A stretch of DNA of 64,000 nucleotides, taken from an uncultured Geobacter sp. Its GTDB lineage: Bacteria; Desulfobacterota; Desulfuromonadia; Geobacterales; CAIOGM01. Of the stretch, positions 1 through 64,000 are shown in pieces. Location: NCBI GenBank assembly GCA_903857795.1, contig CAIOGM010000115.1, positions 1-64,000 on the forward strand. Reading direction: 5' to 3'. The position numbers were made by a program, and so were the translations under genes. Position 1 is the stretch's first letter. Each line of letters begins with the position of its first letter. The notes under the pieces are model-generated. The model did no database searches. It was not told where the DNA came from and was given only the letters and a program-made list of their open reading frames with translations.

Positions 1-3000
1 CGGACTCCCTTGAACGCCATCGTCGGCTTGGGACGACTGACGCTTTTGACCGAGCTGAGCGCCAAACAGCGGGACTACCAGGAAATGATTGCCTCCTCCG
101 CCGGGACGCTTCTGCACCTCATGGACGATCTTCTGGACTTCTCCAAAGTGGAAGCCGGCAAGCTGACCATGGAGGCTGGCAATTTTCCCCTCGGTACCTG
201 CCTGAGTACCGTGCAGAGCATCATCCGGGTCAAGGCCGAGGAAAAGGGACTGGATTTCCGGATCAAAGTCGCCCCGGAGGTCCCGGCGCAGGTGATTGGT
301 GACCGGTTCCGGCTGGAGCAGGTCTTGATCAACCTGCTGGGAAACGCCGTAAAATTCACCGATCAGGGAGACGTTACCCTGGAAGTGACCGCCGTTGCCT
401 CAGGGGCCGCCGAGGCGGTACCGGTCACCTGCACCGTCAGGGATACCGGGATAGGAATGACCGCCGCCCAGCTGGAGAACCTGTTCCAGCCCTTCACTCA
501 GGCGGACAACTCCATCACCCGCCGTTATGGCGGAACCGGGCTGGGCCTCAGCATCTCCCGGCGGCTGGTGGAGTTGATGGGAGGAGTGATCGGGGTGGAG
601 AGTGTGCCCGGCCTGGGGAGTGTCTTCACCTTCACTATCCCCCTGGGTCGGGGGGGCCTGCCAGATGAACCGGTGGAGTTCCTTGACCCGGAGTTCGTCA
701 CAGTGGCCCTGAGAGGGCGACGGGTCCTCGTTGTGGAAGATCACGCCATCAACCGGCAGGTGGCGCGCGCCTTGCTGGAACAGGTTGGCATGGTGGTCAC
801 CTTCGCGGGTGACGGCCGGGCGGCGGTGGCCGCCGTGACCGAGGCGGAGCCGCCGTTCGAGGTTGTCCTGATGGATATTCAGATGCCGGTTATGGACGGG
901 TACGAGGCGACCCGGCTGATCCGGAAACAGTGCTCCCCGGAGCGGCTCCCCATTATCGCCATGACGGCCCATGCCGGCGGGGAAGAGCGGAAACGGTGCC
1001 TGAAGAACGGCATGAGCGACCACGTGGCCAAACCGGTTACGCCGGACCGACTCTATGCCTGTCTGGTGCGGTGGCTTCGACCCGCAGCCGGGGAGAACAC
1101 CGCCCCGGCTCTGCGCTGCGCCCTGCAAACCGGGCGCGGCGACCTGCCGGAGCGCCTCCCCGGTTTGGATCAGACTCTAGGGGTGGCGCTGCTGGCCGGC
1201 AACGTGGACCTCTACTCCCAACTCATTATCGATTTTGCCCGGGACAACCAGGGGCTGGGGTTAGAGATCCGGGCCTCCCTGGCGGAACCCGATCTGAAGC
1301 ATGCCAGGGACCTGGCGCATACCCTCATGGGGGTAGCGGGCAACCTCGCCGCCGTCGCTCTCCATGCCGTAGCTCGCGACCTGGAGACCGCCTGTGTTGA
1401 GGGGCGGGTGGAACAGGCAGGAGTGCTCCTCTCTCTGGTGGAGGTCCGGCTGGCCGAACTCTCCGCCACCGCTCAGGTCCTTAATGATCAGTCCAAGGTT
1501 CGAGAAAAGCCCGTGACACTGATTAGTCCGGACCGGGCTCTGCACCTGGTTCAGGAACCGGCCGTAACGGTCCGGCAGCATGACCATGATGCTTTGGAAA
1601 AACTGCTCATTGTTGATGATGAACCGGCAAACCTCAGGGTGCTCAGCGAGACCCTGCGGAGTTCCTATCGGATATTTTCCGCCAACAACGGCCGCGAGGC
1701 GCTTGAGATTGCCGCGCAGGTCCGGCCGGACCTGATCCTGCTGGATATCCGGATGCCGAAAATGGACGGTTATGAAGTCTGTCGGCTCATGCAAGCCGAT
1801 CCGCTCCTCCGCCGGATTCCGATTATCTTTGTCACGGCCCTGGTTGGCGAAGTAGACGAGAGTCTTGGCCTGGAACTGGGGGCGGTTGACTACATCACCA
1901 AGCCGTTTCGCCCGGCCATCATCCGGCAGCGGATCGGTGTTCATCTGGAACTCAAACGGCAGCGTGAGCAGCAGTTGCAGCGGGTGGAAGATGAGTTGCA
2001 GGAGAGTGAGAACTTAACAAGGATGGTTCTCGACTCTCTGCCGGCAAAGATCGCGGTTATCGACCGCCTGGGGATCATTGTGGCGGTCAATCAATTCTGG
2101 CTGCAATTTGCCGAAGAACATGTCGTGCCGGACAGTCAGATCGGCCTCGGGGCCAACTACCTGGGCGTGTGCCGCACTGCGGCCCGGAACGACCCGTTGG
2201 CGCGGGAAGCGCTGGATGGTATCGAGGCGGTGCTCTTCGCCCGGCGGAAAAACTTCACCCTCGAATATCCGTGCCACTCACCCACCGGTCACCAGTGGTT
2301 TCTGATGACGGTGGTCCGCCCCAACGACGTCAGTGCGAAGGCAATCATCAGCCATTTTGATATCACGGAGCAAAAACTGCTGCAGGATGAACTGTCCCGG
2401 GCCAAAGAGGATTTGGAGCGGCGGGTTGAAGAACGGACCAGCCAACTGACAAATGTCATGCATGAGCTCAGCATTATTTTGGGGAATGCTTCGGTCGGAA
2501 TTACCAAAATGATTGACCGAAAACAGGTATGGTTCAACAACAAGACTGAAGAGCTGTTTTTGTATTCAAAGGAGGAGATGGCCGGTCAGACGACTCGGAA
2601 GCTCTACCCTTCAGATGACGCCTACGAACAACATGGTCGGGAGGCATATCCGATTCTGGCGCAGGGCCTGGTATTTGAGACAGTACAGGAATTGGTCCGA
2701 AAGGATGGTGCTCACATCCTGGTCAGGTGCATCGGCAAGGCCATTGAACCGCCGGACATGGCCAAGGGCACTCTCTGGCTGATGGAGGATATCACCGAGC
2801 AAAAGCGTAATGAAACTAAATTGCTGGAAGCGAATCTGTTTAACGAACAAGTCATCCGCAGCGTCCTGGAGGGGATAATTGTCTATGACTTTGATCTGCA
2901 CATTAAGATCTGGAATCCTTTCATGGAAGCAATAACCGGCCTGACGGCCGATGAAGTACAGGACAGGCATCCGTCAGAGATCTTTCCCTTCATGAAGGAT

Positions 3001-3918
3001 TTGGACTTTATGGCGCGTCTGAGTAATGTGCTGGCCGGCACGGCGCAGCCCACCCTGGACTTCCCGTATTATGTGCCACAGTCAGGGAACTCCGGGTGGG
3101 CCTCAGATTTGAGTGTTCCGTTACGGAACCCGAGAGGTGAGATCGTCGGGATCATCTCGACTGTTCGTGAAATAACGTGGCGCAAATCAATGGAGACTAA
3201 TTTACGGCAGGCTCTGCATACTGCTGAGGCCGGCAAGAACACCATGAGCCGGTTACTGATCACCGTTGCTCACGAGTTTCGTACCCCCCTGGGGTTGCTT
3301 GTCATAGGCGCCGATATTCTGGATCGTTACGGTGATCGTTTGACCAAAGAAGAGCGTAACGAGCAACAGGGACAAATCCGGAGTGCGGTGCATCAATTGG
3401 ATCATCTGCTGCAATCGGTGATATCGTTCAACCAACAGGGAACGAGATCCGGGAACCCTCCTCAGCTGCTCGATATCGGGGGGATGTGCGGCACCATTGC
3501 CGCAGGAATCGAAACAGTCTGGAGTACCGGACAAATATTTCACGTTTCTATCGCCGCCGATTGTGGAACTTCTCTGCTGGACCAGACATATGTGCGCCGG
3601 ATACTGGAGAACCTGCTGACCAATGCCTTCCGGTATACACCGTCCCGCGGGACCATATCGTTACGTGTTCGCAGAGCTCAGAACCGGTTGTTGATGGAGA
3701 TAACTGACACCGGGATAGGGATTACGGAAGTGGACCAGGCATTAATATTCGAGGCCTTTTATCGCGGCTCAAATGTCGAGCAGCGCCGCGGCATGGGGTT
3801 GGGGCTCTCCATCGTCAAAGAATCTCTGTCGCAGTTGGGCGGAACCATGTCGGTGAACAGCAACGTCGGCGTAGGGACCACCGTGCTCGTAGAACTCCCT
3901 GTTATCGATCCGGCATAG
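1..3918 (+). CDS. Double hybrid sensor histidine kinase, 5' end outside the window
   Basis: Multi-domain phosphorelay kinase already open at base 1. The first codons read RTPLNAIVG, the tail of the H-box (HE-RTPLN), so the first phospho-accepting His lies just upstream. Domains in nucleotide positions: first HATPase with NLLGNAVKFT (about 325-360), DTGIGM (about 442) and GGTGLGLSI (about 530); receiver 1 with LMDIQMPVMDG (about 870); an Hpt-like domain with HTLMGVAGNLA (about 1315); receiver 2 with LLDIRMPKMDG (about 1735); three PAS domains (about 2010-3190); a second HisKA with VAHEFRTPLG (about 3265); and a second HATPase ending in GMGLGLSIVK. The architecture is therefore kinase-REC-Hpt-REC-PAS3-kinase, two complete transmitters in one chain. 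The next gene, a response regulator 9 bp downstream, is the likely output partner. No membrane segment is visible in the present part. Confidence 0.9.
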   Translation, partial: RTPLNAIVGLGRLTLLTELSAKQRDYQEMIASSAGTLLHLMDDLLDFSKVEAGKLTMEAGNFPLGTCLSTVQSIIRVKAEEKGLDFRIKVAPEVPAQVIGDRFRLEQVLINLLGNAVKFTDQGDVTLEVTAVASGAAEAVPVTCTVRDTGIGMTAAQLENLFQPFTQADNSITRRYGGTGLGLSISRRLVELMGGVIGVESVPGLGSVFTFTIPLGRGGLPDEPVEFLDPEFVTVALRGRRVLVVEDHAINRQVARALLEQVGMVVTFAGDGRAAVAAVTEAEPPFEVVLMDIQMPVMDGYEATRLIRKQCSPERLPIIAMTAHAGGEERKRCLKNGMSDHVAKPVTPDRLYACLVRWLRPAAGENTAPALRCALQTGRGDLPERLPGLDQTLGVALLAGNVDLYSQLIIDFARDNQGLGLEIRASLAEPDLKHARDLAHTLMGVAGNLAAVALHAVARDLETACVEGRVEQAGVLLSLVEVRLAELSATAQVLNDQSKVREKPVTLISPDRALHLVQEPAVTVRQHDHDALEKLLIVDDEPANLRVLSETLRSSYRIFSANNGREALEIAAQVRPDLILLDIRMPKMDGYEVCRLMQADPLLRRIPIIFVTALVGEVDESLGLELGAVDYITKPFRPAIIRQRIGVHLELKRQREQQLQRVEDELQESENLTRMVLDSLPAKIAVIDRLGIIVAVNQFWLQFAEEHVVPDSQIGLGANYLGVCRTAARNDPLAREALDGIEAVLFARRKNFTLEYPCHSPTGHQWFLMTVVRPNDVSAKAIISHFDITEQKLLQDELSRAKEDLERRVEERTSQLTNVMHELSIILGNASVGITKMIDRKQVWFNNKTEELFLYSKEEMAGQTTRKLYPSDDAYEQHGREAYPILAQGLVFETVQELVRKDGAHILVRCIGKAIEPPDMAKGTLWLMEDITEQKRNETKLLEANLFNEQVIRSVLEGIIVYDFDLHIKIWNPFMEAITGLTADEVQDRHPSEIFPFMKDLDFMARLSNVLAGTAQPTLDFPYYVPQSGNSGWASDLSVPLRNPRGEIVGIISTVREITWRKSMETNLRQALHTAEAGKNTMSRLLITVAHEFRTPLGLLVIGADILDRYGDRLTKEERNEQQGQIRSAVHQLDHLLQSVISFNQQGTRSGNPPQLLDIGGMCGTIAAGIETVWSTGQIFHVSIAADCGTSLLDQTYVRRILENLLTNAFRYTPSRGTISLRVRRAQNRLLMEITDTGIGITEVDQALIFEAFYRGSNVEQRRGMGLGLSIVKESLSQLGGTMSVNSNVGVGTTVLVELPVIDPA

Positions 3919-3927
3919 GAGACTCTC

Positions 3928-4557
3928 ATGATCTCAATTCTTGTCATCGAAGATGACGCCGCATACCGCACCTCAATGGAGCTGATCCTCAGGTTGGAAG
4001 GATTTTATGTCCGTCTGGCCTCCGATGGACCATCAGGAGTTGCCGAAATCCGGGAAAAACGCCCGGATCTGATTCTGTGCGATATTATGCTGCCGGGAAT
4101 GGACGGGCATTCGGTATTGGAGATTTTGCAGAGTGAACGCACTCTCTCTGACATTCCCTTCATCTTTGTTACCGCCATGGGGGACCGCGACGCGGTCCGC
4201 CTGGGCATGTCAGCGGGAGCTGACGACTACCTGTCCAAACCATTTTCGTCGGAGGAACTGCTGGCCGCTGTCACCGGTCGGATTCGGCGCCATGAGAAGC
4301 TGAATTTGCCACGAGACAACCCGGCTTTTGCCAAGGAATACGCCACCATCCGCCGGAAGCTTACCAAGCGGGAACGAGAGGTTCTGGAGTTGGTAGGAAA
4401 AGGCGCCACCTCCCGAATGATTGCCGAATATCTGGGAGTTACCCCGCATACCGTAGAGGTGCACCGGGTCAACCTGATGAATAAACTTGATGTCGTCAAC
4501 GCCGCCACTCTTGCGCGCTGGGCGGTCATTGCGGAGCAGATGGAGCGCGAATCATAA
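3928..4557 (+). CDS. NarL/FixJ-type response regulator (REC + LuxR HTH)
   Basis: 209-aa transcriptional regulator. The N-terminal receiver has the acidic pair in VIEDDAAYR, the phospho-acceptor Asp in LILCDIMLPGMDG (about residue 53) and the conserved Lys in YLSKPF. The C-terminal LuxR-type helix-turn-helix has LTKREREVLELVGKGAT and VEVHRVNLMNKL. The start follows an AGGAG-like site just after the upstream kinase stop, so the two are almost certainly co-transcribed and form a cognate pair. Target genes cannot be read from the sequence. Confidence 0.92.
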   Translation: MISILVIEDDAAYRTSMELILRLEGFYVRLASDGPSGVAEIREKRPDLILCDIMLPGMDGHSVLEILQSERTLSDIPFIFVTAMGDRDAVRLGMSAGADDYLSKPFSSEELLAAVTGRIRRHEKLNLPRDNPAFAKEYATIRRKLTKREREVLELVGKGATSRMIAEYLGVTPHTVEVHRVNLMNKLDVVNAATLARWAVIAEQMERES

Positions 4558-4608
4558 CTACCACTGTCAATTTCATTTCAAAACAGCCCTTCTAGTAGTT
4601 TCCTGCAA

Positions 4609-4637
4609 TAGATTCGTCGGCAGGTCCCTCTTATAAT
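4609..4637 (+). promoter_or_regulatory. Possible promoter with a perfect TATAAT
   Basis: The gap between the response regulator and the NHLP-like gene contains TATAAT at 4632-4637, about 70 bp before the next start codon. No convincing -35 is visible at 16-18 bp, so this is only a candidate. The rest of the 152-bp gap shows no gene. Confidence 0.3.
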
Positions 4638-4709
4638 CCCGCGCAAGAGAAAGCTCCAGGATCCAGGGCGCAAACCCGGGTCAACCCATCAATCAGTATT
4701 GAGGGCGTC

Positions 4710-4964
4710 ATGTCGCAGGAAGCAGTGGAAAAACTTCTAGGGCGCTTGATCACCGATGATGTTTTACGCGTGCGAGCCCATATATCCCTGCGTGCAGTAT
4801 GCCGAGAAGAGGGGTTTTGTCTGAGCGAAGAGGAACTTACCCTGGTGGGGCGACTCGATGTGAAAAAACTTGACGGTATTGCCGAAACCCTGCATGAGGG
4901 GATCAAAAGATTCAACGGCAGACTCAGGGATGTCTACCTGACCTACTATGCCGGGAGCCCTTGA
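4710..4964 (+). CDS. Small Os1348/NHLP-leader-like protein
   Basis: 84-aa protein whose N-terminal two thirds follow the pattern of Os1348-family NHLP-clan proteins, the Nif11/nitrile-hydratase-like leader peptides of RiPP precursors: start MSQEAVEKLLGRL, a central LSEEEL turn, then RLDVKKLDGIAE. The tail KRFNGRLRDVYLTYYAGSP is short and lacks the Cys/Ser/Thr-rich or GG-bounded core of a typical precursor. No maturase, cyclodehydratase or peptidase-exporter lies nearby. It sits alone between a response regulator and a chemoreceptor. The family call comes from motif memory; it could simply be a stand-alone small regulatory protein. Confidence 0.55.
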   Translation: MSQEAVEKLLGRLITDDVLRVRAHISLRAVCREEGFCLSEEELTLVGRLDVKKLDGIAETLHEGIKRFNGRLRDVYLTYYAGSP

Positions 4965-5034
4965 CCGTGCACGAGATGATCATGACTGTTGCTAATGCGC
5001 TACAAACGACAGGTATGCCCCCGGGAGGTTTCAT

Positions 5035-7389
5035 ATGCAGAACATGAACATCAGCGTTAAACTGCTTGGCGGATTTTTCGTAGTGGCGCTGTTTGCCGCC
5101 ATCGTCGGCGGAATCGGGATTATCAACATCAGGGCCATCGACGCCGCCGGCGACAAGTTAACCGAAAAAGTGGCGGTCCCCCTTGGGGAGATCGGCGACG
5201 TCTCCACCTCATTCCAGCGTCTGCGCTGCAACCTGCTGGAGATGCAGTACGCCTCACCGGCGGTGATGAGTGATCTGGAAAAGCGGGTCGCGGACCGTCA
5301 GGCTGACATCGCCAGGAATATCACGAGCTATGAAAAGACTCTGGTCACCGAAGAGGGGAAAAAACGGATGGCTCTCCTCAACGAGGGGCTCGCCAAGTAT
5401 GAAACCGGGATCAAACAGTATGTAGCCATCATGACCGGCGGCAAAAAAAGTGACGCCCTAAACTTCTTGACGGCGGTCATGGAAAAGGACCGGAAACCGG
5501 TCCAAGAGCAGATAGAATGGATGTTCAAAGCCAAGGTCAGGATCGCCAAGGAGATCGCCGACGGTAATGACGCCCTGGCCGGACGCGCCATCATGCTCAT
5601 GGTGCTCTTCGCGGGAGGCGCGGTGCTGCTGGGCCTCGGCATCGGCTGGTTGATTACCCGCGGCATCAAGACGCAACTGGGCGCCGAGCCGGCGGATGTT
5701 GTCACCCTGGCGAGCAAGGTGGCGGAGGGCGATCTCTCGACCCGGATCGACATCGTGGGCAAGGACCCCAACAGCATCATCATGGCCATGCACAAGATGT
5801 CCGAAACGATCAAAGTCCTCATAAGTGACACAGGGGAACTCTCTGCCGCAGCGATTGACGGCAAGCTCACCATTCGCGCCGACGCCGACCGACACCAGGG
5901 TGATTTCCGGAAAATCGTCATGGGAGTCAACTCTACCCTGGACTCGGTTATCGGCCCCCTGAACGTGGCCGCCGCCGCCCTTCACGATATCGGCGCAGGG
6001 ATCGCGCCCGCGATAATCACCAAAGAGTACCGGGGCGACTACGAGCGGATTAAGAGCGGAGTCAACAACATCGTAAAGGTCGTGGAAATGAGGGGCCAGG
6101 ACCTCGAACTTCTCAGCAACGCCGCCCTGCAGGGAAATCTGTCCGTGCGCGCCGATGTATCCAGGTACTCCGGGTTCAACAGCAAGCAGCTCAGCGTTAT
6201 CAATGAAATTCTCGACCGGCTGACCCATCCGCTGAACGTGGCCGCCACGTACGTTGACCGAATCTCCAAAGGGGACATGCCCCCTCTTATTACCGACATC
6301 TACCAGGGAGATTTCAACGAAATCAAGGATAACCTGAACGTTCTCATCGAGGTGCTGAATCGGATCACCGCCGGGGCCAAGGAAATCGCCGGCGGCAACC
6401 TGATGGTGGAACTCACGGAACGCTCGGCCACTGACGAACTGATGCAATCCCTCATCGGTATGGTTCGCCAGCTTACCTCAGTGGTCGGTGAAGTCAAAAT
6501 CGCCGCGGACAATGTCGCTACCGGATCCCTGGAAATGAGTTCCGGGGCCGAGCTTTTATCCCAGGGGGCTACTCACCAGGCGGCAGCAGCGGAGGAGGCC
6601 TCCTCCAGCATGGAGCAGATGACGTCAATCATTCGTCAAAACGCCGACAACGCTCAGCAGACCGGCAAGATCGCCGTCAAGGCGGCTGAGGATGCCCAGG
6701 TCGGCGGGAAAGCCGTGGTCGAAACCGTGGTCGCCATGCGGGCGATCGCCGACAAGATCACCATCATCGAAGAGATTGCCCGCCAGACCAATATGCTGGC
6801 CCTGAACGCGGCCATTGAGGCGGCCCGGGCCGGAGAGCACGGCAAGGGGTTCGCCGTGGTGGCCTCCGAAGTGCGCAAGCTGGCCGAGCGAAGCCAGAAG
6901 GCGGCCCGGGAGATCTCCGAACTCTCCACCACCAGCGTGAGTGTGGCCGAACGAGCCGGGGCGATGCTGGCAAAAATCCTCCCGGACATCCAGAGAACCG
7001 CCGAACTGGTGCAGGAAATCAGCGCCTCCAGCAAAGAGCAGGATTCAGGGGCCGGGCAGATCAACAAGGCAATCCAGCAACTGGACCAGGTCATCCAGCA
7101 GAATGCTTCGGCCTCCGAAGAGATGGCCTCCACCGCCGAAGAGCTCTCAGCCCAGGCTGAACAGCTTCAGGCCGCCGTGGCCTTTTTCAGGACCAGCACC
7201 GTCAGAGCCACTGCCCTGCCTGCCCGGACAAAGCCCCGGACTGCGCTGGTTCCGACCAGGACCACTGCACATTCATTTCAGCAGTTCTCCCTCGGCAAGG
7301 CCAACGGCTACGGGCTGAAGAAGGTCATCGGTCATGACCTGGACATGAACGGCGGTGACCGCCTGGACAGTAACTTCGAGAAGTTTTAG
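5035..7389 (+). CDS. Methyl-accepting chemotaxis protein with poly-HAMP array
   Basis: 784-aa membrane chemoreceptor. TM1 lies at about residues 9-31, a four-helix-bundle-like periplasmic domain follows, and TM2 is at about 184-207. After it comes a canonical HAMP and then further HAMP-like repeats: two [16 protein letters not shown]-type modules and the [19 protein letters not shown] module. The signalling domain contains the highly conserved hairpin tip [19 protein letters not shown] followed by [18 protein letters not shown]. There is no CheR-binding pentapeptide at the C-terminus. A GGGAGG ribosome-binding site precedes the ATG. The ligand cannot be inferred. Its cytoplasmic half closely resembles the receptors at 10141-12033 and 49261-53370, so the three are paralogues. 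Confidence 0.93.
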
Positions 7390-7454
7390 GAAGACATCAT
7401 GAGCGTCAGCAGCATCGCGGACGAGGCCGCTCAACCATAAGCGGGGGATCGAGT

Positions 7455-10115
7455 ATGGAAATGGCCACGTCACGGACTATGCGCAGAGTTATCCCCCTCA
7501 GGTTGTTCATCTTCGGCTCTTCCCTCATGGTTTCGATGCTCAGCTTCGCTTGTGTGCTGAGTATTTCGGTGGTCATCTATGTGAAGACCATTGAACACAA
7601 CGCCATGCGAATCGCCGGTGAGATCTCTCGCCAGTTCGACCACTCCATCGCCCTGCTCATGGCCAAGGGTTGGAGCAGAAAAGATCTGTTGACCCTCTAC
7701 AACGACCCTCGCCAGGCTGCCTCGTCCGTGGTCCAATCCGTGCAGATTTACCGCACCGGGCTGGTCGAGGAGCTGTATGGGAAGAGTGACCTGCCTCCCG
7801 ACTCTGTCGTTACCACTGCCTGCCGGACCCGGACCACGATCGAGCGAAAACAACAACTCCGGTTGGACATCGTCTACCCTCTGGCTGCCGACGCGGAATG
7901 TCTTTCCTGCCATGGCAACGCCCGCAAGGGGGAGATTCTCGGCGCGCTCGTGGTCCGACAGAACCTTGAGCCGATGCTCCAGGAAGCCCGAAACACTATC
8001 TTCGCTTTTTCCTTACTGCTCATTCCACTGCCCCTGTTGCTGGCGGGGCTGATCTCCCGCTTCGTCAATCGTCGCGTGGGCGGCGCCATCGCCCAGCTGC
8101 ATGACAAGGTGACTGGCGTCAACAAAGTGAGTGACCTGACGCAACTGGTTCTTTCCAACATTCCGCCCGGTTTTGTCGAGTTCGAGCAGATTTTTGGCGA
8201 GATCGGGACCCTTGTGAGCAAGATCAGGCAGGTGTCGGTGGGCAAGGAAGCGCTGGAACTGGAAATGCGGATTCTGGGGAAGTTCATCATCACTTCAGAG
8301 GTGATCCGGAACTGGAAGGATCGGGTCAGCGGGATGCTCCTTGACTTCAACCTGGTGGTGCCGACCTACACTTTTTTCTGCATTTTTCAAGAGAGTGATG
8401 GCGCTCATCTGCTGGAGATTTTTCTGCGCGGCCCGGTCTCCACCGTGACGCGCAAAACGATCGAGCTGACCATTCTCGATGCCATTCATCAAGAGAATCC
8501 GCACTTGACCGCCATGCCGATAACCTATAGTATCGCCGACGATGCCGCCCCGATCCTGGAACTGCACGAATCCATCGTGCAGGCCAAAACCTTGATCCTT
8601 GGGACTCCCCAGATCGGGGGGGTCGTGGGTATCGGTATCCTGGCCGAGCAGGCGCAGGATACCATCGGTTCGCTGGTTATCGACAGTACCCTGGCAACGC
8701 TGCTCAACGTGGTCGGCTCGATCAAGGCCATCAGCACCTATACGAAAGAGCTGGAATATCATTCCATTCGTGATGCTCTGACCGACCTCTACAATCATCG
8801 GGCCTTCTGGGAATTCATCGGATACGAGATCAACCGGGCGCAACGGCATGAGTACAACTTCGCGCTGCTCCTGATCGATCTCGATAACTTCAAAACCATC
8901 AATGACACGTGGGGTCATGCCCTCGGCGACCAGTATCTGGCGGCCTTTGCCGCCAAAGTCCGCGAGGTGTTGCGCCAGGGGGACATCTTTTGCCGGTACG
9001 GCGGCGACGAATTTACCGTCATCCTGCCCGAGACCGATGAGGCGCAGGCTTTTCTGGTCGCCGGCAGGATCAGGGAGATCACCGAGAGCCTTTACGTCAC
9101 GGCCCTTGACGGCGCCAAGGCCCGGGCCACGACCTCCATCGGTTTTGCCGTCTTTCCGCGGCATGCCCGAACGGCGAAGGACCTGTTCCTGTTTGCCGAC
9201 CGGATGACCTACCAATCCAAAGACGGTGGGAAAAACCGGGTCACCGTCCCCACCGAGCATGACGTCATCGAGCTCTTTCGCCAAACCGGCGAAACCACGC
9301 GACTCGTGATGGACGCTCTCGAAGAAAAGCGGTTCGTCCCCTTTTTCCAGCCCATCGTCCCGCTGCGCGACCACCTGTCGGCAGGTTGCGAGGTCTTGTG
9401 CCGTCTGGAGTTGCCGGGCAAGGTGCTCACTGCCGCGGAGTTCATTGAAACGGCAGAGCAGCTGGGAGTCGTGTCGAAAATGGACCTGATCCTCCTTGAA
9501 AAAACGTTTGCCCTGGCCCGGGAGCAGCATTTCGGGGGGAATCTCTTCATCAATCTTTCGCCTAAAGCCCTCATCTTGCCAGAGTTCCTCCCCGACATTG
9601 TCCGGCTGGCGGCCAGGCATGGCATCGACCACAGTCGAGTGGTCTTCGAACTGACGGAACGGGAGACGGTTAAGAATCTCAGCATTCTGGAGAAATTTGT
9701 TCACGAGCTAAAGGCGTATGGTTTTAAATTCGCCATCGACGATTTCGGCTCCGGATTCTCATCGTTTCAGTATATTCGCCGCTTTCCCATTGATTTTGTC
9801 AAGATTGAAGGGGAATTCATCCTCAACATGCGGGTCAATTACAAGGATATGGCCTTCGTCAAGACCCTGGTTGTCTTGGCCCACGAATTCAACATCAAGA
9901 CCATCGCGGAGTGTATCGAGACCGAAGAGCTGCTGGTTGCAGTGCGTGAGCTCGGGGTCGACTACGCTCAAGGATATTATCTGGGCTACCCCTCGCCGAC
10001 CATTACCCCGCCAACAAGCTTACCCGTGAAACCGTCCTCTCCAATCGGGGCATCATGTGTGAAGGCCGCGCCCCCGGTGACGGAGAGTCAAGTGGGGATT
10101 CACGCCGCCCTGTAA
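7455..10115 (+). CDS. Membrane c-type-haem sensor GGDEF-EAL protein
   Basis: 886-aa c-di-GMP enzyme. TM1 (about 15-43) and TM2 (about 176-205) bracket a periplasmic domain with one c-type haem motif CLSCH (residues 149-153), as in DUF3365/Tll0287-like haem sensors. A cytoplasmic linker leads to a GGDEF domain with intact YGGDEF. The C-terminal EAL domain keeps NLSP, ELTERE, DDFGSG and VKIEGEF, but the eponymous motif reads EVL (CEVLCRLE). Both cyclase and phosphodiesterase activities are possible. The bound haem suggests a redox or gas ligand. It lies between two poly-HAMP chemoreceptors on the same strand with 65- and 25-bp gaps, probably one transcription unit. Cytochrome c maturation would be needed in the periplasm. 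Confidence 0.9.
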   Translation: MEMATSRTMRRVIPLRLFIFGSSLMVSMLSFACVLSISVVIYVKTIEHNAMRIAGEISRQFDHSIALLMAKGWSRKDLLTLYNDPRQAASSVVQSVQIYRTGLVEELYGKSDLPPDSVVTTACRTRTTIERKQQLRLDIVYPLAADAECLSCHGNARKGEILGALVVRQNLEPMLQEARNTIFAFSLLLIPLPLLLAGLISRFVNRRVGGAIAQLHDKVTGVNKVSDLTQLVLSNIPPGFVEFEQIFGEIGTLVSKIRQVSVGKEALELEMRILGKFIITSEVIRNWKDRVSGMLLDFNLVVPTYTFFCIFQESDGAHLLEIFLRGPVSTVTRKTIELTILDAIHQENPHLTAMPITYSIADDAAPILELHESIVQAKTLILGTPQIGGVVGIGILAEQAQDTIGSLVIDSTLATLLNVVGSIKAISTYTKELEYHSIRDALTDLYNHRAFWEFIGYEINRAQRHEYNFALLLIDLDNFKTINDTWGHALGDQYLAAFAAKVREVLRQGDIFCRYGGDEFTVILPETDEAQAFLVAGRIREITESLYVTALDGAKARATTSIGFAVFPRHARTAKDLFLFADRMTYQSKDGGKNRVTVPTEHDVIELFRQTGETTRLVMDALEEKRFVPFFQPIVPLRDHLSAGCEVLCRLELPGKVLTAAEFIETAEQLGVVSKMDLILLEKTFALAREQHFGGNLFINLSPKALILPEFLPDIVRLAARHGIDHSRVVFELTERETVKNLSILEKFVHELKAYGFKFAIDDFGSGFSSFQYIRRFPIDFVKIEGEFILNMRVNYKDMAFVKTLVVLAHEFNIKTIAECIETEELLVAVRELGVDYAQGYYLGYPSPTITPPTSLPVKPSSPIGASCVKAAPPVTESQVGIHAAL

Positions 10116-10140
10116 CAGCAACCCCTTCTAGGATAACCCC

Positions 10141-12033
10141 ATGGAAATGCCTCGCATCATCAATTATTACCTCGATTTCTCTGTCAAATCCCGGCTGAGC
10201 CTCCTCTGCGTCTGCTACACAATCGGCATTGGTGCCGTGGTTATCAGCAGTAGCCTCAGTCACAACGTGTATCAGGGCACCATTGCCGCTACCGTACTGT
10301 TCGGAGTGCTGTTCAGTTGGCTCAATATCTGGTCCATAAGCCAGGCCATCGACCGGGCCGCGCATTATCTCACGACCATGGCGGATGGTGACCTGCACCA
10401 GGAAATCAAAATTTACCGTACAAATGAGATCAGCAAGATGCTCGTCTGCATGAGAACGCTCCAGGAGTCGGTGCAGAAGCTTTCCATCGACACCGGGCTC
10501 CTGAGCACGGCGGCCGTTAACGGCAATCTGGCCATCAGAGCCGATGCCAGTCAGCATCACGGAGATTTTAAGAAGATCGTGTGTGGCATCAACGAGATGC
10601 TGGATGCCGTCAACGGCCCGTTGAACGTGGCCGCCGACGCCCTCTATAACTTCGGAGACGGCATCGTGCCGGCTGAGATCACCGAAGAGTATCGGGGCGA
10701 CTACCACCGGATCAAGACCGGCCTTCATAGCGTCATTACCGCCGTCAGGATGCGGGGCCAGGATCTGGAACTCCTCAGTAATGCCGCCCTGCAGGGGCAA
10801 CTCACCGTTCGCGCCGATGGGTCCAAGTACACCGGCTACAACAACAAGATGATCGTCATTGTCAACGAAATCCTGGACCGGCTGACCATTCCGCTGGGGG
10901 TCGCCGCTACTTACGTGGACCGGATCTCCAAGGGGGACATCCCCCCGAAGATTACCGAAACCTATAGCGGCGATTTTAACGAGATCAAGAACAACCTCAA
11001 TGTCCTGATCGAGGCACTGAACCGGATCGCCGCCGGGGCCAGAGAGGTCGCCGGCGGCAACCTGATGGTGGAGCTCAAAGCGCGCTCTGCTCATGACGAA
11101 CTGATGCAATCTCTCATCGCCATGGTTCGGCAACTCACCACGGTGGTCAGCGAGGTCAAGGTTGCCGCCGATACCGTCGCAGCCGGCTCTCTGGAGATGA
11201 GTTTCGGGGCCGAGAATATGTCCCAAGGTGCCGCCGCGCAGGCTGTGGCCGCCGAAAAAGCCTCTTCCAGCATGGAGCAGATGACCGCCAATATCCGGCA
11301 TAGCGCCGAAAACGCTCAACAGACCGACATGATTGCCATGAAGGCTGCCGCCGACGCCATGGCCGGGGGCGAGGCGGTGGTCGAGACTGTTGCCGCCATG
11401 CGGGAGATCGCCGGAAAAATAAGCATTATTGAAGAGATCGCCCGCCAGACGAACATGCTGGCGCTCAACGCGGCCATCGAGGCGGCCCGGGCCGGGGAGC
11501 ACGGCAAAGGTTTTGCCGTGGTGGCCTCCGAAGTACGCAAGCTGGCCGAACGAAGCCAGAAGGCGGCCCGGGAGATCTCCGAACTCTCCGCCTCCAGCGT
11601 GGCCGTGGCCGAGCGGGCCGGGGAGATGCTGGCCAAGATCCTGCCGGATATCCAGAAGACCGCGGAACTGGTGCAGGAGATCAACGCGGCGGGCAAGGAA
11701 CAGGACACCGGGGCCGAGCAGATAAACCAGGCAATTCGGCAACTGGACCAGGTGATCCAGAAGAACGCCTCAGCTGCTGAACAGATGGCTGCCACCGCCG
11801 AAGATCTCTCTTCCCAGGCAGAACAGCTTCAGTCTGCTGTGGCTTTTTTCAAGATCGGCGCTGCGGGGAGCACCTCCCATGGCGCCTTGATCCCGCTTCA
11901 GACGGCGAAAGTCCTGACCATAACCCACGGGAAGCCGATCCGGGGCTCAAACTCTACCAGGACCACCGGCTCTGGCGGCGTGCTGAAGAAGGTGGTGACA
12001 GGTGAGTGGTCATTTCCACCACGGCAGAATTGA
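10141..12033 (+). CDS. Methyl-accepting chemotaxis protein without a periplasmic sensor domain
   Basis: 630-aa receptor. Two closely spaced membrane segments (about 18-38 and 45-66) leave only a few periplasmic residues, so sensing must be in the membrane or cytoplasm. HAMP and HAMP-like repeats follow ([49 protein letters not shown]). The signalling domain has [19 protein letters not shown] and [14 protein letters not shown]. It is nearly superimposable on the cytoplasmic half of the 5035-7389 receptor and is 25 bp downstream of the haem GGDEF-EAL gene. It converges with the minus-strand kinase, with only 9 bp between stop codons and no evident terminator. Confidence 0.92.
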
Positions 12034-12042
12034 CGTGGTGGC

Positions 12043-15000
12043 TCAGGAGGCGCCTGAGAGCCGACATACCGTAAGAGCGGGATTTCCGACGTTGCAAAGT
12101 TCCTTGACAGCGGCAATCAAATCGTTGAGGTCTACAGGTTTGGTCAGGTAGCTGTCCATCCCTGCGGTAATACAGTGGTCCACATCATCCTGGTAGGCAT
12201 GGGCGGTCAGGCCAAGGATGGGGATATGACCACCTCGCGCCGACTCTTTCCTGCGGATAATCCTGGTAGCTTCGATCCCGTTCATAACCGGCATCTGCAC
12301 GTCCATGACGATGAGGTCGTACGCTTCCCGTTCCCACAAATTGACCGCTTGCTGTCCATTGCACGCAACGCTCGTCAGGAAACCGCTCCGTTCAAACAAT
12401 AACTTTTGCATGACCCGGTTCACTGCGTCGTCTTCCACCAGCAGGATGCACAATGACCGCTCTTCCGTGTTGGCGCTGATAGCCACCGGCACGACCCTCT
12501 CCCGCTCGATATGTGGATCAGTGAGCACGACCAGTGGCGCCTCGGTTGCGCAGGGAATCCGGACGGTAAAAATGCTCCCTTTCCCTGCTCTGCTGCTGAA
12601 GGTGATACTCCCACCCATTCGTTCTACAATCTCCCGACTGATGACCAGGCCAAGACCCGTGCCGCCATAAGGCCGGGTAAGAGAATCATCTACCTGCGAG
12701 AACGGCTGAAACAGCAGATGCTGCTTGTCGGCGGGAATGCCGACTCCGGTGTCGGTGACGGTATACATAAGTTCCGGAGTGCCGGATGGATCTCTGCTGC
12801 ACGTCACCGCAACGGTCACTTCCCCGCGTTCCGTGAATTTGACAGCATTGGCAACCAGGTTGGTGAGCACCTGTTGCAACCGCAACCGGTCCCCAGTCAC
12901 GCGTTCCGGCACTTCCGCCGTTATGGTGTAGTTCAGGGCCAAACCCTTGCGCCTGGCTTCCAGGTCGAGAATCCTGACTACTTCCAGTACGGCTGGCCGG
13001 AGGTCGAACGGATCACGGAGGATGGAGAGCTTGCTGACCTCGGCTTTGGTCAGGTCGAGGATGTCATTGAGAATCCTGACCAGACCTTTGCCGGAGTCGA
13101 TGGCTGTCTCCAGATACTGCCGCTGTTTCTCGCTGGGGTTCTCGTACAGGGCGAGCTGAATCATGCCGAGGACGCCGTTCATGGGGGTACGCAGTTCGTG
13201 ACTCATGTTCATCAGGAACCGGCCCTTGGTTTCGTTGGCAGCCTCCGCCGCTTCCTTGGCATGGCGCAACTCAACCATCGCATGTTTCTGGTCAGTGATA
13301 TCCACGATGATGAAAACCAGCCCCTGAGTCGTTCCGTCGGGAGCCACAAGGCGTCGGCCTGACAGATAGCCCCAGAAATCGACGCTGCAGTGACGCAGAT
13401 AGTGCCGTTCATAGTAGACATGGTCTATTTCACCGGCAGCTAACTGGCGCAACCTCGTCTCGCCTGTCTCCCTTTCGGCAGGATGAACATGATCCGAATA
13501 TGCCGAAGCGATGAGTTCGTCCATGGTGCAGCCGAACATCTCGGCCATGCGCCTGTTGGCAAAAGTGATGGCGCCATCCGGTCCGACGAGCATGATACCG
13601 GCCTGGGAGGTCTCGAAGATGACCCGCAGCCGCTCTTCGTTTTTGGTCAACAGCTCTTCCGCCTGCTTGCGCTTGGTAATGTCGCGGCCTATTCCCAGGA
13701 ATGAATCCTCATTGCGTTCAACATCCTGCAAGCGGGAACCGCTAATCGCATACCATATCCATGCGCCGTTGTTGTGCCGTACCCGTATTTCAAGGGCTTG
13801 CTGTTTGACGCCGGTCTCCAGCACGCTGCGTAACCTCTCGGCACACCGGATGGTATCGTCCGGATGAACTAATGTGATAAATGCCTTGCCGATGGTTTCA
13901 TTGAGGTCGTAGCCGAAGGCGTCCTGCCATTTGGGCGAGAGATAGGTGAAGATACCGTCAGCAGCAACGGAAAAGACGATTTCGTTGGCATTCTCGACGA
14001 ATGAGCGAAAACGTTCCTCGGTTTTGCGGAGCGCTTCTTCTCGCTCGAGGAGTTTTTCCGCCATGGCGTCAAACGATCCTGCCAACTTGCCCAGTTCGCC
14101 TCCGGTGACGAGTGCGGCAACCTTGGTCTGGTAGTTACCATCAGCCAGGTTTTTCGCGGCTTCTTTCAGCAGTGCAATCCGGGCGACGATGGAGCGTTCC
14201 CCGACGAAACCGGCAAAAAAGACCGCCAGGGCCAGGACCCAACTGAACAGTATCAGATTCCTGAGCAGCTGCGTGTTGGCCGTGGCCAGGACCGTTTTGA
14301 GCGGAGTCCCGACCCGGAGATACATATACGGCGTTGACTCACCTTCCAGACTCAGTTTCCGGGTGGTGATGATTCGTTCATCACCCATGGCAACACTGGT
14401 CGAGATGGTGGTGAAATCGTCAGGACCATCCTGTATCACCTTGAACCGCGCCGGGTTGGCATGCGTCCCAATGTATTTCTCCGCCTCGGTGCCTCGGAAC
14501 AGAAATATTCCCTGGTGGTCAAATAGTCCGAAACTGGCCTCCTTGGGCAAGTTGCTCCGTACCAGCAGATGAGTGTACTTTTCCAGCAGGAATCCGATGC
14601 CGATGACTCCCACCGTTTCACCCCGGTGGTCTTTCAGTGGATACCCCAGGGTGAATGAGGGACGGTTCGTTGCCCGGGAAACGATGTATTCACCCGAAGA
14701 AAGCTGCCCACTGGCGAGGGTGTTCTTGAAGTATCTCCGATCGGAGATGATAAAGGGAGGCCTGGTCGGGACAGCGGTAGCCCAAACCAGCCCACTGCGG
14801 TCGGCGATGAAGATGTTGGTGAGGTCCGGGTTAATTTTGTGGATTTCACTCAGGATGGACGTTACTTTTTTCGTATTCCTCTGCTGCACTTCGGGGCGTT
14901 GTGACAGCGAAACTGCGATTTGCCGTGCTGAGGCGATCATTTCCTGCTGTTCGTTGACGATACTTTCCGCAAGTCTCTGGGTGTCCCTCCGGGCGCGGTT

Positions 15001-15120
15001 CATCGCCTCGTCTCTCTGCTGTAAACCGGCATGGACAATGATTCCTGCCGCCGGAATTGCGACAAGCATGACAATCAGAACCATCTGAAGACGTATGGGC
15101 ATCCTGGTCAATAAGCTCAT
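12043..15120 (-). CDS. dCache-HAMP-PAS-PAS hybrid sensor histidine kinase
   Basis: 1025-aa membrane kinase. TM1 is at about residues 10-30. A periplasmic double-Cache-like domain follows (SDRRYFKNTL, SRATNRPSFTLGYPLKD, VGVIGIGFLLEKY), then TM2 at about 285-305 and a HAMP (SIVARIALLKEAAKNLADGN). There are two PAS domains (about 375-620), HisKA with MSHELRTPMNG, HATPase with NLVANAVKFTERG, DTGVGI and GGTGLGLVIS, and a C-terminal receiver with [11 protein letters not shown] and YLTKPVDL. The phosphoryl group is expected to pass from His to the attached Asp. It follows arsD by 57 bp on the same strand and may be co-transcribed, although nothing ties it to arsenic. Confidence 0.92.
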   Translation of the reverse strand: MSLLTRMPIRLQMVLIVMLVAIPAAGIIVHAGLQQRDEAMNRARRDTQRLAESIVNEQQEMIASARQIAVSLSQRPEVQQRNTKKVTSILSEIHKINPDLTNIFIADRSGLVWATAVPTRPPFIISDRRYFKNTLASGQLSSGEYIVSRATNRPSFTLGYPLKDHRGETVGVIGIGFLLEKYTHLLVRSNLPKEASFGLFDHQGIFLFRGTEAEKYIGTHANPARFKVIQDGPDDFTTISTSVAMGDERIITTRKLSLEGESTPYMYLRVGTPLKTVLATANTQLLRNLILFSWVLALAVFFAGFVGERSIVARIALLKEAAKNLADGNYQTKVAALVTGGELGKLAGSFDAMAEKLLEREEALRKTEERFRSFVENANEIVFSVAADGIFTYLSPKWQDAFGYDLNETIGKAFITLVHPDDTIRCAERLRSVLETGVKQQALEIRVRHNNGAWIWYAISGSRLQDVERNEDSFLGIGRDITKRKQAEELLTKNEERLRVIFETSQAGIMLVGPDGAITFANRRMAEMFGCTMDELIASAYSDHVHPAERETGETRLRQLAAGEIDHVYYERHYLRHCSVDFWGYLSGRRLVAPDGTTQGLVFIIVDITDQKHAMVELRHAKEAAEAANETKGRFLMNMSHELRTPMNGVLGMIQLALYENPSEKQRQYLETAIDSGKGLVRILNDILDLTKAEVSKLSILRDPFDLRPAVLEVVRILDLEARRKGLALNYTITAEVPERVTGDRLRLQQVLTNLVANAVKFTERGEVTVAVTCSRDPSGTPELMYTVTDTGVGIPADKQHLLFQPFSQVDDSLTRPYGGTGLGLVISREIVERMGGSITFSSRAGKGSIFTVRIPCATEAPLVVLTDPHIERERVVPVAISANTEERSLCILLVEDDAVNRVMQKLLFERSGFLTSVACNGQQAVNLWEREAYDLIVMDVQMPVMNGIEATRIIRRKESARGGHIPILGLTAHAYQDDVDHCITAGMDSYLTKPVDLNDLIAAVKELCNVGNPALTVCRLSGAS

Positions 15121-15177
15121 GCATGACCTCGTATCAATCAGTGCAGATGGACCGAAAAGTTATTTCCGGCTCTCCGC

Positions 15178-15549
15178 TCAACAGCAGCCGGGGCCACAAC
15201 CGCAGGAGTTCTTTTTTTTCTCGCCCAGCGCCAACTCAAACCCGGCACGCTGCAGGAATTCCTGCAACTGCCGATTCCCGGGATAACTCCCCTTGCCGAC
15301 GAGTTCGCCATCCACAAACACCAGCGGCAGACACTCCGGCCCTTCATTCTTAAGCAGCTCCGTCACTGCCGAGTTGGCGACAAACGCCTGCGGGTCGCTG
15401 GTCAGTCCGGAGCGTTGGACCTGAACCGTTGGCGCCTGCTTCTGTATCTGGCGCAGCACCTCTTGAATTCTGACCAGTTCCGGATCGACGCTCGGGCCGC
15501 AGACACCGGTTGAGCAGCACATGGCAGGGTCGTAAATTTCAATCTTCAT
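15178..15549 (-). CDS. arsD: Arsenite metallochaperone ArsD
   Basis: 123-aa cytosolic protein that hands As(III) to ArsA and acts as a weak repressor in known operons. The diagnostic N-terminus reads YDPAMCCSTGVCG, with Cys11, Cys12 and Cys17 matching the metalloid-transfer triad (Cys12/13/18 in the plasmid protein). The C-terminus adds Cys116, Cys118 and the vicinal Cys122-Cys123. A strong AAAGGAGAG site precedes the ATG, 45 bp after arsA. The order arsC-arsA-arsD is unusual because arsD normally precedes arsA. Confidence 0.95.
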   Translation of the reverse strand: MKIEIYDPAMCCSTGVCGPSVDPELVRIQEVLRQIQKQAPTVQVQRSGLTSDPQAFVANSAVTELLKNEGPECLPLVFVDGELVGKGSYPGNRQLQEFLQRAGFELALGEKKKNSCGCGPGCC

Positions 15550-15594
15550 CTGTCTCTCTCCTTTTGGTGGTTGAGTCCACTACTAACGTAATTG

Positions 15595-17346
15595 TCAGCT
15601 CTTTGTCGGTCGGGTCTGCCAGGGGATCAAAAAAGTCGGTAATCCCTGACGGACTACCTCATCGATATAGCGGAATTCTCGTCCCCGGCGTTGAACGAGG
15701 AGCGGATCGGTGACGGCAAGGGGGGCAAAACTTTGGTTAATGATCCAGCCTGCCGGTTCCATGCCGGCTCGGCGCAGATCGGTTTGCAGCGCCTGAGCCT
15801 CATGAACCGGCGTTGCCTCCGGCAGGGTTACCAGAAAAATCTTGGTGAATCCAGGATCCTTCAGACGCGGCAGAAGCTGTCGTACCGCCTCGGGGATATT
15901 GCTCATGGAACGCGATACCTCACGATGGTATGACTCGGAGGCATCCAGAAGCAGCAAGGTGTGACCGGTCGGGGCGGTGTCGATAACCACAAAGCGATCG
16001 GTTCCCTGGGCAACTATTTTGGCAAATGCCCGGAACACGGCAATCTCTTCCGTACAGGGCGAGCGCAGCTCTTCCTCCATCAGCGCCCGTGCTTCATCGT
16101 CCAGGGTCGCTCCGACGGTGGCTAACACTTCAGTGCGATACGCCTCGGTTTCAGCTTCCGGATCAACACGACTGACCTGCATCCCCTCCGGCGCTTTTCC
16201 CAGAGTCAGGGCGACGTGCGCCGCCGGATCGGTGGTGGTCAGATGCACCTTTTTGCCACGGGCTACCAGGGCGGATGCGATGTTCACCGCCAGGGTGGTC
16301 TTGCCTACGCCACCTTTGCCCATGGTCATAATCACCCCGGCAGGCAGTGCTTCGAGCATGTCGAAAAGATTGTCCAGGGGAGCGGGCAGTGAGACTGATA
16401 GCGCCGGTTGTCCGGTTGACGGCAGGTCGTTATCAGGGGAAAAGAACGCCCGCAACGAGGGGACGCCGACCAATTCCGTACCGCGCATCGGCAGTTCGGT
16501 GCGTGGCAGCAGGGCAAGAGAGTTCGGCATGGATGCCATCGCTTTCATGTTCCTCTCCCGCAGGGCAACCGCTACCGTATCCCATGGATCAGTCAACTGG
16601 AGCACGCCGTTAATCACCAGATACTGATTGGCGACCCCCAGTTCCCGCAGTTCGGCTGAAGCGCGGGCCGCTTCTGCCAGAGGGGCAGCGTCCGGTCGGC
16701 TGACCACAACCACCAGAGTTTCCGCAGCATCACCCAATGAACGGCGCGTGTTCGCATAAAGAAGCTGATGAGCCTTTAACCCGGCCAGAGGTCCGAGACA
16801 TGAGGTGCCACCGGTATTGGTGTCAATGAAGTCGCCCCACGCGGCGGGTAAGGAGAGCAGGCGCAGGGTATGACCGGTGGGGGCCGTGTCAAAAATGATA
16901 TGGTTGAAACGCTCTCCTGCTGCAGGGTTCCCCATCAGGGTGGCGAACTCGTTGAAGGCGGCGATTTCCACAGTACAAGCGCCGGAGAGCTGCTCTTCCA
17001 TGCTACGAATCGCGGCGTCCGGCAGAATCCCGCGATAGGGACCAACCACCTGTTCCCGATAGACGGCGGCAGCTTTTACCGGATCGACGTTGGAGGCAAA
17101 GAGGCCAGGGACACCTGGTACCTGAGTCGGTTCGGCGGACAGGGCCAACCCCAACACCTCGTCCAGGTTGGAAGCGGGATCGGTACTGACCAGCAGCACC
17201 TGTTTACCGCTGTCGGCCAAGGCGATGGCGGTTGCCGTCGCAGTAGTGGTTTTGCCGACGCCCCCCTTGCCGGTAAAGAAGAGATTTTTCGGGAGATCGT
17301 GAAGAACATAGTGAAAAATGATCATTTCCTGTTCAGAAGCCATCAT
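15595..17346 (-). CDS. arsA: Arsenite-stimulated ATPase ArsA (pump-driving)
   Basis: About 583-aa ATPase with two homologous halves, each with a deviant Walker A: FTGKGGVGKTTTA near the start and MGKGGVGKTTLAVN after about residue 340. The As(III)-site cysteines appear as SGACTVEIAAFNEF, TSCLGPLAG and RSPCTEEIAVF; each half has the signature DTAPTGHTL. It normally couples ATP hydrolysis to ArsB/Acr3. The start at 17346 is preferred because ATGA overlaps the arsC stop by 4 bp; an in-frame GTG at 17358 is also possible. No permease gene is adjacent. Confidence 0.95.
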   Translation of the reverse strand: MMASEQEMIIFHYVLHDLPKNLFFTGKGGVGKTTTATATAIALADSGKQVLLVSTDPASNLDEVLGLALSAEPTQVPGVPGLFASNVDPVKAAAVYREQVVGPYRGILPDAAIRSMEEQLSGACTVEIAAFNEFATLMGNPAAGERFNHIIFDTAPTGHTLRLLSLPAAWGDFIDTNTGGTSCLGPLAGLKAHQLLYANTRRSLGDAAETLVVVVSRPDAAPLAEAARASAELRELGVANQYLVINGVLQLTDPWDTVAVALRERNMKAMASMPNSLALLPRTELPMRGTELVGVPSLRAFFSPDNDLPSTGQPALSVSLPAPLDNLFDMLEALPAGVIMTMGKGGVGKTTLAVNIASALVARGKKVHLTTTDPAAHVALTLGKAPEGMQVSRVDPEAETEAYRTEVLATVGATLDDEARALMEEELRSPCTEEIAVFRAFAKIVAQGTDRFVVIDTAPTGHTLLLLDASESYHREVSRSMSNIPEAVRQLLPRLKDPGFTKIFLVTLPEATPVHEAQALQTDLRRAGMEPAGWIINQSFAPLAVTDPLLVQRRGREFRYIDEVVRQGLPTFLIPWQTRPTKS

Positions 17347-17774
17347 CCCTTGATCCACCGCTCCAGCCAGTTCTTGATCTGGTCCCTGATTTTTCGGGTC
17401 TTAGCGAGTTGTTCTTCATGACTGCCGGTCAGCGCCGCGGGATCGGGGAAACTGCAGTGGACTCGCTGGGTATAGCCGGGGAAGATCGGGCAGCGCTCCG
17501 CCTGGGCGTCATCGCACACGGTGACCACATGGTTAAACAGGGCGCCGCGCTTGAAGAAACCGAAGACGTCCTTGGTCTGGTTCTGCGAGATATCGAGACC
17601 GATCTCGTGCATGACCTCGATCGCCAGCGGGTTCAAGGCGCCGGGTTCCAACCCGGCGCTCTGGGCGTAATACCGGTCGCCCGCCATCTGATTCAGCAGC
17701 GCCTCGGCCATCTGGCTCCGGGCGCTGTTGTGAGCGCACACAAACAACACCTTGATTTTGTTTGATTCTGGCAT
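17343..17774 (-). CDS. arsC: Thioredoxin-coupled arsenate reductase ArsC (LMW-PTP fold)
   Basis: 143-aa cytosolic reductase converting arsenate to arsenite. The phosphatase-type P-loop VCAHNSARSQ gives the nucleophile Cys13 with Arg19 (C-X5-R). The redox relay cysteines Cys87 and Cys95 lie in VVTVCDDAQAERCP, and the general acid is in SFPDPA. This is the Staphylococcus/Bacillus thioredoxin class, not the glutaredoxin class. It is first in a translationally coupled arsC-arsA pair. The 89 bp upstream hold no arsR and no obvious operator. Confidence 0.95.
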   Translation of the reverse strand: MPESNKIKVLFVCAHNSARSQMAEALLNQMAGDRYYAQSAGLEPGALNPLAIEVMHEIGLDISQNQTKDVFGFFKRGALFNHVVTVCDDAQAERCPIFPGYTQRVHCSFPDPAALTGSHEEQLAKTRKIRDQIKNWLERWIKG

Positions 17775-17863
17775 GATCGTACCCTCCAGAGGTATCAGTT
17801 GGGAGTTTCAGTTAAGTTTTCGTTTATCTACAAGTCGGCCACGGCGTACGTTACCCAATGCAT

Positions 17864-19252
17864 TTAATCAGGTATTAGCTGGTCCATTATTAAGTTAACC
17901 CCTGAGCCAAGGGCACGAGGACTTATTACGACCCGGTTTCGGCCACTATTCTTGGCTTCGTACAGAAGTTGGTCAGCATGGTTTATAGTTTCGTCAAGCG
18001 AATCGCGGGGGGCGAGGGTGACGCCTATGCTGAGCGTCACCCGGATCGTCTGCCCATCATGGAAGACGGGAGTCGCCGCAACGGCTACTCGCAATTTGTC
18101 AAAAATCTCCCACGTCTCGTCGCGGTCCAGCCCCGGGCAGAACACGCAAAATTCCTCACCCCCGAAACGCGCCACGAGACCGGCTTTGCCGAGATATTCC
18201 GCCATCAGTGTTGCCACACAACGGAGGACTTCATCCCCTGCGGCGTGCCCGTACGAGTCATTCACCTTCTTGAAGAAATCGATGTCCACCATGGCCATGG
18301 CCATGGATTCACCCCTCGCCTGGGACTCGGCGAATTTGGCGGGCGCCTGGGTGAAGAACGCCAGGCGATTCGCGAGCCCGGTGAGGGAGTCGGTAAATGC
18401 GGCCTTCCTGATGGCGCGGGCATTCTCTATGGTATTTATGCAGTTATAGATTCGACAGTAAAACTCCTCTTTCTCGAATGGCTTGGCCAAAAAATCGCTG
18501 GCGCCGTGTTTGAGAAAGCGGACCGCAGTGGTGGACGCACCTTGGGCGGAAACACCAACAATGGCAATTTCGTCCGCCCCGTGACTCTCACGGATGCGCA
18601 TTGCGAGGGTTATGCCGTCCATGGTGGGCATTTCATAGTCGGTGATCACCAGGGTCGTATCGGGGTGTTCGGCCAACACCTGAAGCGCCTCGGCCCCATC
18701 GGCGGCAAGGAACACCTGGAAGCGGTGAGCCCTTAAGAGGGAGCTCTGGAGTTCCCGCGCTGCCGCCGAGTCATCCACAACCAGCACCTTGGTCGAGCTG
18801 TTCAGGGGGATCCGGTTGAGCGCCCGGCAGACACCGTCGATCTCAAGTTTACCTTTTACGAAATAATCGAACAGCGAATAACGGCAGAAAGTCCGTCGCG
18901 TCTCCTCCCGCCATGACCCGGTGAGGACAATCGTCGGTAGGCCCTTCCCCAGAGCAAACTCCACGATTTCGACTCCCGAGGCGTCAGATAGTTCCAGACC
19001 GACCACCGCGGCGAGAAATTCCTCTTGAGTCCTGTCGAGATGGCTCCGCACCTGGGCCAAGGTCGACAGCGCCTCGACCTGGCGCTCACATTGCTTTTGG
19101 ATGGCCTCCCCCAGAAACCTGGAGGCGGCGATCGAACTGTTTATCAGCAGAACACGTCGCGTATCTCGGCTCCGTGTTGCGTTGATGCGACCCGTGGAGC
19201 GGGCGCCGGTATCAACCTGCCCTCTAATTCGCGGTTCAAACTTCATAATCAA
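17864..19252 (-). CDS. PleD-like response regulator diguanylate cyclase (REC-REC-GGDEF)
   Basis: 462-aa soluble protein. The first receiver-like domain (about residues 33-145) lacks the usual LxDxxMP phosphorylation motif and is probably an adaptor. The second receiver (about 153-275) is canonical, with VVDDSAAAREL, VITDYEMPTMDG and FLAKPFEKEE. The C-terminal GGDEF domain has DSLTGLANR, MVDIDFFKKVND and RFGGEEF, so cyclase activity is expected. The RxxD inhibitory site five residues upstream is absent (the stretch reads GKAGLVARFGG), so classical product inhibition may be lacking. The gene is isolated on the minus strand next to the ars genes. Confidence 0.92.
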   Translation of the reverse strand: MIMKFEPRIRGQVDTGARSTGRINATRSRDTRRVLLINSSIAASRFLGEAIQKQCERQVEALSTLAQVRSHLDRTQEEFLAAVVGLELSDASGVEIVEFALGKGLPTIVLTGSWREETRRTFCRYSLFDYFVKGKLEIDGVCRALNRIPLNSSTKVLVVDDSAAARELQSSLLRAHRFQVFLAADGAEALQVLAEHPDTTLVITDYEMPTMDGITLAMRIRESHGADEIAIVGVSAQGASTTAVRFLKHGASDFLAKPFEKEEFYCRIYNCINTIENARAIRKAAFTDSLTGLANRLAFFTQAPAKFAESQARGESMAMAMVDIDFFKKVNDSYGHAAGDEVLRCVATLMAEYLGKAGLVARFGGEEFCVFCPGLDRDETWEIFDKLRVAVAATPVFHDGQTIRVTLSIGVTLAPRDSLDETINHADQLLYEAKNSGRNRVVISPRALGSGVNLIMDQLIPD

Positions 19253-19628
19253 TCCTTAAAGTTCGTTTACTTGGGCCTTAGTCCAGTAGCGGCGGTTGCG
19301 GGAGATGTCGTTGATGGAGGTGTGCCGGACATTAAACGCCTGAAGGTTTGTCCTTGTCAAACAGTTCCGCCGGTACTCCCTGACATAACCCGGAGATCGT
19401 GGGGGAAAAACCGCACGGGCACTCGTTTGGATCGGGTTTGCCAGGGATTATGGAGGGTCGGTCCGGTGATGTGCGCAAAGAACGGTGCGATTCCAGTTCG
19501 TAAAATTTCGCATTCAGTCAATTTGGAACTCGAATAATGGATCAATATGCCTTATATTGGAAGGACTGATTGACCGTTTGCTGGAAAAAATACCTCAAAA
19601 TAAACCGAAAGGGATGGTGAGTGTTACG
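19253..19628. other. Intergenic region, no gene recognised
   Basis: 376 bp between divergent genes. No convincing coding frame, RNA or riboswitch motif was found. A TATATT hexamer at 19553-19558 could be a -10 for the plus-strand gene that follows. Confidence 0.4.
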
Positions 19629-20351
19629 ATGAAATGGGCTTTCATTATTTTTTTGCTAGGATATTCTCTGGGCGGTGCGACCATTTTTGCCGCCGAAAAC
19701 GGGGGAAGTTGTGCGATTGAATCAAGCATGGCCATTCGCAGTCTTGGCGCCGACATCGGGACGGTAAGCGCACGAACCGCCGGAACGGGGACCGACTCCG
19801 ATTTACAGGCGGATGTCGAGGTGCATGTGGGTTGGTGGTTTTTGGCGTTTACCCTCAAGAGCAATGAGACCGCCAGTATCCGTGGCGGCAAATTGGTGGC
19901 ATACCGTAAAACGATCGACACCGGCGGGCGCCGTAAAGAGATAAAGGGGGAGCTCAACGGCGATAATCTCACCATTTTGATTCACGACCGGGGAAAGACG
20001 GAACACAAGACATTTCAGGTTCTGAGCTACGATAGCACTAACCTTGAGTATCCGGAGGTCACTCTGACTGCCGGTGAGGTAAGGAAACTGCGGGTCATCG
20101 ATCTGGAAAATGCTGAAGCCGTTGACCGGGAATATCGTCATATCGCCGAGGAGCAGATGATAATTTGCGGTCGGAATACCCGGGTCGTGGTATCCGACAC
20201 CAGCGACAAATATGCCGAATATCGGCGGTGGACTGCGGTCGTCAACGGAGTGCCGGTCGTTATCCGGCAAGAAGGGAAGGAAAAAACAGGGCTGTTCAAC
20301 CCCTCCTATTCGGTACGGCAGACCAAGGTTGGTGTCGTCACCGCAGGTTAG
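19629..20351 (+). CDS. Secreted protein of unknown function (possibly DUF6134-like)
   Basis: About 240-aa exported protein. The start at 19629 is chosen because it opens a clean signal peptide (KWAFIIFLLGYSLGGATIFA, then AEN) after a GGTGAG site; an upstream in-frame ATG at 19614 is also possible. The mature part alternates short beta-prone segments and charged loops (VEVHVGWWFLAFTLKSNET, GRRKEIKGELNGD). This loosely recalls DUF6134 proteins, but the link is weak. It leads a plus-strand run with a rhodanese and an ABC exporter, so a periplasmic role linked to that exporter is possible. Confidence 0.6.
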   Translation: MKWAFIIFLLGYSLGGATIFAAENGGSCAIESSMAIRSLGADIGTVSARTAGTGTDSDLQADVEVHVGWWFLAFTLKSNETASIRGGKLVAYRKTIDTGGRRKEIKGELNGDNLTILIHDRGKTEHKTFQVLSYDSTNLEYPEVTLTAGEVRKLRVIDLENAEAVDREYRHIAEEQMIICGRNTRVVVSDTSDKYAEYRRWTAVVNGVPVVIRQEGKEKTGLFNPSYSVRQTKVGVVTAG

Positions 20352-20365
20352 GAACATGAGGCGCC

Positions 20366-20677
20366 ATGCAACCCCAGGAACTATTGGAACGAATGAGCTT
20401 GAAACAAGCGCCGGTGATTGTCGACGTCCGCACCATCTTCGAATTTCGGAAAGGACACATTCCTGACGCAGTCCATGCCCCCACGTGGAAAATTTTGTTG
20501 CAGTTGGCGCAGATTCCTGCCGACAAGCATACGGAGCTGGTGGTGACCTGCGAACTTGGTCCTCGCGCCCGGATCGCGACAGGAGTACTCAGACTCTTCG
20601 GCTACCGTAATGTCGTACTTCTTGCGGGACAGATGGCCGGTTGGCGTCAAGCCGGATATCCCCAGGAGAAGTTATGA
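20366..20677 (+). CDS. Rhodanese-domain protein
   Basis: 103-aa single rhodanese domain. Conserved elements are VIVDVRTIFEFRKGHIPDAVHA (CH2A/B-like) and an active-site loop with Cys in VTCELGPRA, ending GQMAGWRQAGYP. It probably carries persulfide sulfur or is a small sulfurtransferase. No signal peptide is present, so it is cytosolic. Its stop overlaps the next start by the 4-bp ATGA at 20674-20677, implying translational coupling to the ABC ATPase. Confidence 0.88.
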   Translation: MQPQELLERMSLKQAPVIVDVRTIFEFRKGHIPDAVHAPTWKILLQLAQIPADKHTELVVTCELGPRARIATGVLRLFGYRNVVLLAGQMAGWRQAGYPQEKL

Positions 20678-21378
20678 TTGTATTGAAAAACGTCACCAAA
20701 CGATACGATTCCCTCACGGCGGTTGACGATGTCTCCTTTACTGTCAAGGCAGGTGAGTGTTTTGCTCTGCTTGGACCCAATGGCGCCGGGAAGACGACCA
20801 TCGTCAAGATGCTGCTGGATTTTACACGACCGACAACGGGGAGCTTATCATTAGGCGGGATCCCCAGTACCCATGCAGAATGCCGAACATCAATCGGTTA
20901 TCTTGCCGAAAACCACCATATTCCTTCATGCCTTTCGGGTTGGAACTACCTCATGCGTTGTGCCGAACTGCTGGATCTGGGCCGGTCCGATGCCATGGAT
21001 CAATGCAGACGCATCGTTGAGCTGATCGGAATGCAAGGCAGGGAACAGACAAAGGTCGGCGCCTATTCCAAGGGGATGATTCAACGGTTTGGATTAGGTG
21101 CTGCAATCATGGGGGATCCGAAACTGTTAATTCTAGATGAGCCCACCTCCGGTTTGGATCCTATTGGCATCAGAGAAATACGCCAGCTCTTGGAGTCGTT
21201 TAAAGGTAAAGGCATGACGATCTTTCTGAATTCACACCTACTCTCAGAAGTCGAAAAAATATGCGATACCGCGGCGATAATCAACCGGGGCAAACTTTTA
21301 GTGAAAGACGCAATTGCCGACATTGTCAAGGATGGTGAGACGTTGGAAGATGTTTTTGTAAGAGTTGTGAGAGGATAA
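20674..21378 (+). CDS. ABC transporter ATP-binding protein (ABC-2 exporter type)
   Basis: 234-aa cytosolic ATPase. Walker A is GPNGAGKTT, Walker B is LLILDEPTSGLDP, and the switch His is in LNSHLLSEVEK. The signature loop is YSKGMIQRFG, typical of the DrrA/NosF-like class rather than LSGGQ. The start is set at 20674, where the ATG overlaps the rhodanese stop; a longer frame from 20641 would overlap the rhodanese far more. The membrane partner follows after 1 bp. The substrate is unknown. Confidence 0.92.
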   Translation: MIVLKNVTKRYDSLTAVDDVSFTVKAGECFALLGPNGAGKTTIVKMLLDFTRPTTGSLSLGGIPSTHAECRTSIGYLAENHHIPSCLSGWNYLMRCAELLDLGRSDAMDQCRRIVELIGMQGREQTKVGAYSKGMIQRFGLGAAIMGDPKLLILDEPTSGLDPIGIREIRQLLESFKGKGMTIFLNSHLLSEVEKICDTAAIINRGKLLVKDAIADIVKDGETLEDVFVRVVRG

Positions 21379-21379
21379 C

Positions 21380-22228
21380 ATGAAAACTTCTAAAACAGTT
21401 TCCCACATTGCAAAGATTGTCAAGTATACGATTGTTGATGAAGTGCGGCATAAAAGTTTCGTTGTCATGTTCGTTATCAGCGCCATCTGTGTATTTATTA
21501 TTCGTGGATGTTACGGCGGCAATTACATGGTGAACGGACAATATCTGGATTCAGGAACCGTTATCAGAGCTTTATCGAAAGTGACCTTTTACATGATAGG
21601 TGTCGGCGTGATGGTCATAGCGGCGTTACTTTCGATGCAACTATTCAGGCGTGACCGGAACGAGGGGATGCTATCGTCTGTTTTGTCAAAACCGATAGCC
21701 CGCTGGCAGTATGTTGCGGGAAAGGCAATTGGATTATGGCTCTTATCCGGGCTGTTCATGTTCATCTTGCATGGCATCGTCTGCTTGATCACATCCATCA
21801 GTCTGAAACTTTTTATGCCGGAATACCTCGTCGCCTCACTGCTCTGTTCCGTGAACCTGCTCTTTGTGGTGATTGCGGTGCTTCTTTTGTCACTCCTGAT
21901 GCCCGACATCGTCGCTTTTCTTTCTGTGTTGGGCATCGGTATCGTCGGCTTTGTGGCCGACGGCATAGCTGCCGCCAGCCACAGTCAGATAGCGCAGGCG
22001 ATGATGCCGCAATCGGACCCCCTTCTCCAGCCAGAGCTGACATGGTGGAAAGTTGTTTACCATGTATGGCCAAAGCTCTCCGGCGTGCAACAGATGGCGT
22101 CTTCGTTGATTGAGAGCGAATCATTCCATGGTTTCAGCACCATATATCCACTCATCAATGTTCTTCTTTACTGCCTTATTCTTGGCGCATTACTTTTTAA
22201 GCGTTTCAGGAACGAAGATATCGTCTAG
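21380..22228 (+). CDS. ABC-2 type permease
   Basis: 282-aa membrane protein with about six hydrophobic helices, including VVMFVISAICVFII near the N-terminus, MIGVGVMVIAALLSMQLF, LLFVVIAVLLLSLLM and LLYCLILGALLF at the end. The FRRDRNEGMLSSVLSKPIAR cytoplasmic stretch is typical of NosY/ABC-2 permeases. It pairs with the upstream ATPase. The downstream sequence has a T-run but no clear hairpin. Confidence 0.88.
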   Translation: MKTSKTVSHIAKIVKYTIVDEVRHKSFVVMFVISAICVFIIRGCYGGNYMVNGQYLDSGTVIRALSKVTFYMIGVGVMVIAALLSMQLFRRDRNEGMLSSVLSKPIARWQYVAGKAIGLWLLSGLFMFILHGIVCLITSISLKLFMPEYLVASLLCSVNLLFVVIAVLLLSLLMPDIVAFLSVLGIGIVGFVADGIAAASHSQIAQAMMPQSDPLLQPELTWWKVVYHVWPKLSGVQQMASSLIESESFHGFSTIYPLINVLLYCLILGALLFKRFRNEDIV

Positions 22229-22276
22229 TTTTTTTGGGTCCGTACAGAATCCGGGTAGCAGGCGTTCGTTGACTGT

Positions 22277-22414
22277 TCAGCACTCTCCGGTCTGCCGGTG
22301 ACAGGCGCAGCATGAGAACGTTCCATCGGCCACCCGATGGATCAATGTCACATTAATGGAGTCACACCAGTCACAGAACCACTCGTAGTAATCGTCCTTC
22401 AGTGTCAGATTCAT
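22277..22414 (-). CDS. 45-residue Cys-rich zinc-ribbon-like protein
   Basis: Short ORF opposite the permease tail. ATG at 22414 follows a strong AAAGGAGAT site, and the frame ends at TGA 22277-22279. The sequence contains WFCDWCDS (Cys14, Cys17) and later SCCACH (Cys35, Cys36, Cys38, His39) plus a terminal Cys45. This spacing suits one metal-binding ribbon. Function is unknown. The good ribosome-binding site and the Cys pattern argue for a real gene. Confidence 0.6.
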   Translation of the reverse strand: MNLTLKDDYYEWFCDWCDSINVTLIHRVADGTFSCCACHRQTGEC

Positions 22415-22519
22415 AACTATCTCCTTTTGTTTGAGTTGGGCCAGAGTATGACAGCTGCAGATTGCAGGATTGTTGACATGGCTTCACGGAAACGTAAAAA
22501 TCGCCTCTCCGGCAAAATA

Positions 22520-22546
22520 AAACGACCCGCATAAAGCGGGTCGTTT
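22520..22546 (-). terminator. Rho-independent terminator of the porin gene
   Basis: Perfect 11-bp stem (AAACGACCCGC / GCGGGTCGTTT) with a 5-nt loop. On the minus strand it is followed by a T-rich run (TTTTATTTT). It lies 70 bp after the porin stop and could also act in the other direction. Confidence 0.85.
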
Positions 22547-22616
22547 AGTAAGAAAAATTGGGGGATCTAAGCCCCCAAGGAAGGAGGCCCACAGGGAGCA
22601 TGGACCGGGTGAACTA

Positions 22617-23906
22617 TTAGAAGTTGATCTGGGTCTGGACCCGGAAAATAGTGTTGTCCCGCGAACTCAGCTGTGTTGCGGAGATGAGACGCGCTTGCTG
22701 ATTTTGTTTGGTGACGTCCGCCTGAACTTTCAGGTTGTGCCCCTGGGGATACCAGCTGACGGCGCCGGTAACTTCGGACTGATTGTTATTGGTAGTGGAA
22801 CGGTTGTAGTCCATCCAGGCGTAGCGTACGGCCAACTCTACCTGTTTCGGCAGCACCATGTAGCCGGCCTGAGCATAGAAGCCGTTCGAGATTATCGTAT
22901 GGTTCGTGGTTTGGCCAACACCTTCTGCCCAGAAATATTCAGCCTGAGTGGACAAGCCCATCCATTTGAAGGCCATATCGGCTTCGAAGCTGTTGATGTT
23001 CACATTTTCCGTAGCATTGAACACCAGGGAATTAGTAGTTTGGCCGAGCCAGCCGGTGGAACCGGCATAGGAATTGTTGTTGGTCTCAAAGGTAGTTGCC
23101 GCGTTTTTCTTGAGGGTGTTATGGTAGTAGCTGGAGCCCACGGAGACAAGCGGCTTGGCCGTCATCTCGATGTCCGCTTCCGAGTACTTCACGTCACCCA
23201 ACGGATTGACCGCAAGACGGAAGTTGTAGGCGTTGTTATTGGTTGAAGAGAAGGTGTTCTGCCCCTTGCCGCCGACCCACTGAGCATCATATTTGAGCAG
23301 GCTCTTCATCACGTCGCCGTGAACGTTCATCCCGATGTCGTAGCTCGGCTTGAAGGCGTTGACCACGAAAGAGCGGTCCACGAACTGCTGGGCGCCGGAG
23401 GAGGTGATCTCCTGGCGTCCGTACTGTACCTTGTCCTCACCCACCTGGATCTGGGCCTCATCGACGATCTTGTAATTGATGTACGCCTCTTCCAGGACCT
23501 TGGAGCTGGTGCCGCCGTTGGAGAGTTCGGCCCAGTTGAGTAACACCTTGTAGGTCAGCTCCTTGTTGTAGGCGTAGCCGGCGAGGCCGGTCTTGATCCT
23601 GCGGAGTTTGAATTCACTTTTGGGAACTGTACCTGCGCCGTCGTTCTGCTGGTAGGTGTAGAGCAGTTGCATATTGCCGCCGATGGAGAGCTGGAACTTC
23701 TCGTCCGGCGAGGTGAAGGTGAACCCTTTGCCCAGCTTGTAATCCAGCGGTTTGCTCTTGGGAGCTGACTTGAGGACATCGTTATAGTCCGCCTCGGTGA
23801 TGACCCCTTTTTCTTTCAGCACCTCTTCCAGGGTCTTTGCCTGAACAGTGCCGCCGGCTACCGCCAGCGCCAACAGGCCGGTCATTGCTACCATACCACG
23901 TTTCAT
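22617..23906 (-). CDS. Phosphate-selective porin O/P family outer-membrane protein
   Basis: 429-aa precursor. The ATG at 23906 follows a near-perfect AAAGGAGGAG site and opens a signal peptide (MKRGMVAMTGLLALAVAGG, cut near VQA-KT). A short coiled N-terminal segment (LEEVLKEKGVITEADYNDVL) precedes a beta-barrel with alternating aromatic strands, such as FQLSIGGNMQLLYTYQQ and EAYINYKIVDEAQIQVGED, ending in an aromatic-terminated last strand (FRVQTQINF). This matches the OprP/OprO family of trimeric anion porins. The PHO-box-like promoter upstream supports a role in phosphate or polyphosphate entry. Substrate preference is inferred from family and regulation only. Confidence 0.88.
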   Translation of the reverse strand: MKRGMVAMTGLLALAVAGGTVQAKTLEEVLKEKGVITEADYNDVLKSAPKSKPLDYKLGKGFTFTSPDEKFQLSIGGNMQLLYTYQQNDGAGTVPKSEFKLRRIKTGLAGYAYNKELTYKVLLNWAELSNGGTSSKVLEEAYINYKIVDEAQIQVGEDKVQYGRQEITSSGAQQFVDRSFVVNAFKPSYDIGMNVHGDVMKSLLKYDAQWVGGKGQNTFSSTNNNAYNFRLAVNPLGDVKYSEADIEMTAKPLVSVGSSYYHNTLKKNAATTFETNNNSYAGSTGWLGQTTNSLVFNATENVNINSFEADMAFKWMGLSTQAEYFWAEGVGQTTNHTIISNGFYAQAGYMVLPKQVELAVRYAWMDYNRSTTNNNQSEVTGAVSWYPQGHNLKVQADVTKQNQQARLISATQLSSRDNTIFRVQTQINF

Positions 23907-23923
23907 GTACTCCTCCTTTGTTC

Positions 23924-23961
23924 GCCGGCTCTTCCAGCCGGCAGTAGTCGTGCGATGCACG
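23924..23961 (-). other. Two small stem-loops in the porin 5' leader
   Basis: GCCGGCT/AGCCGGC (23924-23930 with 23936-23942) and CGTGC/GCACG around GAT (23949-23961) sit between the predicted transcription start (about 23970) and the ribosome-binding site. They may stabilise or tune the porin mRNA. Confidence 0.4.
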
Positions 23962-23976
23962 TTCTTACAAATGGGG

Positions 23977-24030
23977 AAGATACAGGCGTACTGTTGCAGC
24001 GGTGTTGAGACTGAGTAAAAAGTAGGACAC
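23977..24030 (-). promoter_or_regulatory. PHO-box promoter of the porin
   Basis: Read on the minus strand: half-sites GTGTCCT, TTTACTC, TCAACAC and GCAACAG at exact 11-bp steps, 8 nt, then the -10 hexamer TATCTT at 23982-23977. It shares its geometry with the phoB promoter in this window. The predicted start site is near 23970. Confidence 0.75.
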
Positions 24031-24072
24031 AACTGCGGATAAAGGGGGTTTTATTAACAAGAGGGAGGCGGA

Positions 24073-24101
24073 TTCGCTCCCCCTGAGTAAGAAGGAGCGA
24101 A
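24073..24101. other. Stem-loop between the HhH gene and the porin promoter
   Basis: Perfect 8-bp inverted repeat TTCGCTCC / GGAGCGAA with a 13-nt loop. It lies downstream of the minus-strand HhH gene. No T-run directly follows, so terminator function is doubtful. Confidence 0.35.
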
Positions 24102-24203
24102 ATTTGTGTGGGATGGTCTGCTGTTTTTATTGGGGGGGGAGGGGCGGTGTGAACCCGGCGTTTCAGAAGCAGTGGCGCGACTGACCTGCTTCCACGGGTT
24201 CTC

Positions 24204-24776
24204 TCAGGAGATGACCCGTTGCAGGGTTTTCCGGACTCGCTTGAGTCCCTTACGGATCTGCGGAAGTTCCCCTTCGGCAAGGCCCTCCACCTTTTTCTGG
24301 ACCGAACAGAGCGCCTTGCGGCTCCGCTTGGGACGGCGCTCCGTCAACTCCTCGATGGCATAGAGCGCATCGAGTCCGGCCACCATGTTCCGGGTCAGCT
24401 TGTGGCCGATCTTGCCGGCCAGTTCCTCCGGGAAACGCTCGCGAGCCGCCAGGGCGATCTCCTGAATGGCGGTCCGGAGCTGTTGCGCCAGCAGCTTCAG
24501 GTCGTCGGAAGGCGGGGGTGAATCCGCCGCGGGTGAATCCGCCACAGGCGTGTCGGTCGGGGGAGAGTCGGCAGTTTTGGCCTGGCAGGAAAGCGCAGCC
24601 GCCTGTTCCAGGATGGCGGGAATATCTTTCGGTTTGACGCCGGGGATGCCGGCCAGTCTCTCTTCTCCGGCCGCGGCGATGGCCGCAAAGGTCTCAAGCC
24701 CCGCCGTAATGAGGCGCTGCGCCGTTACCGCCCCTATTCCCGTGAGCCGCTGCAGTTCCTTGATCTGGTCGTTCAT
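24204..24776 (-). CDS. Helix-hairpin-helix domain protein of unknown function
   Basis: 190-aa soluble protein. The N-terminal 55 residues carry two HhH-like motifs (LTGIGAVTAQRLITAG and LAGIPGVKPKDIPAIL), usual for sequence-independent DNA contacts. A low-complexity linker follows with the repeated unit (V/A)ADSP. The C-terminal 100 residues are helical and rich in Arg and Lys at the end (TERRPKRSRKAL, KGLKRVRKTLQRV). It begins 1 bp after the sixA stop, so the two form an operon. DNA or RNA binding is likely but the role is unknown. Confidence 0.7.
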   Translation of the reverse strand: MNDQIKELQRLTGIGAVTAQRLITAGLETFAAIAAAGEERLAGIPGVKPKDIPAILEQAAALSCQAKTADSPPTDTPVADSPAADSPPPSDDLKLLAQQLRTAIQEIALAARERFPEELAGKIGHKLTRNMVAGLDALYAIEELTERRPKRSRKALCSVQKKVEGLAEGELPQIRKGLKRVRKTLQRVIS

Positions 24777-24777
24777 C

Positions 24778-25320
24778 TTATTCCTCCGTTGGTTGCTCCT
24801 GGCTTCCGGTGAGGCGGGCCAGTGCGGTGTCGTGATCCGTGATCAGCTTGCCGCCGCCGGTCACCATCCAGAGGAAGCGGGCGATGGTCTCCTCTTGCAG
24901 CTGGAGCTTGATCTTCAGGCTGACGACTCCCCCCTTTTTTATGCTGCAGGGTGAATGATCCAGCAACTCCCCCACCATCCGGCCGATGTCCGGCTCATGG
25001 CCCACCACAACCAGCTCCCGGACGTGGGCGATTTCTTCAAGATACTCCTTGAAGTGAGGGAATTGGAAACCGCCGGCCAGCAGCGGCAGGATCGTCACCT
25101 CACCGGAAAAGCGGATGGTCTCGGCCATTATCTCCGCCGTCTGCACCGCCCGCACCAGTGGGCTGGAGACGATCAGTTCCGGATCGATCCCGCATTTTTT
25201 CAGGCTTTCCGCAACCCGCCGGAATCTGGTCCGTCCTCGACAGGTAAGGTAGCGATAGTCATCGGGTAGAGTCGACGACTGATCGACCGCCTCGGCATGA
25301 CGGATGATATGGAGTTTCAT
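24778..25320 (-). CDS. sixA: Phosphohistidine phosphatase SixA family
   Basis: 180-aa histidine-phosphatase-fold protein. The catalytic RHG-type motif appears as IIRHAEAVD at the N-terminus, the second His as VVVGHEPDIG, and the arginine site as SSPLVRAVQTAEI. The SixA family removes phosphate from phosphohistidine in Hpt or PTS proteins. The C-terminus is about 20 residues longer than in E. coli. The window is full of Hpt-containing phosphorelays, which are possible substrates (inference). Confidence 0.88.
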   Translation of the reverse strand: MKLHIIRHAEAVDQSSTLPDDYRYLTCRGRTRFRRVAESLKKCGIDPELIVSSPLVRAVQTAEIMAETIRFSGEVTILPLLAGGFQFPHFKEYLEEIAHVRELVVVGHEPDIGRMVGELLDHSPCSIKKGGVVSLKIKLQLQEETIARFLWMVTGGGKLITDHDTALARLTGSQEQPTEE

Positions 25321-25416
25321 GGCCTGCTCCTCTTATTGACATTTACGTCCTTTATACGCAGTATTCCGCAACAGTGCAACTCTGGCGGAAGCTCCGGCAA
25401 GAACTGAGCTGAAGAT

Positions 25417-25448
25417 TTTACACATCCTCAACATTTCACCACCATAAT
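25417..25448 (+). promoter_or_regulatory. Solitary PHO-like pair of half-sites, antisense to the GH3 gene end
   Basis: TTTACAC and TCAACAT are 11 bp apart (25417, 25428), followed after 8 nt by CATAAT (25443-25448). The outer half-sites are missing. The orientation points into the 3' end of the minus-strand GH3 gene, where no plus-strand gene is visible. Confidence 0.35.
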
Positions 25449-25473
25449 CCGGCCTTCGGCCGCTTTCTCCCCT

Positions 25474-27045
25474 TCATCTGCCGGCAAATGCGGCAAGACT
25501 TTGAACCAGCTCCCCTGCCACTGTCGGATCCACATGGGGAATCTTGCTCTGACCGCCAAGCTTTCCCCGGACCTGGCAGGACCAGGTATAGATGAGCTCT
25601 TCCGGAACCGTGATAATCCGCGGCGGGTTGATCCGCCCCTGGCGGCGAAATGCGGCGTAATCGGCGTTGCCGAGCATCAAGCGCTCATCCAGGAATCTCC
25701 CGATAAGCTCCGCGCCCGGACTCTCCCCTTTCACGGCCAGCACCCAGAGGTGGCGCCGCTCGGCAATCTCCGGGCCAACCATGAACTCGACGACATCCAG
25801 CGCCGTCTGTTCGTTCAAGTCGGCCACTGCCCGGTCAACTTCGGCCTGAGTCACCTTCTCTTCGAACCGGTCCAGGAAGCGATCACGCCCGGTGAACTCG
25901 AAGGCAAGGGGGGCCAGGGAGGTGAAGCGGATGGTATCGCCGATATGGTAGCGCCAGAGGCCGGCGCAGGTGGAGAGGATGAGAGCGTAGCGTTCCCCGA
26001 CTCGGATCTCCGCCAGGGTCAGAGCCGGGGCGTCGGCAGGGATCCCCCCCTGGCCATCCAGGAAACTGAACGGCACGAACTCGAAGAAGACCCCGTACCA
26101 GGGGGTGAAGCGCATATGGTCTTCTCCCGGTATCTGGAACCCCATGAACCCCTCCGACGAAGGGAGCAGCTCCAGGAACCGGGGAGAGCGGTTGCCAAAG
26201 AGCGAGGAGAACTCTCGACGGTACGGCACGATGCTGGTTCCGCCGTGCACAATCAGTTCCAGATTCGGCAACAGCTCCGGCAACGGCCTCCCTCCCCGCT
26301 GCCGGACCCGTTCCAGCAGCAGGAGGAGCCAGGGAGGTACCCCGGAGATGCCAGTGATCTCTTTATCGGTAAGCAGCAGCTCCGTCAGCGCCTCGATCTT
26401 CTCGTCCCACTCCAGGGCCGACACCCGGGGGGAGGGGGCGATAAACGGACGGAGTACTCCGGGCGCATACTTGAGGGTGATGGCGCTCATGTCACCGCTC
26501 TCGACGCCGGCGCCAAGGGGGTTCAGGGCGGTGCTCCCCGAGAGATAGAGAAAGCGCCCCCGGAATAGACGACTCCCAGGAACCGCGGCCAGATAGTGGG
26601 CGAGGAGGTCACGGGCGGCCCGCCGATTGGCGGCAAACATCTCCGGAGTGAAGGGGATGTACTTGGTGGGGGCCGTGGTGCCGGAGCTCTCGCAAAAAAG
26701 CGCGATCCGTCCGGGCCAGGTGACATTATTCAGTTCCAGCCGTGCCCCGTTGTCCGACTTCACGGCGCCGGTGATAAAATACTCTCGCCAAAAATCGGCA
26801 TAGCTCCGGATTGGGACTTGCCTGCGGTACTGTGCGTATGACTCGGCAAAGGGACGCCGCAACAGGGCGCCGAAGTCATGGTCACGGCCGAATCGGGTCC
26901 CCTGGCCGCTCCGCATGAGGGAGATGAAGAGCGCCTGCTGCGCCGCCACCGGATCTTGCCGGTCAAACCGGGACACGGCCAGGCGCGCCGCGGCATGGAG
27001 GGCCGGGGCAACCGCCGGCATGATAAGCTTTTTCAGGACGTTCAT
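25474..27045 (-). CDS. GH3-family acyl-acid amido synthetase-like protein
   Basis: About 523-aa adenylate-forming enzyme of the GH3 (auxin-responsive promoter) family, which activates carboxylic acids with ATP and conjugates them to amino acids or other nucleophiles. Visible motifs are the ATP/AMP loop ALFCESSGTTAPTKYIPFT, the second site PNLELIVHGGTSIVPYR, LELLPSSEGFMGFQ, and the hinge region GLWRYHIGDTIRFT. The start is set at 27045, where the ATG overlaps the stop of the upstream hydrolase gene by 4 bp (ATGA). The bacterial substrate is unknown. Coupling with an alpha/beta hydrolase suggests an acyl-conjugate pathway. Confidence 0.85.
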   Translation of the reverse strand: MNVLKKLIMPAVAPALHAAARLAVSRFDRQDPVAAQQALFISLMRSGQGTRFGRDHDFGALLRRPFAESYAQYRRQVPIRSYADFWREYFITGAVKSDNGARLELNNVTWPGRIALFCESSGTTAPTKYIPFTPEMFAANRRAARDLLAHYLAAVPGSRLFRGRFLYLSGSTALNPLGAGVESGDMSAITLKYAPGVLRPFIAPSPRVSALEWDEKIEALTELLLTDKEITGISGVPPWLLLLLERVRQRGGRPLPELLPNLELIVHGGTSIVPYRREFSSLFGNRSPRFLELLPSSEGFMGFQIPGEDHMRFTPWYGVFFEFVPFSFLDGQGGIPADAPALTLAEIRVGERYALILSTCAGLWRYHIGDTIRFTSLAPLAFEFTGRDRFLDRFEEKVTQAEVDRAVADLNEQTALDVVEFMVGPEIAERRHLWVLAVKGESPGAELIGRFLDERLMLGNADYAAFRRQGRINPPRIITVPEELIYTWSCQVRGKLGGQSKIPHVDPTVAGELVQSLAAFAGR

Positions 27046-28115
27046 GTCCGCTGCGCCAGGAGGGTCGGCGCCGAAAAGCGCTTGTACCATGCCGCGATGA
27101 GCGGATTGTACGCTTGATGATGGAAGATGAGCGATGCGTGGGGGACCGGATCGGCCGCATACCGGGAGGTTACTACCAGGCAGCGCCCTTGGGGGAAAAC
27201 CCGGTGATACTGTCGGGGCTCGCGGCAGAGGGCCAGCGTGGGTGAGGTGGGAACCAGCAGATTGTCCTCGGCCTCGGCCAGAAGCGTCAACACCGGACCG
27301 GAGAAGAGAGCCGTCTCAGGAGATGGTGGCCGGAACTCCCGGATGGCGAGAGTCCGTTCGAACCCGCCTTGGGCCGGAGTCCGGTCGATGACCGCCATGA
27401 TCTTGTCGCGGATGGCCAGGTGCCGCCGATCCAGCTGACGATTCTCCGCCCCCACTCCGAAGAGCCCCTGGAAACAGCGTCGGGCCCGCTCGATCTGGCG
27501 TTCCACATCCTCGGGCGAATCGCGTCGCGCCGAGAAGATTCGGCGGAGATTGCTCTCCAGCATCCGGACCCCGCCGGTCCGCTCCTTGTCCGGTCGAACC
27601 AGGTCTTCGGCGCAGAACACCGGGCTTACGAAGAGCACCCCCCGGATGGTCAGCCCGTCCCGGGGAAGGACCTCCTGCAGAAATCCGGCCACGACTCCGG
27701 CGCCAAAGCTGACCCCCATGAGTATCGGGTGTTCCCCCCGCAGGTTGAGGCTTTCTACCAGGTCAGCCAACTGGGCCTGGAACAGGGGGAGATGAAACCC
27801 CTCCCGGGGATAGTTGAGATAATAGACTGGACCGGCCTGTTTGAGCATTGGCCGCTGGAACTCTACCACCTCGGTGGCGTCGGGGACAAAACCGCCGATG
27901 ACGATGGTTGGTTGCTTGCCGGGGCTCCGCTCACGAAAGAGGCGGGCGGCCGGTACCCTTGACCCGCACACGATGGTCACCTCCCGTTCCCGCTGGCGTA
28001 CCGGAGGGGCATACGGTCTGATGGAGAACTCCCGGAGCAGGGCCGAGGCCGTGCCGGCAACCTGGGCGAGAAGCGGGGTCGGAGTAGTGCTCTTGGCTGC
28101 GGTACTGTTCCTCAT
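27042..28115 (-). CDS. Alpha/beta-hydrolase-fold protein
   Basis: 357-aa cytosolic protein with a canonical nucleophile elbow (LMGVSFGAGVVAG, Ser as likely nucleophile), an early oxyanion-type segment TIVIGGFVPDATE, and a C-terminal His region (DPVPHASLIFHHQAYN). No signal peptide is present. It is first of a two-gene unit with the GH3 ligase and divergent from phoB. No PHO-type promoter could be aligned upstream on the minus strand, so its regulation is open. Substrate unknown; an esterase, thioesterase or amidase would each fit. Confidence 0.8.
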   Translation of the reverse strand: MRNSTAAKSTTPTPLLAQVAGTASALLREFSIRPYAPPVRQREREVTIVCGSRVPAARLFRERSPGKQPTIVIGGFVPDATEVVEFQRPMLKQAGPVYYLNYPREGFHLPLFQAQLADLVESLNLRGEHPILMGVSFGAGVVAGFLQEVLPRDGLTIRGVLFVSPVFCAEDLVRPDKERTGGVRMLESNLRRIFSARRDSPEDVERQIERARRCFQGLFGVGAENRQLDRRHLAIRDKIMAVIDRTPAQGGFERTLAIREFRPPSPETALFSGPVLTLLAEAEDNLLVPTSPTLALCREPRQYHRVFPQGRCLVVTSRYAADPVPHASLIFHHQAYNPLIAAWYKRFSAPTLLAQRT

Positions 28116-28289
28116 GGTGTGCCTCCTCTGGGGTTTTATGCCGGTTTTCTATTGATCATGATGGTCTCTTCAGATTGCAGGAGTATGGAGATCAGGCAAA
28201 AAGATGGTGATGGTTGATGCGGGAGGAAAATAAATCGACACCGGCCAATGGGGAGGGGTTCCGCCCATTTTATTGAAAACCGGTGTTTT

Positions 28290-28343
28290 TTTACATGGTC
28301 TCAGCACAACTTTTACACAATCTCAACAATTGGCTGGTATAAG
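28290..28343 (+). promoter_or_regulatory. PHO-box promoter of phoB-phoR
   Basis: Four half-sites TTTACAT (28290), TCAGCAC (28301), TTTACAC (28312) and TCAACAA (28323) at exact 11-bp steps, then 8 nt and TATAAG (28338-28343). This is two PHO boxes in tandem replacing the -35, so phoB is probably auto-activated. The predicted start is near 28350. Confidence 0.8.
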
Positions 28344-28394
28344 TAGCGCACCGAAACGATGAGATCGGCCGGGAACCTGAGCAGCGGGGAGATC

Positions 28395-29072
28395 ATGAGA
28401 ATCGCGGTTATCGAAGATGAGAAGGATCTGGCAGCTCTGCTGGCCTTTCAGCTGGGAAAAGAGGGGTATCAGGTGCTCACCGCCCACGACGGCAAGAGCG
28501 GTTATGAACTGGTCTCCTGTGAACTGCCCGATCTGGTGCTCCTTGACATCATGCTCCCGGTGATCAGCGGCATCGAACTCTGCAAGCTCCTCAAAAAACA
28601 GAGGAGCACCCAGGGAATCCCGGTTATCATGCTGACCGCCAAGGCGGAGGAGATCGACCGGGTCATCGGCCTGGAGGTGGGGGCCGACGATTACGTGACC
28701 AAGCCCTTTTCCCTGCGGGAGCTGCTGCTGAGGATCAAGGTTGCCCTGCGCCGCACCAACCGCGAGGAGGATGATGCGCGGATTCTGGTCATGGGCGCAG
28801 TTTTCATCGATACCGGCCGCTGCCATGTCACCGTTAACGGTGAAGAGATCGTCCTCACGACAACCGAGTACAAACTGCTCTGCGCCCTGGCCGAGAGCCG
28901 GGGGCGGGTTCTGACCCGTGACCACCTCTTGCGCAACGTCTGGGGTCACCATACCGGCACCGACTCCCGGACCGTCGATTCCCATATCACCCGGATCAGG
29001 ACCAAGCTGGGCCCCTGCGGCGACTTTATCAAGACGGTGCGCGGCTTCGGCTACAAGATGGAGGAAGAATGA
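28395..29072 (+). CDS. phoB: Phosphate-regulon response regulator PhoB
   Basis: 225-aa OmpR/PhoB-class regulator. The receiver has IEDEKDLAAL, the phospho-Asp in LVLLDIMLPVISGIELC, and YVTKPFS. The winged-helix domain has LTTTEYKLLCAL, LTRDHLLRNVWG and TVDSHITRIRTKLG. The start at 28395 follows GGGGAGATC; an upstream frame extension has no ribosome-binding site. Phosphorylated PhoB should activate the tandem 11-bp-repeat promoters described in this window. It overlaps phoR by 4 bp. Confidence 0.95.
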   Translation: MRIAVIEDEKDLAALLAFQLGKEGYQVLTAHDGKSGYELVSCELPDLVLLDIMLPVISGIELCKLLKKQRSTQGIPVIMLTAKAEEIDRVIGLEVGADDYVTKPFSLRELLLRIKVALRRTNREEDDARILVMGAVFIDTGRCHVTVNGEEIVLTTTEYKLLCALAESRGRVLTRDHLLRNVWGHHTGTDSRTVDSHITRIRTKLGPCGDFIKTVRGFGYKMEEE

Positions 29073-30838
29073 TTATTCCCTTTCGCTGGAAACTCCTCTG
29101 CTCTTATCTTCTGCTGATCCTGCTGCTGGGCGGTGGGCTCTGGCTCTATCTGGAGCGCCGGCTGGAAGCACTCCAGCTGGCGGTGTTGCAGGGGGAGCTG
29201 CTCACCGAAGCAAAGCTGGCCGTGCTGGTGGCGGAGAGCGGGGTGCGGGTCATGGCTCAGGACGCGCCGGTTGTCGCTGCCTCCCTGGGGCGCGCCGGTT
29301 CGGCCCGGGTGACCATCATCGGTAAGGACGGCCGGGTCGTGGGTGATTCCGAGGTCCCGCCGGAACGTCTGGGAGAGCTGGAAAACCATCTGGACCGACC
29401 GGAGGTCCGCGCCGCACTTACTGCCGGCAACGGGCTGGCGTTCCGCTATTCGACCACGCTAAAGACCGACATGCTCTATGTCGCTTCCTCGTTTCAGACT
29501 TCAGGCGGTCCGGCGGTGGTCCGCCTGGCCCTGCCGCTGGCGACCGTGAACCAGGCAGGGACGCAGATGAATACCCTGCTCGGTGCGGGACTCGCTACCG
29601 GTCTGATCCTGGCGATGCTCTTCAGCTATATCCTCTCCCGGATCATCTCCCGGCCGTTGCAGCTCATCGCCGACAGCGCCCTGGAGATCGGGCGGGGAAA
29701 CTTCCGGCAGCGGCTGTCGGTGCGGGGGAGCGACGAATTGAGCGAGGTCGCCACGGTGATGAACGAGATGTCATCCCGGATCGAAACCCAGATGGAAAAA
29801 CTGGAGCGGGAGAAGGGGCGGCTGGACGCCATTCTGCGAGGCATGGGGGAAGGGCTCATGGTGACCAACAGCGTTGGGGCCATCTCCCTGATCAATCCGG
29901 CCTTCTGTGAGCTGTTCGGGGTTCCGGCCACGGCAGTGGGACGCCCCCTCATAGAGATCGCCCGGCATCCGGAGCTGAACGCCTGCTACCGGCAGGCAGC
30001 CGGGGAGCGGACCGAATATCGGCGAGAGATCACGATCCCCGGCATCCTCAGGGAACGGGTGCTTCTCACCCACTGGGTCCCCTTGAGCGATCAGCAGAAG
30101 TTTCTGGGGGTGGTGGCGGTGTTCCACGACATCAGCGACCTGAAGCGGCTGGAGAAAATCCGGAAGGACTTTGTGGCCAATGTCTCCCATGAGCTGAAGA
30201 CCCCGGTCACCGTGATCAAGGGGTATGCCGAGGCGCTGCTGGACGGTCTGGTGATCTCCGACCCGGAACGCGCCATCAGCTTCATCGAAATCATCCGCAA
30301 CCACAGTGAGCGCCAGGCTGAACTGATCGGTAACCTCCTGACTCTGTCGGAGCTGGAGTCAAAAGAGTTCACCCTGGAACTGCACCCCTTCGATCTGGCC
30401 GGGGCGGCCCGAAGAGCCGTGGCCTTCCTGGGATCCAAGGCTGCGCAGCATGAGGCCACGGTCCGGATGACCGGTTTTGACGGGATGCCGCCGGTGCTCA
30501 TCGATCCGGGACGGATCGAGCAGGTCTTTGTCAATCTCCTGGACAACGCCATAAAATACACCCCAGCCAAGGGGGAGGTGGAGCTCTCCGTGGTGGTGGA
30601 ACCGGAGCGGGTGGTGGTGACGGTGCGGGACCATGGCCCGGGGATCCCCCCCCAGAGCCTGCCGCGGCTCTTCGAACGATTCTACCGGGTGGATGAAGGG
30701 CGCAGCCGCGAGGACGGGGGGAACGGTCTCGGCCTGGCCATCGTCAAGCATCTGGTCCAACTGCACGGCGGGAGCGTCTGGGTGGAGAGCACCCCCGGCC
30801 AAGGGAGCGCCTTCTCCTTTACCTTGAAACGAAGTTAA
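29069..30838 (+). CDS. phoR: Phosphate-regulon sensor kinase PhoR
   Basis: 589-aa membrane kinase. TM1 is at about residues 10-27. A periplasmic segment of about 130 residues follows (longer than the E. coli PhoR loop), then TM2 at about 172-190, a HAMP (RIISRPLQLIADSALEIGRG) and a PAS domain (RLDAILRGMGEGLMVTN). HisKA has VANVSHELKTPVTVIKGYAE and HATPase has NLLDNAIKYTPAKG, DHGPGI and NGLGLAIVKH. ATGA overlap with phoB shows translational coupling. Its large external domain is of the Bacillus/Geobacter type. Confidence 0.93.
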   Translation: MIIPFRWKLLCSYLLLILLLGGGLWLYLERRLEALQLAVLQGELLTEAKLAVLVAESGVRVMAQDAPVVAASLGRAGSARVTIIGKDGRVVGDSEVPPERLGELENHLDRPEVRAALTAGNGLAFRYSTTLKTDMLYVASSFQTSGGPAVVRLALPLATVNQAGTQMNTLLGAGLATGLILAMLFSYILSRIISRPLQLIADSALEIGRGNFRQRLSVRGSDELSEVATVMNEMSSRIETQMEKLEREKGRLDAILRGMGEGLMVTNSVGAISLINPAFCELFGVPATAVGRPLIEIARHPELNACYRQAAGERTEYRREITIPGILRERVLLTHWVPLSDQQKFLGVVAVFHDISDLKRLEKIRKDFVANVSHELKTPVTVIKGYAEALLDGLVISDPERAISFIEIIRNHSERQAELIGNLLTLSELESKEFTLELHPFDLAGAARRAVAFLGSKAAQHEATVRMTGFDGMPPVLIDPGRIEQVFVNLLDNAIKYTPAKGEVELSVVVEPERVVVTVRDHGPGIPPQSLPRLFERFYRVDEGRSREDGGNGLGLAIVKHLVQLHGGSVWVESTPGQGSAFSFTLKRS

Positions 30839-30854
30839 TACCGGCGGAGTAAAA

Positions 30855-30908
30855 ATTACCACATTGCCACACACCTTTCATGCAACGTCAATGTTTCACT
30901 GGTACCCT
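30855..30908 (+). promoter_or_regulatory. PHO-box promoter of psiE-pstSCAB-phoU
   Basis: Half-sites ATTACCA, GCCACAC, TTCATGC and TCAATGT at 30855, 30866, 30877 and 30888, then 8 nt and TACCCT (30903-30908). The geometry is the same as at phoB, with somewhat weaker half-sites. A second GGTACCCT copy follows 10 bp later. Confidence 0.7.
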
Positions 30909-30941
30909 CCCGGTACCCTGATGGCAGAAAAGGAGGTGCTC

Positions 30942-31379
30942 ATGTGGAAAGAAGACGTCGTCGATCTGAAGATCACCCGGTTTTTCGAGCAGTCGGCGAG
31001 GGTGATGTTGTCGCTCCTTATCGTGGCCATCCTGGCCACGATCCTGGCCGGGATCGGCTGGACCTTCTACGATCTCCGGCTGGTATTCCAGCAGGAGATC
31101 CAGGGGGCGATCCGGACCCTGCTGGTGGACATGCTGACCGTGCTGGCGGTGGTGGAGGTGTTGCGGACCGCTCTGGCCTACTTCACCGAGGGACGGGTCA
31201 AGGTCACCTACATTATCGACACGGTCATGGTCACCGTGCTCACCGAGGTGCTGGCCTTCTGGTACAAGGAGATGGAGTGGGAGGAGCTCGCCATGGTTAT
31301 CGCCCTGGTCATCGCCCTCGCCTTCATCAGGATCATCGCCGTCCGGTTCTCGCCCCGCCGGCTGCAGGAAGAGTTATGA
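30942..31379 (+). CDS. psiE: Phosphate-starvation-inducible membrane protein PsiE
   Basis: 145-aa inner-membrane protein with four hydrophobic helices (SLLIVAILATILAGIGW, LVDMLTVLAVVEVLRTALAY, TYIIDTVMVTVLTEVLAFWY, MVIALVIALAFIRIIAV), matching PsiE family length and layout. The start at 30942 follows AAAGGAGGTGCT; an upstream in-frame extension has no such site. The function of PsiE is unknown. It heads the pst operon 46 bp before pstS. Confidence 0.9.
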   Translation: MWKEDVVDLKITRFFEQSARVMLSLLIVAILATILAGIGWTFYDLRLVFQQEIQGAIRTLLVDMLTVLAVVEVLRTALAYFTEGRVKVTYIIDTVMVTVLTEVLAFWYKEMEWEELAMVIALVIALAFIRIIAVRFSPRRLQEEL

Positions 31380-31425
31380 AGAGCCACGCGTAGCAGCACC
31401 CATCAACAACAAAGGAGAGTACGTA

Positions 31426-32445
31426 ATGTTAAAGAAGATCGCAGCAGTCGTGGCCGTGGGCCTCATGGTCGCCGCCGGGTCGGCCTGTGCCGAGACCCTC
31501 ATCAATGGGGCAGGCGCCACCTTTCCCTACCCGCTCTACTCCAAGTGGTTCAGCGAGTACGCCAAGATCGACAAAGAGGTGAAGTTCAACTACCAGTCCA
31601 TCGGCTCCGGCGGCGGGATCAAGCAGATCACCGCCCAGACCGTGGACTTCGGCGCCTCGGACAAGTTCCTCTCCGACGAGGAGTTGAAGGCCGCTCCGGG
31701 CAAGCTCCTCCATATCCCCACGGTCATGGGAGCGGTGGTCGTCACCTACAACATCGCCGGCGCCCCGAAAGGGCTGAAACTGCGGCCCGAAGACATCGCC
31801 AACATCTACCTGGGGAAGATCACCAAGTGGAATGACTCCCGCATCGCCGACGACAACCCCGGAGTCAAGCTCCCGGACAAGCCGATCATCGTGGTTCATC
31901 GTTCCGACGGGAGCGGCACCACGAGCATCTTCACCGACTACCTCACCAATATCAACACGGAGTGGTCCACCAAGGTGGGAAAAGGGGCCTCGGTCAAGTG
32001 GCCGGTGGGGCTGGGTGGCAAGGGGAATGAAGGGGTCGCCGGTCAGATCAAGACCACCGAAAACTCCCTCGGCTACGTGGAGCTGGCCTACGCCGTGGAG
32101 AACAAACTGGCCTACGCCACCCTCATGAACAAGGAAGGGCACTTCGTGGAGCCGACCATCAAGTCCATCACCGCGGCGGCCGCCGGTGCGGTGAAGCATA
32201 TGCCCGCCGACTACCGGATCTCCCTGGTCAACCAGCCGGGCAAGGATACCTACCCCATTGCCGGCTTCACCTGGCTCCTGGTCTACGAGCAGCAGAAAGA
32301 CAAGGTCAAGGGGAAGAAGATCTCCGAGTTCCTTACCTGGAGCCTCCACAACGGCCAGAAGATGGCGGCGCCGCTCCTCTACGCTCCGCTCCCCGAGAGC
32401 GTCGGCAAGCTGGTGGAAAAAACCATCAAAGAGATCAAATACTGA
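31426..32445 (+). CDS. pstS: Periplasmic phosphate-binding protein PstS
   Basis: 339-aa precursor with signal peptide (IAAVVAVGLMVAAGSACA-ET). Phosphate-site motifs are INGAGATFPYPLY, YQSIGSGGGIKQI, VDFGASDKFLS, HRSDGSGTTSIFTDYL and NEGVAGQIKTTENSLGYVE. It delivers phosphate to PstCA. There is an AAAGGAGAG ribosome-binding site. A large hairpin follows the gene, as expected for a binding protein made in excess over its membrane partners. Confidence 0.97.
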   Translation: MLKKIAAVVAVGLMVAAGSACAETLINGAGATFPYPLYSKWFSEYAKIDKEVKFNYQSIGSGGGIKQITAQTVDFGASDKFLSDEELKAAPGKLLHIPTVMGAVVVTYNIAGAPKGLKLRPEDIANIYLGKITKWNDSRIADDNPGVKLPDKPIIVVHRSDGSGTTSIFTDYLTNINTEWSTKVGKGASVKWPVGLGGKGNEGVAGQIKTTENSLGYVELAYAVENKLAYATLMNKEGHFVEPTIKSITAAAAGAVKHMPADYRISLVNQPGKDTYPIAGFTWLLVYEQQKDKVKGKKISEFLTWSLHNGQKMAAPLLYAPLPESVGKLVEKTIKEIKY

Positions 32446-32459
32446 TAGAAGTGATCCCC

Positions 32460-32501
32460 GCTTCCATTGTTCCTACGCTCCGACGTAGGAACAATGGAAG
32501 C
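32460..32501 (+). repeat. Perfect 18-bp palindromic hairpin between pstS and pstC (REP-like)
   Basis: Stem 32460-32477 pairs without mismatch with 32484-32501 around the loop CTCCGA. The core TTCCTACG-CTCC-CGTAGGAA resembles REP-type palindromes. There is no T-run, so it is more likely an mRNA 3'-end stabiliser or attenuator for pstS than a full terminator. Confidence 0.8.
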
Positions 32502-32538
32502 ACCGATCAAAAGCATTTTATAGATTCAAGGATATGAC

Positions 32539-33495
32539 ATGAGTGACAGAGTAAGCGTAGCCATGACCGACCGGCGGGTCATCAAGGGGGACACGATCTT
32601 CAAGGGGATCATCCTGGCGTTAGCGTCGAGCATCATCCTGATTCTGCTGATCATGATCTTCGAGATGGTCAAGGAGAGCCTCCCCGCAATCCAAAAGTTC
32701 GGCGGACGTTTCCTGATCGGCCGGGAGTGGGACGCGGTCCAGGGGGAGTTCGGCGCCCTGGACTTCCTCTACGGCTCCGTGCTCTCCTCTCTGCTGGCCA
32801 TCCTCCTGGCTACCCCCTTGAGTGTCGGGGCGGCCCTCTTCATCACCGACATTGCCCCGCGCAAGGTAGGGAACTTCATCGCCCCCGTTGTCGAACTCCT
32901 GGCGGCCATCCCCAGCGTCATCTACGGACTGTGGGGGGTGCTGGTCATGGCGCCATGGCTCCAGCAGAGCATTCAGCCCTGGCTCGTCGAGCATCTGGGG
33001 TTTCTCCCCTTCTTCCAGGGGGCCCCCTACGGGGTGAGCATGATGGCCGCGGTCTTCATCCTCATGATCATGATTATCCCCATCATCACCTCCATCACCA
33101 AGGAGGTGCTCCTGGCGGTGCCGGTCTCCCAGAAGGAGGCGGCCTATGCTCTGGGCGCCACCCGGTGGGAGATGGTCCGGCTGTCGCTCATCCCCTACGC
33201 CCGCTCCGGCGTCCTGGGGGCCGTGATCCTCGGCCTGGGACGGGCCATCGGCGAGACCATGGCCGTGACCATGGTCATCGGCAACACTCCACAGATCTCC
33301 CTGTCACTCCTGGCCCCCGGCTATACCATGCCCAGCGTCATCGCCAACGAGTTTGCCGAGACCACCTCCAAGCTCCACGCCTCAGCCCTCATGGAGGTCG
33401 GTCTGATCCTGCTGGTGGTCACTCTCATCATCAACGTCATGGCGCGGCTCCTCATCTGGAGCGTCACCCGCGGGGATACGGGGGCCCGAGCATGA
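32539..33495 (+). CDS. pstC: Phosphate ABC transporter permease PstC
   Basis: 318-aa inner-membrane permease with six helices (first one IILALASSIILILLIMIF). The EAA loop is GATRWEMVRLSLIPYARSG and ends with ILGLGRAIGETMAVTMVIGN, the conserved PstC stretch. It forms the phosphate channel with PstA. The stop overlaps the pstA start by 4 bp. Confidence 0.96.
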   Translation: MSDRVSVAMTDRRVIKGDTIFKGIILALASSIILILLIMIFEMVKESLPAIQKFGGRFLIGREWDAVQGEFGALDFLYGSVLSSLLAILLATPLSVGAALFITDIAPRKVGNFIAPVVELLAAIPSVIYGLWGVLVMAPWLQQSIQPWLVEHLGFLPFFQGAPYGVSMMAAVFILMIMIIPIITSITKEVLLAVPVSQKEAAYALGATRWEMVRLSLIPYARSGVLGAVILGLGRAIGETMAVTMVIGNTPQISLSLLAPGYTMPSVIANEFAETTSKLHASALMEVGLILLVVTLIINVMARLLIWSVTRGDTGARA

Positions 33496-34334
33496 ACAGT
33501 TTCGATCTCAGACGCCGGCTTACCAACACTCTCATGACCACCCTCATGGTGGGTGCGGCCCTGGCCGTGATTACCCCCCTGGGGATCATCTTCGTGCATA
33601 TCCTCAAGATGGGGGCCGGCTCCTTGAGCTGGGACTTCTTCACCCAGATTCCCAAACCGACCGGGGAGAGCGGCGGCGGCATGGCCAACGGCCTGGCCGG
33701 CTCCGCCCTCATGATCGGCCTGGCCTCCGGCTTCGGCCTCCCCGTCGGCATCCTGGGGGCGGTCTATCTCAACGAATTCGGGAGTACCCGGTTTGCCACG
33801 GCCATCCGCTTCAGCGCCGACGTCCTGGCCGGTATCCCCTCCATTATCACCGGCATGGTGGCCTACACCCTGCTCGTCGTCCCCATGAAAGGGTTCTCCG
33901 CCCTGGCCGGGGCCGTGGCCCTGGCGCTCATCATGATCCCCATCGTGCTCCGGACCACCGAGGAGCAGTTGAAGATGGTCCCCGGCACCCTGCGCGAGGC
34001 CTCCCTGGCCCTGGGGGTCCCGCTCTGGCGGACCAGCCTCAAGGTCACCCTGGTCAGCGCCCGCTCCGGCATCATCACCGGCGTGCTCCTCTCCATCGCC
34101 CGGATCGCCGGTGAGACGGCGCCGCTCCTCTTCACCGCTCTGGGGAACCAGTTCTGGAGCAAAAAAATGACCGAGCCCATGGCGGCCATCCCCCTGCAGA
34201 TCTTCAACTTCGCCATCTCCCCCTACGACGATTGGCACAAGCTGGCCTGGGCCGGGGCGCTGGTGCTGGTGGTGATCATGTTTACCCTGAACCTGACGGC
34301 CCGTTACTTCGGAAGCAGTCGGCACCAGGGGTAG
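33492..34334 (+). CDS. pstA: Phosphate ABC transporter permease PstA
   Basis: 280-aa membrane permease starting at the ATG that overlaps the pstC stop (ATGA, 33492-33495). It has six helices, the EAA loop GVPLWRTSLKVTLVSARSG, and RIAGETAPLLFTALGNQFW near the end, as in known PstA. The longer upstream open frame is merely an overlap with pstC. Confidence 0.96.
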   Translation: MNSFDLRRRLTNTLMTTLMVGAALAVITPLGIIFVHILKMGAGSLSWDFFTQIPKPTGESGGGMANGLAGSALMIGLASGFGLPVGILGAVYLNEFGSTRFATAIRFSADVLAGIPSIITGMVAYTLLVVPMKGFSALAGAVALALIMIPIVLRTTEEQLKMVPGTLREASLALGVPLWRTSLKVTLVSARSGIITGVLLSIARIAGETAPLLFTALGNQFWSKKMTEPMAAIPLQIFNFAISPYDDWHKLAWAGALVLVVIMFTLNLTARYFGSSRHQG

Positions 34335-34338
34335 AAGC

Positions 34339-34408
34339 AATTACGAATTATGAATTACGAATTATGAATTACGAATTACGAATTATGAATTACGAATTAC
34401 GGATTACG
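34339..34408. repeat. Ten-copy heptanucleotide tandem repeat
   Basis: The 70 bp after the pstA stop are ten consecutive 7-bp units AATTACG or AATTATG, the last one GATTACG. They lie in the pstA-pstB gap and are much more AT-rich than the surroundings. This resembles short tandemly repeated repetitive (STRR) heptamers. Copy number may vary between strains. Confidence 0.9.
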
Positions 34409-34454
34409 ACGGGATTCTTTCCGGTTCCTGGTCCCATGCCTTTAAGAGGTTTAC

Positions 34455-35213
34455 ATGAATCCCAAGCTTAAACTTGAGCAGCTCAACATCCACTTCGGGT
34501 CGTCCCACGCCGTCAAGGACGTCTCTCTGGAATTCCCGGCCAACACCGTCACCGCCATCATCGGGCCGTCGGGGTGCGGCAAATCCACGGTGCTGCGGAG
34601 CATCAACCGGATGCATGACCTGACCCCCTCGGCCAGGGTGACCGGACGGGTACTGCTGGATGACGCCGACATCTACGACCGGAAAGTAGACCCGGTGGCG
34701 GTGCGGCGGCGGATCGGCATGGTCTTTCAGAAGGCAAACCCCTTCCCTGCCATGTCCATCTATGATAATGTCATCTCCGGCTATAAGCTCAACGGTCGAG
34801 TGAACAAGTCAACCATGGACGAGATCGTCGAGTCGAGTCTCAAGCGGGTAGCGCTCTGGGATGAGGTCAAGGATCGGCTCAAGAGCAGCGCCATGGCTCT
34901 CTCCGGCGGCCAACAGCAGCGACTCTGCATCGCCCGGACCGTGGCGGTGCAGCCGGAGGTAATCCTCATGGACGAGCCCTGCTCGGCCCTGGATCCCATC
35001 GCCACCCTGAAGATCGAAGAGCTTATCGACGAGCTCAAGGAGCAGTACACCGTGGTCATCGTGACCCACAACATGCAGCAGGCAGCCCGGGTCTCCGACT
35101 TCACCGCCTTTCTCTACCTGGGAGAGCTCATCGAATTCGACGTGACCAAGAAGATCTTCACCAATCCCGCCCAGACCCGGACCGAGGATTACATCACCGG
35201 ACGGTTCGGCTAA
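34455..35213 (+). CDS. pstB: Phosphate ABC transporter ATPase PstB
   Basis: 252-aa ATPase with Walker [12 protein letters not shown], signature [14 protein letters not shown], Walker [14 protein letters not shown] and switch His in [15 protein letters not shown]. The PstB-typical [16 protein letters not shown] is present. An AGAGG site precedes the ATG. It energises PstCA and, with PhoU, signals phosphate sufficiency to PhoR. Confidence 0.97.
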
Positions 35214-35220
35214 CGGCGAG

Positions 35221-35326
35221 GTTCAATGTTCAAGGTTCAAGGTTCAAGGTTGAAACCCTGAACCCCGAACCCCGAACCCTGAACCTCTAACTCCGAACCT
35301 CGAACCTTGAACCTTGAACATTGAAC
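35221..35326. repeat. Heptameric repeat cluster forming a 25-bp perfect inverted repeat
   Basis: The pstB-phoU gap has GTTCAAG-type units on the left (35221-35245), GAACCCC/GAACCCT-type units in the middle, and CTTGAAC-type units on the right (35302-35326). The outer 25 bp are perfect inverted complements, so the transcript can fold into a long hairpin just before phoU. It differs in sequence from the pstA-pstB heptamers. Confidence 0.88.
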
Positions 35327-35343
35327 ATTCTTTTGAGGCAGTT

Positions 35344-36027
35344 ATGACCAGACACCTGATGTCCCAGTTCGATACCGATTTAAACGAGATCCGCGCCAAG
35401 ATCCTGGAGATGGGGGGGAAGGTGGAGAAGATGATCACCGACGCCATGAAGGCGTTGGTGGAGCGGAATACGGAGCTGGCTAACAGCACCATCGAATATG
35501 ACCATGAGATCAACCGCCTGGAGGTGGAGATCGATGAGCGCTGTCTGGAGGTGCTGGCGTTGCGCCAGCCCACGGCCCGGGATCTCCGGTTCATCACCCT
35601 GGCGCTGAAGATTGTCACCGACCTGGAGCGGATCGGGGACCAGTGCCGCAACATCGCCAAACGGACCACGGAGCTGAACGACTTTCCGCCGCTCAAGCCG
35701 TATATCGACCTTCCCCGGATGGCGGCCATCGCATCAACCATGGTCACCGAGGCCCTGGACGCTTTTGTCCGCGGGGATGAGCAGATGGCCTACGCGGTCT
35801 GCCGCCGTGACAGCGAGGTGGATCTCCTCAACGAGCAGATCCAGCGGGAGCTCCTGACCTTCATGCTGGAGGATGCGTCCGCCATTACCCGGGCCATCAA
35901 GATCATCGCCATCTCCAAGTGTCTGGAGCGGGTGGCCGATCACGCCACCAACGTGGCGGAGATGGTCATCTTCATGGTAAAGGGGAAGGATATCCGGCAC
36001 CTGGGGTGTAACGGTCAGAGCCCTTAA
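35344..36027 (+). CDS. phoU: Phosphate-signalling regulator PhoU
   Basis: 227-aa all-helical cytosolic protein with two PhoU repeats. Each has the metal-site helix: EYDHEINRLEVEIDE in the first and CRRDSEVDLLNEQIQ in the second, with DLRFITLALKIVTDLERIGD and AIKIIAISKCLERVADHATNVAE. The start at 35344 follows TGAGGCAG; the earlier in-frame extension lies inside the repeat cluster. It represses PhoR signalling when phosphate is plentiful. Confidence 0.95.
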   Translation: MTRHLMSQFDTDLNEIRAKILEMGGKVEKMITDAMKALVERNTELANSTIEYDHEINRLEVEIDERCLEVLALRQPTARDLRFITLALKIVTDLERIGDQCRNIAKRTTELNDFPPLKPYIDLPRMAAIASTMVTEALDAFVRGDEQMAYAVCRRDSEVDLLNEQIQRELLTFMLEDASAITRAIKIIAISKCLERVADHATNVAEMVIFMVKGKDIRHLGCNGQSP

Positions 36028-36042
36028 ATTCCCGACGAAAAG

Positions 36043-36079
36043 CGCCGAGCTCCCCCTGTAACGAAGGGGGAGTTCGGCG
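36043..36079 (+). terminator. Terminator of the psiE-pst-phoU operon
   Basis: A 15-bp stem (one G-T pair) with a 7-nt loop, 36043-36057 pairing with 36065-36079, followed by AAACTTTTAACTACCC. The following 120 bp up to the kinase remnant show no gene. Confidence 0.75.
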
Positions 36080-36200
36080 AAACTTTTAACTACCCTTTTA
36101 CCCCCCCCCCAAGGACTTTCCCCCTGTTTTTCGTTACGTCGTTGCGTCTTCGCGTTAATACTTTTGCCCCAGCACGTCATCATTATCGAGCTTGCCATGG

Positions 36201-36287
36201 ATGGTGCTGAGTAGTTACAATGGCAAGCTGATGGAAAAAGAGCAGCGAGACAAAAACACCGAACTGGATCGTGTTACCTGTATGTGA
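36201..36287 (+). pseudogene. Remnant of a histidine-kinase gene
   Basis: A 28-codon frame ending at TGA 36285-36287 contains DKNTELDRVTC. This matches the AKNTELDRFAYTVSHD junction before the dimerisation helix of the kinase at 40201-41934, also in nucleotide sequence (CACCGAACTGGATCGT shared). It breaks off just before the H-box. It is probably a leftover of the duplication that produced the three following kinases. Confidence 0.45.
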
Positions 36288-36322
36288 ATTGCATAAGAGC
36301 ATAGCTGAAACAGGGGCTTATC

Positions 36323-39097
36323 ATGACCGCCGGCATGCATGGAAAGGATGAAACCGCAATACCCTCAGCGCCGCTGCGCTTTCGACCTGTTATCCTCGCT
36401 TGCGCCGCCTTTACCGCCGTTGTCGGGGGCGTCGCCCTGCTCGGCTGGATAACCGGACGCCTTGAGGTCGCCAGCCTGGGGGCGGGCAAGATTCCGATGG
36501 CGCCGAGCACCGCCCTCCTGTTTGTTCTGTATGCGGCGGCCATCTTCTTCCGTTCTTTTACTCCCCGCCGAGTCGCCGCTCTTGCCGGTCTGTCCGTCAA
36601 TGCCGCCGGAGCGCTGGTTGCGCTGTCCCTCCTCATCCTCGCCTCTCGGGGTGTTCCCACAAACCTGGAACGGCTGGGCCTTACGATCATGACCCCGGTC
36701 GGGAAAACAGCTATCGGGCAGATGTCGCCGATTACCGCGATCTGCTTCCTGCTGGCCTCCCTGTCGTATCTGACACTTCTCTCCGCGCCCACGGTTCGTC
36801 CCCGGCGGGCCGGCGCAGCCTGTTTCTGCGCCGGCATCCTGCTTGCGGCCAACCTCCTGTTTGTCCTGGCATATCTGTATGGCAAGCCGCTGTTTTACGG
36901 CGGCGCCTTCATTCCGCCGGCGGCGCTGACCTGCATCGCTTTCATGACCCTTGGGATAGCGCTGTGCTGTCTCTCTCTTCCGTCTGTCGGCGGATCTCTC
37001 CAATGGACTGAACCATTCACCCGCAGCTCTTATTACCTCGTGCTGGTTTTGGCGCTTCTCGCTCTGGGAATAGTGACGATGGGATTGCTCTATTTCAGGA
37101 ACTTTGAACGAAACTATCGTGAAGAGGTTGGACGACATCTCACGGCTATCGGGAGTTTGAAGGTGGCGGAGCTGGAGTCGTATTACAAGGAGCGTCTTGG
37201 CGACGCCGGCATATTCTCTAAAAATCCATCCTTCGCCGCCATTACCAAGCGCTTTCTCGACAAACCCGGGGACGCCGGCGCCAAGGCGGAGCTTTCTGCC
37301 TGGCTCGATCGATATCAGGAGAGTTTACAGTATGACCGAATCTCTCTGCTGGACACCCGGGGTGTAACCCGGCTTTCCACGCTTGGCGCCGCGACGCCGG
37401 TTGCCGCCACTGTCTCCCGGCGTCTGCCCGAACTCCTCGGGACCGGCCGGATCACCTTCGTGGATTTTTATCGAAGCGACCGTGACGGGAAGATCTATCT
37501 GGCTATTCTGGCGCCGATCCTCGACCCGCAGGCGTTCAACCGGCCTCTGGGCGTGGTCATGCTGCGCATCGATCCCGAAACCTTTCTCTACCCCTATATC
37601 AAGCGCTGGCCATCCGAGAGCAAGACGTCCGAAACCTTGATTGTTCGCCGGGATGGTGACGATGTGCTCTTTCTCAACGACCCCCGGTTCGGCGCCAACG
37701 CCGCCCTCAATCTGCGCTTTCCCCTGAGTCAGAGTGATCTGCCGGCGGCAAAAGCGGTTCTGGGACAGACGGGGATCGTGGAAGGTCGGGACTATCGCGG
37801 TTTGCCGGTTACCAGCTATATTGCCCCCGTGCCCGGCACCCCCTGGTTTCTGGTCGCGCGCACGGACACCGCGGAGACGTACGCTCCGCTGCGCGAGCGG
37901 CTCTGGACGACCGTCATGTTCATTGTGTTTTTGCTCCTGGGCGCCGGTGTGACGGTCGCCCTGATCTGGCGGCGGCAGCGGGCGGTTATTGCGGAGGAGA
38001 AGTTGAAGGCGACTGAACTGTTACATTTGAGCGAGGAACGCTTTAATAACCTGTTCAATCAGTCGCCCATGGGCATAGCTCTGGTCGATTCGCTGACCGG
38101 GCATATTGACGCCGTTAATCCTCTGTTTGCCAGGATATCCGGCAGAACTCCGGAGGAGCTCCTGCGGATCGACGGCACGAGCATCACTCATCCTGACGAT
38201 CAGCAGGAGGAAGCTGACCTCATGGCGCAGCTGACTGCCGGGAGCATCACCGGTTTCCGGATGGAAAAGCGCTACCTCCATAGGGATGGCGCAACCGTCT
38301 GGATCAATATGACGGTCGCGCCGGTCAAAGTCGAGGATGAGCAGCATCCGCGTCACCTCTGTATGATCGAGGACATCACGACACATAAGGAATATGAACG
38401 AGAGCTACAGCTTAAAAACGCCGAACTTGAGCGCTTCACCTATACCGTCTCCCACGACCTTAAAAGTCCGATTATCACGATCAAAGGCTTTACCGGTTCT
38501 CTGGAAAAGGATCTTGAAAATGGCAATTATCATCGGATGGCGAGTGACCTGAAGCGGATCAGCGCTGCCGCCGACAAGATGGACGACCTGCTGCGCGACC
38601 TGCTGAAACTCTCAACCATAGGCAGGATAATCAATGCACCGGAACCTGTGGCTCTGAATCTGGTGGTGGCTGATGTGCTGGCGCAACTGGCCGGGCTTTT
38701 GAAAAATTACAATGTTACCGTTGCCGTGCAGCCCGGCCTGCCGATGCTGCTCTGCGACCGGCGGCGCATGGCCGAGGTGCTGCAGAATCTGGTGGAGAAC
38801 GCCATCACTTACATGGGTGATACGCCAGAGCCGCGCATAGAAATCGGCCTGCGGAAAGAAGCAGCTGAAAATATCTTCTTTGTGCAGGACAACGGCATCG
38901 GCATTGATGAAAAATATCACCAGATCATCTTCGGTCTGTTCAATAAGCTGGATGCCGAGAGTGGAGGGACGGGTATCGGTCTCGCGCTGGTGAAGCGGAT
39001 CATTGAGGTGCATGGCGGCAGGGTCTGGGTGGAGTCGGAGGGTGAGGGAAAAGGGAGCAGGTTCTGTTTCACGCTGCCGGTTATTGCTGAAGGATGA
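36323..39097 (+). CDS. Membrane PAS histidine kinase with integral-membrane and Cache-like input domains
   Basis: 924-aa kinase. The N-terminal part (about residues 25-235) has several hydrophobic helices resembling a MASE-type membrane sensor. A further TM (about 240-258) starts an extracytoplasmic Cache-like domain (about 260-520; VAELESYYKERLGDAG, ITFVDFYRSDRDGKIYLA). TM at about 530-550, then PAS (about 570-690), HisKA of the bacteriophytochrome type with YTVSHDLKSPIITIKGF, and HATPase with NLVENAITYMG, DNGIGI and GTGIGLALVKRI. No receiver is attached. The C-terminal 230 residues are nearly identical to the kinase at 41931-44390. It is followed by a solute-binding lipoprotein gene. Confidence 0.9.
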   Translation: MTAGMHGKDETAIPSAPLRFRPVILACAAFTAVVGGVALLGWITGRLEVASLGAGKIPMAPSTALLFVLYAAAIFFRSFTPRRVAALAGLSVNAAGALVALSLLILASRGVPTNLERLGLTIMTPVGKTAIGQMSPITAICFLLASLSYLTLLSAPTVRPRRAGAACFCAGILLAANLLFVLAYLYGKPLFYGGAFIPPAALTCIAFMTLGIALCCLSLPSVGGSLQWTEPFTRSSYYLVLVLALLALGIVTMGLLYFRNFERNYREEVGRHLTAIGSLKVAELESYYKERLGDAGIFSKNPSFAAITKRFLDKPGDAGAKAELSAWLDRYQESLQYDRISLLDTRGVTRLSTLGAATPVAATVSRRLPELLGTGRITFVDFYRSDRDGKIYLAILAPILDPQAFNRPLGVVMLRIDPETFLYPYIKRWPSESKTSETLIVRRDGDDVLFLNDPRFGANAALNLRFPLSQSDLPAAKAVLGQTGIVEGRDYRGLPVTSYIAPVPGTPWFLVARTDTAETYAPLRERLWTTVMFIVFLLLGAGVTVALIWRRQRAVIAEEKLKATELLHLSEERFNNLFNQSPMGIALVDSLTGHIDAVNPLFARISGRTPEELLRIDGTSITHPDDQQEEADLMAQLTAGSITGFRMEKRYLHRDGATVWINMTVAPVKVEDEQHPRHLCMIEDITTHKEYERELQLKNAELERFTYTVSHDLKSPIITIKGFTGSLEKDLENGNYHRMASDLKRISAAADKMDDLLRDLLKLSTIGRIINAPEPVALNLVVADVLAQLAGLLKNYNVTVAVQPGLPMLLCDRRRMAEVLQNLVENAITYMGDTPEPRIEIGLRKEAAENIFFVQDNGIGIDEKYHQIIFGLFNKLDAESGGTGIGLALVKRIIEVHGGRVWVESEGEGKGSRFCFTLPVIAEG

Positions 39098-39145
39098 ATA
39101 GCATCAGTGCAAATTTTTCAACCGATAACCGACAAGGAGCTCACC

Positions 39146-40147
39146 GTGCGAAAAACGACACTCGCCTTACTGTTGATGGCAGCGTTGTCTGGTTGCCAGG
39201 AGTCACCGTCCCGGAGTGCCGGGCAACCAGGCACGCCCCCGTTACAAAAAATCACCGTTGCCTATACGGTGCAGCCGCAAGGCACCCTCATCCATGTCGC
39301 AGTGGCCAAGGGGTATTTCATTGAGGAGGGGCTTGACGTTCAATCGTCCATTCATGCCTTTGGCAAAGCTGCGCTGCAATCGCTCCTCGATCACAAAGCC
39401 GACTTTGCGGCCGTCGCAGAAACGCCTTTCATGTTCAATGTGCTTAAGGGGGAGAAAATCTGCGTAATCGCCAATATTGAAGCAAGCACCATGAACAACG
39501 CCATTGTCGCCAGAAAGGATGCAGGCGTCTCGGCGCTCGGCGACTTACAAGGGAAGCGGATCGGCTTTACGCCTGGAACCACCTCCGACTTCTTTCTTGA
39601 TTCGATTCTGACGTCAATCGGCCTGACCCGGCAGGCGATTCAACCGGTCGCCTTGAAACCGGATGAGATGCTCACCGCCATCGTCGGGAAAAAAGTTGAC
39701 GCGGTCTGTACCTGGAACTTCCCGCTGACTCAGATCAAGCGGCGACTCGGGGCTGACGGAGTCCTGTTTTACGACCATGAAATCTATACCGAAACATTCA
39801 ACATTGCCAGCCACCAGGATTTTGTTCAGAAAAACCCGGAAACGGTCGAACGCCTGCTCCGCGCCCTGCTCAAGGCGGAAAATTTTGTCGCGCAACATTC
39901 CGACGAAGCACAGTCCATCGTAAGTGCATCGACAAAAACAGACCCGGACATTGTCCGCGAGGTCTGGAACGCGTTTGCATACCAGGTCGTGCTTGACAGG
40001 AGAATCATCATCATGCTGGAAGATGAAACCCGCTGGGCGATTAAGAACAGACTCACCGACCAGACCGCCATGCCCGACTACCTCACCTACATTTACCTTG
40101 ACGGCCTCCGTGCGGTAAAACCGGAAGCGGTCAAAATCGGCAGGTAA
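39146..40147 (+). CDS. Solute-binding lipoprotein of the SsuA/TauA/NMT1 type
   Basis: 333-aa predicted lipoprotein. The GTG start at 39146 follows AAGGAG with 7-bp spacing and opens a lipoprotein signal with lipobox LSGC. The mature protein shows the family pattern: KITVAYTVQPQGTLIHVAVAKGYF, GLDVQ, DFAAVAETPF, GKRIGFTPGTTSDFFLD and VDAVCTWNFPL. ABC permease and ATPase genes are absent, and two PAS kinases flank it. It may serve as an extracytoplasmic ligand receptor for those kinases. Ligands in the family are nitrate, sulfonates and thiamine precursors; here it is unknown. Confidence 0.85.
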   Translation: MRKTTLALLLMAALSGCQESPSRSAGQPGTPPLQKITVAYTVQPQGTLIHVAVAKGYFIEEGLDVQSSIHAFGKAALQSLLDHKADFAAVAETPFMFNVLKGEKICVIANIEASTMNNAIVARKDAGVSALGDLQGKRIGFTPGTTSDFFLDSILTSIGLTRQAIQPVALKPDEMLTAIVGKKVDAVCTWNFPLTQIKRRLGADGVLFYDHEIYTETFNIASHQDFVQKNPETVERLLRALLKAENFVAQHSDEAQSIVSASTKTDPDIVREVWNAFAYQVVLDRRIIIMLEDETRWAIKNRLTDQTAMPDYLTYIYLDGLRAVKPEAVKIGR

Positions 40148-40233
40148 CCAATGCGCGTCCCGACGAAACTAAAGAGCATTTCATGGCTGGCGGGTAACCA
40201 ATGCGCATTCCGACGAAACTAAAGAGTATTTCT
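40143..40233 (+). repeat. Near-perfect duplication of a kinase gene start, 50-bp offset
   Basis: The stretch from GGTAACCAATGCGC through AAACTAAAGAG at 40143-40183 recurs at 40193-40233 with about four differences. The first copy has its own ATG (40151) giving a 23-codon frame that ends inside the second copy, out of frame with the kinase. This is a partial tandem duplication that may create an upstream ORF. Confidence 0.85.
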
Positions 40234-41934
40234 TATATTCTGGTCACGGCTCTCATCGTGCTGTTGTCCGCCGTCATCTGGTTGTTACTCATAACCAGGA
40301 GCGCAAACAGCGATTTAAGGCTGGTTGACGAGATCCAAATTAATTTCCTCGAGCGCACCTCGCTGAGTGATCAGTATTTCCTCCATCATGAGAAACTCAC
40401 GGGGATATGCTGGGAAGAGAGCAAGCGACATTCAGACCGCTTGCTTCGCCAGGCCAGGCTTCAACTCCGTGACAAGGAAAGTCTGGAGAACATAGAGGCA
40501 TTAGTCAGGAATATCGATGACTCCGCAGCCATTTTCAAGCGCATTGTCGCCACGAGTAACGCATTGAAATCGGCAGGCGGTGACCGCGAAATTTTGGAAG
40601 AGCTGAACAAAAGGCTCTCCAGTCAGTTGCTCCTGAAAGCGACCGTGATCCGCGATACGACTTTTTTACTGAAAGATTCCGCCTTGAAGAGCGTTCAGCA
40701 GCGCTACCGGCAACTGACCGTCTCAATCCTCCTGCTGGCGGCCTCGCTGTCCATTGGCATCATTCTCTGGAATATCCTGCTGAAACAACAGGTGAAATCC
40801 AAAACAATTCATCTTAAAAACGAGATCGCCGAACGCTTGCGCGCTGAAGAAGCTCTGGTAGCCAGTGAGACTCACTTCAGAAATTACTACGAGCTCGGCC
40901 TTATCGGGATGGCGATTACCTCGCGGGATAAAGGATGGGTTCAATGCAACGACTTTTTGTGCTCAATGGTTGGCTATTCACGAGAGGAGCTTTTTAACAG
41001 GAGTTGGGCGGAGATGACCCATCCCGATGATCTTGCTGCAGACGAGGAGAAATTCCAAAAAGTGCTGCGGGGTGAAATCGATGGTTACACCTTGGATAAA
41101 CGGTTCATACATAAAAACGGCCAGATCGTACAGACCGCTCTCTCTGTCAAGTGCGTCCGGGGGTTGGATGGCGCGCCTGACCATTTTGTGGTCATGGTTC
41201 AGGACATCGCCGAGCGCAAGCGGTATGAACAGGAACTGCAGGCCAAGAACACCGAACTGGATCGTTTCGCCTACACCGTTTCTCACGACCTGAAGAGTCC
41301 GCTGATCACGATACAGGCGTATGCCGGCATGATCAAAAAGGATCTGGAAGCGGGCACATACGAGCGGGCTCAGGATGACATGAAGAGGATCGAGAGGGCG
41401 GCGGACAAGATGACGTCACTGCTCAAAGATCTGCTGGAGCTATCCCGCGCCGGCAGGATGATGGGCGAGCCTTCACCGGTGGATATGAACCGTTTGGTTA
41501 AAAATACCCTGCAGCAGCTGGCTGGCCCGATCGCGGGTAGTCACGTTGAGATGGTGCTGCAGCCTGATCTCCCCTCTGTGCTTGGCGATGAGAAACGGAT
41601 CGCGCAGGTCGTGCAGAATCTGGTTGAGAACGCCATCAAATACATGGGGGATCAGGCTGCGCCCCGCATCGAAATCGGCAGACGGCAGGAGGGCAAGGAG
41701 TGCGTCTTCTTTGTCAGCGACAACGGCAAAGGTATTGATCCGAACCACCACGAAAAAGTCTTCGGCCTGTTCAACAAGCTGGATGCCGAAAGTGCAGGGA
41801 CAGGTATCGGTCTGGCGTTAGTCAAGCGGATCATTGAGGTGCATGGCGGTAGAGTATGGGTGGAGTCGGAAGGGGAAGGTACGGGGTGTTGTTTTTGCTT
41901 TGAACTTCCACTAGTTGTCGCGGAGGTGCCATGA
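40201..41934 (+). CDS. Membrane PAS sensor histidine kinase
   Basis: 577-aa kinase. TM1 is at about 12-32, a helical extracytoplasmic domain of about 140 residues follows, and TM2 is at about 175-197. Then come a short coiled linker (NEIAERLRAEEAL), a PAS domain (about 220-345, with C-terminal DIAERKRYEQELQ), HisKA with YTVSHDLKSPLITIQAY, and HATPase with NLVENAIKYMGDQ, DNGKGI and GTGIGLALVKRI. No receiver domain is attached. The ATG overlaps nothing upstream but lies in the second copy of a 50-bp-offset duplication. The stop overlaps the next kinase start by 4 bp. The partner regulator is probably one of the two CheY-like proteins downstream. Confidence 0.9.
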   Translation: MRIPTKLKSISYILVTALIVLLSAVIWLLLITRSANSDLRLVDEIQINFLERTSLSDQYFLHHEKLTGICWEESKRHSDRLLRQARLQLRDKESLENIEALVRNIDDSAAIFKRIVATSNALKSAGGDREILEELNKRLSSQLLLKATVIRDTTFLLKDSALKSVQQRYRQLTVSILLLAASLSIGIILWNILLKQQVKSKTIHLKNEIAERLRAEEALVASETHFRNYYELGLIGMAITSRDKGWVQCNDFLCSMVGYSREELFNRSWAEMTHPDDLAADEEKFQKVLRGEIDGYTLDKRFIHKNGQIVQTALSVKCVRGLDGAPDHFVVMVQDIAERKRYEQELQAKNTELDRFAYTVSHDLKSPLITIQAYAGMIKKDLEAGTYERAQDDMKRIERAADKMTSLLKDLLELSRAGRMMGEPSPVDMNRLVKNTLQQLAGPIAGSHVEMVLQPDLPSVLGDEKRIAQVVQNLVENAIKYMGDQAAPRIEIGRRQEGKECVFFVSDNGKGIDPNHHEKVFGLFNKLDAESAGTGIGLALVKRIIEVHGGRVWVESEGEGTGCCFCFELPLVVAEVP

Positions 41935-44390
41935 AACGCGCACCGGGGAAAATCAGCGCTTTTGCCGACGGTTCAATAACTCGCAGGCTGTATCTTCATG
42001 CGGCCATCGTCGCCGTTTTTCTCCTGATCGTTATTTCCATAACCATCTGGGCCGGGAACACCCTTACCATGATCACCGCTCTTGCCCGTTTCGAGCGAAC
42101 CCATACGGTTTCCAGGGTTGAAGCTATGGTGGCTTTCTTTGAGTACCATGATCACAAAAAGCCGGAGGATCTGGAATCGTTTCATGCGAAAATGGCTATT
42201 ACCCAATCCTACAACAAGGTTTTCAGCCGTTTGCTTGATATGCGAAAAGAGACACCTGATGCCGAATTCGTGCGGATTCTGGAAAGCACCTTCAGCGAAA
42301 CTGATCATAAAACGGCGGTGATCATCGTTAACAGGATAAAGGTCCTGTCCTGGCATCCGATTCTGAAAGAGCTGGTGGCGGATGCAGCCGGCGCTCATGC
42401 TGCGGGGGAAAAATTAAAGGTTCAGATAGCTCAATTTCTCGGGACTGACAATGAGGTTGCACAGGCGGCCATCTTCGCGGAAATTTATAACACAAGAAAA
42501 AAATCCATTTTCTACGAGACTTCTTTTTCAAAGAGCTGCAGCGCCCTTTCCAATGAAATATCCACGTATGTCAATTGTATCACGATCGCCCTGCTGATTA
42601 TTTCAGTGGGATTCACCGGCTTTCTGACGTATATGATTTCGAAAACAGTCATCCGGCAGGCGGCGCGGTATACATCGGAGCTGGAAAAGGAAATCCAGGT
42701 GCGCAAGCAGACGCAAGAGGCCCTGGTTGAGTCAAAAACCCTGGTTGAAGCAGTTGTAGAGAATGTCCCGCTCATGATTTTTCTCAAAGAGGCGACAGAT
42801 CTGCGTTTCGTTTTATTCAATCGAGCCGGCGAGGAGCTTCTGGGTTATGACCGCCAGCTGTTGCTCGGCAAGAACAACCTGGATCTTTTCCCTCCCGAAC
42901 AGGCCGCCAACTTCATGGCCAAAGACCGGGAAGTGCTTGGTGGAGAGCCCGGCATACTGGATATCCCGGAAGAACCTATTCTGACGCACAAGAGCGGCCT
43001 GCGGTTTCTTCATACACGGAAGGTCTGCATCCGAGGCGCTGATGGGGTCACAAAATATCTGCTGGGCATCTCCGAAGACATCACAGAGCGCAAGCGGGCT
43101 AAGGAGACAATCGAAAAACGGCTTGCATCACTGACACAACCGCTGGAGAGCAGCTCGATATCCTTCGAAGAGCTGTTCAACCTGGATGAACTGCAGCAGA
43201 TCCAGGACGCCTTCGCCGAGGCGACCGGAGTCGCATCCATAATCACCACCCCTGAGGGGAGACCAATCACCAAACCGAGTAATTTCTGCCGGTTATGTAA
43301 TGATATTATCCGTAAGTCGGGAAAAGGTCTGGCAAACTGCATGAAGTCCGACAGTGTGCTGGGGAAATGTAATCCATTCGGCCCCAGTGTTCAGCCATGC
43401 ATGAGCGGCGGACTCTGGGATGGCGGGGCAAGCATCACCGTCGGCGGCAGGCATCTTGCCAACTGGCTGATCGGGCAGGTCAGGAACGAGGCCCAGGACG
43501 AAGAGAAGATGCTGGAATATGCCGATGAGATCGATGTGGACAGGGAGCTGTTCAGAGCTGCGTTGGCGGAAGTTCCGACCATGCCGAAAGAGCGTTTTGA
43601 CAAGGTGGCTCTGGCGCTCCACCTGTTGGCCAATGAATTATCCCTGAAGGCGTACCAGAATATACAACAGGCCCGTTTTATCGCCGAACGAAAAGTGTAT
43701 GAACAAGAGCTGCAGCAAAAAAACGCCGAGCTGGAACGTTTCACCTACACCGTCTCCCACGACCTGAAAAGTCCGATTATCACGATCAAAGGCTTTACCG
43801 GCTCTCTGGAAAAGGATCTTGAAAATGGGAACTATCAGCGGATGGCGGCCGACCTGAAGCGGGTCAGCGCTGCCGCCGACAAGATGGACGACCTGCTGCG
43901 CGACCTGCTGGAACTCTCAACCGTCGGCGGGGTTATTACCCCACCGGAAGCGGTGGCGATGAATCTGCTGGTGGATGATGTGCTGGCGCAACTCGCCGGG
44001 CCTTTGAAGAGTCACAACGTTACCGTTGCCGTGCAGCCAGGACTACCGACGGTTTTATGTGATCGGCGACGCATGGCCGAGGTAGTGCAGAATCTGGTGG
44101 AAAACGCCATAAATTACCGGGGTGATACGGCGGAGCCGCGCATAGAAATCGGCGTACGGAAAGAAACCGGAGAAAACATCTTCTTTGTGCTGGACAACGG
44201 CATCGGTATTGATGAAAAATATCACCGGATCATCTTTGGCCTGTTCAATAAGCTGGATGCCAAAAGTGCAGGGACAGGTATCGGTCTCGCGCTGGTCAAG
44301 CGGATCATCGAGCTGCATGGCGGTCGGGTCTGGGTGGAGTCGGAGGGGGAAGGGAACGGGTGCAGGTTTTGTTTTACGGCGCCGGGGTGA
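41931..44390 (+). CDS. PAS-PocR sensor histidine kinase
   Basis: 819-aa kinase. TM1 is at about 22-42, an extracytoplasmic helical domain extends to about 215, and TM2 is at about 218-240. A PAS domain (about 270-385) is followed by a PocR-like sensory domain (about 405-560) with the Cys-rich pattern NFCRLCNDIIR, ANCMKSD, KCNPFGPSVQPCMSGG and LANWLIGQVR. HisKA (YTVSHDLKSPIITIKGF) and HATPase (NLVENAINYRG, DNGIGI, GTGIGLALVKRI) follow. PocR domains bind small organics such as 1,2-propanediol or hydrocarbon derivatives and often hold a metal-binding Cys set. It overlaps the previous kinase by 4 bp. Confidence 0.9.
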   Translation: MKRAPGKISAFADGSITRRLYLHAAIVAVFLLIVISITIWAGNTLTMITALARFERTHTVSRVEAMVAFFEYHDHKKPEDLESFHAKMAITQSYNKVFSRLLDMRKETPDAEFVRILESTFSETDHKTAVIIVNRIKVLSWHPILKELVADAAGAHAAGEKLKVQIAQFLGTDNEVAQAAIFAEIYNTRKKSIFYETSFSKSCSALSNEISTYVNCITIALLIISVGFTGFLTYMISKTVIRQAARYTSELEKEIQVRKQTQEALVESKTLVEAVVENVPLMIFLKEATDLRFVLFNRAGEELLGYDRQLLLGKNNLDLFPPEQAANFMAKDREVLGGEPGILDIPEEPILTHKSGLRFLHTRKVCIRGADGVTKYLLGISEDITERKRAKETIEKRLASLTQPLESSSISFEELFNLDELQQIQDAFAEATGVASIITTPEGRPITKPSNFCRLCNDIIRKSGKGLANCMKSDSVLGKCNPFGPSVQPCMSGGLWDGGASITVGGRHLANWLIGQVRNEAQDEEKMLEYADEIDVDRELFRAALAEVPTMPKERFDKVALALHLLANELSLKAYQNIQQARFIAERKVYEQELQQKNAELERFTYTVSHDLKSPIITIKGFTGSLEKDLENGNYQRMAADLKRVSAAADKMDDLLRDLLELSTVGGVITPPEAVAMNLLVDDVLAQLAGPLKSHNVTVAVQPGLPTVLCDRRRMAEVVQNLVENAINYRGDTAEPRIEIGVRKETGENIFFVLDNGIGIDEKYHRIIFGLFNKLDAKSAGTGIGLALVKRIIELHGGRVWVESEGEGNGCRFCFTAPG
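43700..44387 (+). repeat. Kinase-core DNA repeat, second copy of 38395-39090
   Basis: The stretch coding the dimerisation and ATPase domains is nearly the same at both places: long runs are identical, and differences are mostly in third positions. This points to recent duplication or gene conversion. The 41250-41900 region of the middle kinase is a more distant copy. Confidence 0.85.
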
Positions 44391-44448
44391 GCTGTTTTTG
44401 TCGGGTGGCGTCAGGCCACGCCACGACCTGCTTGATAAGGACTTTACC

Positions 44449-45909
44449 ATGCTGACTGATAACATGGATGCGCCCCTGATACTGCTTGTGGAGGACGACA
44501 AGGACCATGCCGATCTGATGAGCGCATCACTTCGGAATGCTCCGGATGAGTATCGCCTGGAAATTGCCGCCACCCTGGGCCAAGCGCAGGCGGCTTTGGA
44601 GCGGCTGACCCCGAACCTTGTCCTGACAGATTACCGTTTGTCCGACGGAGAGGGGAGTGAGCTGCTGGCAACGGTAAAGAACCTTTGCCCTGTGATCATA
44701 TTGACATCCCAAGGGAGCGAACAGGTTGCCGTGGATGCGATGAAGGCCGGGGCGCTGGACTATGTGGTCAAGACGTCGTCGCTTTTTTCAGGGATGACGC
44801 ACATTGCCCAACGCGGCTTGCGTGAATGGGCATTGATTATGGAACGGAAGCAGGCGGAGAAACTGCTGGTATCGACCCTTTCTTTACTCAACGCCACCCT
44901 GGAATCAACTGCCGACGGCATCATTGTGGTGGATGTAGGCGGACGAATAAAAAAATGGAATCAGAAATTCCTCGACATATGGGACATCCCGGAACAGCTA
45001 CTGTACACGCAAAACAGAGCTTCGATGCTTGATCATGTTGTCTCCCGACTGGCCCAGTCGGAGAAGTTTTCAGACATATTCAGGGAGTTGTCTGAATACC
45101 CGGAGAAAGCGAGTTCCGACACACTCACTCTTGCCGACGGCCGCAAGCTTAGATGGCACTCTCAACCCCAGAGAATCGACGTTGGGGTTGTAGGCCGTGT
45201 CTGGTCTTTCCACGACATCACCGATCAGATACGAGCCGAGGAGGCTCTGGAGGAATCCAACCACCGGCTCGAAGCTCTGAGCGGTACCGACAGTTTGACA
45301 GGAATAGCCAACAGGCGCCGTTTTGACGAAGTATTGGCCCAGGAGCATGCTCGACATGCCCGTTCGAAGGGCGAGCTGTCACTGCTCATGTTGGATATTG
45401 ACCACTTCAAGGAGTATAACGACCGGTATGGACACGTAAAAGGTGACGAGTGCCTGCGACAGATTGCGCGGGTGATAGCTGGCTGTACTGCCCGCCCCGC
45501 TGATCTGGCGGCCCGTTTTGGCGGAGATGAATTCGCCTGCATCCTGCCGGATACAAACAGCAGAGGCGCCATCGCCATTGCCGAGAAGATCCGTCTCGGC
45601 GCCATGGCCCTTGCCATACCGCACCAGGAGTCGAATATCTCGGACTGCGTCACCGTCACTCTGGGTGGTGCAACGGTTCACTGTTCCTCGGGCGGATCGG
45701 TGGTGGACATCGTTGCCCAGGTAGATGGACTGCTCTATCTGGCCAAGTCCCGTGGGCGCAATCGGGTGGAATTCTCGGGGTTGGCGACGGGAGTATCTTC
45801 TTCCCCCGACTGTTTGAGCATCGGGAGTCACGACGACAAAGGAGGCAAAAACAATGAACGGAGAACCGTTGACAATTCTGCTGGTAGAGGACAATCCCGA
45901 CCACGCTGA
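44449..45909 (+). CDS. Response regulator with PAS and GGDEF domains (diguanylate cyclase)
   Basis: 486-aa soluble protein. The receiver has VEDDKDHADLM, VLTDYRLSDGEG and YVVKTSS (Lys kept, Pro lost). A PAS domain follows (about 140-265; STADGIIVVDVGGRIKKWNQ). GGDEF has DSLTGIANRRRFDE, MLDIDHFKEYNDRYGH and ARFGGDEF, with a likely inhibitory site RPAD five residues upstream. The start at 44449 follows AAGGA; a longer upstream frame only overlaps the kinase. The last 18 codons overlap the next gene. It is probably phosphorylated by the kinases just upstream and so links them to c-di-GMP. Confidence 0.92.
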   Translation: MLTDNMDAPLILLVEDDKDHADLMSASLRNAPDEYRLEIAATLGQAQAALERLTPNLVLTDYRLSDGEGSELLATVKNLCPVIILTSQGSEQVAVDAMKAGALDYVVKTSSLFSGMTHIAQRGLREWALIMERKQAEKLLVSTLSLLNATLESTADGIIVVDVGGRIKKWNQKFLDIWDIPEQLLYTQNRASMLDHVVSRLAQSEKFSDIFRELSEYPEKASSDTLTLADGRKLRWHSQPQRIDVGVVGRVWSFHDITDQIRAEEALEESNHRLEALSGTDSLTGIANRRRFDEVLAQEHARHARSKGELSLLMLDIDHFKEYNDRYGHVKGDECLRQIARVIAGCTARPADLAARFGGDEFACILPDTNSRGAIAIAEKIRLGAMALAIPHQESNISDCVTVTLGGATVHCSSGGSVVDIVAQVDGLLYLAKSRGRNRVEFSGLATGVSSSPDCLSIGSHDDKGGKNNERRTVDNSAGRGQSRPR

Positions 45910-46294
45910 GCTGATAATGCGCAACATGGGGGATTTTCAGGTGGCTAATACTATCAACCATGTCAAAGATGGTCAGGCGGCGCTGGATTACCTGCACGGG
46001 CGCGGCAACTATGCCGATCGAACGCAATTCCCCCTGCCGCACCTGATGCTGCTCGATTTGCGCCTGCCCAGGGTGGACGGGCTGGACGTGCTCAAGGAGG
46101 TCAAAACTGATGACGCCCTGCGAGCCATTCCAGTGGTTATCCTGACCACCTCGGAAGCTGAGCGGGACATGGCGATGGCCTACGACTATCATGCCAACAG
46201 CTATGTGACCAAGCCGGTGAATTTTGTGGACTTCAGCAAGCTGCTGAAGGATCTGGGGTTCTACTGGCTGGCTTGGAACAGGCACCCGTGGTGA
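45854..46294 (+). CDS. CheY-like/Rcp1-type single-domain response regulator
   Basis: 146-aa receiver without output domain. Motifs are LLVEDNPDHAELIMRN, MLLDLRLPRVDGLDVL with phospho-Asp, ILTTSEAERD and YVTKPVNFVDF, with the phytochrome-partner (Rcp1) spacing. A very strong AAAGGAGGC site precedes the ATG even though the gene starts 56 bp inside the preceding cyclase gene. The bacteriophytochrome-type HisKA domains upstream commonly pair with Rcp1-like regulators, so it is a plausible shared phosphoacceptor. Confidence 0.93.
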   Translation: MNGEPLTILLVEDNPDHAELIMRNMGDFQVANTINHVKDGQAALDYLHGRGNYADRTQFPLPHLMLLDLRLPRVDGLDVLKEVKTDDALRAIPVVILTTSEAERDMAMAYDYHANSYVTKPVNFVDFSKLLKDLGFYWLAWNRHPW

Positions 46295-46301
46295 CGGGAA
46301 T

Positions 46302-46323
46302 CCGCCATAACCCACTGTGGCGG
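46302..46323 (+). terminator. Small GC hairpin after the CheY-like gene
   Basis: CCGCCA pairs with TGGCGG around a 10-nt loop, directly after the stop at 46294. No strong T-run follows, so termination would be weak. It lies upstream of the PHO-type promoter of the next gene. Confidence 0.35.
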
Positions 46324-46371
46324 CGGGGTCCTCTCCTCTTCCGGTCGCGACCACTCCATCTCTGGTAAGTT

Positions 46372-46425
46372 CTTACACCATTGCAACAAAGCCTCAACGC
46401 GGTCTCCTGACTGCCATGATACCAT
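46372..46425 (+). promoter_or_regulatory. PHO-box promoter of the CBS hybrid kinase
   Basis: Half-sites CTTACAC (46372), GCAACAA (46383), TCAACGC (46394) and TCCTGAC (46405) at exact 11-bp steps, 8 nt, then TACCAT (46420-46425). The predicted start is near 46432, 38 nt before the ATG. Confidence 0.72.
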
Positions 46426-46469
46426 GCGGGCAACAGCGGGCGTTGGACTGATCATCAGAGGCGACTACC

Positions 46470-49301
46470 ATGCTTGAAGCCACGTTCGCAGAGTACCCGA
46501 CGCATCGTACCGCTCCGGAGCATCATGAACCGGCGAGAGGTGCGGCCACCACGCCCTTCTCCCCTCTGGATGACTCAGTTCGCTTGAAGGCCTTCCGACA
46601 CTCAACGGGCGGCGCCCCCTCTCACAACCTCCGGGATCTGGTCAGCCACTCTCACACCGTTCAGGCCACGGAGTGCGTCACGTCGACCTTCTCCCACTTC
46701 AATCAGATCCCCCATGATTTCATGCTTGTTTTGGATGAAGAGCGGCTGCTCGGCATCTGCTCGCGACGAGAGGTCGGGATGATTCTCGGTTCGGGTTTCG
46801 GGAGAGAGCTCTTCGGAAAGAAGCCGATCCGGGAGCATCTGGAGCCGAAGTGTCTCACCATCATCGAAGGTTCACCCATCGTTGAGGTTCTGTCCACGAT
46901 ATTTTCCGTGGAGGATCCCCATTACTTCAATGACATTGTATTGCTGGATCGCTCGGGTCACCCGGTGGGGCTGATTTCGGTTATCACCATGATTCGCCTG
47001 CAGCATCGTTTCCTCTTGGCGCTGAACGTGGAGCTGGAAGAATATTTCAAATTGTTCAACACCTCGTCGGACCTGATGTGCATCTTCGATCAGAACGGCT
47101 ATGTCCGGAAGATAAATCCTGCCGGCGCCACCATGCTCGGCTATTCCGAACGGGAGATGCTGGGCCACCACCTGACGGAATTTGTCCATCCCGAGGACCT
47201 CACAAAGACCAGCGGCGAGGTGGAACAGCAGAGCAAGTGCGGCGATACCGTCAACTTCGAGAACCGCTACCTGTGCAAAGACGGTACGGTCTGCTGGTTC
47301 TCGTGGCAGCTGTTTTGCGCCAGGGGAGAAAAACTCACCTATGCCACGGGCCGTAACATCAACATCCGTAAGCAGTACGAGCGCGAACTCGAAGAGACCC
47401 GTAAGGCGGCCGAATCGGCCAACCGGGCAAAGAGTGAGTTCCTCTCCAACATGAGTCATGAGATCCGTACCCCCATGAATGCCGTGTTGGGGCTGACCCA
47501 GCTGCTGGAGAAAGAACTGCTTTCACCCGACCAGCGCGACCTGGTGCAGCGAATTCGCACCGCCGGCCACTCCCTGATGGGGATCCTCAACGACATCCTC
47601 GACTTTTCCAAGATCGAAGCCGGCCGGTTGCGGATCGAGATGCGCAGCTTCATGTTGCCGGTACTCCTGGAGCAGCTGGACAGCCTGATGGGGAGTACGG
47701 CCCGCGGCAAGGGGCTCTCCCTGCAGATCGCGGCAGCGGAGGTGACCGGCGGGTTGATGGGAGATGACCTCCGATTGGGACAGGTACTGATCAACCTGGT
47801 GGGCAATGCCGTCAAGTTCACGAAGCAGGGGGAGGTCCGGATCATCGTTTCACCGGTGCAACTCGACGAGCTGACGACACGGCTCCGCTTCGAGGTCCGT
47901 GACACCGGCGTCGGCATCGCCCCTGAGGTGCTCTCGACTCTGTTCACCCCGTTTACCCAGGCCGACGACAGCATCACCCGGCGCTTCGGCGGTACCGGTC
48001 TGGGACTCTCCATCTGCAAGCATCTGGTGGAACTGATGGGTGGGGTCATCGCCGTAGAGAGTCTGGAAGGGGTCGGGAGCACCTTCTGGTTCGAAATTCC
48101 CTTTGCACGGACCGCCGCGGTCGCGGCGAAATCGGCACTTACTCCCCGGGAGGTCACCCCCGGAGTGGCGCGCCTGACGGGGCGCCGCGTTCTGGTGGTT
48201 GACGACAGCGAGATCAACCAGATCGTGGTCGTTCGAGCGCTGGCGTTGGAAGGGGCCGAGAGTGAAGTCGCGTCGGACGGCCAGCAGGCCCTGAACACTC
48301 TGCGGGCAGAGCCGGAGAAGTTCGATATCGTCCTGATGGACGTGCAGATGCCGGTGATGGACGGGCTCGCCGCCACCCGGCTCTTGCGCGGTGACCCTCC
48401 CCTCGCCGGACTCCCCGTCATCGCCTTGACCGCCGGCGTGCTCCAGGAAGAGCGGCAGAAGGCGCTGGACGCCGGTGTCGATGACTTCCTTCCCAAACCG
48501 GTGGATCTGGAAGAGCTGGTCGCCATGCTCCTCCGTTGGCTGCCTCCCCCCCGGGTAAAGGCGGCGGCAACGCCCCCCCTGGCGACGCCCCTCCCGCTTC
48601 CACCCGATCGAGACCAGGGGGAGATAGGAGCGTTGTCGCTCCCCGGTCTGGAGTGCGCCAAAGGGATCGCCCGCTGCGGTAGCGAGAAGCTCTACCGGAG
48701 ACTGATCGGCGAGCTGCTGCTGCGACATGGCGACGATTGCGACCGGATCGGGCGGGCCGTTGCTGCGGATGACCTCCCCGAGGCGACACGGATCAACCAT
48801 ACGCTGAAAGGGGTGGCCGGCAACCTGGACGCCGCCACTCTGTACCGGATCGCCGCGGAGTTGGAAATTGCACTGAAGGAGTGCGAGCGGGATGCGATTG
48901 ACCGGCTGCTCCTCGGATTAGCGGCAGCCATGGAGGAGGTAAAGGGGGGCGCGGCGCTGTTCAAGGAGGCGCCCTCCCCGGAGGTGAGCGTCCCTGTTCC
49001 GCTTCCGGAGATGGGAGAGATTTCTCCTCTCTTCGAGGAGTTACTGCGGCTGCTTCAGGAACGCCGCATGTCCGCCCAACGGGTGGCGTATCAGTTGATG
49101 GGGCAACTCTCCTCCACAGTCCTGGCGCCGGAGGTGGCGCTGCTCTCCATGGCTGTCGACCGCCTGGAGTATCTGGACGCTCACACCATGGTCCGCTGCC
49201 TGGCTGACCGGTTTACTGAACTCCACAGCGACATCCTTCCTCCAGCGCCCCCTCTCCCTGTCAACTGTTCCCCCCTTTTGCCACGACGTCGCCAAGCCTG
49301 A
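46470..49301 (+). CDS. CBS-PAS hybrid histidine kinase with REC and Hpt
   Basis: 943-aa cytosolic kinase. The N-terminal 190 residues carry a CBS-pair-like region ([39 protein letters not shown]). A PAS domain (about 190-305) follows, then HisKA with [14 protein letters not shown], HATPase with [19 protein letters not shown] and [11 protein letters not shown], a receiver with [11 protein letters not shown] and FLPKPVDL, and an Hpt domain with [16 protein letters not shown] pairs usually bind adenine nucleotides, so it may read energy state. No membrane span is present. The final 14 codons overlap tail-to-tail with the chemoreceptor on the other strand. A PHO-type promoter precedes it. Confidence 0.92.
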
Positions 49302-52300
49302 AGAAGGCCACGGTCCCCTGGAGGTGGGTGGCTTGGGAGGAGAGCTCCTCGGCGGTGGAGGCCATCTCTTCCGCAGCCGAGGCGTTCTGCTGGATCACCC
49401 GGTCCAGTTGCTGAATCGCCTTGTTGATCTGCTCCCCTCCGCTCTCCTGCTCCTTGCCAGCGGCATTGATCTCCTGCACCAGCTCCGCCGTCCGCCTGAT
49501 GTCCGGAAGAATCAGCCCCAGCATCTCCCCTGCCTGTTCGGCTACGGCGACACTGGATACTGAGAGCGTGGAGATCTCCCGGGCCGCGGCCTGACTCCGT
49601 TCGGCCAGCTTGCGCACCTCCGAGGCGACCACGGCGAACCCCTTGCCGTGCTCCCCGGCCCGGGCCGCCTCGATGGCCGCATTCAGGGCCAGCAGATTGG
49701 TCTGGCGGGCGATCTCTTCGACGATGGTGATCTTCCCCGCGATCTCCCGCATGGCGGCCACGGTCTCGGCGACTGCCCGCCCCCCTGCCGTGGCTTCCTG
49801 GGCCGCCTTGCCGGCGATCCTGTCGGTCTGTCGGGCATTGTCCGCGTTCTGCCGGATCTGGGAGGTCATCTGTTCCACGCTGGAGGAGGCCTGTTCCGCT
49901 GCGGCAGCCTGGGAGGAGGCGCCATGTGAGAGATTCTCGGCTCCGGAGCTGAGCTCCAGGGAGCCGGCGGCCATACTGTCGGCCGCGATCTTGACCTCGC
50001 TCACCACGGAGGTGAGCTGGCGGACCATGGCGATGTAGGCCTTCATCAGCTCGTCATGGGGGGAGCGCTCCTTCAACTCCACCATGAGGTTGCCTGAGGC
50101 GATCTCCCGGGCGCTTGCGGTGATCAGCTGCTGCGCCCCGATGAGATCGTTGAGGTTGTCAATGATGATCCGGTACTCCCCCTGAGAGCGATCCGTGATT
50201 CTGGGGGGAATCTCCCCCGTGGCGATCCGGTCCACATAGCCGGCGGTGAGCCTGAGCGGGGTGACGATGTTGGTGATGGTAGCGTTAAAGCCGACCACCA
50301 GGGTGTGCCATCCCCCCACGAAGAGGCCGGCATCGGCCCGCCGCTCCAGGTCGCCGGTGGCGGCGGCTTCGATGATCGTGTCGGTTTCGGTGAGGAGAGC
50401 GTTCATCATCCCGACCAGGGCATTCAGGTTCTCCTTGATCTCGCAGAAATCGCCCTGGTAGCTGTCGGTGATGACCGGGGGGATGACCCCCCTGCTGATC
50501 TTCTCCACATGGGCGGCGGCCATGTTCAGGGGGGTGATGACGGCGTCCAGGGTATCGTTGACCCCGATCATGATCCTCCGGAACTCCCCCTGGTGCCGGG
50601 TGACATCGGCCCGGGTATCCAGCCGCCCGGCCACGGCCGCCCGGGAGAGAAGGCCGGCATCCGCCACCAGCGAGTTGACCGCGTCGATGCAGGTGTTGAT
50701 ATTGTTCTTGAGGGTGTTGAAGTCGCCCCGGTAGGTAACGGTGATCTTCTCGGGGATATCCCCCCTGCTGATCCGCGCCACATACTCGGCCGCCTCATTC
50801 AGCGGGCCGATAAACGCATCGAGCGTCTCGTTGACTCCCGCCATGACCCTGCGGAACTCTCCCTGATGACGGGAGATGTCGGCCCGGGCCGCGAGGTTGC
50901 CGTTGACCGCGGCCAGCGCCAGGTCGTTGGCGTCGGAGATGAGGCCGCTTACGGCGTCGATGCAGGTATTGATGTTGTCCTTGATCTCATTGTAATCACC
51001 GTTGTAACTGTCGATGATCTTGGGGGGGATGTCCCCCTTGCTGATCCGGTCCACGTACTCGGCGGCCATGTTCAAGGGGGTGATGACGGCGTCCAGGGTC
51101 TCATTGAAACCGGCCACGATCCTGCGGAACTCTCCCTGGAGGTGCGTACTGTCCGCCCGGACCGCCAGGTTGCCGTCGATGGCCGCCCGGGCCAGGAGCC
51201 CCACATCGCTCACCAGGGTGTTGACGTTGTCGATGCAGAGGTTGATGTTTAACTTGATGGGGTTGAAGTCACCCGGGTAGGTGTCGGTAATCTTCTCCGG
51301 GATATCTCCCTTGGAAATCCGGTCCACGTACTCCGCAGCCATGTTCAGCGGACCGATGAAGGCGTCCAGGGTCTCGTTGACCCCGGTCATGATCTTGCAA
51401 TACTCTCCCTGATGATGGGACGTATCCGCCCTGATGGCCAACTTCCCCTCTACGGCTGCCTGCGCCAGGAGGACGGCATCGGAGACGAGGGCGTTGATGT
51501 TGTCGATGCAGTTGTTGAGATTCTGCTTGATGGCGTTGAAATCGCCCTGATAGCTGTCGGTGATCCTGGCGGGGATGTCGCCCCGGGAGATGCGATCCAC
51601 ATGCTCCGCCGCCATGTTCAGCGGCCCGATGATGGCGTCCAGGGTATCGTTGACCCCGATGACAATGTTTCTGAAATCCCCCTGATGCTTGGTGGGATCG
51701 ACCCGGGTCGCCAGGTTCCCGGCGATTGCCGCCTCGGTGAGCATGGAAAAATCCGCGATCAGGGTGCGCACCGTAACGACCATCTTCTCCATGGCCCCCA
51801 TGAGCTGGCCGATCTCGTCATTGCGCCTCGCCTTGAGCGAGGTATCGAACTGGCCTCCCGCTATCCGGTTTATTGCCTCGATGGATGACGCCAGCGGTCG
51901 GGCAATGGAACGATAGATCCAGACTCCCATGACGACGCCGAACAGCAGAGCGGCACATCCCAGAGAGATGATCAGTATGGTGCTGGTCCGCACCACCCCG
52001 TTCACCAGGACGATCGCCTTTTCCTGATTTTCCTGAGCCTGTGAGCCGATCTTGCTCCCCTTGGCCGCCTGCCGGGCGACGATGGTATGGATCTTTTCCG
52101 TGGAGGCCGCCGCCCGTTCCTGCATCTCCAGGTTCTTTTTGATCCTGGCGATCACCCCTTCCTTCTCGTAGAGGAGGGCTCTGGTCATGTTCAGGTGCCC
52201 GACCACCCCCCCCAGGGTCTGCAACTCCTGTTCGGCATGCATCTTCTTCAGGGCATCGGTCACCCGGCGCTCCGTCTCGCTCAGTTTAACGTACTCCTGC

Positions 52301-53370
52301 CGGATGGAGGCATCCACGGCAGAGATCTCCTTCCCGGAGGTGAGAGACAGGAGTCTGGAGGAGAGAGCATTTATGTAGACCCCCTGGGCGACCAGGCGGG
52401 CATTGTCCGCCAGGATCCCGGTAGCGAGGCTGGATTGACCGTACAGCCCCGCCTGTCTCCTGGACTCCGCACCGTAATTCGAATTCGTGGTGGTCACCTC
52501 CTGCTCCAGGGTCAGGCTGAGGGCCATGATCTTCTCCTTGAGTTCACGCAGAAGCAGATCGTAGCGCTGAGAATCACTCCCGGGGCGGTCGATGAGCGCA
52601 CTCTTGAGCGGAATCAGCTCATCGGCCAACTGCCCCAGTTGCACGATGTCGGGCCGCATCTCGGGGACTTCCTTCAGGTAGTCATTTTTCAGACTCTTGG
52701 CGATGATCGTGTTATAGCGCCCTTTCGCCACGATGAGCCCCTTCCTGGTGTGGCTGAGATCCAGCAGTGACACCGCCTGGGGCAGCTCCTTGGTGATCGC
52801 CTTGATGGCCTCGGCGTTTCTCAGGTTGGTGGAGATGTTCCCCGATTCCACCACCGATGTGGAGTACGCCGCGGATTTCCCGTCCTGAAACGTGCGAATC
52901 CGGGCATCGAGCCCCATGAGCCGGGCGATGACCTCCTTCAGCTTGGCGTCAATCACCAGACTCGCGTCATGCAGCCCCGCTTCCGCCTTGAGCCGCTCTT
53001 CGGTAACCCCGAGGAGTTCGTTTCTGACCGGCGTCAGCTCCTCGTACACCTTTGACCGCTCGCTTCCGCCCAGGACGTCCAGCGCTTCCTGGGCCTTTTG
53101 CACCTCGGCCAGGGATCGTTCGGCCGAGACCCGGGCCGTGTCGAATTCTCCCCGGTTTCGAGAGGCGCCGACCCTGGTGAGAGCGGACATGGTCCCCTCG
53201 ATGGCCAGCTGCAGTTTGGTCGTCCGGACCTGAAAGGGGGTACTCTGTTCGGTGAGGAAGGAGAGGCGTTCCTGGATAAAGCGCATCCCTAAATAACCGG
53301 TTACGGAGACCACTCCAGCCATGAGAGTCACGACAAACCCGTTCAGAATCAGCTTGCTCTTGATCGTCAT
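49261..53370 (-). CDS. Giant poly-HAMP methyl-accepting chemotaxis protein
   Basis: 1369-aa chemoreceptor. TM1 is at about 7-26, a long helical periplasmic domain extends to about 455, and TM2 ([20 protein letters not shown]) follows. A canonical HAMP ([22 protein letters not shown]) leads into a chain of di-HAMP units of about 91-92 residues. Six copies of the (I)SxGDIPxxITDxYxGDF element and matching GxLxxRAD elements are visible. The signalling domain has [19 protein letters not shown] and [14 protein letters not shown]. Most receptors have one HAMP. It lies 34 bp after a PstS-like gene and is probably co-transcribed, so phosphate or a related anion is a reasonable ligand guess. Confidence 0.93.
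50190..51730 (-). repeat. Tandem 274-bp coding repeats (di-HAMP units)
   Basis: The GDIP-coding motif recurs at about 50207, 50480, 50755, 51029, 51300 and 51574, a period of about 273-276 bp. The units match strongly at DNA level, so they can recombine in frame and change receptor length. Confidence 0.88.
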
Positions 53371-53404
53371 GCAACTCTCTCCCCAGGGGTTAGCGCGCGG
53401 ATAT

Positions 53405-54169
53405 TCATCGCTTCACCAGGGATTGCCCCCCGGCCCGGATGAATTCAAGGAGTTTCTTCAACGGTTCCGAGGGATTGCTTCTTGTGATGAGGACGATATC
53501 CCGGAACAGTTCCGGAATCCTCGGAGTCGCCACCGAAGCATCCACCACCCCCAGCGGACCGATCCCGATGGCGTTGGGGTTCGCCGCCACGTTCTGGCGC
53601 ACTTCAGAGGCGGTAGTGGTATCCAGCAGCTCGGCCGCCAGTGGCGCTCCCCGCAGGATCCGTTCCTGGAAGATCGAATTATCATCCTGCATGAGGGTTC
53701 CCCAGACGATCATGATCGGGGCGTCTTCGCCGCCGACCTCGTTCCAGTTCCCGATTGTTCCGGAAAAAATTCCGCGGAGCTGGTCGGCGGTGAGGGACTG
53801 CACCGGATTGTCCTTGTGGGTCATGACGACGATGCGATCCGTACCGATGCTCACCGGAGTAAACAGCGACGGGTTGTCCAGGGGCGCCCCTTCCTTCGCC
53901 ATGAGCTGCTGCCACTCCTGATAGGAGAATCCGGCTGCCGCGGCGTCCAGGCTGGCCCGTTTGAGATCGGTAAACGCGACCTTCGGTCCGGTTTCGATGA
54001 TGATCAGCTGGATATCCGTCGCCTCCTCGAAGGCGCTCTTGAGCGGCCTGAGGATATCCTCCGCAGGAGCGGAGCCGGCGCCGATTTTCAGCTCGTCGGC
54101 GCCGCCGGTGAGTGGCGCCAGAGAGAGGATGACTACAAGGGCTGCCAGGATTACACCGTAACGATCCAT
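53405..54169 (-). CDS. PstS-like periplasmic substrate-binding protein
   Basis: About 254-aa precursor with signal peptide ([20 protein letters not shown]). The mature part follows the PBP-like phosphate-binding pattern: [81 protein letters not shown]. The start at 54169 is chosen because AAGGAG lies just upstream. It lacks permease partners and is followed by a chemoreceptor, so it may present an anion to that receptor instead of a transporter. Similar to but shorter and more diverged than the PstS at 31426-32445. Confidence 0.82.
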
Positions 54170-54208
54170 GATCGACTCCTTCATGCAGCTTTCCCTTCAA
54201 CAAAGAAT

Positions 54209-54266
54209 GTGCCGGGGAAGGGCGGAGTGGCATGCAACCATGCTCACTACCGCCGCTCCCCGGCAC
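54209..54266 (-). other. Long interrupted inverted repeat before the PstS-like gene
   Basis: Outer stem GTGCCGGGG/CCCCGGCAC, then GGCGG/CCGCC, AGTG/CACT and GCATG/CATGC inside, forming a 58-nt hairpin in the minus-strand transcript. ATTCTTTGTT follows. It may be an attenuator or partial terminator separating the PEP-CTERM gene from the PstS-like/chemoreceptor pair. Confidence 0.6.
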
Positions 54267-54320
54267 AGGGTTATCTTCTCATACATCCGGCAAGAGCCCT
54301 GCCGGATTGCAGCCGGTTTG

Positions 54321-54929
54321 TCATGGGTTACGGTTGCTCTTCTTGCGCCACAGCGCCGCCCCGGCCATGCCGAGCCCCAGGAGGAGTACGGTAGACGGTT
54401 CGGGAACCGGAGAGGTTGACGGTCCGTAATTCAAGGCCGTGGAGCCATCGGTCCGGAGCGCCGCCGTCATGGCGAGGCCGCTGGGATTGTTGGTAAGGAG
54501 CGGGGTGAACTGGTCGGCGGCGAACATGCTGAAGCCGAAGTCGCTCCCGCCACCAGCCGTCCCGTTGGGAGAGCTCACGGCCGGGCCGTCCAGCAGGAAC
54601 GTGAAGTGAATCGAGTTGCCAAAGTTGAACCCCTGGAAATAGTCATTCCAGGAGAAGCTGTTGCCGAGAGTCACCGTCCCCGGAAGGGCTCCGGTAACAT
54701 CTCCGGCGGTAGCGGGCGCCCCTGTAAGGGAACCACCCGACGTCTCGAAACTGAGGAGCTGGGCGAAGGCGGACTGGGCGTTGTTGCCGGGATTGAACTG
54801 GAACTCCAGGTAGCCTGACTGTCCGGCGACGGCCGAGGTGTTTACGTACACCTGGTGAGTTTGCGGGGCGGCAGAGGCGCTCCCCACTGTCAGCAGCATG
54901 AGGGCGAAGAGTGCGATTAACAGCTTCAT
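54321..54929 (-). CDS. PEP-CTERM sorting-domain protein
   Basis: 202-aa secreted protein. Signal peptide LLIALFALMLLTVGSASA-AP; a beta-rich, Gly/Ser/Asn-rich middle (GYLEFQFNPGNNAQSAFAQL); and a C-terminal sorting signal of PVPEPST, a hydrophobic helix LLLGLGMAGAAL and basic tail WRKKSNRNP. It should be processed by exosortase and placed at the surface or in exopolymer. It is 11 bp downstream of the metallophosphoesterase gene and so probably expressed with it. Confidence 0.92.
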   Translation of the reverse strand: MKLLIALFALMLLTVGSASAAPQTHQVYVNTSAVAGQSGYLEFQFNPGNNAQSAFAQLLSFETSGGSLTGAPATAGDVTGALPGTVTLGNSFSWNDYFQGFNFGNSIHFTFLLDGPAVSSPNGTAGGGSDFGFSMFAADQFTPLLTNNPSGLAMTAALRTDGSTALNYGPSTSPVPEPSTVLLLGLGMAGAALWRKKSNRNP

Positions 54930-54940
54930 GGGTCAGCTCC

Positions 54941-57889
54941 TTACTGGGCCTGATAGGTGACAGGCGTGAACGTGATGAGGGCCTTGGCCGGGTTGGTGAA
55001 CGTGAGCGGCAGAGTCAGCGATTGGCCCGGGTCCAGGGCGGCGGCCAGATCCGCATGGGGATAGCCGTTATAGATACCGGAAGCGGTATCCAGCGTGACC
55101 CCCGCAGTCAAGTTGTTGAACCAGACGACAAACGGTCCGGAGAGTGCGGTCGCCCCGCTGTTGGTAAGGGTCAGAGTACCGCTGAATTTGTTGGTGACGC
55201 GGCTGTAGAGGAAACCGGATGTTTTCGCCTTGACCGATGACGAGATATCGGTAAGGGCAAACGGAGCCACGGCGAAGTCGCCGCCATGATTGATGACCGC
55301 CCAAGCGCTGCCGGTGGCGGGATCAATACCGTAGCTGCCGAGAGCATAACCGGCATTCCAGGGCCCTTGTACGAACCTGATGACGCCGCCGCCGTTTTTG
55401 GCCACGGCATTGATCCACCGGCCATCGCGACTCCGGGTGGCCAGGCCAAATTCGCCCCCCTGGAGCTGTGAGGCGGTCAGAGTGCGCGGGTCATAGGTGA
55501 GTGAGAGGACATAGGTGTCGGTCTGCTCGCCGGGGACAACGTACTTGTAGTGGTAATTAGGGTTGCTGAGATCCGTGAAGTCGGTGGCCAGGCTGTTTGT
55601 CATCCCCCAAAGAGTCAGGATGTCGCTGGTCAGGCCGTTTTCGGCAGGGGTCCAGCCGGTGTTGACGGTTTTGGTCAAAGCCCGGTTGTTGTAGTCTTTG
55701 CCGCTGCTGCCGTTGATGCCGCTGAGGACGGCTGCGGTGGTACCGAGGTAGCCGCTCTCGCTGGCTGCAGCCTTGGCTGTGGTGTCGGTCAAGGCGTAGC
55801 TGCCGCCCTGGGGGACGAGAACTTCTTTGCCGTTCAGGCTGTAGCCGTAGCTCTCATGCCTGGTGAACGGAACGGTGTCGTAAGGAATGACATCGATGGT
55901 CTGATCACAGTCACCGTTGCAGCCGTTGGGCATGGCGTAATGCTCCACGGTAACCTTCGGTCCATCAACGGTGTAGATGTAATAACCGACGGTGAAGAGC
56001 TCCTGGGCGATGGGGGTTTCACGACTCCGCCAGCTCTGGGTATTGAACGCCGCCATGGTCGGCGGGATATAAAATTTATAGCTGTCGGAGGCGCCGATGA
56101 TGTTCTGCACCCTGGAAAGCCCGTCAGGGCTGGTCACGAGAGCGCGGTTGTGCATGTGGTCATGGCCGCCCATGTAGTAACGGACGCCATTATTCTGCAG
56201 GTAACTCATGAAGGTGTTCGTCAGAGGCCACGTGGTCCCGGTGGCGGTGTCGGGATTGGTGCTGTTGAAGAGGTTGTCGTTATGGTTTTCGGTGATCAAC
56301 CCCTTATGCCCGAAGACGAAGGCGTGGCTGTTCGCAGGCCTCGTGGAGAGCTGAGTCCCGACCCAGGCCACGTCCGTACTGTTCAGGTTGGCATGGGACG
56401 TACCGCTGGGGAGGGTAAACTGATCCAGGAACACAAAGCGACTGTTGTTGTAATCGAAGGAGTAGGTAAGTCCTTCAAGCCCGGTTTCCGTCGCGTAGTT
56501 GTTGCCGACAGAGAAGGTACCGTTGCTGTTGGTCTGAGAACCGTACATGGTGGCTGATACCATGTTCGGCGTCTGATTGTTCACCCCGCTCTGGGTCTGG
56601 GGGAAGATCTGCTGGAACCTGATCGCTCCGGCCGCCGATGACTCATGGTTGCCGCGCAGCGGGTAGAAGCCGATACCTGAATTGTAAAGATCCTGGGAAA
56701 ACGTTGCCCGTACATCAAGATTGATGTTGTTGGTGCCGACAGCGTCGGTGAGGTCGCCGACCTGAACAACAAACTTGACCCCCTGATCGATGAATTTCTG
56801 ATTGAGATGTCTGATGACGTTGACCGCCACGTTGGGGTTTTTCCCGTCGGGGGAGGTGGGCCACTGGGTGTCCGACATGACGCCGAACTTCCACGGCTTT
56901 GCCGGCATTTTGAAAGAGTCGTAGCTCGACACCGTGGAGGCGGCGGATGCGGGAGCGTCGAGGAACTTCATCTCCGAGCTGATGGTGCCGTCGTCGTTCA
57001 CGGTGATAACGGCATAGCCGAACCGGGCGTTGCCGCCGGCTCCTCCGGCATAGCTCACGACTTTCAGGTTGGGATCGGCCAGATAATTCGGGTCACCCGG
57101 TACGAGGGTGGGATTGTCCTGGGGAGCACCGCCGGTGCCGATGATCAACTCCTGGAAATTATACCCTTTCTCGGTAATCCGCTGATAGCTGTGGACATGG
57201 CCGGAGAAATAGAGATCCGTACCGCCGGAATTAAGATCATCGGCGAGGCCGGCGGGGCCGAGTTCACCGCTCTTCAAATTCCAGAGCGGCTGATGGGCAA
57301 AGACGAACTTGTGCTGGGCCTGTTTGGCCAGTTGTGCCTTCAGGAACGAGCCGTCATACCCTGTTGCGCCTGCCGCGCCGTTGGGGTATTCGTCCAGGCC
57401 GACGAAGAGCGACCCCTTGTGAGTGAAGGAGTAGGTCAGGCCACTCTGGGCGCTGTCCTGGATAATCGGGTTAACGGCGGGAATTGTGATGTGGCTGTTC
57501 CACGTCGCCGCAAGGTTACCGGCGTCGTGGTTGCCGCGAACGAAATAGACCGGGATCCCGGCGTCGGTTACCGGTTTCATCTGAAGATTCCACTGGTCAA
57601 GTGCTGCGGCAAACTGGGTATCGTTCAGGGCCGGCTTCTTCCCCCTGGCCAAGTCGCCGGGGTAGAGCACGAAATCGAGACCGGTCTCCCGGGACAATGC
57701 CGACGCGACGTTCTGAAAGTAGGGAGAGATGCCGTAGGTGGCGTCATAATACGCCGGAAGACCGTCCGTTGAATAACTGGCGCGGCTGTCGCACAACACG
57801 GCAAATTTCCAGGGCGCCGCCGAGGCGGACAGGGCAAGGGCCAGTGTCAGAACCAGGGATGCAGCTGTTGTAAATCGAATTCTCCTCAT
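54941..57889 (-). CDS. Secreted tandem-domain metallophosphoesterase
   Basis: About 982-aa exported protein; the start at 57889 follows CAGGAGGAAT and opens the signal peptide (ASLVLTLALALSASAA-PW). There are two calcineurin-like phosphoesterase domains. The first has FAVLCDSRA, YPGDLARG, VRGNHDAGN, FAHQPL and SGHVHSYQR. The second has FGVMSDTQW, QVGDLTDA, LRGNHESS, FGHKG and GGHDHMHNR. In both, the first His of the usual DxH motif is replaced (CDSR, SDTQ), so metal use may differ. The last 350 residues include beta-sandwich-like segments, not a PEP-CTERM tail. With a PHO-type promoter, it is likely a phosphate-scavenging phosphatase or phosphodiesterase. Confidence 0.88.
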   Translation of the reverse strand: MRRIRFTTAASLVLTLALALSASAAPWKFAVLCDSRASYSTDGLPAYYDATYGISPYFQNVASALSRETGLDFVLYPGDLARGKKPALNDTQFAAALDQWNLQMKPVTDAGIPVYFVRGNHDAGNLAATWNSHITIPAVNPIIQDSAQSGLTYSFTHKGSLFVGLDEYPNGAAGATGYDGSFLKAQLAKQAQHKFVFAHQPLWNLKSGELGPAGLADDLNSGGTDLYFSGHVHSYQRITEKGYNFQELIIGTGGAPQDNPTLVPGDPNYLADPNLKVVSYAGGAGGNARFGYAVITVNDDGTISSEMKFLDAPASAASTVSSYDSFKMPAKPWKFGVMSDTQWPTSPDGKNPNVAVNVIRHLNQKFIDQGVKFVVQVGDLTDAVGTNNINLDVRATFSQDLYNSGIGFYPLRGNHESSAAGAIRFQQIFPQTQSGVNNQTPNMVSATMYGSQTNSNGTFSVGNNYATETGLEGLTYSFDYNNSRFVFLDQFTLPSGTSHANLNSTDVAWVGTQLSTRPANSHAFVFGHKGLITENHNDNLFNSTNPDTATGTTWPLTNTFMSYLQNNGVRYYMGGHDHMHNRALVTSPDGLSRVQNIIGASDSYKFYIPPTMAAFNTQSWRSRETPIAQELFTVGYYIYTVDGPKVTVEHYAMPNGCNGDCDQTIDVIPYDTVPFTRHESYGYSLNGKEVLVPQGGSYALTDTTAKAAASESGYLGTTAAVLSGINGSSGKDYNNRALTKTVNTGWTPAENGLTSDILTLWGMTNSLATDFTDLSNPNYHYKYVVPGEQTDTYVLSLTYDPRTLTASQLQGGEFGLATRSRDGRWINAVAKNGGGVIRFVQGPWNAGYALGSYGIDPATGSAWAVINHGGDFAVAPFALTDISSSVKAKTSGFLYSRVTNKFSGTLTLTNSGATALSGPFVVWFNNLTAGVTLDTASGIYNGYPHADLAAALDPGQSLTLPLTFTNPAKALITFTPVTYQAQ

Positions 57890-57980
57890 CTGAAATATTC
57901 CTCCTGTAACGGGGTGTGTGTTGCTCGCCTGACGTCCATCCGGACTACTGCTATTGGTTACATTTACCTCCTTCGCTTTT

Positions 57981-58034
57981 AGCGTAGCAGACAATTGTTG
58001 CAGGTATCTGTCGGTGCTGTGCCAGTTGTGAAAA
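57981..58034 (-). promoter_or_regulatory. PHO-box promoter of the metallophosphoesterase operon
   Basis: On the minus strand: TTTTCAC, GGCACAG, GACAGAT and GCAACAA at 11-bp steps, 8 nt, then TACGCT (57986-57981). The third half-site is the weakest. The predicted start is near 57974, about 85 nt before the ATG. Confidence 0.62.
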
Positions 58035-58106
58035 AATCTGCTTAAAATGCAGGCAATCCGCTCAGAAGTCAGTACTTGCGTGCTGTTTCAAGACGGCGCC
58101 AACCAC

Positions 58107-58140
58107 TTATCCACAACCGTTACACAGCTGCGGTGGATAA
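58107..58140. other. Stem-loop after the Lgt-like gene, containing a DnaA-box match
   Basis: TTATCCAC (58107-58114) pairs with GTGGATAA (58133-58140). The left arm extends to TTATCCACA, a perfect DnaA-box string, but it is isolated. It could be the 3'-end hairpin of the minus-strand operon. Confidence 0.4.
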
Positions 58141-58147
58141 CGGCCGC

Positions 58148-59203
58148 TTACCCGACCCGGTCCGGATGGACGTGGAAGGTGAGCCGGGAACCGGTGACGC
58201 TGCTGCGTCCCGTGTAGAGAAAGATGACAAGCCACAATCCCTGGAGCGCCAGGAGCGGGCCGGGGCGCCAGAGCGCGCGAAACGCCGCGGAGATGTCAAC
58301 GGAGAGACCATTATCCGCTGGCGCCAGGGTCCCCATGAGCACGGCGCCGATGATCCCCAGGAGTCCCATGACCTGGTAGGCGCTGAACCTCCCTTCACCC
58401 CGGTAATCGGCGCGGAACTGCTCGGAGATGACCCGCCACCCCTGGGTGATGATGAGGGTGATCAGGGCCGCAGCAGTGACGTGGAGCGAGAGGAAGAGAT
58501 AAAAGCCGGCAAGCCCCGTGATCACATAGATGACCGCGGTCACCGCCTGAATCGGTAGCAGCGGGACCCCTTCCAGGTTCCCCGCATAGACCGCTTTGCG
58601 GGTGGCGCCGTAAAAGGTGAAGGCCCGCCCACGGAACAGGCGTTGGATGACCGGTGAACAGCGCCCCAGCGGTGCGCCGTAACAGCAGCCAAAGCTGATG
58701 CAGGCGACTCTGCCGAGCCCTTCGCCGAAGGCATGGGATATGGCCAGGGCCGCCAGTGACGGCACATAGGGGAGCTGAGCGGAGCTGAAGCCGCCGATCA
58801 TCCCGTTGATGAGCAGAATGAGCGGATAGATGAGGAGCAACCCGGCGAAAGAGGCGCCGCCGACGGTGAAGGTGTGGGCCTTTTTCTCCACCACCAGGGC
58901 GATCAGCCTGGACGCCGGAACGCAGACCGCCAGTATCCCGACGGTGAGGGCCGCCGCCAGGAAGAGCGGGACCCCGACGCCGGCCATGAGCAGCAGGAAA
59001 ACTGTGGCGGCGATGAGATAGGCGGTGGCGCTCAATGCCCCGTACCAGGTGAGATTGAGCCCGCTCCAGCTCCCCCCCACCTCTCTCTCCAGGGGGATTG
59101 CGGCGATCATCTGCCATCGCTCCCGGGGAAGAATCAGGACTCCCCAGAGCAGCAGGGCGGCGGAACCGGACCCCAGCAGCAGGGTAACCAGCAGGTTGTT
59201 CAT
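58148..59203 (-). CDS. Lgt-family (prolipoprotein diacylglyceryl transferase-like) membrane protein
   Basis: 351-aa polytopic membrane protein. The start at 59203 overlaps the stop of the upstream Psd-like gene (ATGA). About eight hydrophobic helices are visible. The Lgt signature region reads GEGLGRVACISFGCCYGAPL, keeping the Arg of GRIGNF and the YG but with GCCYG in place of GELYG. The late motif SEQFRADYRGEGRFS matches the second arginine region. Lgt moves diacylglycerol from phosphatidylglycerol to a cysteine and releases glycerol-phosphate. The variant signature suggests a different acceptor. It is the last gene of a three-gene coupled operon under a PHO-type promoter. Confidence 0.8.
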   Translation of the reverse strand: MNNLLVTLLLGSGSAALLLWGVLILPRERWQMIAAIPLEREVGGSWSGLNLTWYGALSATAYLIAATVFLLLMAGVGVPLFLAAALTVGILAVCVPASRLIALVVEKKAHTFTVGGASFAGLLLIYPLILLINGMIGGFSSAQLPYVPSLAALAISHAFGEGLGRVACISFGCCYGAPLGRCSPVIQRLFRGRAFTFYGATRKAVYAGNLEGVPLLPIQAVTAVIYVITGLAGFYLFLSLHVTAAALITLIITQGWRVISEQFRADYRGEGRFSAYQVMGLLGIIGAVLMGTLAPADNGLSVDISAAFRALWRPGPLLALQGLWLVIFLYTGRSSVTGSRLTFHVHPDRVG

Positions 59204-60234
59204 AGGTTGCTCCTCTCTTGTCGGGTGGGTCGGGCGATGAGCGAGCGGACCCTTACCTCGGTCTCGGCCAGGGGAAGGCCGAACCCGAGGGTGAAGCGGC
59301 TCTGCACCTCGGCCCGTCTCTGGTTGAGGAGGAGGTCGTCGCTGAAGCGAACCCGCCCCTTTTGGAAGATGAGGATGGTCGTGCTGCTTCCCGGCCGGAA
59401 GAGGCTCTTGGGAACCCCTTTCCGGAGCCACATCCCCACAGTAACCGGCCGAGGGGCATCATACCGCTGGTCGCTGTACCGCTGCTCCACGACACCGATC
59501 ATCAGGGCCGACACCTCCACCATGGCCACGAGTCCGACCCCGGAACCTTGGGGGAGGTCGGTATCGATGATCGTCACCGTCCGCCGGTTCCGGGAGTAGG
59601 GGGTCACCACCTCCACGATCGCCTGGGGGTTGCAGGAGTGGTACTCCCCGGTCAGCTCGTAGAGGTCCGCTACCCGGCCGGCCACCGGGGTGTGGTTGTA
59701 GTGATAGAGTTCCGGGGTGAGCCGGCAGACGGCCGCATCGCCGTCATGAAAGGCGCAGAGCCAGAGCGGCTTCCCCAGGAGTTCGTCTAGGGTGAAGAGT
59801 TTTCCCTTCAGGAAGAGCGCCGACTGTGTGGCGCAGGAGCCGATGATGACCCGGGCGTCCACCGGCGAAACCACGGCGTCACCCTCTTCCGGCAGGGGGC
59901 GGCAACTCTCGTAGCGGATCTTGCGTTCGAAGATCCGGCGGGGGGTGGTGAGGCTCTCGGGGGGATCAAGGCATTCGTCAAGGTCGATGCCCGCCTCCTT
60001 CAGGAACCTCGCCCCCCCGGTCAGGCGACCGCCGAGGAAGAGGTCATAGTTCACGAACCCCAGAAGCGCGGTCATCCGGCTACCGGTCACGGCCCGGAAG
60101 AGGAGCGGCGCCCGTTCCCGCAGCCGGCCGTAGAGAAACCCGATGACCCGATCCCAGTAGAGCCGCTCGTTGAGCGGTGCGCCGCTCTCCCGCTGCAGGT
60201 ACTGGTGCGCCGGTTGCTCACCCCTGCTCTTCAT
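59200..60234 (-). CDS. Phosphatidylserine decarboxylase-family pyruvoyl enzyme
   Basis: 344-aa Psd-family protein. All autocleavage and catalytic elements are present: VVSPVDARV (Asp126), ELYHYNHTPVAG (His178, His181) and the self-processing site PGSSTT (Gly282-Ser283), with the Ser expected to become the pyruvoyl group. Psd converts phosphatidylserine to phosphatidylethanolamine. The N-terminal 110 residues are not the usual membrane anchor of the short bacterial enzyme. ATGA overlaps at both ends couple it to the 798-aa gene and the Lgt-like gene. It could be a second Psd or act on another carboxylated lipid; the substrate is inferred. Confidence 0.85.
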   Translation of the reverse strand: MKSRGEQPAHQYLQRESGAPLNERLYWDRVIGFLYGRLRERAPLLFRAVTGSRMTALLGFVNYDLFLGGRLTGGARFLKEAGIDLDECLDPPESLTTPRRIFERKIRYESCRPLPEEGDAVVSPVDARVIIGSCATQSALFLKGKLFTLDELLGKPLWLCAFHDGDAAVCRLTPELYHYNHTPVAGRVADLYELTGEYHSCNPQAIVEVVTPYSRNRRTVTIIDTDLPQGSGVGLVAMVEVSALMIGVVEQRYSDQRYDAPRPVTVGMWLRKGVPKSLFRPGSSTTILIFQKGRVRFSDDLLLNQRRAEVQSRFTLGFGLPLAETEVRVRSLIARPTRQERSNL

Positions 60235-62627
60235 GGGCCCCCCGTGGCTGCTCGTTCCAGGTGGTTGAGGATAAGGAGGAGCTGGATCAAGGCGCCGAGC
60301 TCTTCCTGGGAGAGTTGGTCGGCGAGAATCCGCGCCCGCAGGGGGGTGAAGAATTCCAGCACCCCCCTCCCTCCCAGCAGCAGGTGGAGCGCCTCGCGGC
60401 CCTCCGCTCCAGCTGAAATCCGGCCGCTCTCCAGCCGCAGCAGCTCCTCGTCCAGTTGGGCGAGAGCCTCTTCCAGGTGGCGCCGCCGTAGGGTCTCCCG
60501 GTAGTAGCGCTCCGCGGCCTGATTGAACTCGGTTCCGGTGAGGGAGAGAGGGGTGCGGGCGCCTGCTTCGCCGCAGATTCCCGCGGTAAGGCGACCGCCG
60601 GCCGAGCGCTCTCCGGGTGAGGTCAACCGCTCTTCCAGATCAGCCATGCTCTCTCCCAGGTTGAGCGCCTCGATCAACTCGGCGCCATCGTTGCGGATTA
60701 CCGCCAGCAGGGCCAGGCGATAAGCCTCGGTGGGAACCCGCAGATAGCCCGGGTAGCGATGGCTGGCACGCACCCCCTGACTCTTCCGGACCACCGCCAG
60801 CAGCACCTGGTTTCGGCTGTCACTCTTCACGTAAAAGGTGGGGATGCCGGTGGCCACGGCAAAGACGACCTGACGCCGCTCGCTCTCGATGAACGGGTCG
60901 TCGGGGATGGCGTCATGGGTTATCGCTCCCAGGGCGATATACTGGAGCGCCAGCGACTGGAGCAGGTTCTGGAGACCGGCGGCCCCGGCCAGATCGGAGG
61001 TGAGACTCTCGAAGAGGCTGTAATGGCGTCCTTCAAACCCGGAGAACCCCATCTGCCGGTACTCTCGCAGCTTGCAGAACTGGTAGAGCGCCATCCGCCG
61101 GTCAAAGACCCCCAGATCCCCCAGATCCTGCTTGAGCCGCTGGTCGTTCCCCGGCATACCGTCCAGGGCCGGGCTCCGGTCGGTGCTCATGAGCGCCACC
61201 ATGTAGTCAATGAGCCGGTAGTCGGTGACGAAGTCTCCCTTGAGGCCGCAGACCCTGCTCACCCCCTGATCGAGCCAGGTGGGACCAAAGGGGGTCACCG
61301 GCTGACCGAAGAGCTTGATGGACGCTTTCTTGCGCCACCGCCGCCAGAGCATCCGGAGGTGGGTGTAATCCAACTCGTGGGGAAGATAGCCGAGCACTTT
61401 TTCCGGATGAAAATCGGCGAAGTCCAAGCGGTAGGGGGCGGCGCTGTAGCTTCCGACGAAGAGCGGGAGAAAATGCTCCATGATCTTGATGACCAGGTCC
61501 CCCGCGTACTTCTCACAGCGCTCCGTGCCGGCGCCACCGGCCCGGTGGCGCTCCCCCAGCATCCGGCTGCCGAGGCTCAGGTGGGTGCCGTTGTTGGCCA
61601 GGCTGATGGTGGAGGTGGAAGGGAGCACGATGAGGTTGTGGCGCAGGATCCCCGCATCACGGAGCTTGGCCACGGCGTTGAGTTGACTCCGACTCAGGAT
61701 CTCATGGCAGAGGTGCATATAGGAGTGCTTCTCTTCCCCCTTGTCCCACCCCGACAGGCAAGGGTTCATGAACAGTTCCCGGTAGAAAGAGTCGGAGATG
61801 GCGGAGTTGAGCTCCCTCTGCCGTACCGGCGGATGGGGGGAGTAGAAGACCCGGCACTCCTGCCCCAGCTCCTTCAGCCTGAAGGCGCGGTTGGCATAGC
61901 TTACGAGAAGTTGGGTCACCAGATATCGCCGGGCCGTCTCCCGGGCGATGCCGACTCCGGCTGTTTCACCGGGGAGAGAGGTGACGATCTGGAAGGAGTG
62001 GGTCTCCGGCGAGGTGTTGTCACTCAGGAAATGATCCATGAGCCGGTCGGCCGTGGCGCCGATCAGGGGGTGCAAGGCGCCGCCGGAGGCCTCGACCAGG
62101 GTCAGCCGGAGCAGGTAGCTGATGGGAATCCGGAGCCACTCTTCCCCTGTCTCCATGAAGACGAACCGCTCCCGGTCGCTCCGGTACCCGGCTTCGGGGA
62201 GGCTCCGCTGGGAGCGGAGATCCCGGTCCAGCAGCTCCGCGCCCCTGGCGCTGAGGAGCCTCAGGGGGAAACGGACCCAGCTGTTGTCCCAGAGCTGTTC
62301 CGTGTTGGCGCCCAGAAACCGCTCCAGGTCGGTGACCGCCCGCCGGGGGAGATCACCTGCCGCAGCCCGGCGGAGAATATTGGCGAAATAGTTGGAGCGT
62401 TCGATCATCAGCGGCAGATCGACCTCCTCCCGGCGCCCCAGGACCACGGCCTGAAGCTCAGTTTCCGAACCAGCCGTGCAGTCGCCGGCGGAGAAGGGGA
62501 GATGGGCCGCCAGCAGTCCCGGCGGGACCCCCTCCACGCCGAGGTAGTTTCGGATCTCCTGAAGGGTCGGAGTCGCCGCCGGAGAAGCGGAAGATGTTGC
62601 CTGGAAGGCGTCGCCATGTCTGATCAT
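60231..62627 (-). CDS. 798-residue protein of unknown function, first gene of the Psd/Lgt operon
   Basis: No family recognised. The protein appears soluble and mostly helical, with no signal peptide. Distinct stretches that look conserved in character are STISLANNGTHLSLGSRML (about 340), YRLDFADFHPEKVLGYLPHE (about 405), TPFGPTWLDQGVSRVCGLKG, FVTDYRLIDYMVALMSTD and ITHDAIPDDPFIESERRQVV. The C-terminal 110 residues are coiled and charged. Its stop overlaps the Psd-like start by ATGA. The ATG has no Shine-Dalgarno sequence, and the predicted transcription start falls on its A, so translation may be leaderless. The position suggests it makes or loads the substrate used by the two lipid-type enzymes, but that is inference. 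Confidence 0.75.
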   Translation of the reverse strand: MIRHGDAFQATSSASPAATPTLQEIRNYLGVEGVPPGLLAAHLPFSAGDCTAGSETELQAVVLGRREEVDLPLMIERSNYFANILRRAAAGDLPRRAVTDLERFLGANTEQLWDNSWVRFPLRLLSARGAELLDRDLRSQRSLPEAGYRSDRERFVFMETGEEWLRIPISYLLRLTLVEASGGALHPLIGATADRLMDHFLSDNTSPETHSFQIVTSLPGETAGVGIARETARRYLVTQLLVSYANRAFRLKELGQECRVFYSPHPPVRQRELNSAISDSFYRELFMNPCLSGWDKGEEKHSYMHLCHEILSRSQLNAVAKLRDAGILRHNLIVLPSTSTISLANNGTHLSLGSRMLGERHRAGGAGTERCEKYAGDLVIKIMEHFLPLFVGSYSAAPYRLDFADFHPEKVLGYLPHELDYTHLRMLWRRWRKKASIKLFGQPVTPFGPTWLDQGVSRVCGLKGDFVTDYRLIDYMVALMSTDRSPALDGMPGNDQRLKQDLGDLGVFDRRMALYQFCKLREYRQMGFSGFEGRHYSLFESLTSDLAGAAGLQNLLQSLALQYIALGAITHDAIPDDPFIESERRQVVFAVATGIPTFYVKSDSRNQVLLAVVRKSQGVRASHRYPGYLRVPTEAYRLALLAVIRNDGAELIEALNLGESMADLEERLTSPGERSAGGRLTAGICGEAGARTPLSLTGTEFNQAAERYYRETLRRRHLEEALAQLDEELLRLESGRISAGAEGREALHLLLGGRGVLEFFTPLRARILADQLSQEELGALIQLLLILNHLERAATGGP

Positions 62628-62633
62628 GTCTGG

Positions 62634-62687
62634 TTTCTATCAGGTCAGTGTGGGGGATTGCTGGAGATGAAGTTGAGGATGGGTAAA
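62634..62687 (-). promoter_or_regulatory. PHO-box promoter of the 798-aa/Psd/Lgt operon
   Basis: On the minus strand: TTTACCC, TCAACTT, TCCAGCA and CCCACAC at exact 11-bp steps, 8 nt, then TAGAAA (62639-62634). The predicted +1 is at about 62627, the first base of the ATG. Confidence 0.72.
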
Positions 62688-62705
62688 ATTTCCGTTTTTG
62701 CAGAA

Positions 62706-62759
62706 TTCACACAATCTTTACCTCCCATCCATACAATCTTGTTCTTGATCTCGTACCCT
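62706..62759 (+). promoter_or_regulatory. PHO-box promoter of the first small-protein gene
   Basis: TTCACAC (62706), TTTACCT (62717), TCCATAC (62728) and TTGTTCT (62739) at exact 11-bp steps, 8 nt, then TACCCT (62754-62759), the same -10 hexamer as at psiE. It is back-to-back with the minus-strand promoter, 18 bp apart. Confidence 0.75.
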
Positions 62760-62800
62760 TCACCCGAATTCGGCAGGTAAATTACGTTCGGGAGGCTACG

Positions 62801-62995
62801 ATGATTTACTACAAGAACAGCCCGGTGGAGAGATCGGCAGGAATGTACCTGAGATCGGAGATTCGCATCCTCTCTGCCGACGAGGTCAACCAGCTGGTCA
62901 GCGAGAGAAAGATCACACCGATCACCGAGATCACCTACAGCAGGAACTGCAGCAGAATCAGCCGGCCGAGAAACTGGGTGAATTACGACCGGTAA
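62801..62995 (+). CDS. Small basic protein of unknown function (64 aa)
   Basis: The ATG at 62801 follows GGGAGG with good spacing. The sequence is basic and Tyr/Arg-rich (MYLRSEIRILSADEVNQLV, SRNCSRISRPRNWVNY) with a single Cys and no signal peptide or membrane span. A second in-frame ATG at residue 15 also has a GGAGG-like site nearby but is less likely. It is unlike any family I recognise. It lies 35 nt after a predicted PHO-type start site and opens a plus-strand run toward nspC. Confidence 0.65.
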   Translation: MIYYKNSPVERSAGMYLRSEIRILSADEVNQLVSERKITPITEITYSRNCSRISRPRNWVNYDR

Positions 62996-63025
62996 CGCGG
63001 GTAAACGGACAAAAAGGAGAGCGTT

Positions 63026-63184
63026 ATGCGAGAATCAACCTTTGGGGATTACCTGATGATGTCACGGGATCGAAGCATCATGCCGTACGCCGATGAGCCG
63101 TTCATGGGGCTGGAGCCGGATGGATTTTTCGGGGAGTCCAACCCCACCGAACCGTTGCGCCTGAACGGGGACGAAGAGGAGTGA
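63026..63184 (+). CDS. Small acidic protein of unknown function (52 aa)
   Basis: The ATG at 63026 follows AAAAAGGAGAG, a strong ribosome-binding site. It encodes an acidic Met/Asp/Glu-rich peptide (MRESTFGDYLMMSRDRS, EPFMGLEPDGFFG, ending NGDEEE). No Cys, signal peptide or membrane span. It is 30 bp downstream of the basic small protein, so the two may be partners of opposite charge. No homologue recognised. Confidence 0.6.
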   Translation: MRESTFGDYLMMSRDRSIMPYADEPFMGLEPDGFFGESNPTEPLRLNGDEEE

Positions 63185-63191
63185 ACCTGTT

Positions 63192-63245
63192 TTTGTCCAG
63201 CCGTCACACATTTTCAATGCGAATCCGGCATTAACCTGATATGCT
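63192..63245 (+). promoter_or_regulatory. PHO-box promoter directly before nspC
   Basis: TTTGTCC (63192), GTCACAC (63203), TCAATGC (63214) and CCGGCAT (63225) at exact 11-bp steps, 8 nt, then TATGCT (63240-63245). The predicted start is near 63252, 37 nt before the ATG. Confidence 0.65.
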
Positions 63246-63288
63246 GGGAAACCTGATTTATCTGACAAGATAGCTTGAGAGGCCGCCG

Positions 63289-64000
63289 ATGCCGCAGATA
63301 CATACCCCCTATTACCTCATCGACGAGAGTCGATTGCAAAAAAATCTTGAGATCATCCGGCTGGTTCGCCAGGAGAGCGGCGCCCGGTCGGTTCTGGCGC
63401 TGAAATGCTTTTCCACCTGGTGCGTGTTCGATCTCATGCGGCAATACATGGACGGCACGACCAGCAGCTCGCTCTTCGAGGCGCGGCTCGGGCATGAGAT
63501 GTTCGGCAAGGAGGTGCATGCCTACAGCGTGGCGTACTCCGCCGAAGAGCTGGATGCGGTGAGCGCCTTCGCGAACAAGGTGATCTTCAACTCCGTCTCC
63601 CAGCTGAAACTCTTCCGCGACCGGGTCCACGGAGTGAACGTCGGGGTGCGGGTCAATCCGGGGGTCAGCCACTCCCACTATGACCTGGCAGATCCGGCAC
63701 GCAGATATTCGCGGCTGGGAGTCAGCAACTATGAGGAGCTCCAGGATGTAATTGGGCTCATCAACGGGATGATGTTCCATTTCAACTGCGAAAACGACGA
63801 GGTGGCCACCATCGCCGCGGCCCTGGAGAGCATCGGCGCCAGATATGCTCCCCTCCTGGAGCGGATGGAGTGGGTCAGCCTCGGCGGCGGCATCTCGTTT
63901 ACGAAAGAGGGGTATCAGCTGGAGAGATTCTGCGCGGTTCTGAAGGAGTTCGGAGAGCGGTACGGGGTTCGCCTCTATCTGGAACCGGGCGAGGCGGCCA
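63289..64000 (+). CDS. nspC: Carboxynorspermidine/carboxyspermidine decarboxylase, 3' end outside the window
   Basis: First 237 residues of a PLP-dependent alanine-racemase-fold decarboxylase that turns carboxy(nor)spermidine into (nor)spermidine. The PLP Lys is in LALKCFSTWCVFD. Family motifs MDGTTSSSLFEARLGHEMFGKEVHAYSVAY, VNPGVSHSHYD, FHFNCEND and WVSLGGGISFT follow the NspC pattern, here split by my reading into adjacent pieces. The start at 63289 follows GAGAGG. Its usual partner, carboxyspermidine dehydrogenase, is not in the window; it may follow beyond 64000. A PHO-type promoter in front is unexpected for polyamine synthesis. Confidence 0.88.
   Translation, partial: MPQIHTPYYLIDESRLQKNLEIIRLVRQESGARSVLALKCFSTWCVFDLMRQYMDGTTSSSLFEARLGHEMFGKEVHAYSVAYSAEELDAVSAFANKVIFNSVSQLKLFRDRVHGVNVGVRVNPGVSHSHYDLADPARRYSRLGVSNYEELQDVIGLINGMMFHFNCENDEVATIAAALESIGARYAPLLERMEWVSLGGGISFTKEGYQLERFCAVLKEFGERYGVRLYLEPGEAA

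Follow-up and report, generated by a model that had tools for sequence, protein, structure and literature searches.

Phosphate-limited anaerobes of sediments and aquifers replace phospholipids, and genes for this replacement have, to our knowledge, been assigned for no more than a few classes of lipid. In this study, we analyzed a window of 64,000 nucleotides (the whole stretch of DNA considered here) from an uncultured Geobacter sp.; in a related Deltaproteobacterium, >90% of the phospholipids are swapped for phosphorus-free lipids under phosphate limitation (PMC5193443). The described pathways closest in role, those for Agt/PlcP glycolipids, OlsF/OlsB ornithine lipids, and BtaA/BtaB betaine lipids, resemble a three-gene module of this window in their Pho linkage, in the phospholipid-replacing role that we propose for it, and in the glycosyltransferase and phospholipase C genes found beside it, but none of them includes any of its three enzymes: a 798-aa protein (UNK), a Psd-like decarboxylase, and an Lgt-like membrane protein. 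Our main reading, to which we assign a probability of about one-half, is that the three genes form one Pho-linked module for a phosphorus-free membrane lipid made on the cytoplasmic side of the inner membrane.

The three genes lie on one strand and are joined by the two 4-bp ATGA junctions reported in the initial annotation (Table 1). Family-wide, the exact overlap is not a rule, being found at 7/64 and 14/61 junctions; tight coupling of the UNK and Psd-like genes is nonetheless general, with 60 of 64 junctions overlapping or at most 50 nt apart. The operon is real, and a chance arrangement is excluded because it is conserved: the same 25 of 58 related genomes hold all three genes, and the other 33 hold none of them. 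The PstS-like gene downstream is context and lies outside the conserved triad.

Table 1. Features of the module and its surroundings in the window
Feature	Positions	Strand	Basis
Gene 1, UNK (798 aa)	60231..62627	-	ORF; ligase-like AlphaFold model
Gene 2, Psd-like pyruvoyl-type decarboxylase (344 aa)	59200..60234	-	PF02666 profile
Gene 3, Lgt-like membrane protein (351 aa), ATG start	58148..59203	-	Lgt fold in model
ATGA stop/start overlap joining genes 1 and 2	60231..60234	-	ORF ends
ATGA stop/start overlap joining genes 2 and 3	59200..59203	-	ORF ends
PstS-like periplasmic binding protein, same strand, downstream	53405..54184	-	PF12849
Pho-box-like direct repeat ATTCACACAATCTTTACC	62705..62722	+	19.1 bits, de novo motif

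Beyond these relatives, the 798-aa protein is encoded at 269 loci in GTDB genomes, and in 77 of the best 80 of them the decarboxylase gene adjoins it in conserved order. The transferase gene was found in the genomes of all five exceptional loci that were checked. Gene order varies in a minority of cases, through insertions between the genes or, at locus L059, a transferase gene upstream of the 798-aa gene, and the genes are retained even where they are separated from one another. Carriers, which make up about a tenth of the Desulfobacterota genomes sampled, are Geobacter relatives and other Desulfobacterota, many of them from sediment. Co-occurrence elsewhere, whose absence the initial annotation had named beforehand as counting against its proposal, is thus strongly borne out; the module is more than a local coincidence, and the co-occurrence of its three genes is obligate.

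The proposed link to phosphate starvation is likewise supported for the family. Among module loci of at least 15 kb (n = 54), to which the count was limited, 31 contain pst, phoU, ppk, ppx, or pit genes, compared to 0 of 20 control regions, while the remaining 23 have no Pho gene inside the fetched flank. A scan for E. coli-style Pho boxes scored barely above chance, and de novo motif finding gave a clearer signal: trained solely on the regions 5' of the 798-aa gene, it returned a motif with a log-likelihood of 172 (∼60 in shuffles) that scores 12 bits or more in 9 of the 15 pstS promoters held out, compared to 5% of the background, whereas 55% of the family's own upstream regions score below 12 bits. 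Pho linkage of the module family is supported by both gene context and this motif. As for the description of the operon itself as Pho controlled, the site in the window precedes the 798-aa gene by 77 nt and is oriented to the divergent side; Pho control of this particular copy is putative.

The 798-aa protein had been described as an unknown large soluble protein, and as far as sequence families are concerned, it remains one: no match at E ≤ 1 was found in Pfam, NCBIfam, or PHROGs, a sequence search of the PDB returned nothing, and chance-level matches to Cat1 and NifB were dismissed. Its AlphaFold model (pLDDT, 88.8; pTM, 0.91) sharpens the picture, since the top 10 Foldseek matches are all γ-glutamylcysteine synthetases (GCS) or the bifunctional GshF, at a probability of up to 0.97 but with an E value of 0.015 and TM scores of 0.25 to 0.42; yeast GCL, Dop, and PafA are also among the matches. 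The best structural matches are thus GS-fold ligases (GshA, 1v4g; GshF, 3ln7; yeast GCL, 3ig5; PafA/Dop), with which the protein shares an ExE hairpin, a strand histidine, and an E-x-R motif in the same order. The residues concerned, E55-x-E57, H349, and E532-x-R534, are placed on strands and invariant in 67/67 homologues, and they follow the order of the metal/ATP residues E27, E29, H150, E328, and R330 of the E. coli enzyme, a correspondence of order and not of superposed positions. The protein differs from these ligases in its length of ∼800 aa with large insertions, in having no Pfam match, and in showing no detectable sequence similarity; a profile-profile comparison of the family with ten GshA/GshF sequences found none either. 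Because the model is closest to γ-glutamylcysteine synthetases, the protein is probably an ATP-dependent carboxylate-amine ligase of the glutamate-cysteine-ligase fold. A canonical γ-Glu-Cys synthetase is absent from these module-bearing genomes.

The second protein belongs to the family of E. coli Psd (PF02666, 7cnw; 117.7 bits, E = 6.6e-34 in Pfam), with homology over ∼180 residues, yet scores below all NCBIfam equivalog cutoffs (120 bits compared to 371, and 69 compared to 111.75). Aligned to the solved E. coli structure, D126, H178, H181, and S283/S284 are invariant, and by this alignment the protein keeps the D-H-S self-cleavage triad together with the second histidine. It differs from Psd in forming a separate subfamily that, among the tested genomes, is found only in module carriers. 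The pyruvoyl Psd family takes in tryptophan decarboxylases too.

Canonical Lgt lipidates cysteine in peptides. The E. coli enzyme cannot transfer diacylglyceryl without R143 and R239; H103, which lies within the proposed peptide-binding HGGL motif, is essential as well, and H103 and E151 mutants are inactive (PMC4728403). The third protein of the module scores about 22 bits (21.8 to 22.5) against the Pfam LGT profile, under the cutoff of 24.9, while seven relatives exceed that cutoff, reaching 44.5, and one falls short of it; the only confident PDB match of its model is E. coli Lgt (5azb; probability, 1.00; E = 1.5e-3). It shares with Lgt (PF01790) the fold, the spacing of the signature region, and equivalents of Y26, R143, G154, R239, E243, and R246, of which Y54, R165, R257, E261, and R264 (Y26, R143, R239, E243, and R246 in Lgt) are present in 41/41 homologues by profile alignment. 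Equivalents of H103 and E151 are missing: the H103 position holds V/I/A/T and E151 is replaced by C, as are N146 by C and N149 by F. Within the GCCYG signature at residues 172 to 176, both cysteines are invariant in 41/41 homologues, and C168, C173, and C174 are so across the family. The protein further differs from Lgt in an extra N-terminal helix (nine helices compared to seven in EcLgt), in being always accompanied by the 798-aa and Psd-like genes, and in its charge distribution, with K+R counts of 17.6 on the active-site side and 2.0 on the opposite side (41/41), whereas canonical Lgt shows the reverse (5.3 and 12.5; 19/19). The topology is therefore apparently inverted, with the predicted active site toward the cytosol, and all three enzymes would work there. 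This confirms the altered Lgt signature pointed out earlier and adds to it that the residues of the acceptor side are gone, that the arginines of diacylglyceryl transfer are kept, and that the topology appears inverted.

Because a canonical Psd, from which the 344-aa protein is divergent, and a canonical Lgt sit elsewhere in the same genome, the Psd-like and Lgt-like proteins are extra paralogues, and we reject the idea that the module is the ordinary route to PE or lipoproteins in this cell. As its product we infer instead a phosphorus-free (amino)lipid, by steps whose order is a deduction and whose substrates are guesses. The 798-aa ligase, using ATP, would couple an amino acid (e.g., cysteine or serine) to a carboxylate, for which the γ-carboxyl of glutamate is one candidate; the Psd-like pyruvoyl enzyme would then strip the carboxyl group from the coupled amino-acid residue; and the cytosol-facing Lgt-like enzyme would transfer diacylglyceryl from phosphatidylglycerol or another phospholipid to this head group, freeing glycerol phosphate for reuse. 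Alternatively, a diacylglyceryl-amino acid may form first, followed by decarboxylation and ligation. In its most specific form, which we offer as a speculation and hold to be doubtful as a whole, the product would be a phosphorus-free lipid of a class new to bacterial membranes, in which a thioether or ether bond links diacylglyceryl to an amino-acid head group that is amide linked and decarboxylated (e.g., γ-glutamyl-cysteamine). Its synthesis would involve a new family of GS-fold ligases and the first Lgt-family enzyme of inverted topology, which would lipidate a small molecule and not a protein.

Other readings share parts of this evidence. The module could alter existing aminophospholipid head groups, with an ethanolamine lipid made by the Psd-like enzyme, its amine aminoacylated by the ligase, and phospholipid remodeled or hydrolyzed by the Lgt-like protein; membership of the Psd family with an intact triad, the use of amines as substrates by the ligase fold, and a phospholipase C neighbor that shows lipid turnover would all fit. 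We nevertheless think this unlikely, since a canonical Psd is already in the genome, the retained diacylglyceryl-transfer arginines would have no clear reason, and neither would the Pho linkage, as no phosphate is saved. A soluble Pho-induced metabolite (a thiol, osmolyte, or cofactor), with the Lgt-like protein as a transporter or with its transferase activity lost, is quite unlikely. The ligase and decarboxylase are of soluble types, several catalytic residues are replaced in the Lgt-like family, and a thiol role is possible because these genomes lack the canonical synthetase, but the invariant equivalents of Y26, R143, R239, E243, and R246 point to retained catalysis on a phospholipid.

The remaining two readings fare worse. 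In one, a peptide is synthesized or trimmed by the ligase and decarboxylase and then anchored to the membrane by the Lgt-like protein, as in lipoprotein or natural-product maturation. This would accord with the action of canonical Lgt on cysteine in peptides, with the tryptophan decarboxylases of the Psd family, and with the ligation of proteins by the GS-fold enzyme PafA; yet the Lgt-like protein lacks the HGGL histidine and the signature glutamate required for lipobox peptides (PMC4728403), its active site is predicted to be cytosolic, and the neighboring clusters examined contain no recurrent gene for a precursor peptide, which makes a lipidated peptide or small protein distinctly improbable as the product. 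It is very improbable indeed that the genes share no pathway and travel together in a Pho-linked cassette, each with a phosphate-scavenging function unrelated to the others: gene order does differ in a minority of loci, but the three presence patterns match perfectly (25/58), and the genes are kept even when split.

If the phosphorus-free lipid reading is true, the 798-aa family, without annotation so far, would gain a function, and the Lgt-like protein would exemplify an Lgt relative that has been flipped in the membrane and has acquired a new acceptor. Presence of the module in about a tenth of the sampled Desulfobacterota and in 25 of 58 close relatives offers a testable genetic handle on the pathway. 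OlsB/F-type acyltransferases show no clear relation to it, with 4 of the 8 carriers among the 58 relatives also having the module. Recurrent neighbors are genes for a Zn-dependent phospholipase C, a DUF2062 protein, and a PHP-GT4 glycosyltransferase, the last of which is present in 17 of 25 genomes with the module compared to 6 of 33 without it and is thus associated, not obligate.

The three-gene module of the window, which encodes a 798-aa protein, a Psd-like protein and an Lgt-like protein, most likely constitutes a cytoplasmic pathway that is induced through the phosphate-starvation (Pho) regulon and yields a phosphorus-free lipid. The folds of its proteins are computed and their chemistry is what we infer; the module behaves like a phosphorus-free lipid pathway and fits no known one. 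The coupled operon described in the initial annotation is borne out by three minus-strand ORFs with an ATGA overlap at each junction, and both the operon and its conservation are firmly established. Since the genome (4.05 Mb in 179 contigs) also encodes canonical forms of Lgt and Psd elsewhere, the operon's Lgt-like and Psd-like proteins are additional, diverged paralogues.

Features of the operon and its surroundings in the window
Feature	Position	Strand	Annotation
798-aa gene	62627-60231	-	no match in Pfam, NCBIfam or PHROGs
Psd-like gene, 344 aa	60234-59200	-	PS_Dcarbxylase family
Lgt-like gene, 351 aa	59203-58148	-	LGT match, sub-threshold
Pho-box-like site	62705-62722		19.1 bits, strong
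Divergent ORF, ~64 aa	62801-62995	+	target of the site's orientation
Orn_Arg_deC_N protein	63289-64000 (runs off)	+	resembles carboxynorspermidine decarboxylase (NspC)
Phosphoesterase-like protein, ~1000 aa	54941-57994	-	immediately downstream of operon; contains two calcineurin-like phosphoesterase stretches
PEP-CTERM protein	54321-54929		after the phosphoesterase gene
PstS-like protein	53405-54184		after the phosphoesterase gene
Chemoreceptor, 1369 aa	49261-53370	-	HAMP and six HAMP_2 stretches, then MCP signalling domain (poly-HAMP array)

The expectation that the three genes co-occur in other genomes also held in our survey. The 798-aa protein is encoded in 25 of 58 related genomes, with the module distributed patchily within genera, and the Lgt-like and Psd-like profiles have matches in exactly these 25 genomes and in none of the other 33; with phylogeny ignored, the chance of two such matching presence patterns is about 1e-32, a figure inflated by relatedness. 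The protein occurs in 32 of 297 genomes of a phylum-wide sample and at 269 loci in GTDB species genomes, mostly from Geobacterales, Syntrophales and Desulfobacterales; a few lie in MAGs that carry the labels Acidobacteria, Brocadia and Nitrospinae. The Psd-like gene adjoins the 798-aa gene in 77 of the best 80 of these loci. Five genomes have no Lgt-like gene in the fetched flank, and three of these have no Psd-like gene there either. All five carry the Lgt-like gene elsewhere, with the Psd-like gene beside it in three. Insertions between module genes and one change of order indicate that the linkage is tolerant, yet kept. At ten Syntrophales-type loci (L060, L078, L081, L083, L085, L090, L099, L100, L102 and L107), a DksA/TraR-like zinc-finger gene lies between the Psd-like and Lgt-like genes.

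AlphaFold gave a confident model of the 798-aa protein (67 input sequences; mean pLDDT 88.8, pTM 0.91). The model's top ten Foldseek matches in the PDB were all chains of E. coli gamma-glutamylcysteine synthetase (GCS) or of a bifunctional GshF, with yeast GCL and Dop/PafA placed lower; no match had an E-value below 0.01, and TM-scores were at most 0.42. E55-x-E57 (in a β-hairpin), H349 (in NNGTH) and E532-x-R534 are invariant in 67 of 67 family members. Their order matches that of the metal- and ATP-binding residues of E. coli GshA, E27-x-E29, H150 and E328-x-R330, whose positions we confirmed in the GshA sequence. Profile comparison with GshA and GshF gave no support. Because the structural matches are consistent and the motifs alike, weak as the single scores are, we consider a ligase fold quite likely. 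The Psd-like protein lies far under the phosphatidylserine-specific equivalog cut-offs; with D126, H178, H181 and the S283-S284 processing site retained, it is expected to cleave itself and become a pyruvoyl enzyme.

The sole confident PDB match of the Lgt-like model is E. coli Lgt (EcLgt). In the profile alignment, EcLgt R143, G154, R239, E243 and R246 correspond to invariant residues of the family, as does the WYG motif with Y26, which the aligned block does not cover and which we matched visually, whereas H103, N146, N149 and E151 are replaced by V/I/A/T, C, F and C. The family has three invariant cysteines, C168, C173 and C174. Mao et al. (PMC4728403) found R143 and R239 essential for diacylglyceryl transfer, H103, part of the HGGL motif proposed to bind the lipobox peptide, likewise essential, and E151 mutants inactive. 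Going by this residue pattern and these mutants, the family has retained the phospholipid side of the enzyme, and the lipoprotein side is gone. Its loops carry 17.6 K+R on the active-site side versus 2.0 on the far side (41 of 41), opposite in direction to canonical Lgts (5.3 versus 12.5, n = 19); helix boundaries came from the model and, for EcLgt, from its annotation. These charges point to an inverted topology, which an extra N-terminal helix in the model would explain and which would place the active site on the cytosolic side, together with the other two enzymes.

The module's link to phosphate is well supported. Genes for pst, phoU, ppk, ppx, pit or pstS-like proteins lie within the flank at 31 of 54 loci (each at least 15 kb); 20 control regions of 19 kb, picked arbitrarily from five carrier genomes, contained none. 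A de novo search of 67 non-redundant regions upstream of the 798-aa gene yielded a direct repeat with an 11-bp period (log-likelihood 172 versus ~60 in shuffles), which reaches at least 12 bits in 9 of 15 pstS promoters versus 5% of 154 background upstream regions, all outside the training set, and so very probably represents these organisms' Pho box. The Pho control originally claimed for the operon is supported at family level in these two respects, but the window's own site faces the divergent side, as do its counterparts in the genus; given this orientation, Pho regulation of the window's copy is likely rather than certain. Two relatives of the same genus (L029, L030) have longer divergent ORFs at the place of the ~64-aa ORF.

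In the proposed pathway, an ATP-driven amide ligation would be accompanied by decarboxylation of the amino-acid part, and diacylglyceryl would be moved from phosphatidylglycerol, returning glycerol phosphate and leaving a phosphorus-free lipid. Since GCS couples Glu with Cys, and Cys is what Lgt alkylates, one concrete candidate for the product, at the level of a guess, is a gamma-glutamyl-cysteamine diacylglyceryl thioether. The physiological setting is real, as under phosphate limitation the deltaproteobacterium D. alaskensis replaces >90% of its phospholipids with glycolipids and ornithine lipids (PMC5193443). OlsB/F-type acyltransferases, present in only 8 of 58 relatives, leave room for another aminolipid. 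Searches of a collection of open-access papers turned up no description of these enzymes together, of inverted Lgt homologues or of Lgt in phosphate starvation, an absence that is no proof of novelty.

Repeated neighbors of the module include a DUF2062 membrane protein and a zinc-dependent phospholipase C, recurrently just 3' of the Lgt-like gene (L082:13370-13885, L095:14000-14947), and a PHP-domain/GT4 glycosyltransferase fusion of ~815 aa that often adjoins the module or lies within it (L035, L037, L041, L064, L071 and others). The fusion occurs in 23 of 58 relatives; its association with the module is real but not obligate, and it is a candidate phosphate-starvation glycolipid synthase. 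The protein with calcineurin-like phosphoesterase stretches adjoins the operon mainly within the window's own genus.
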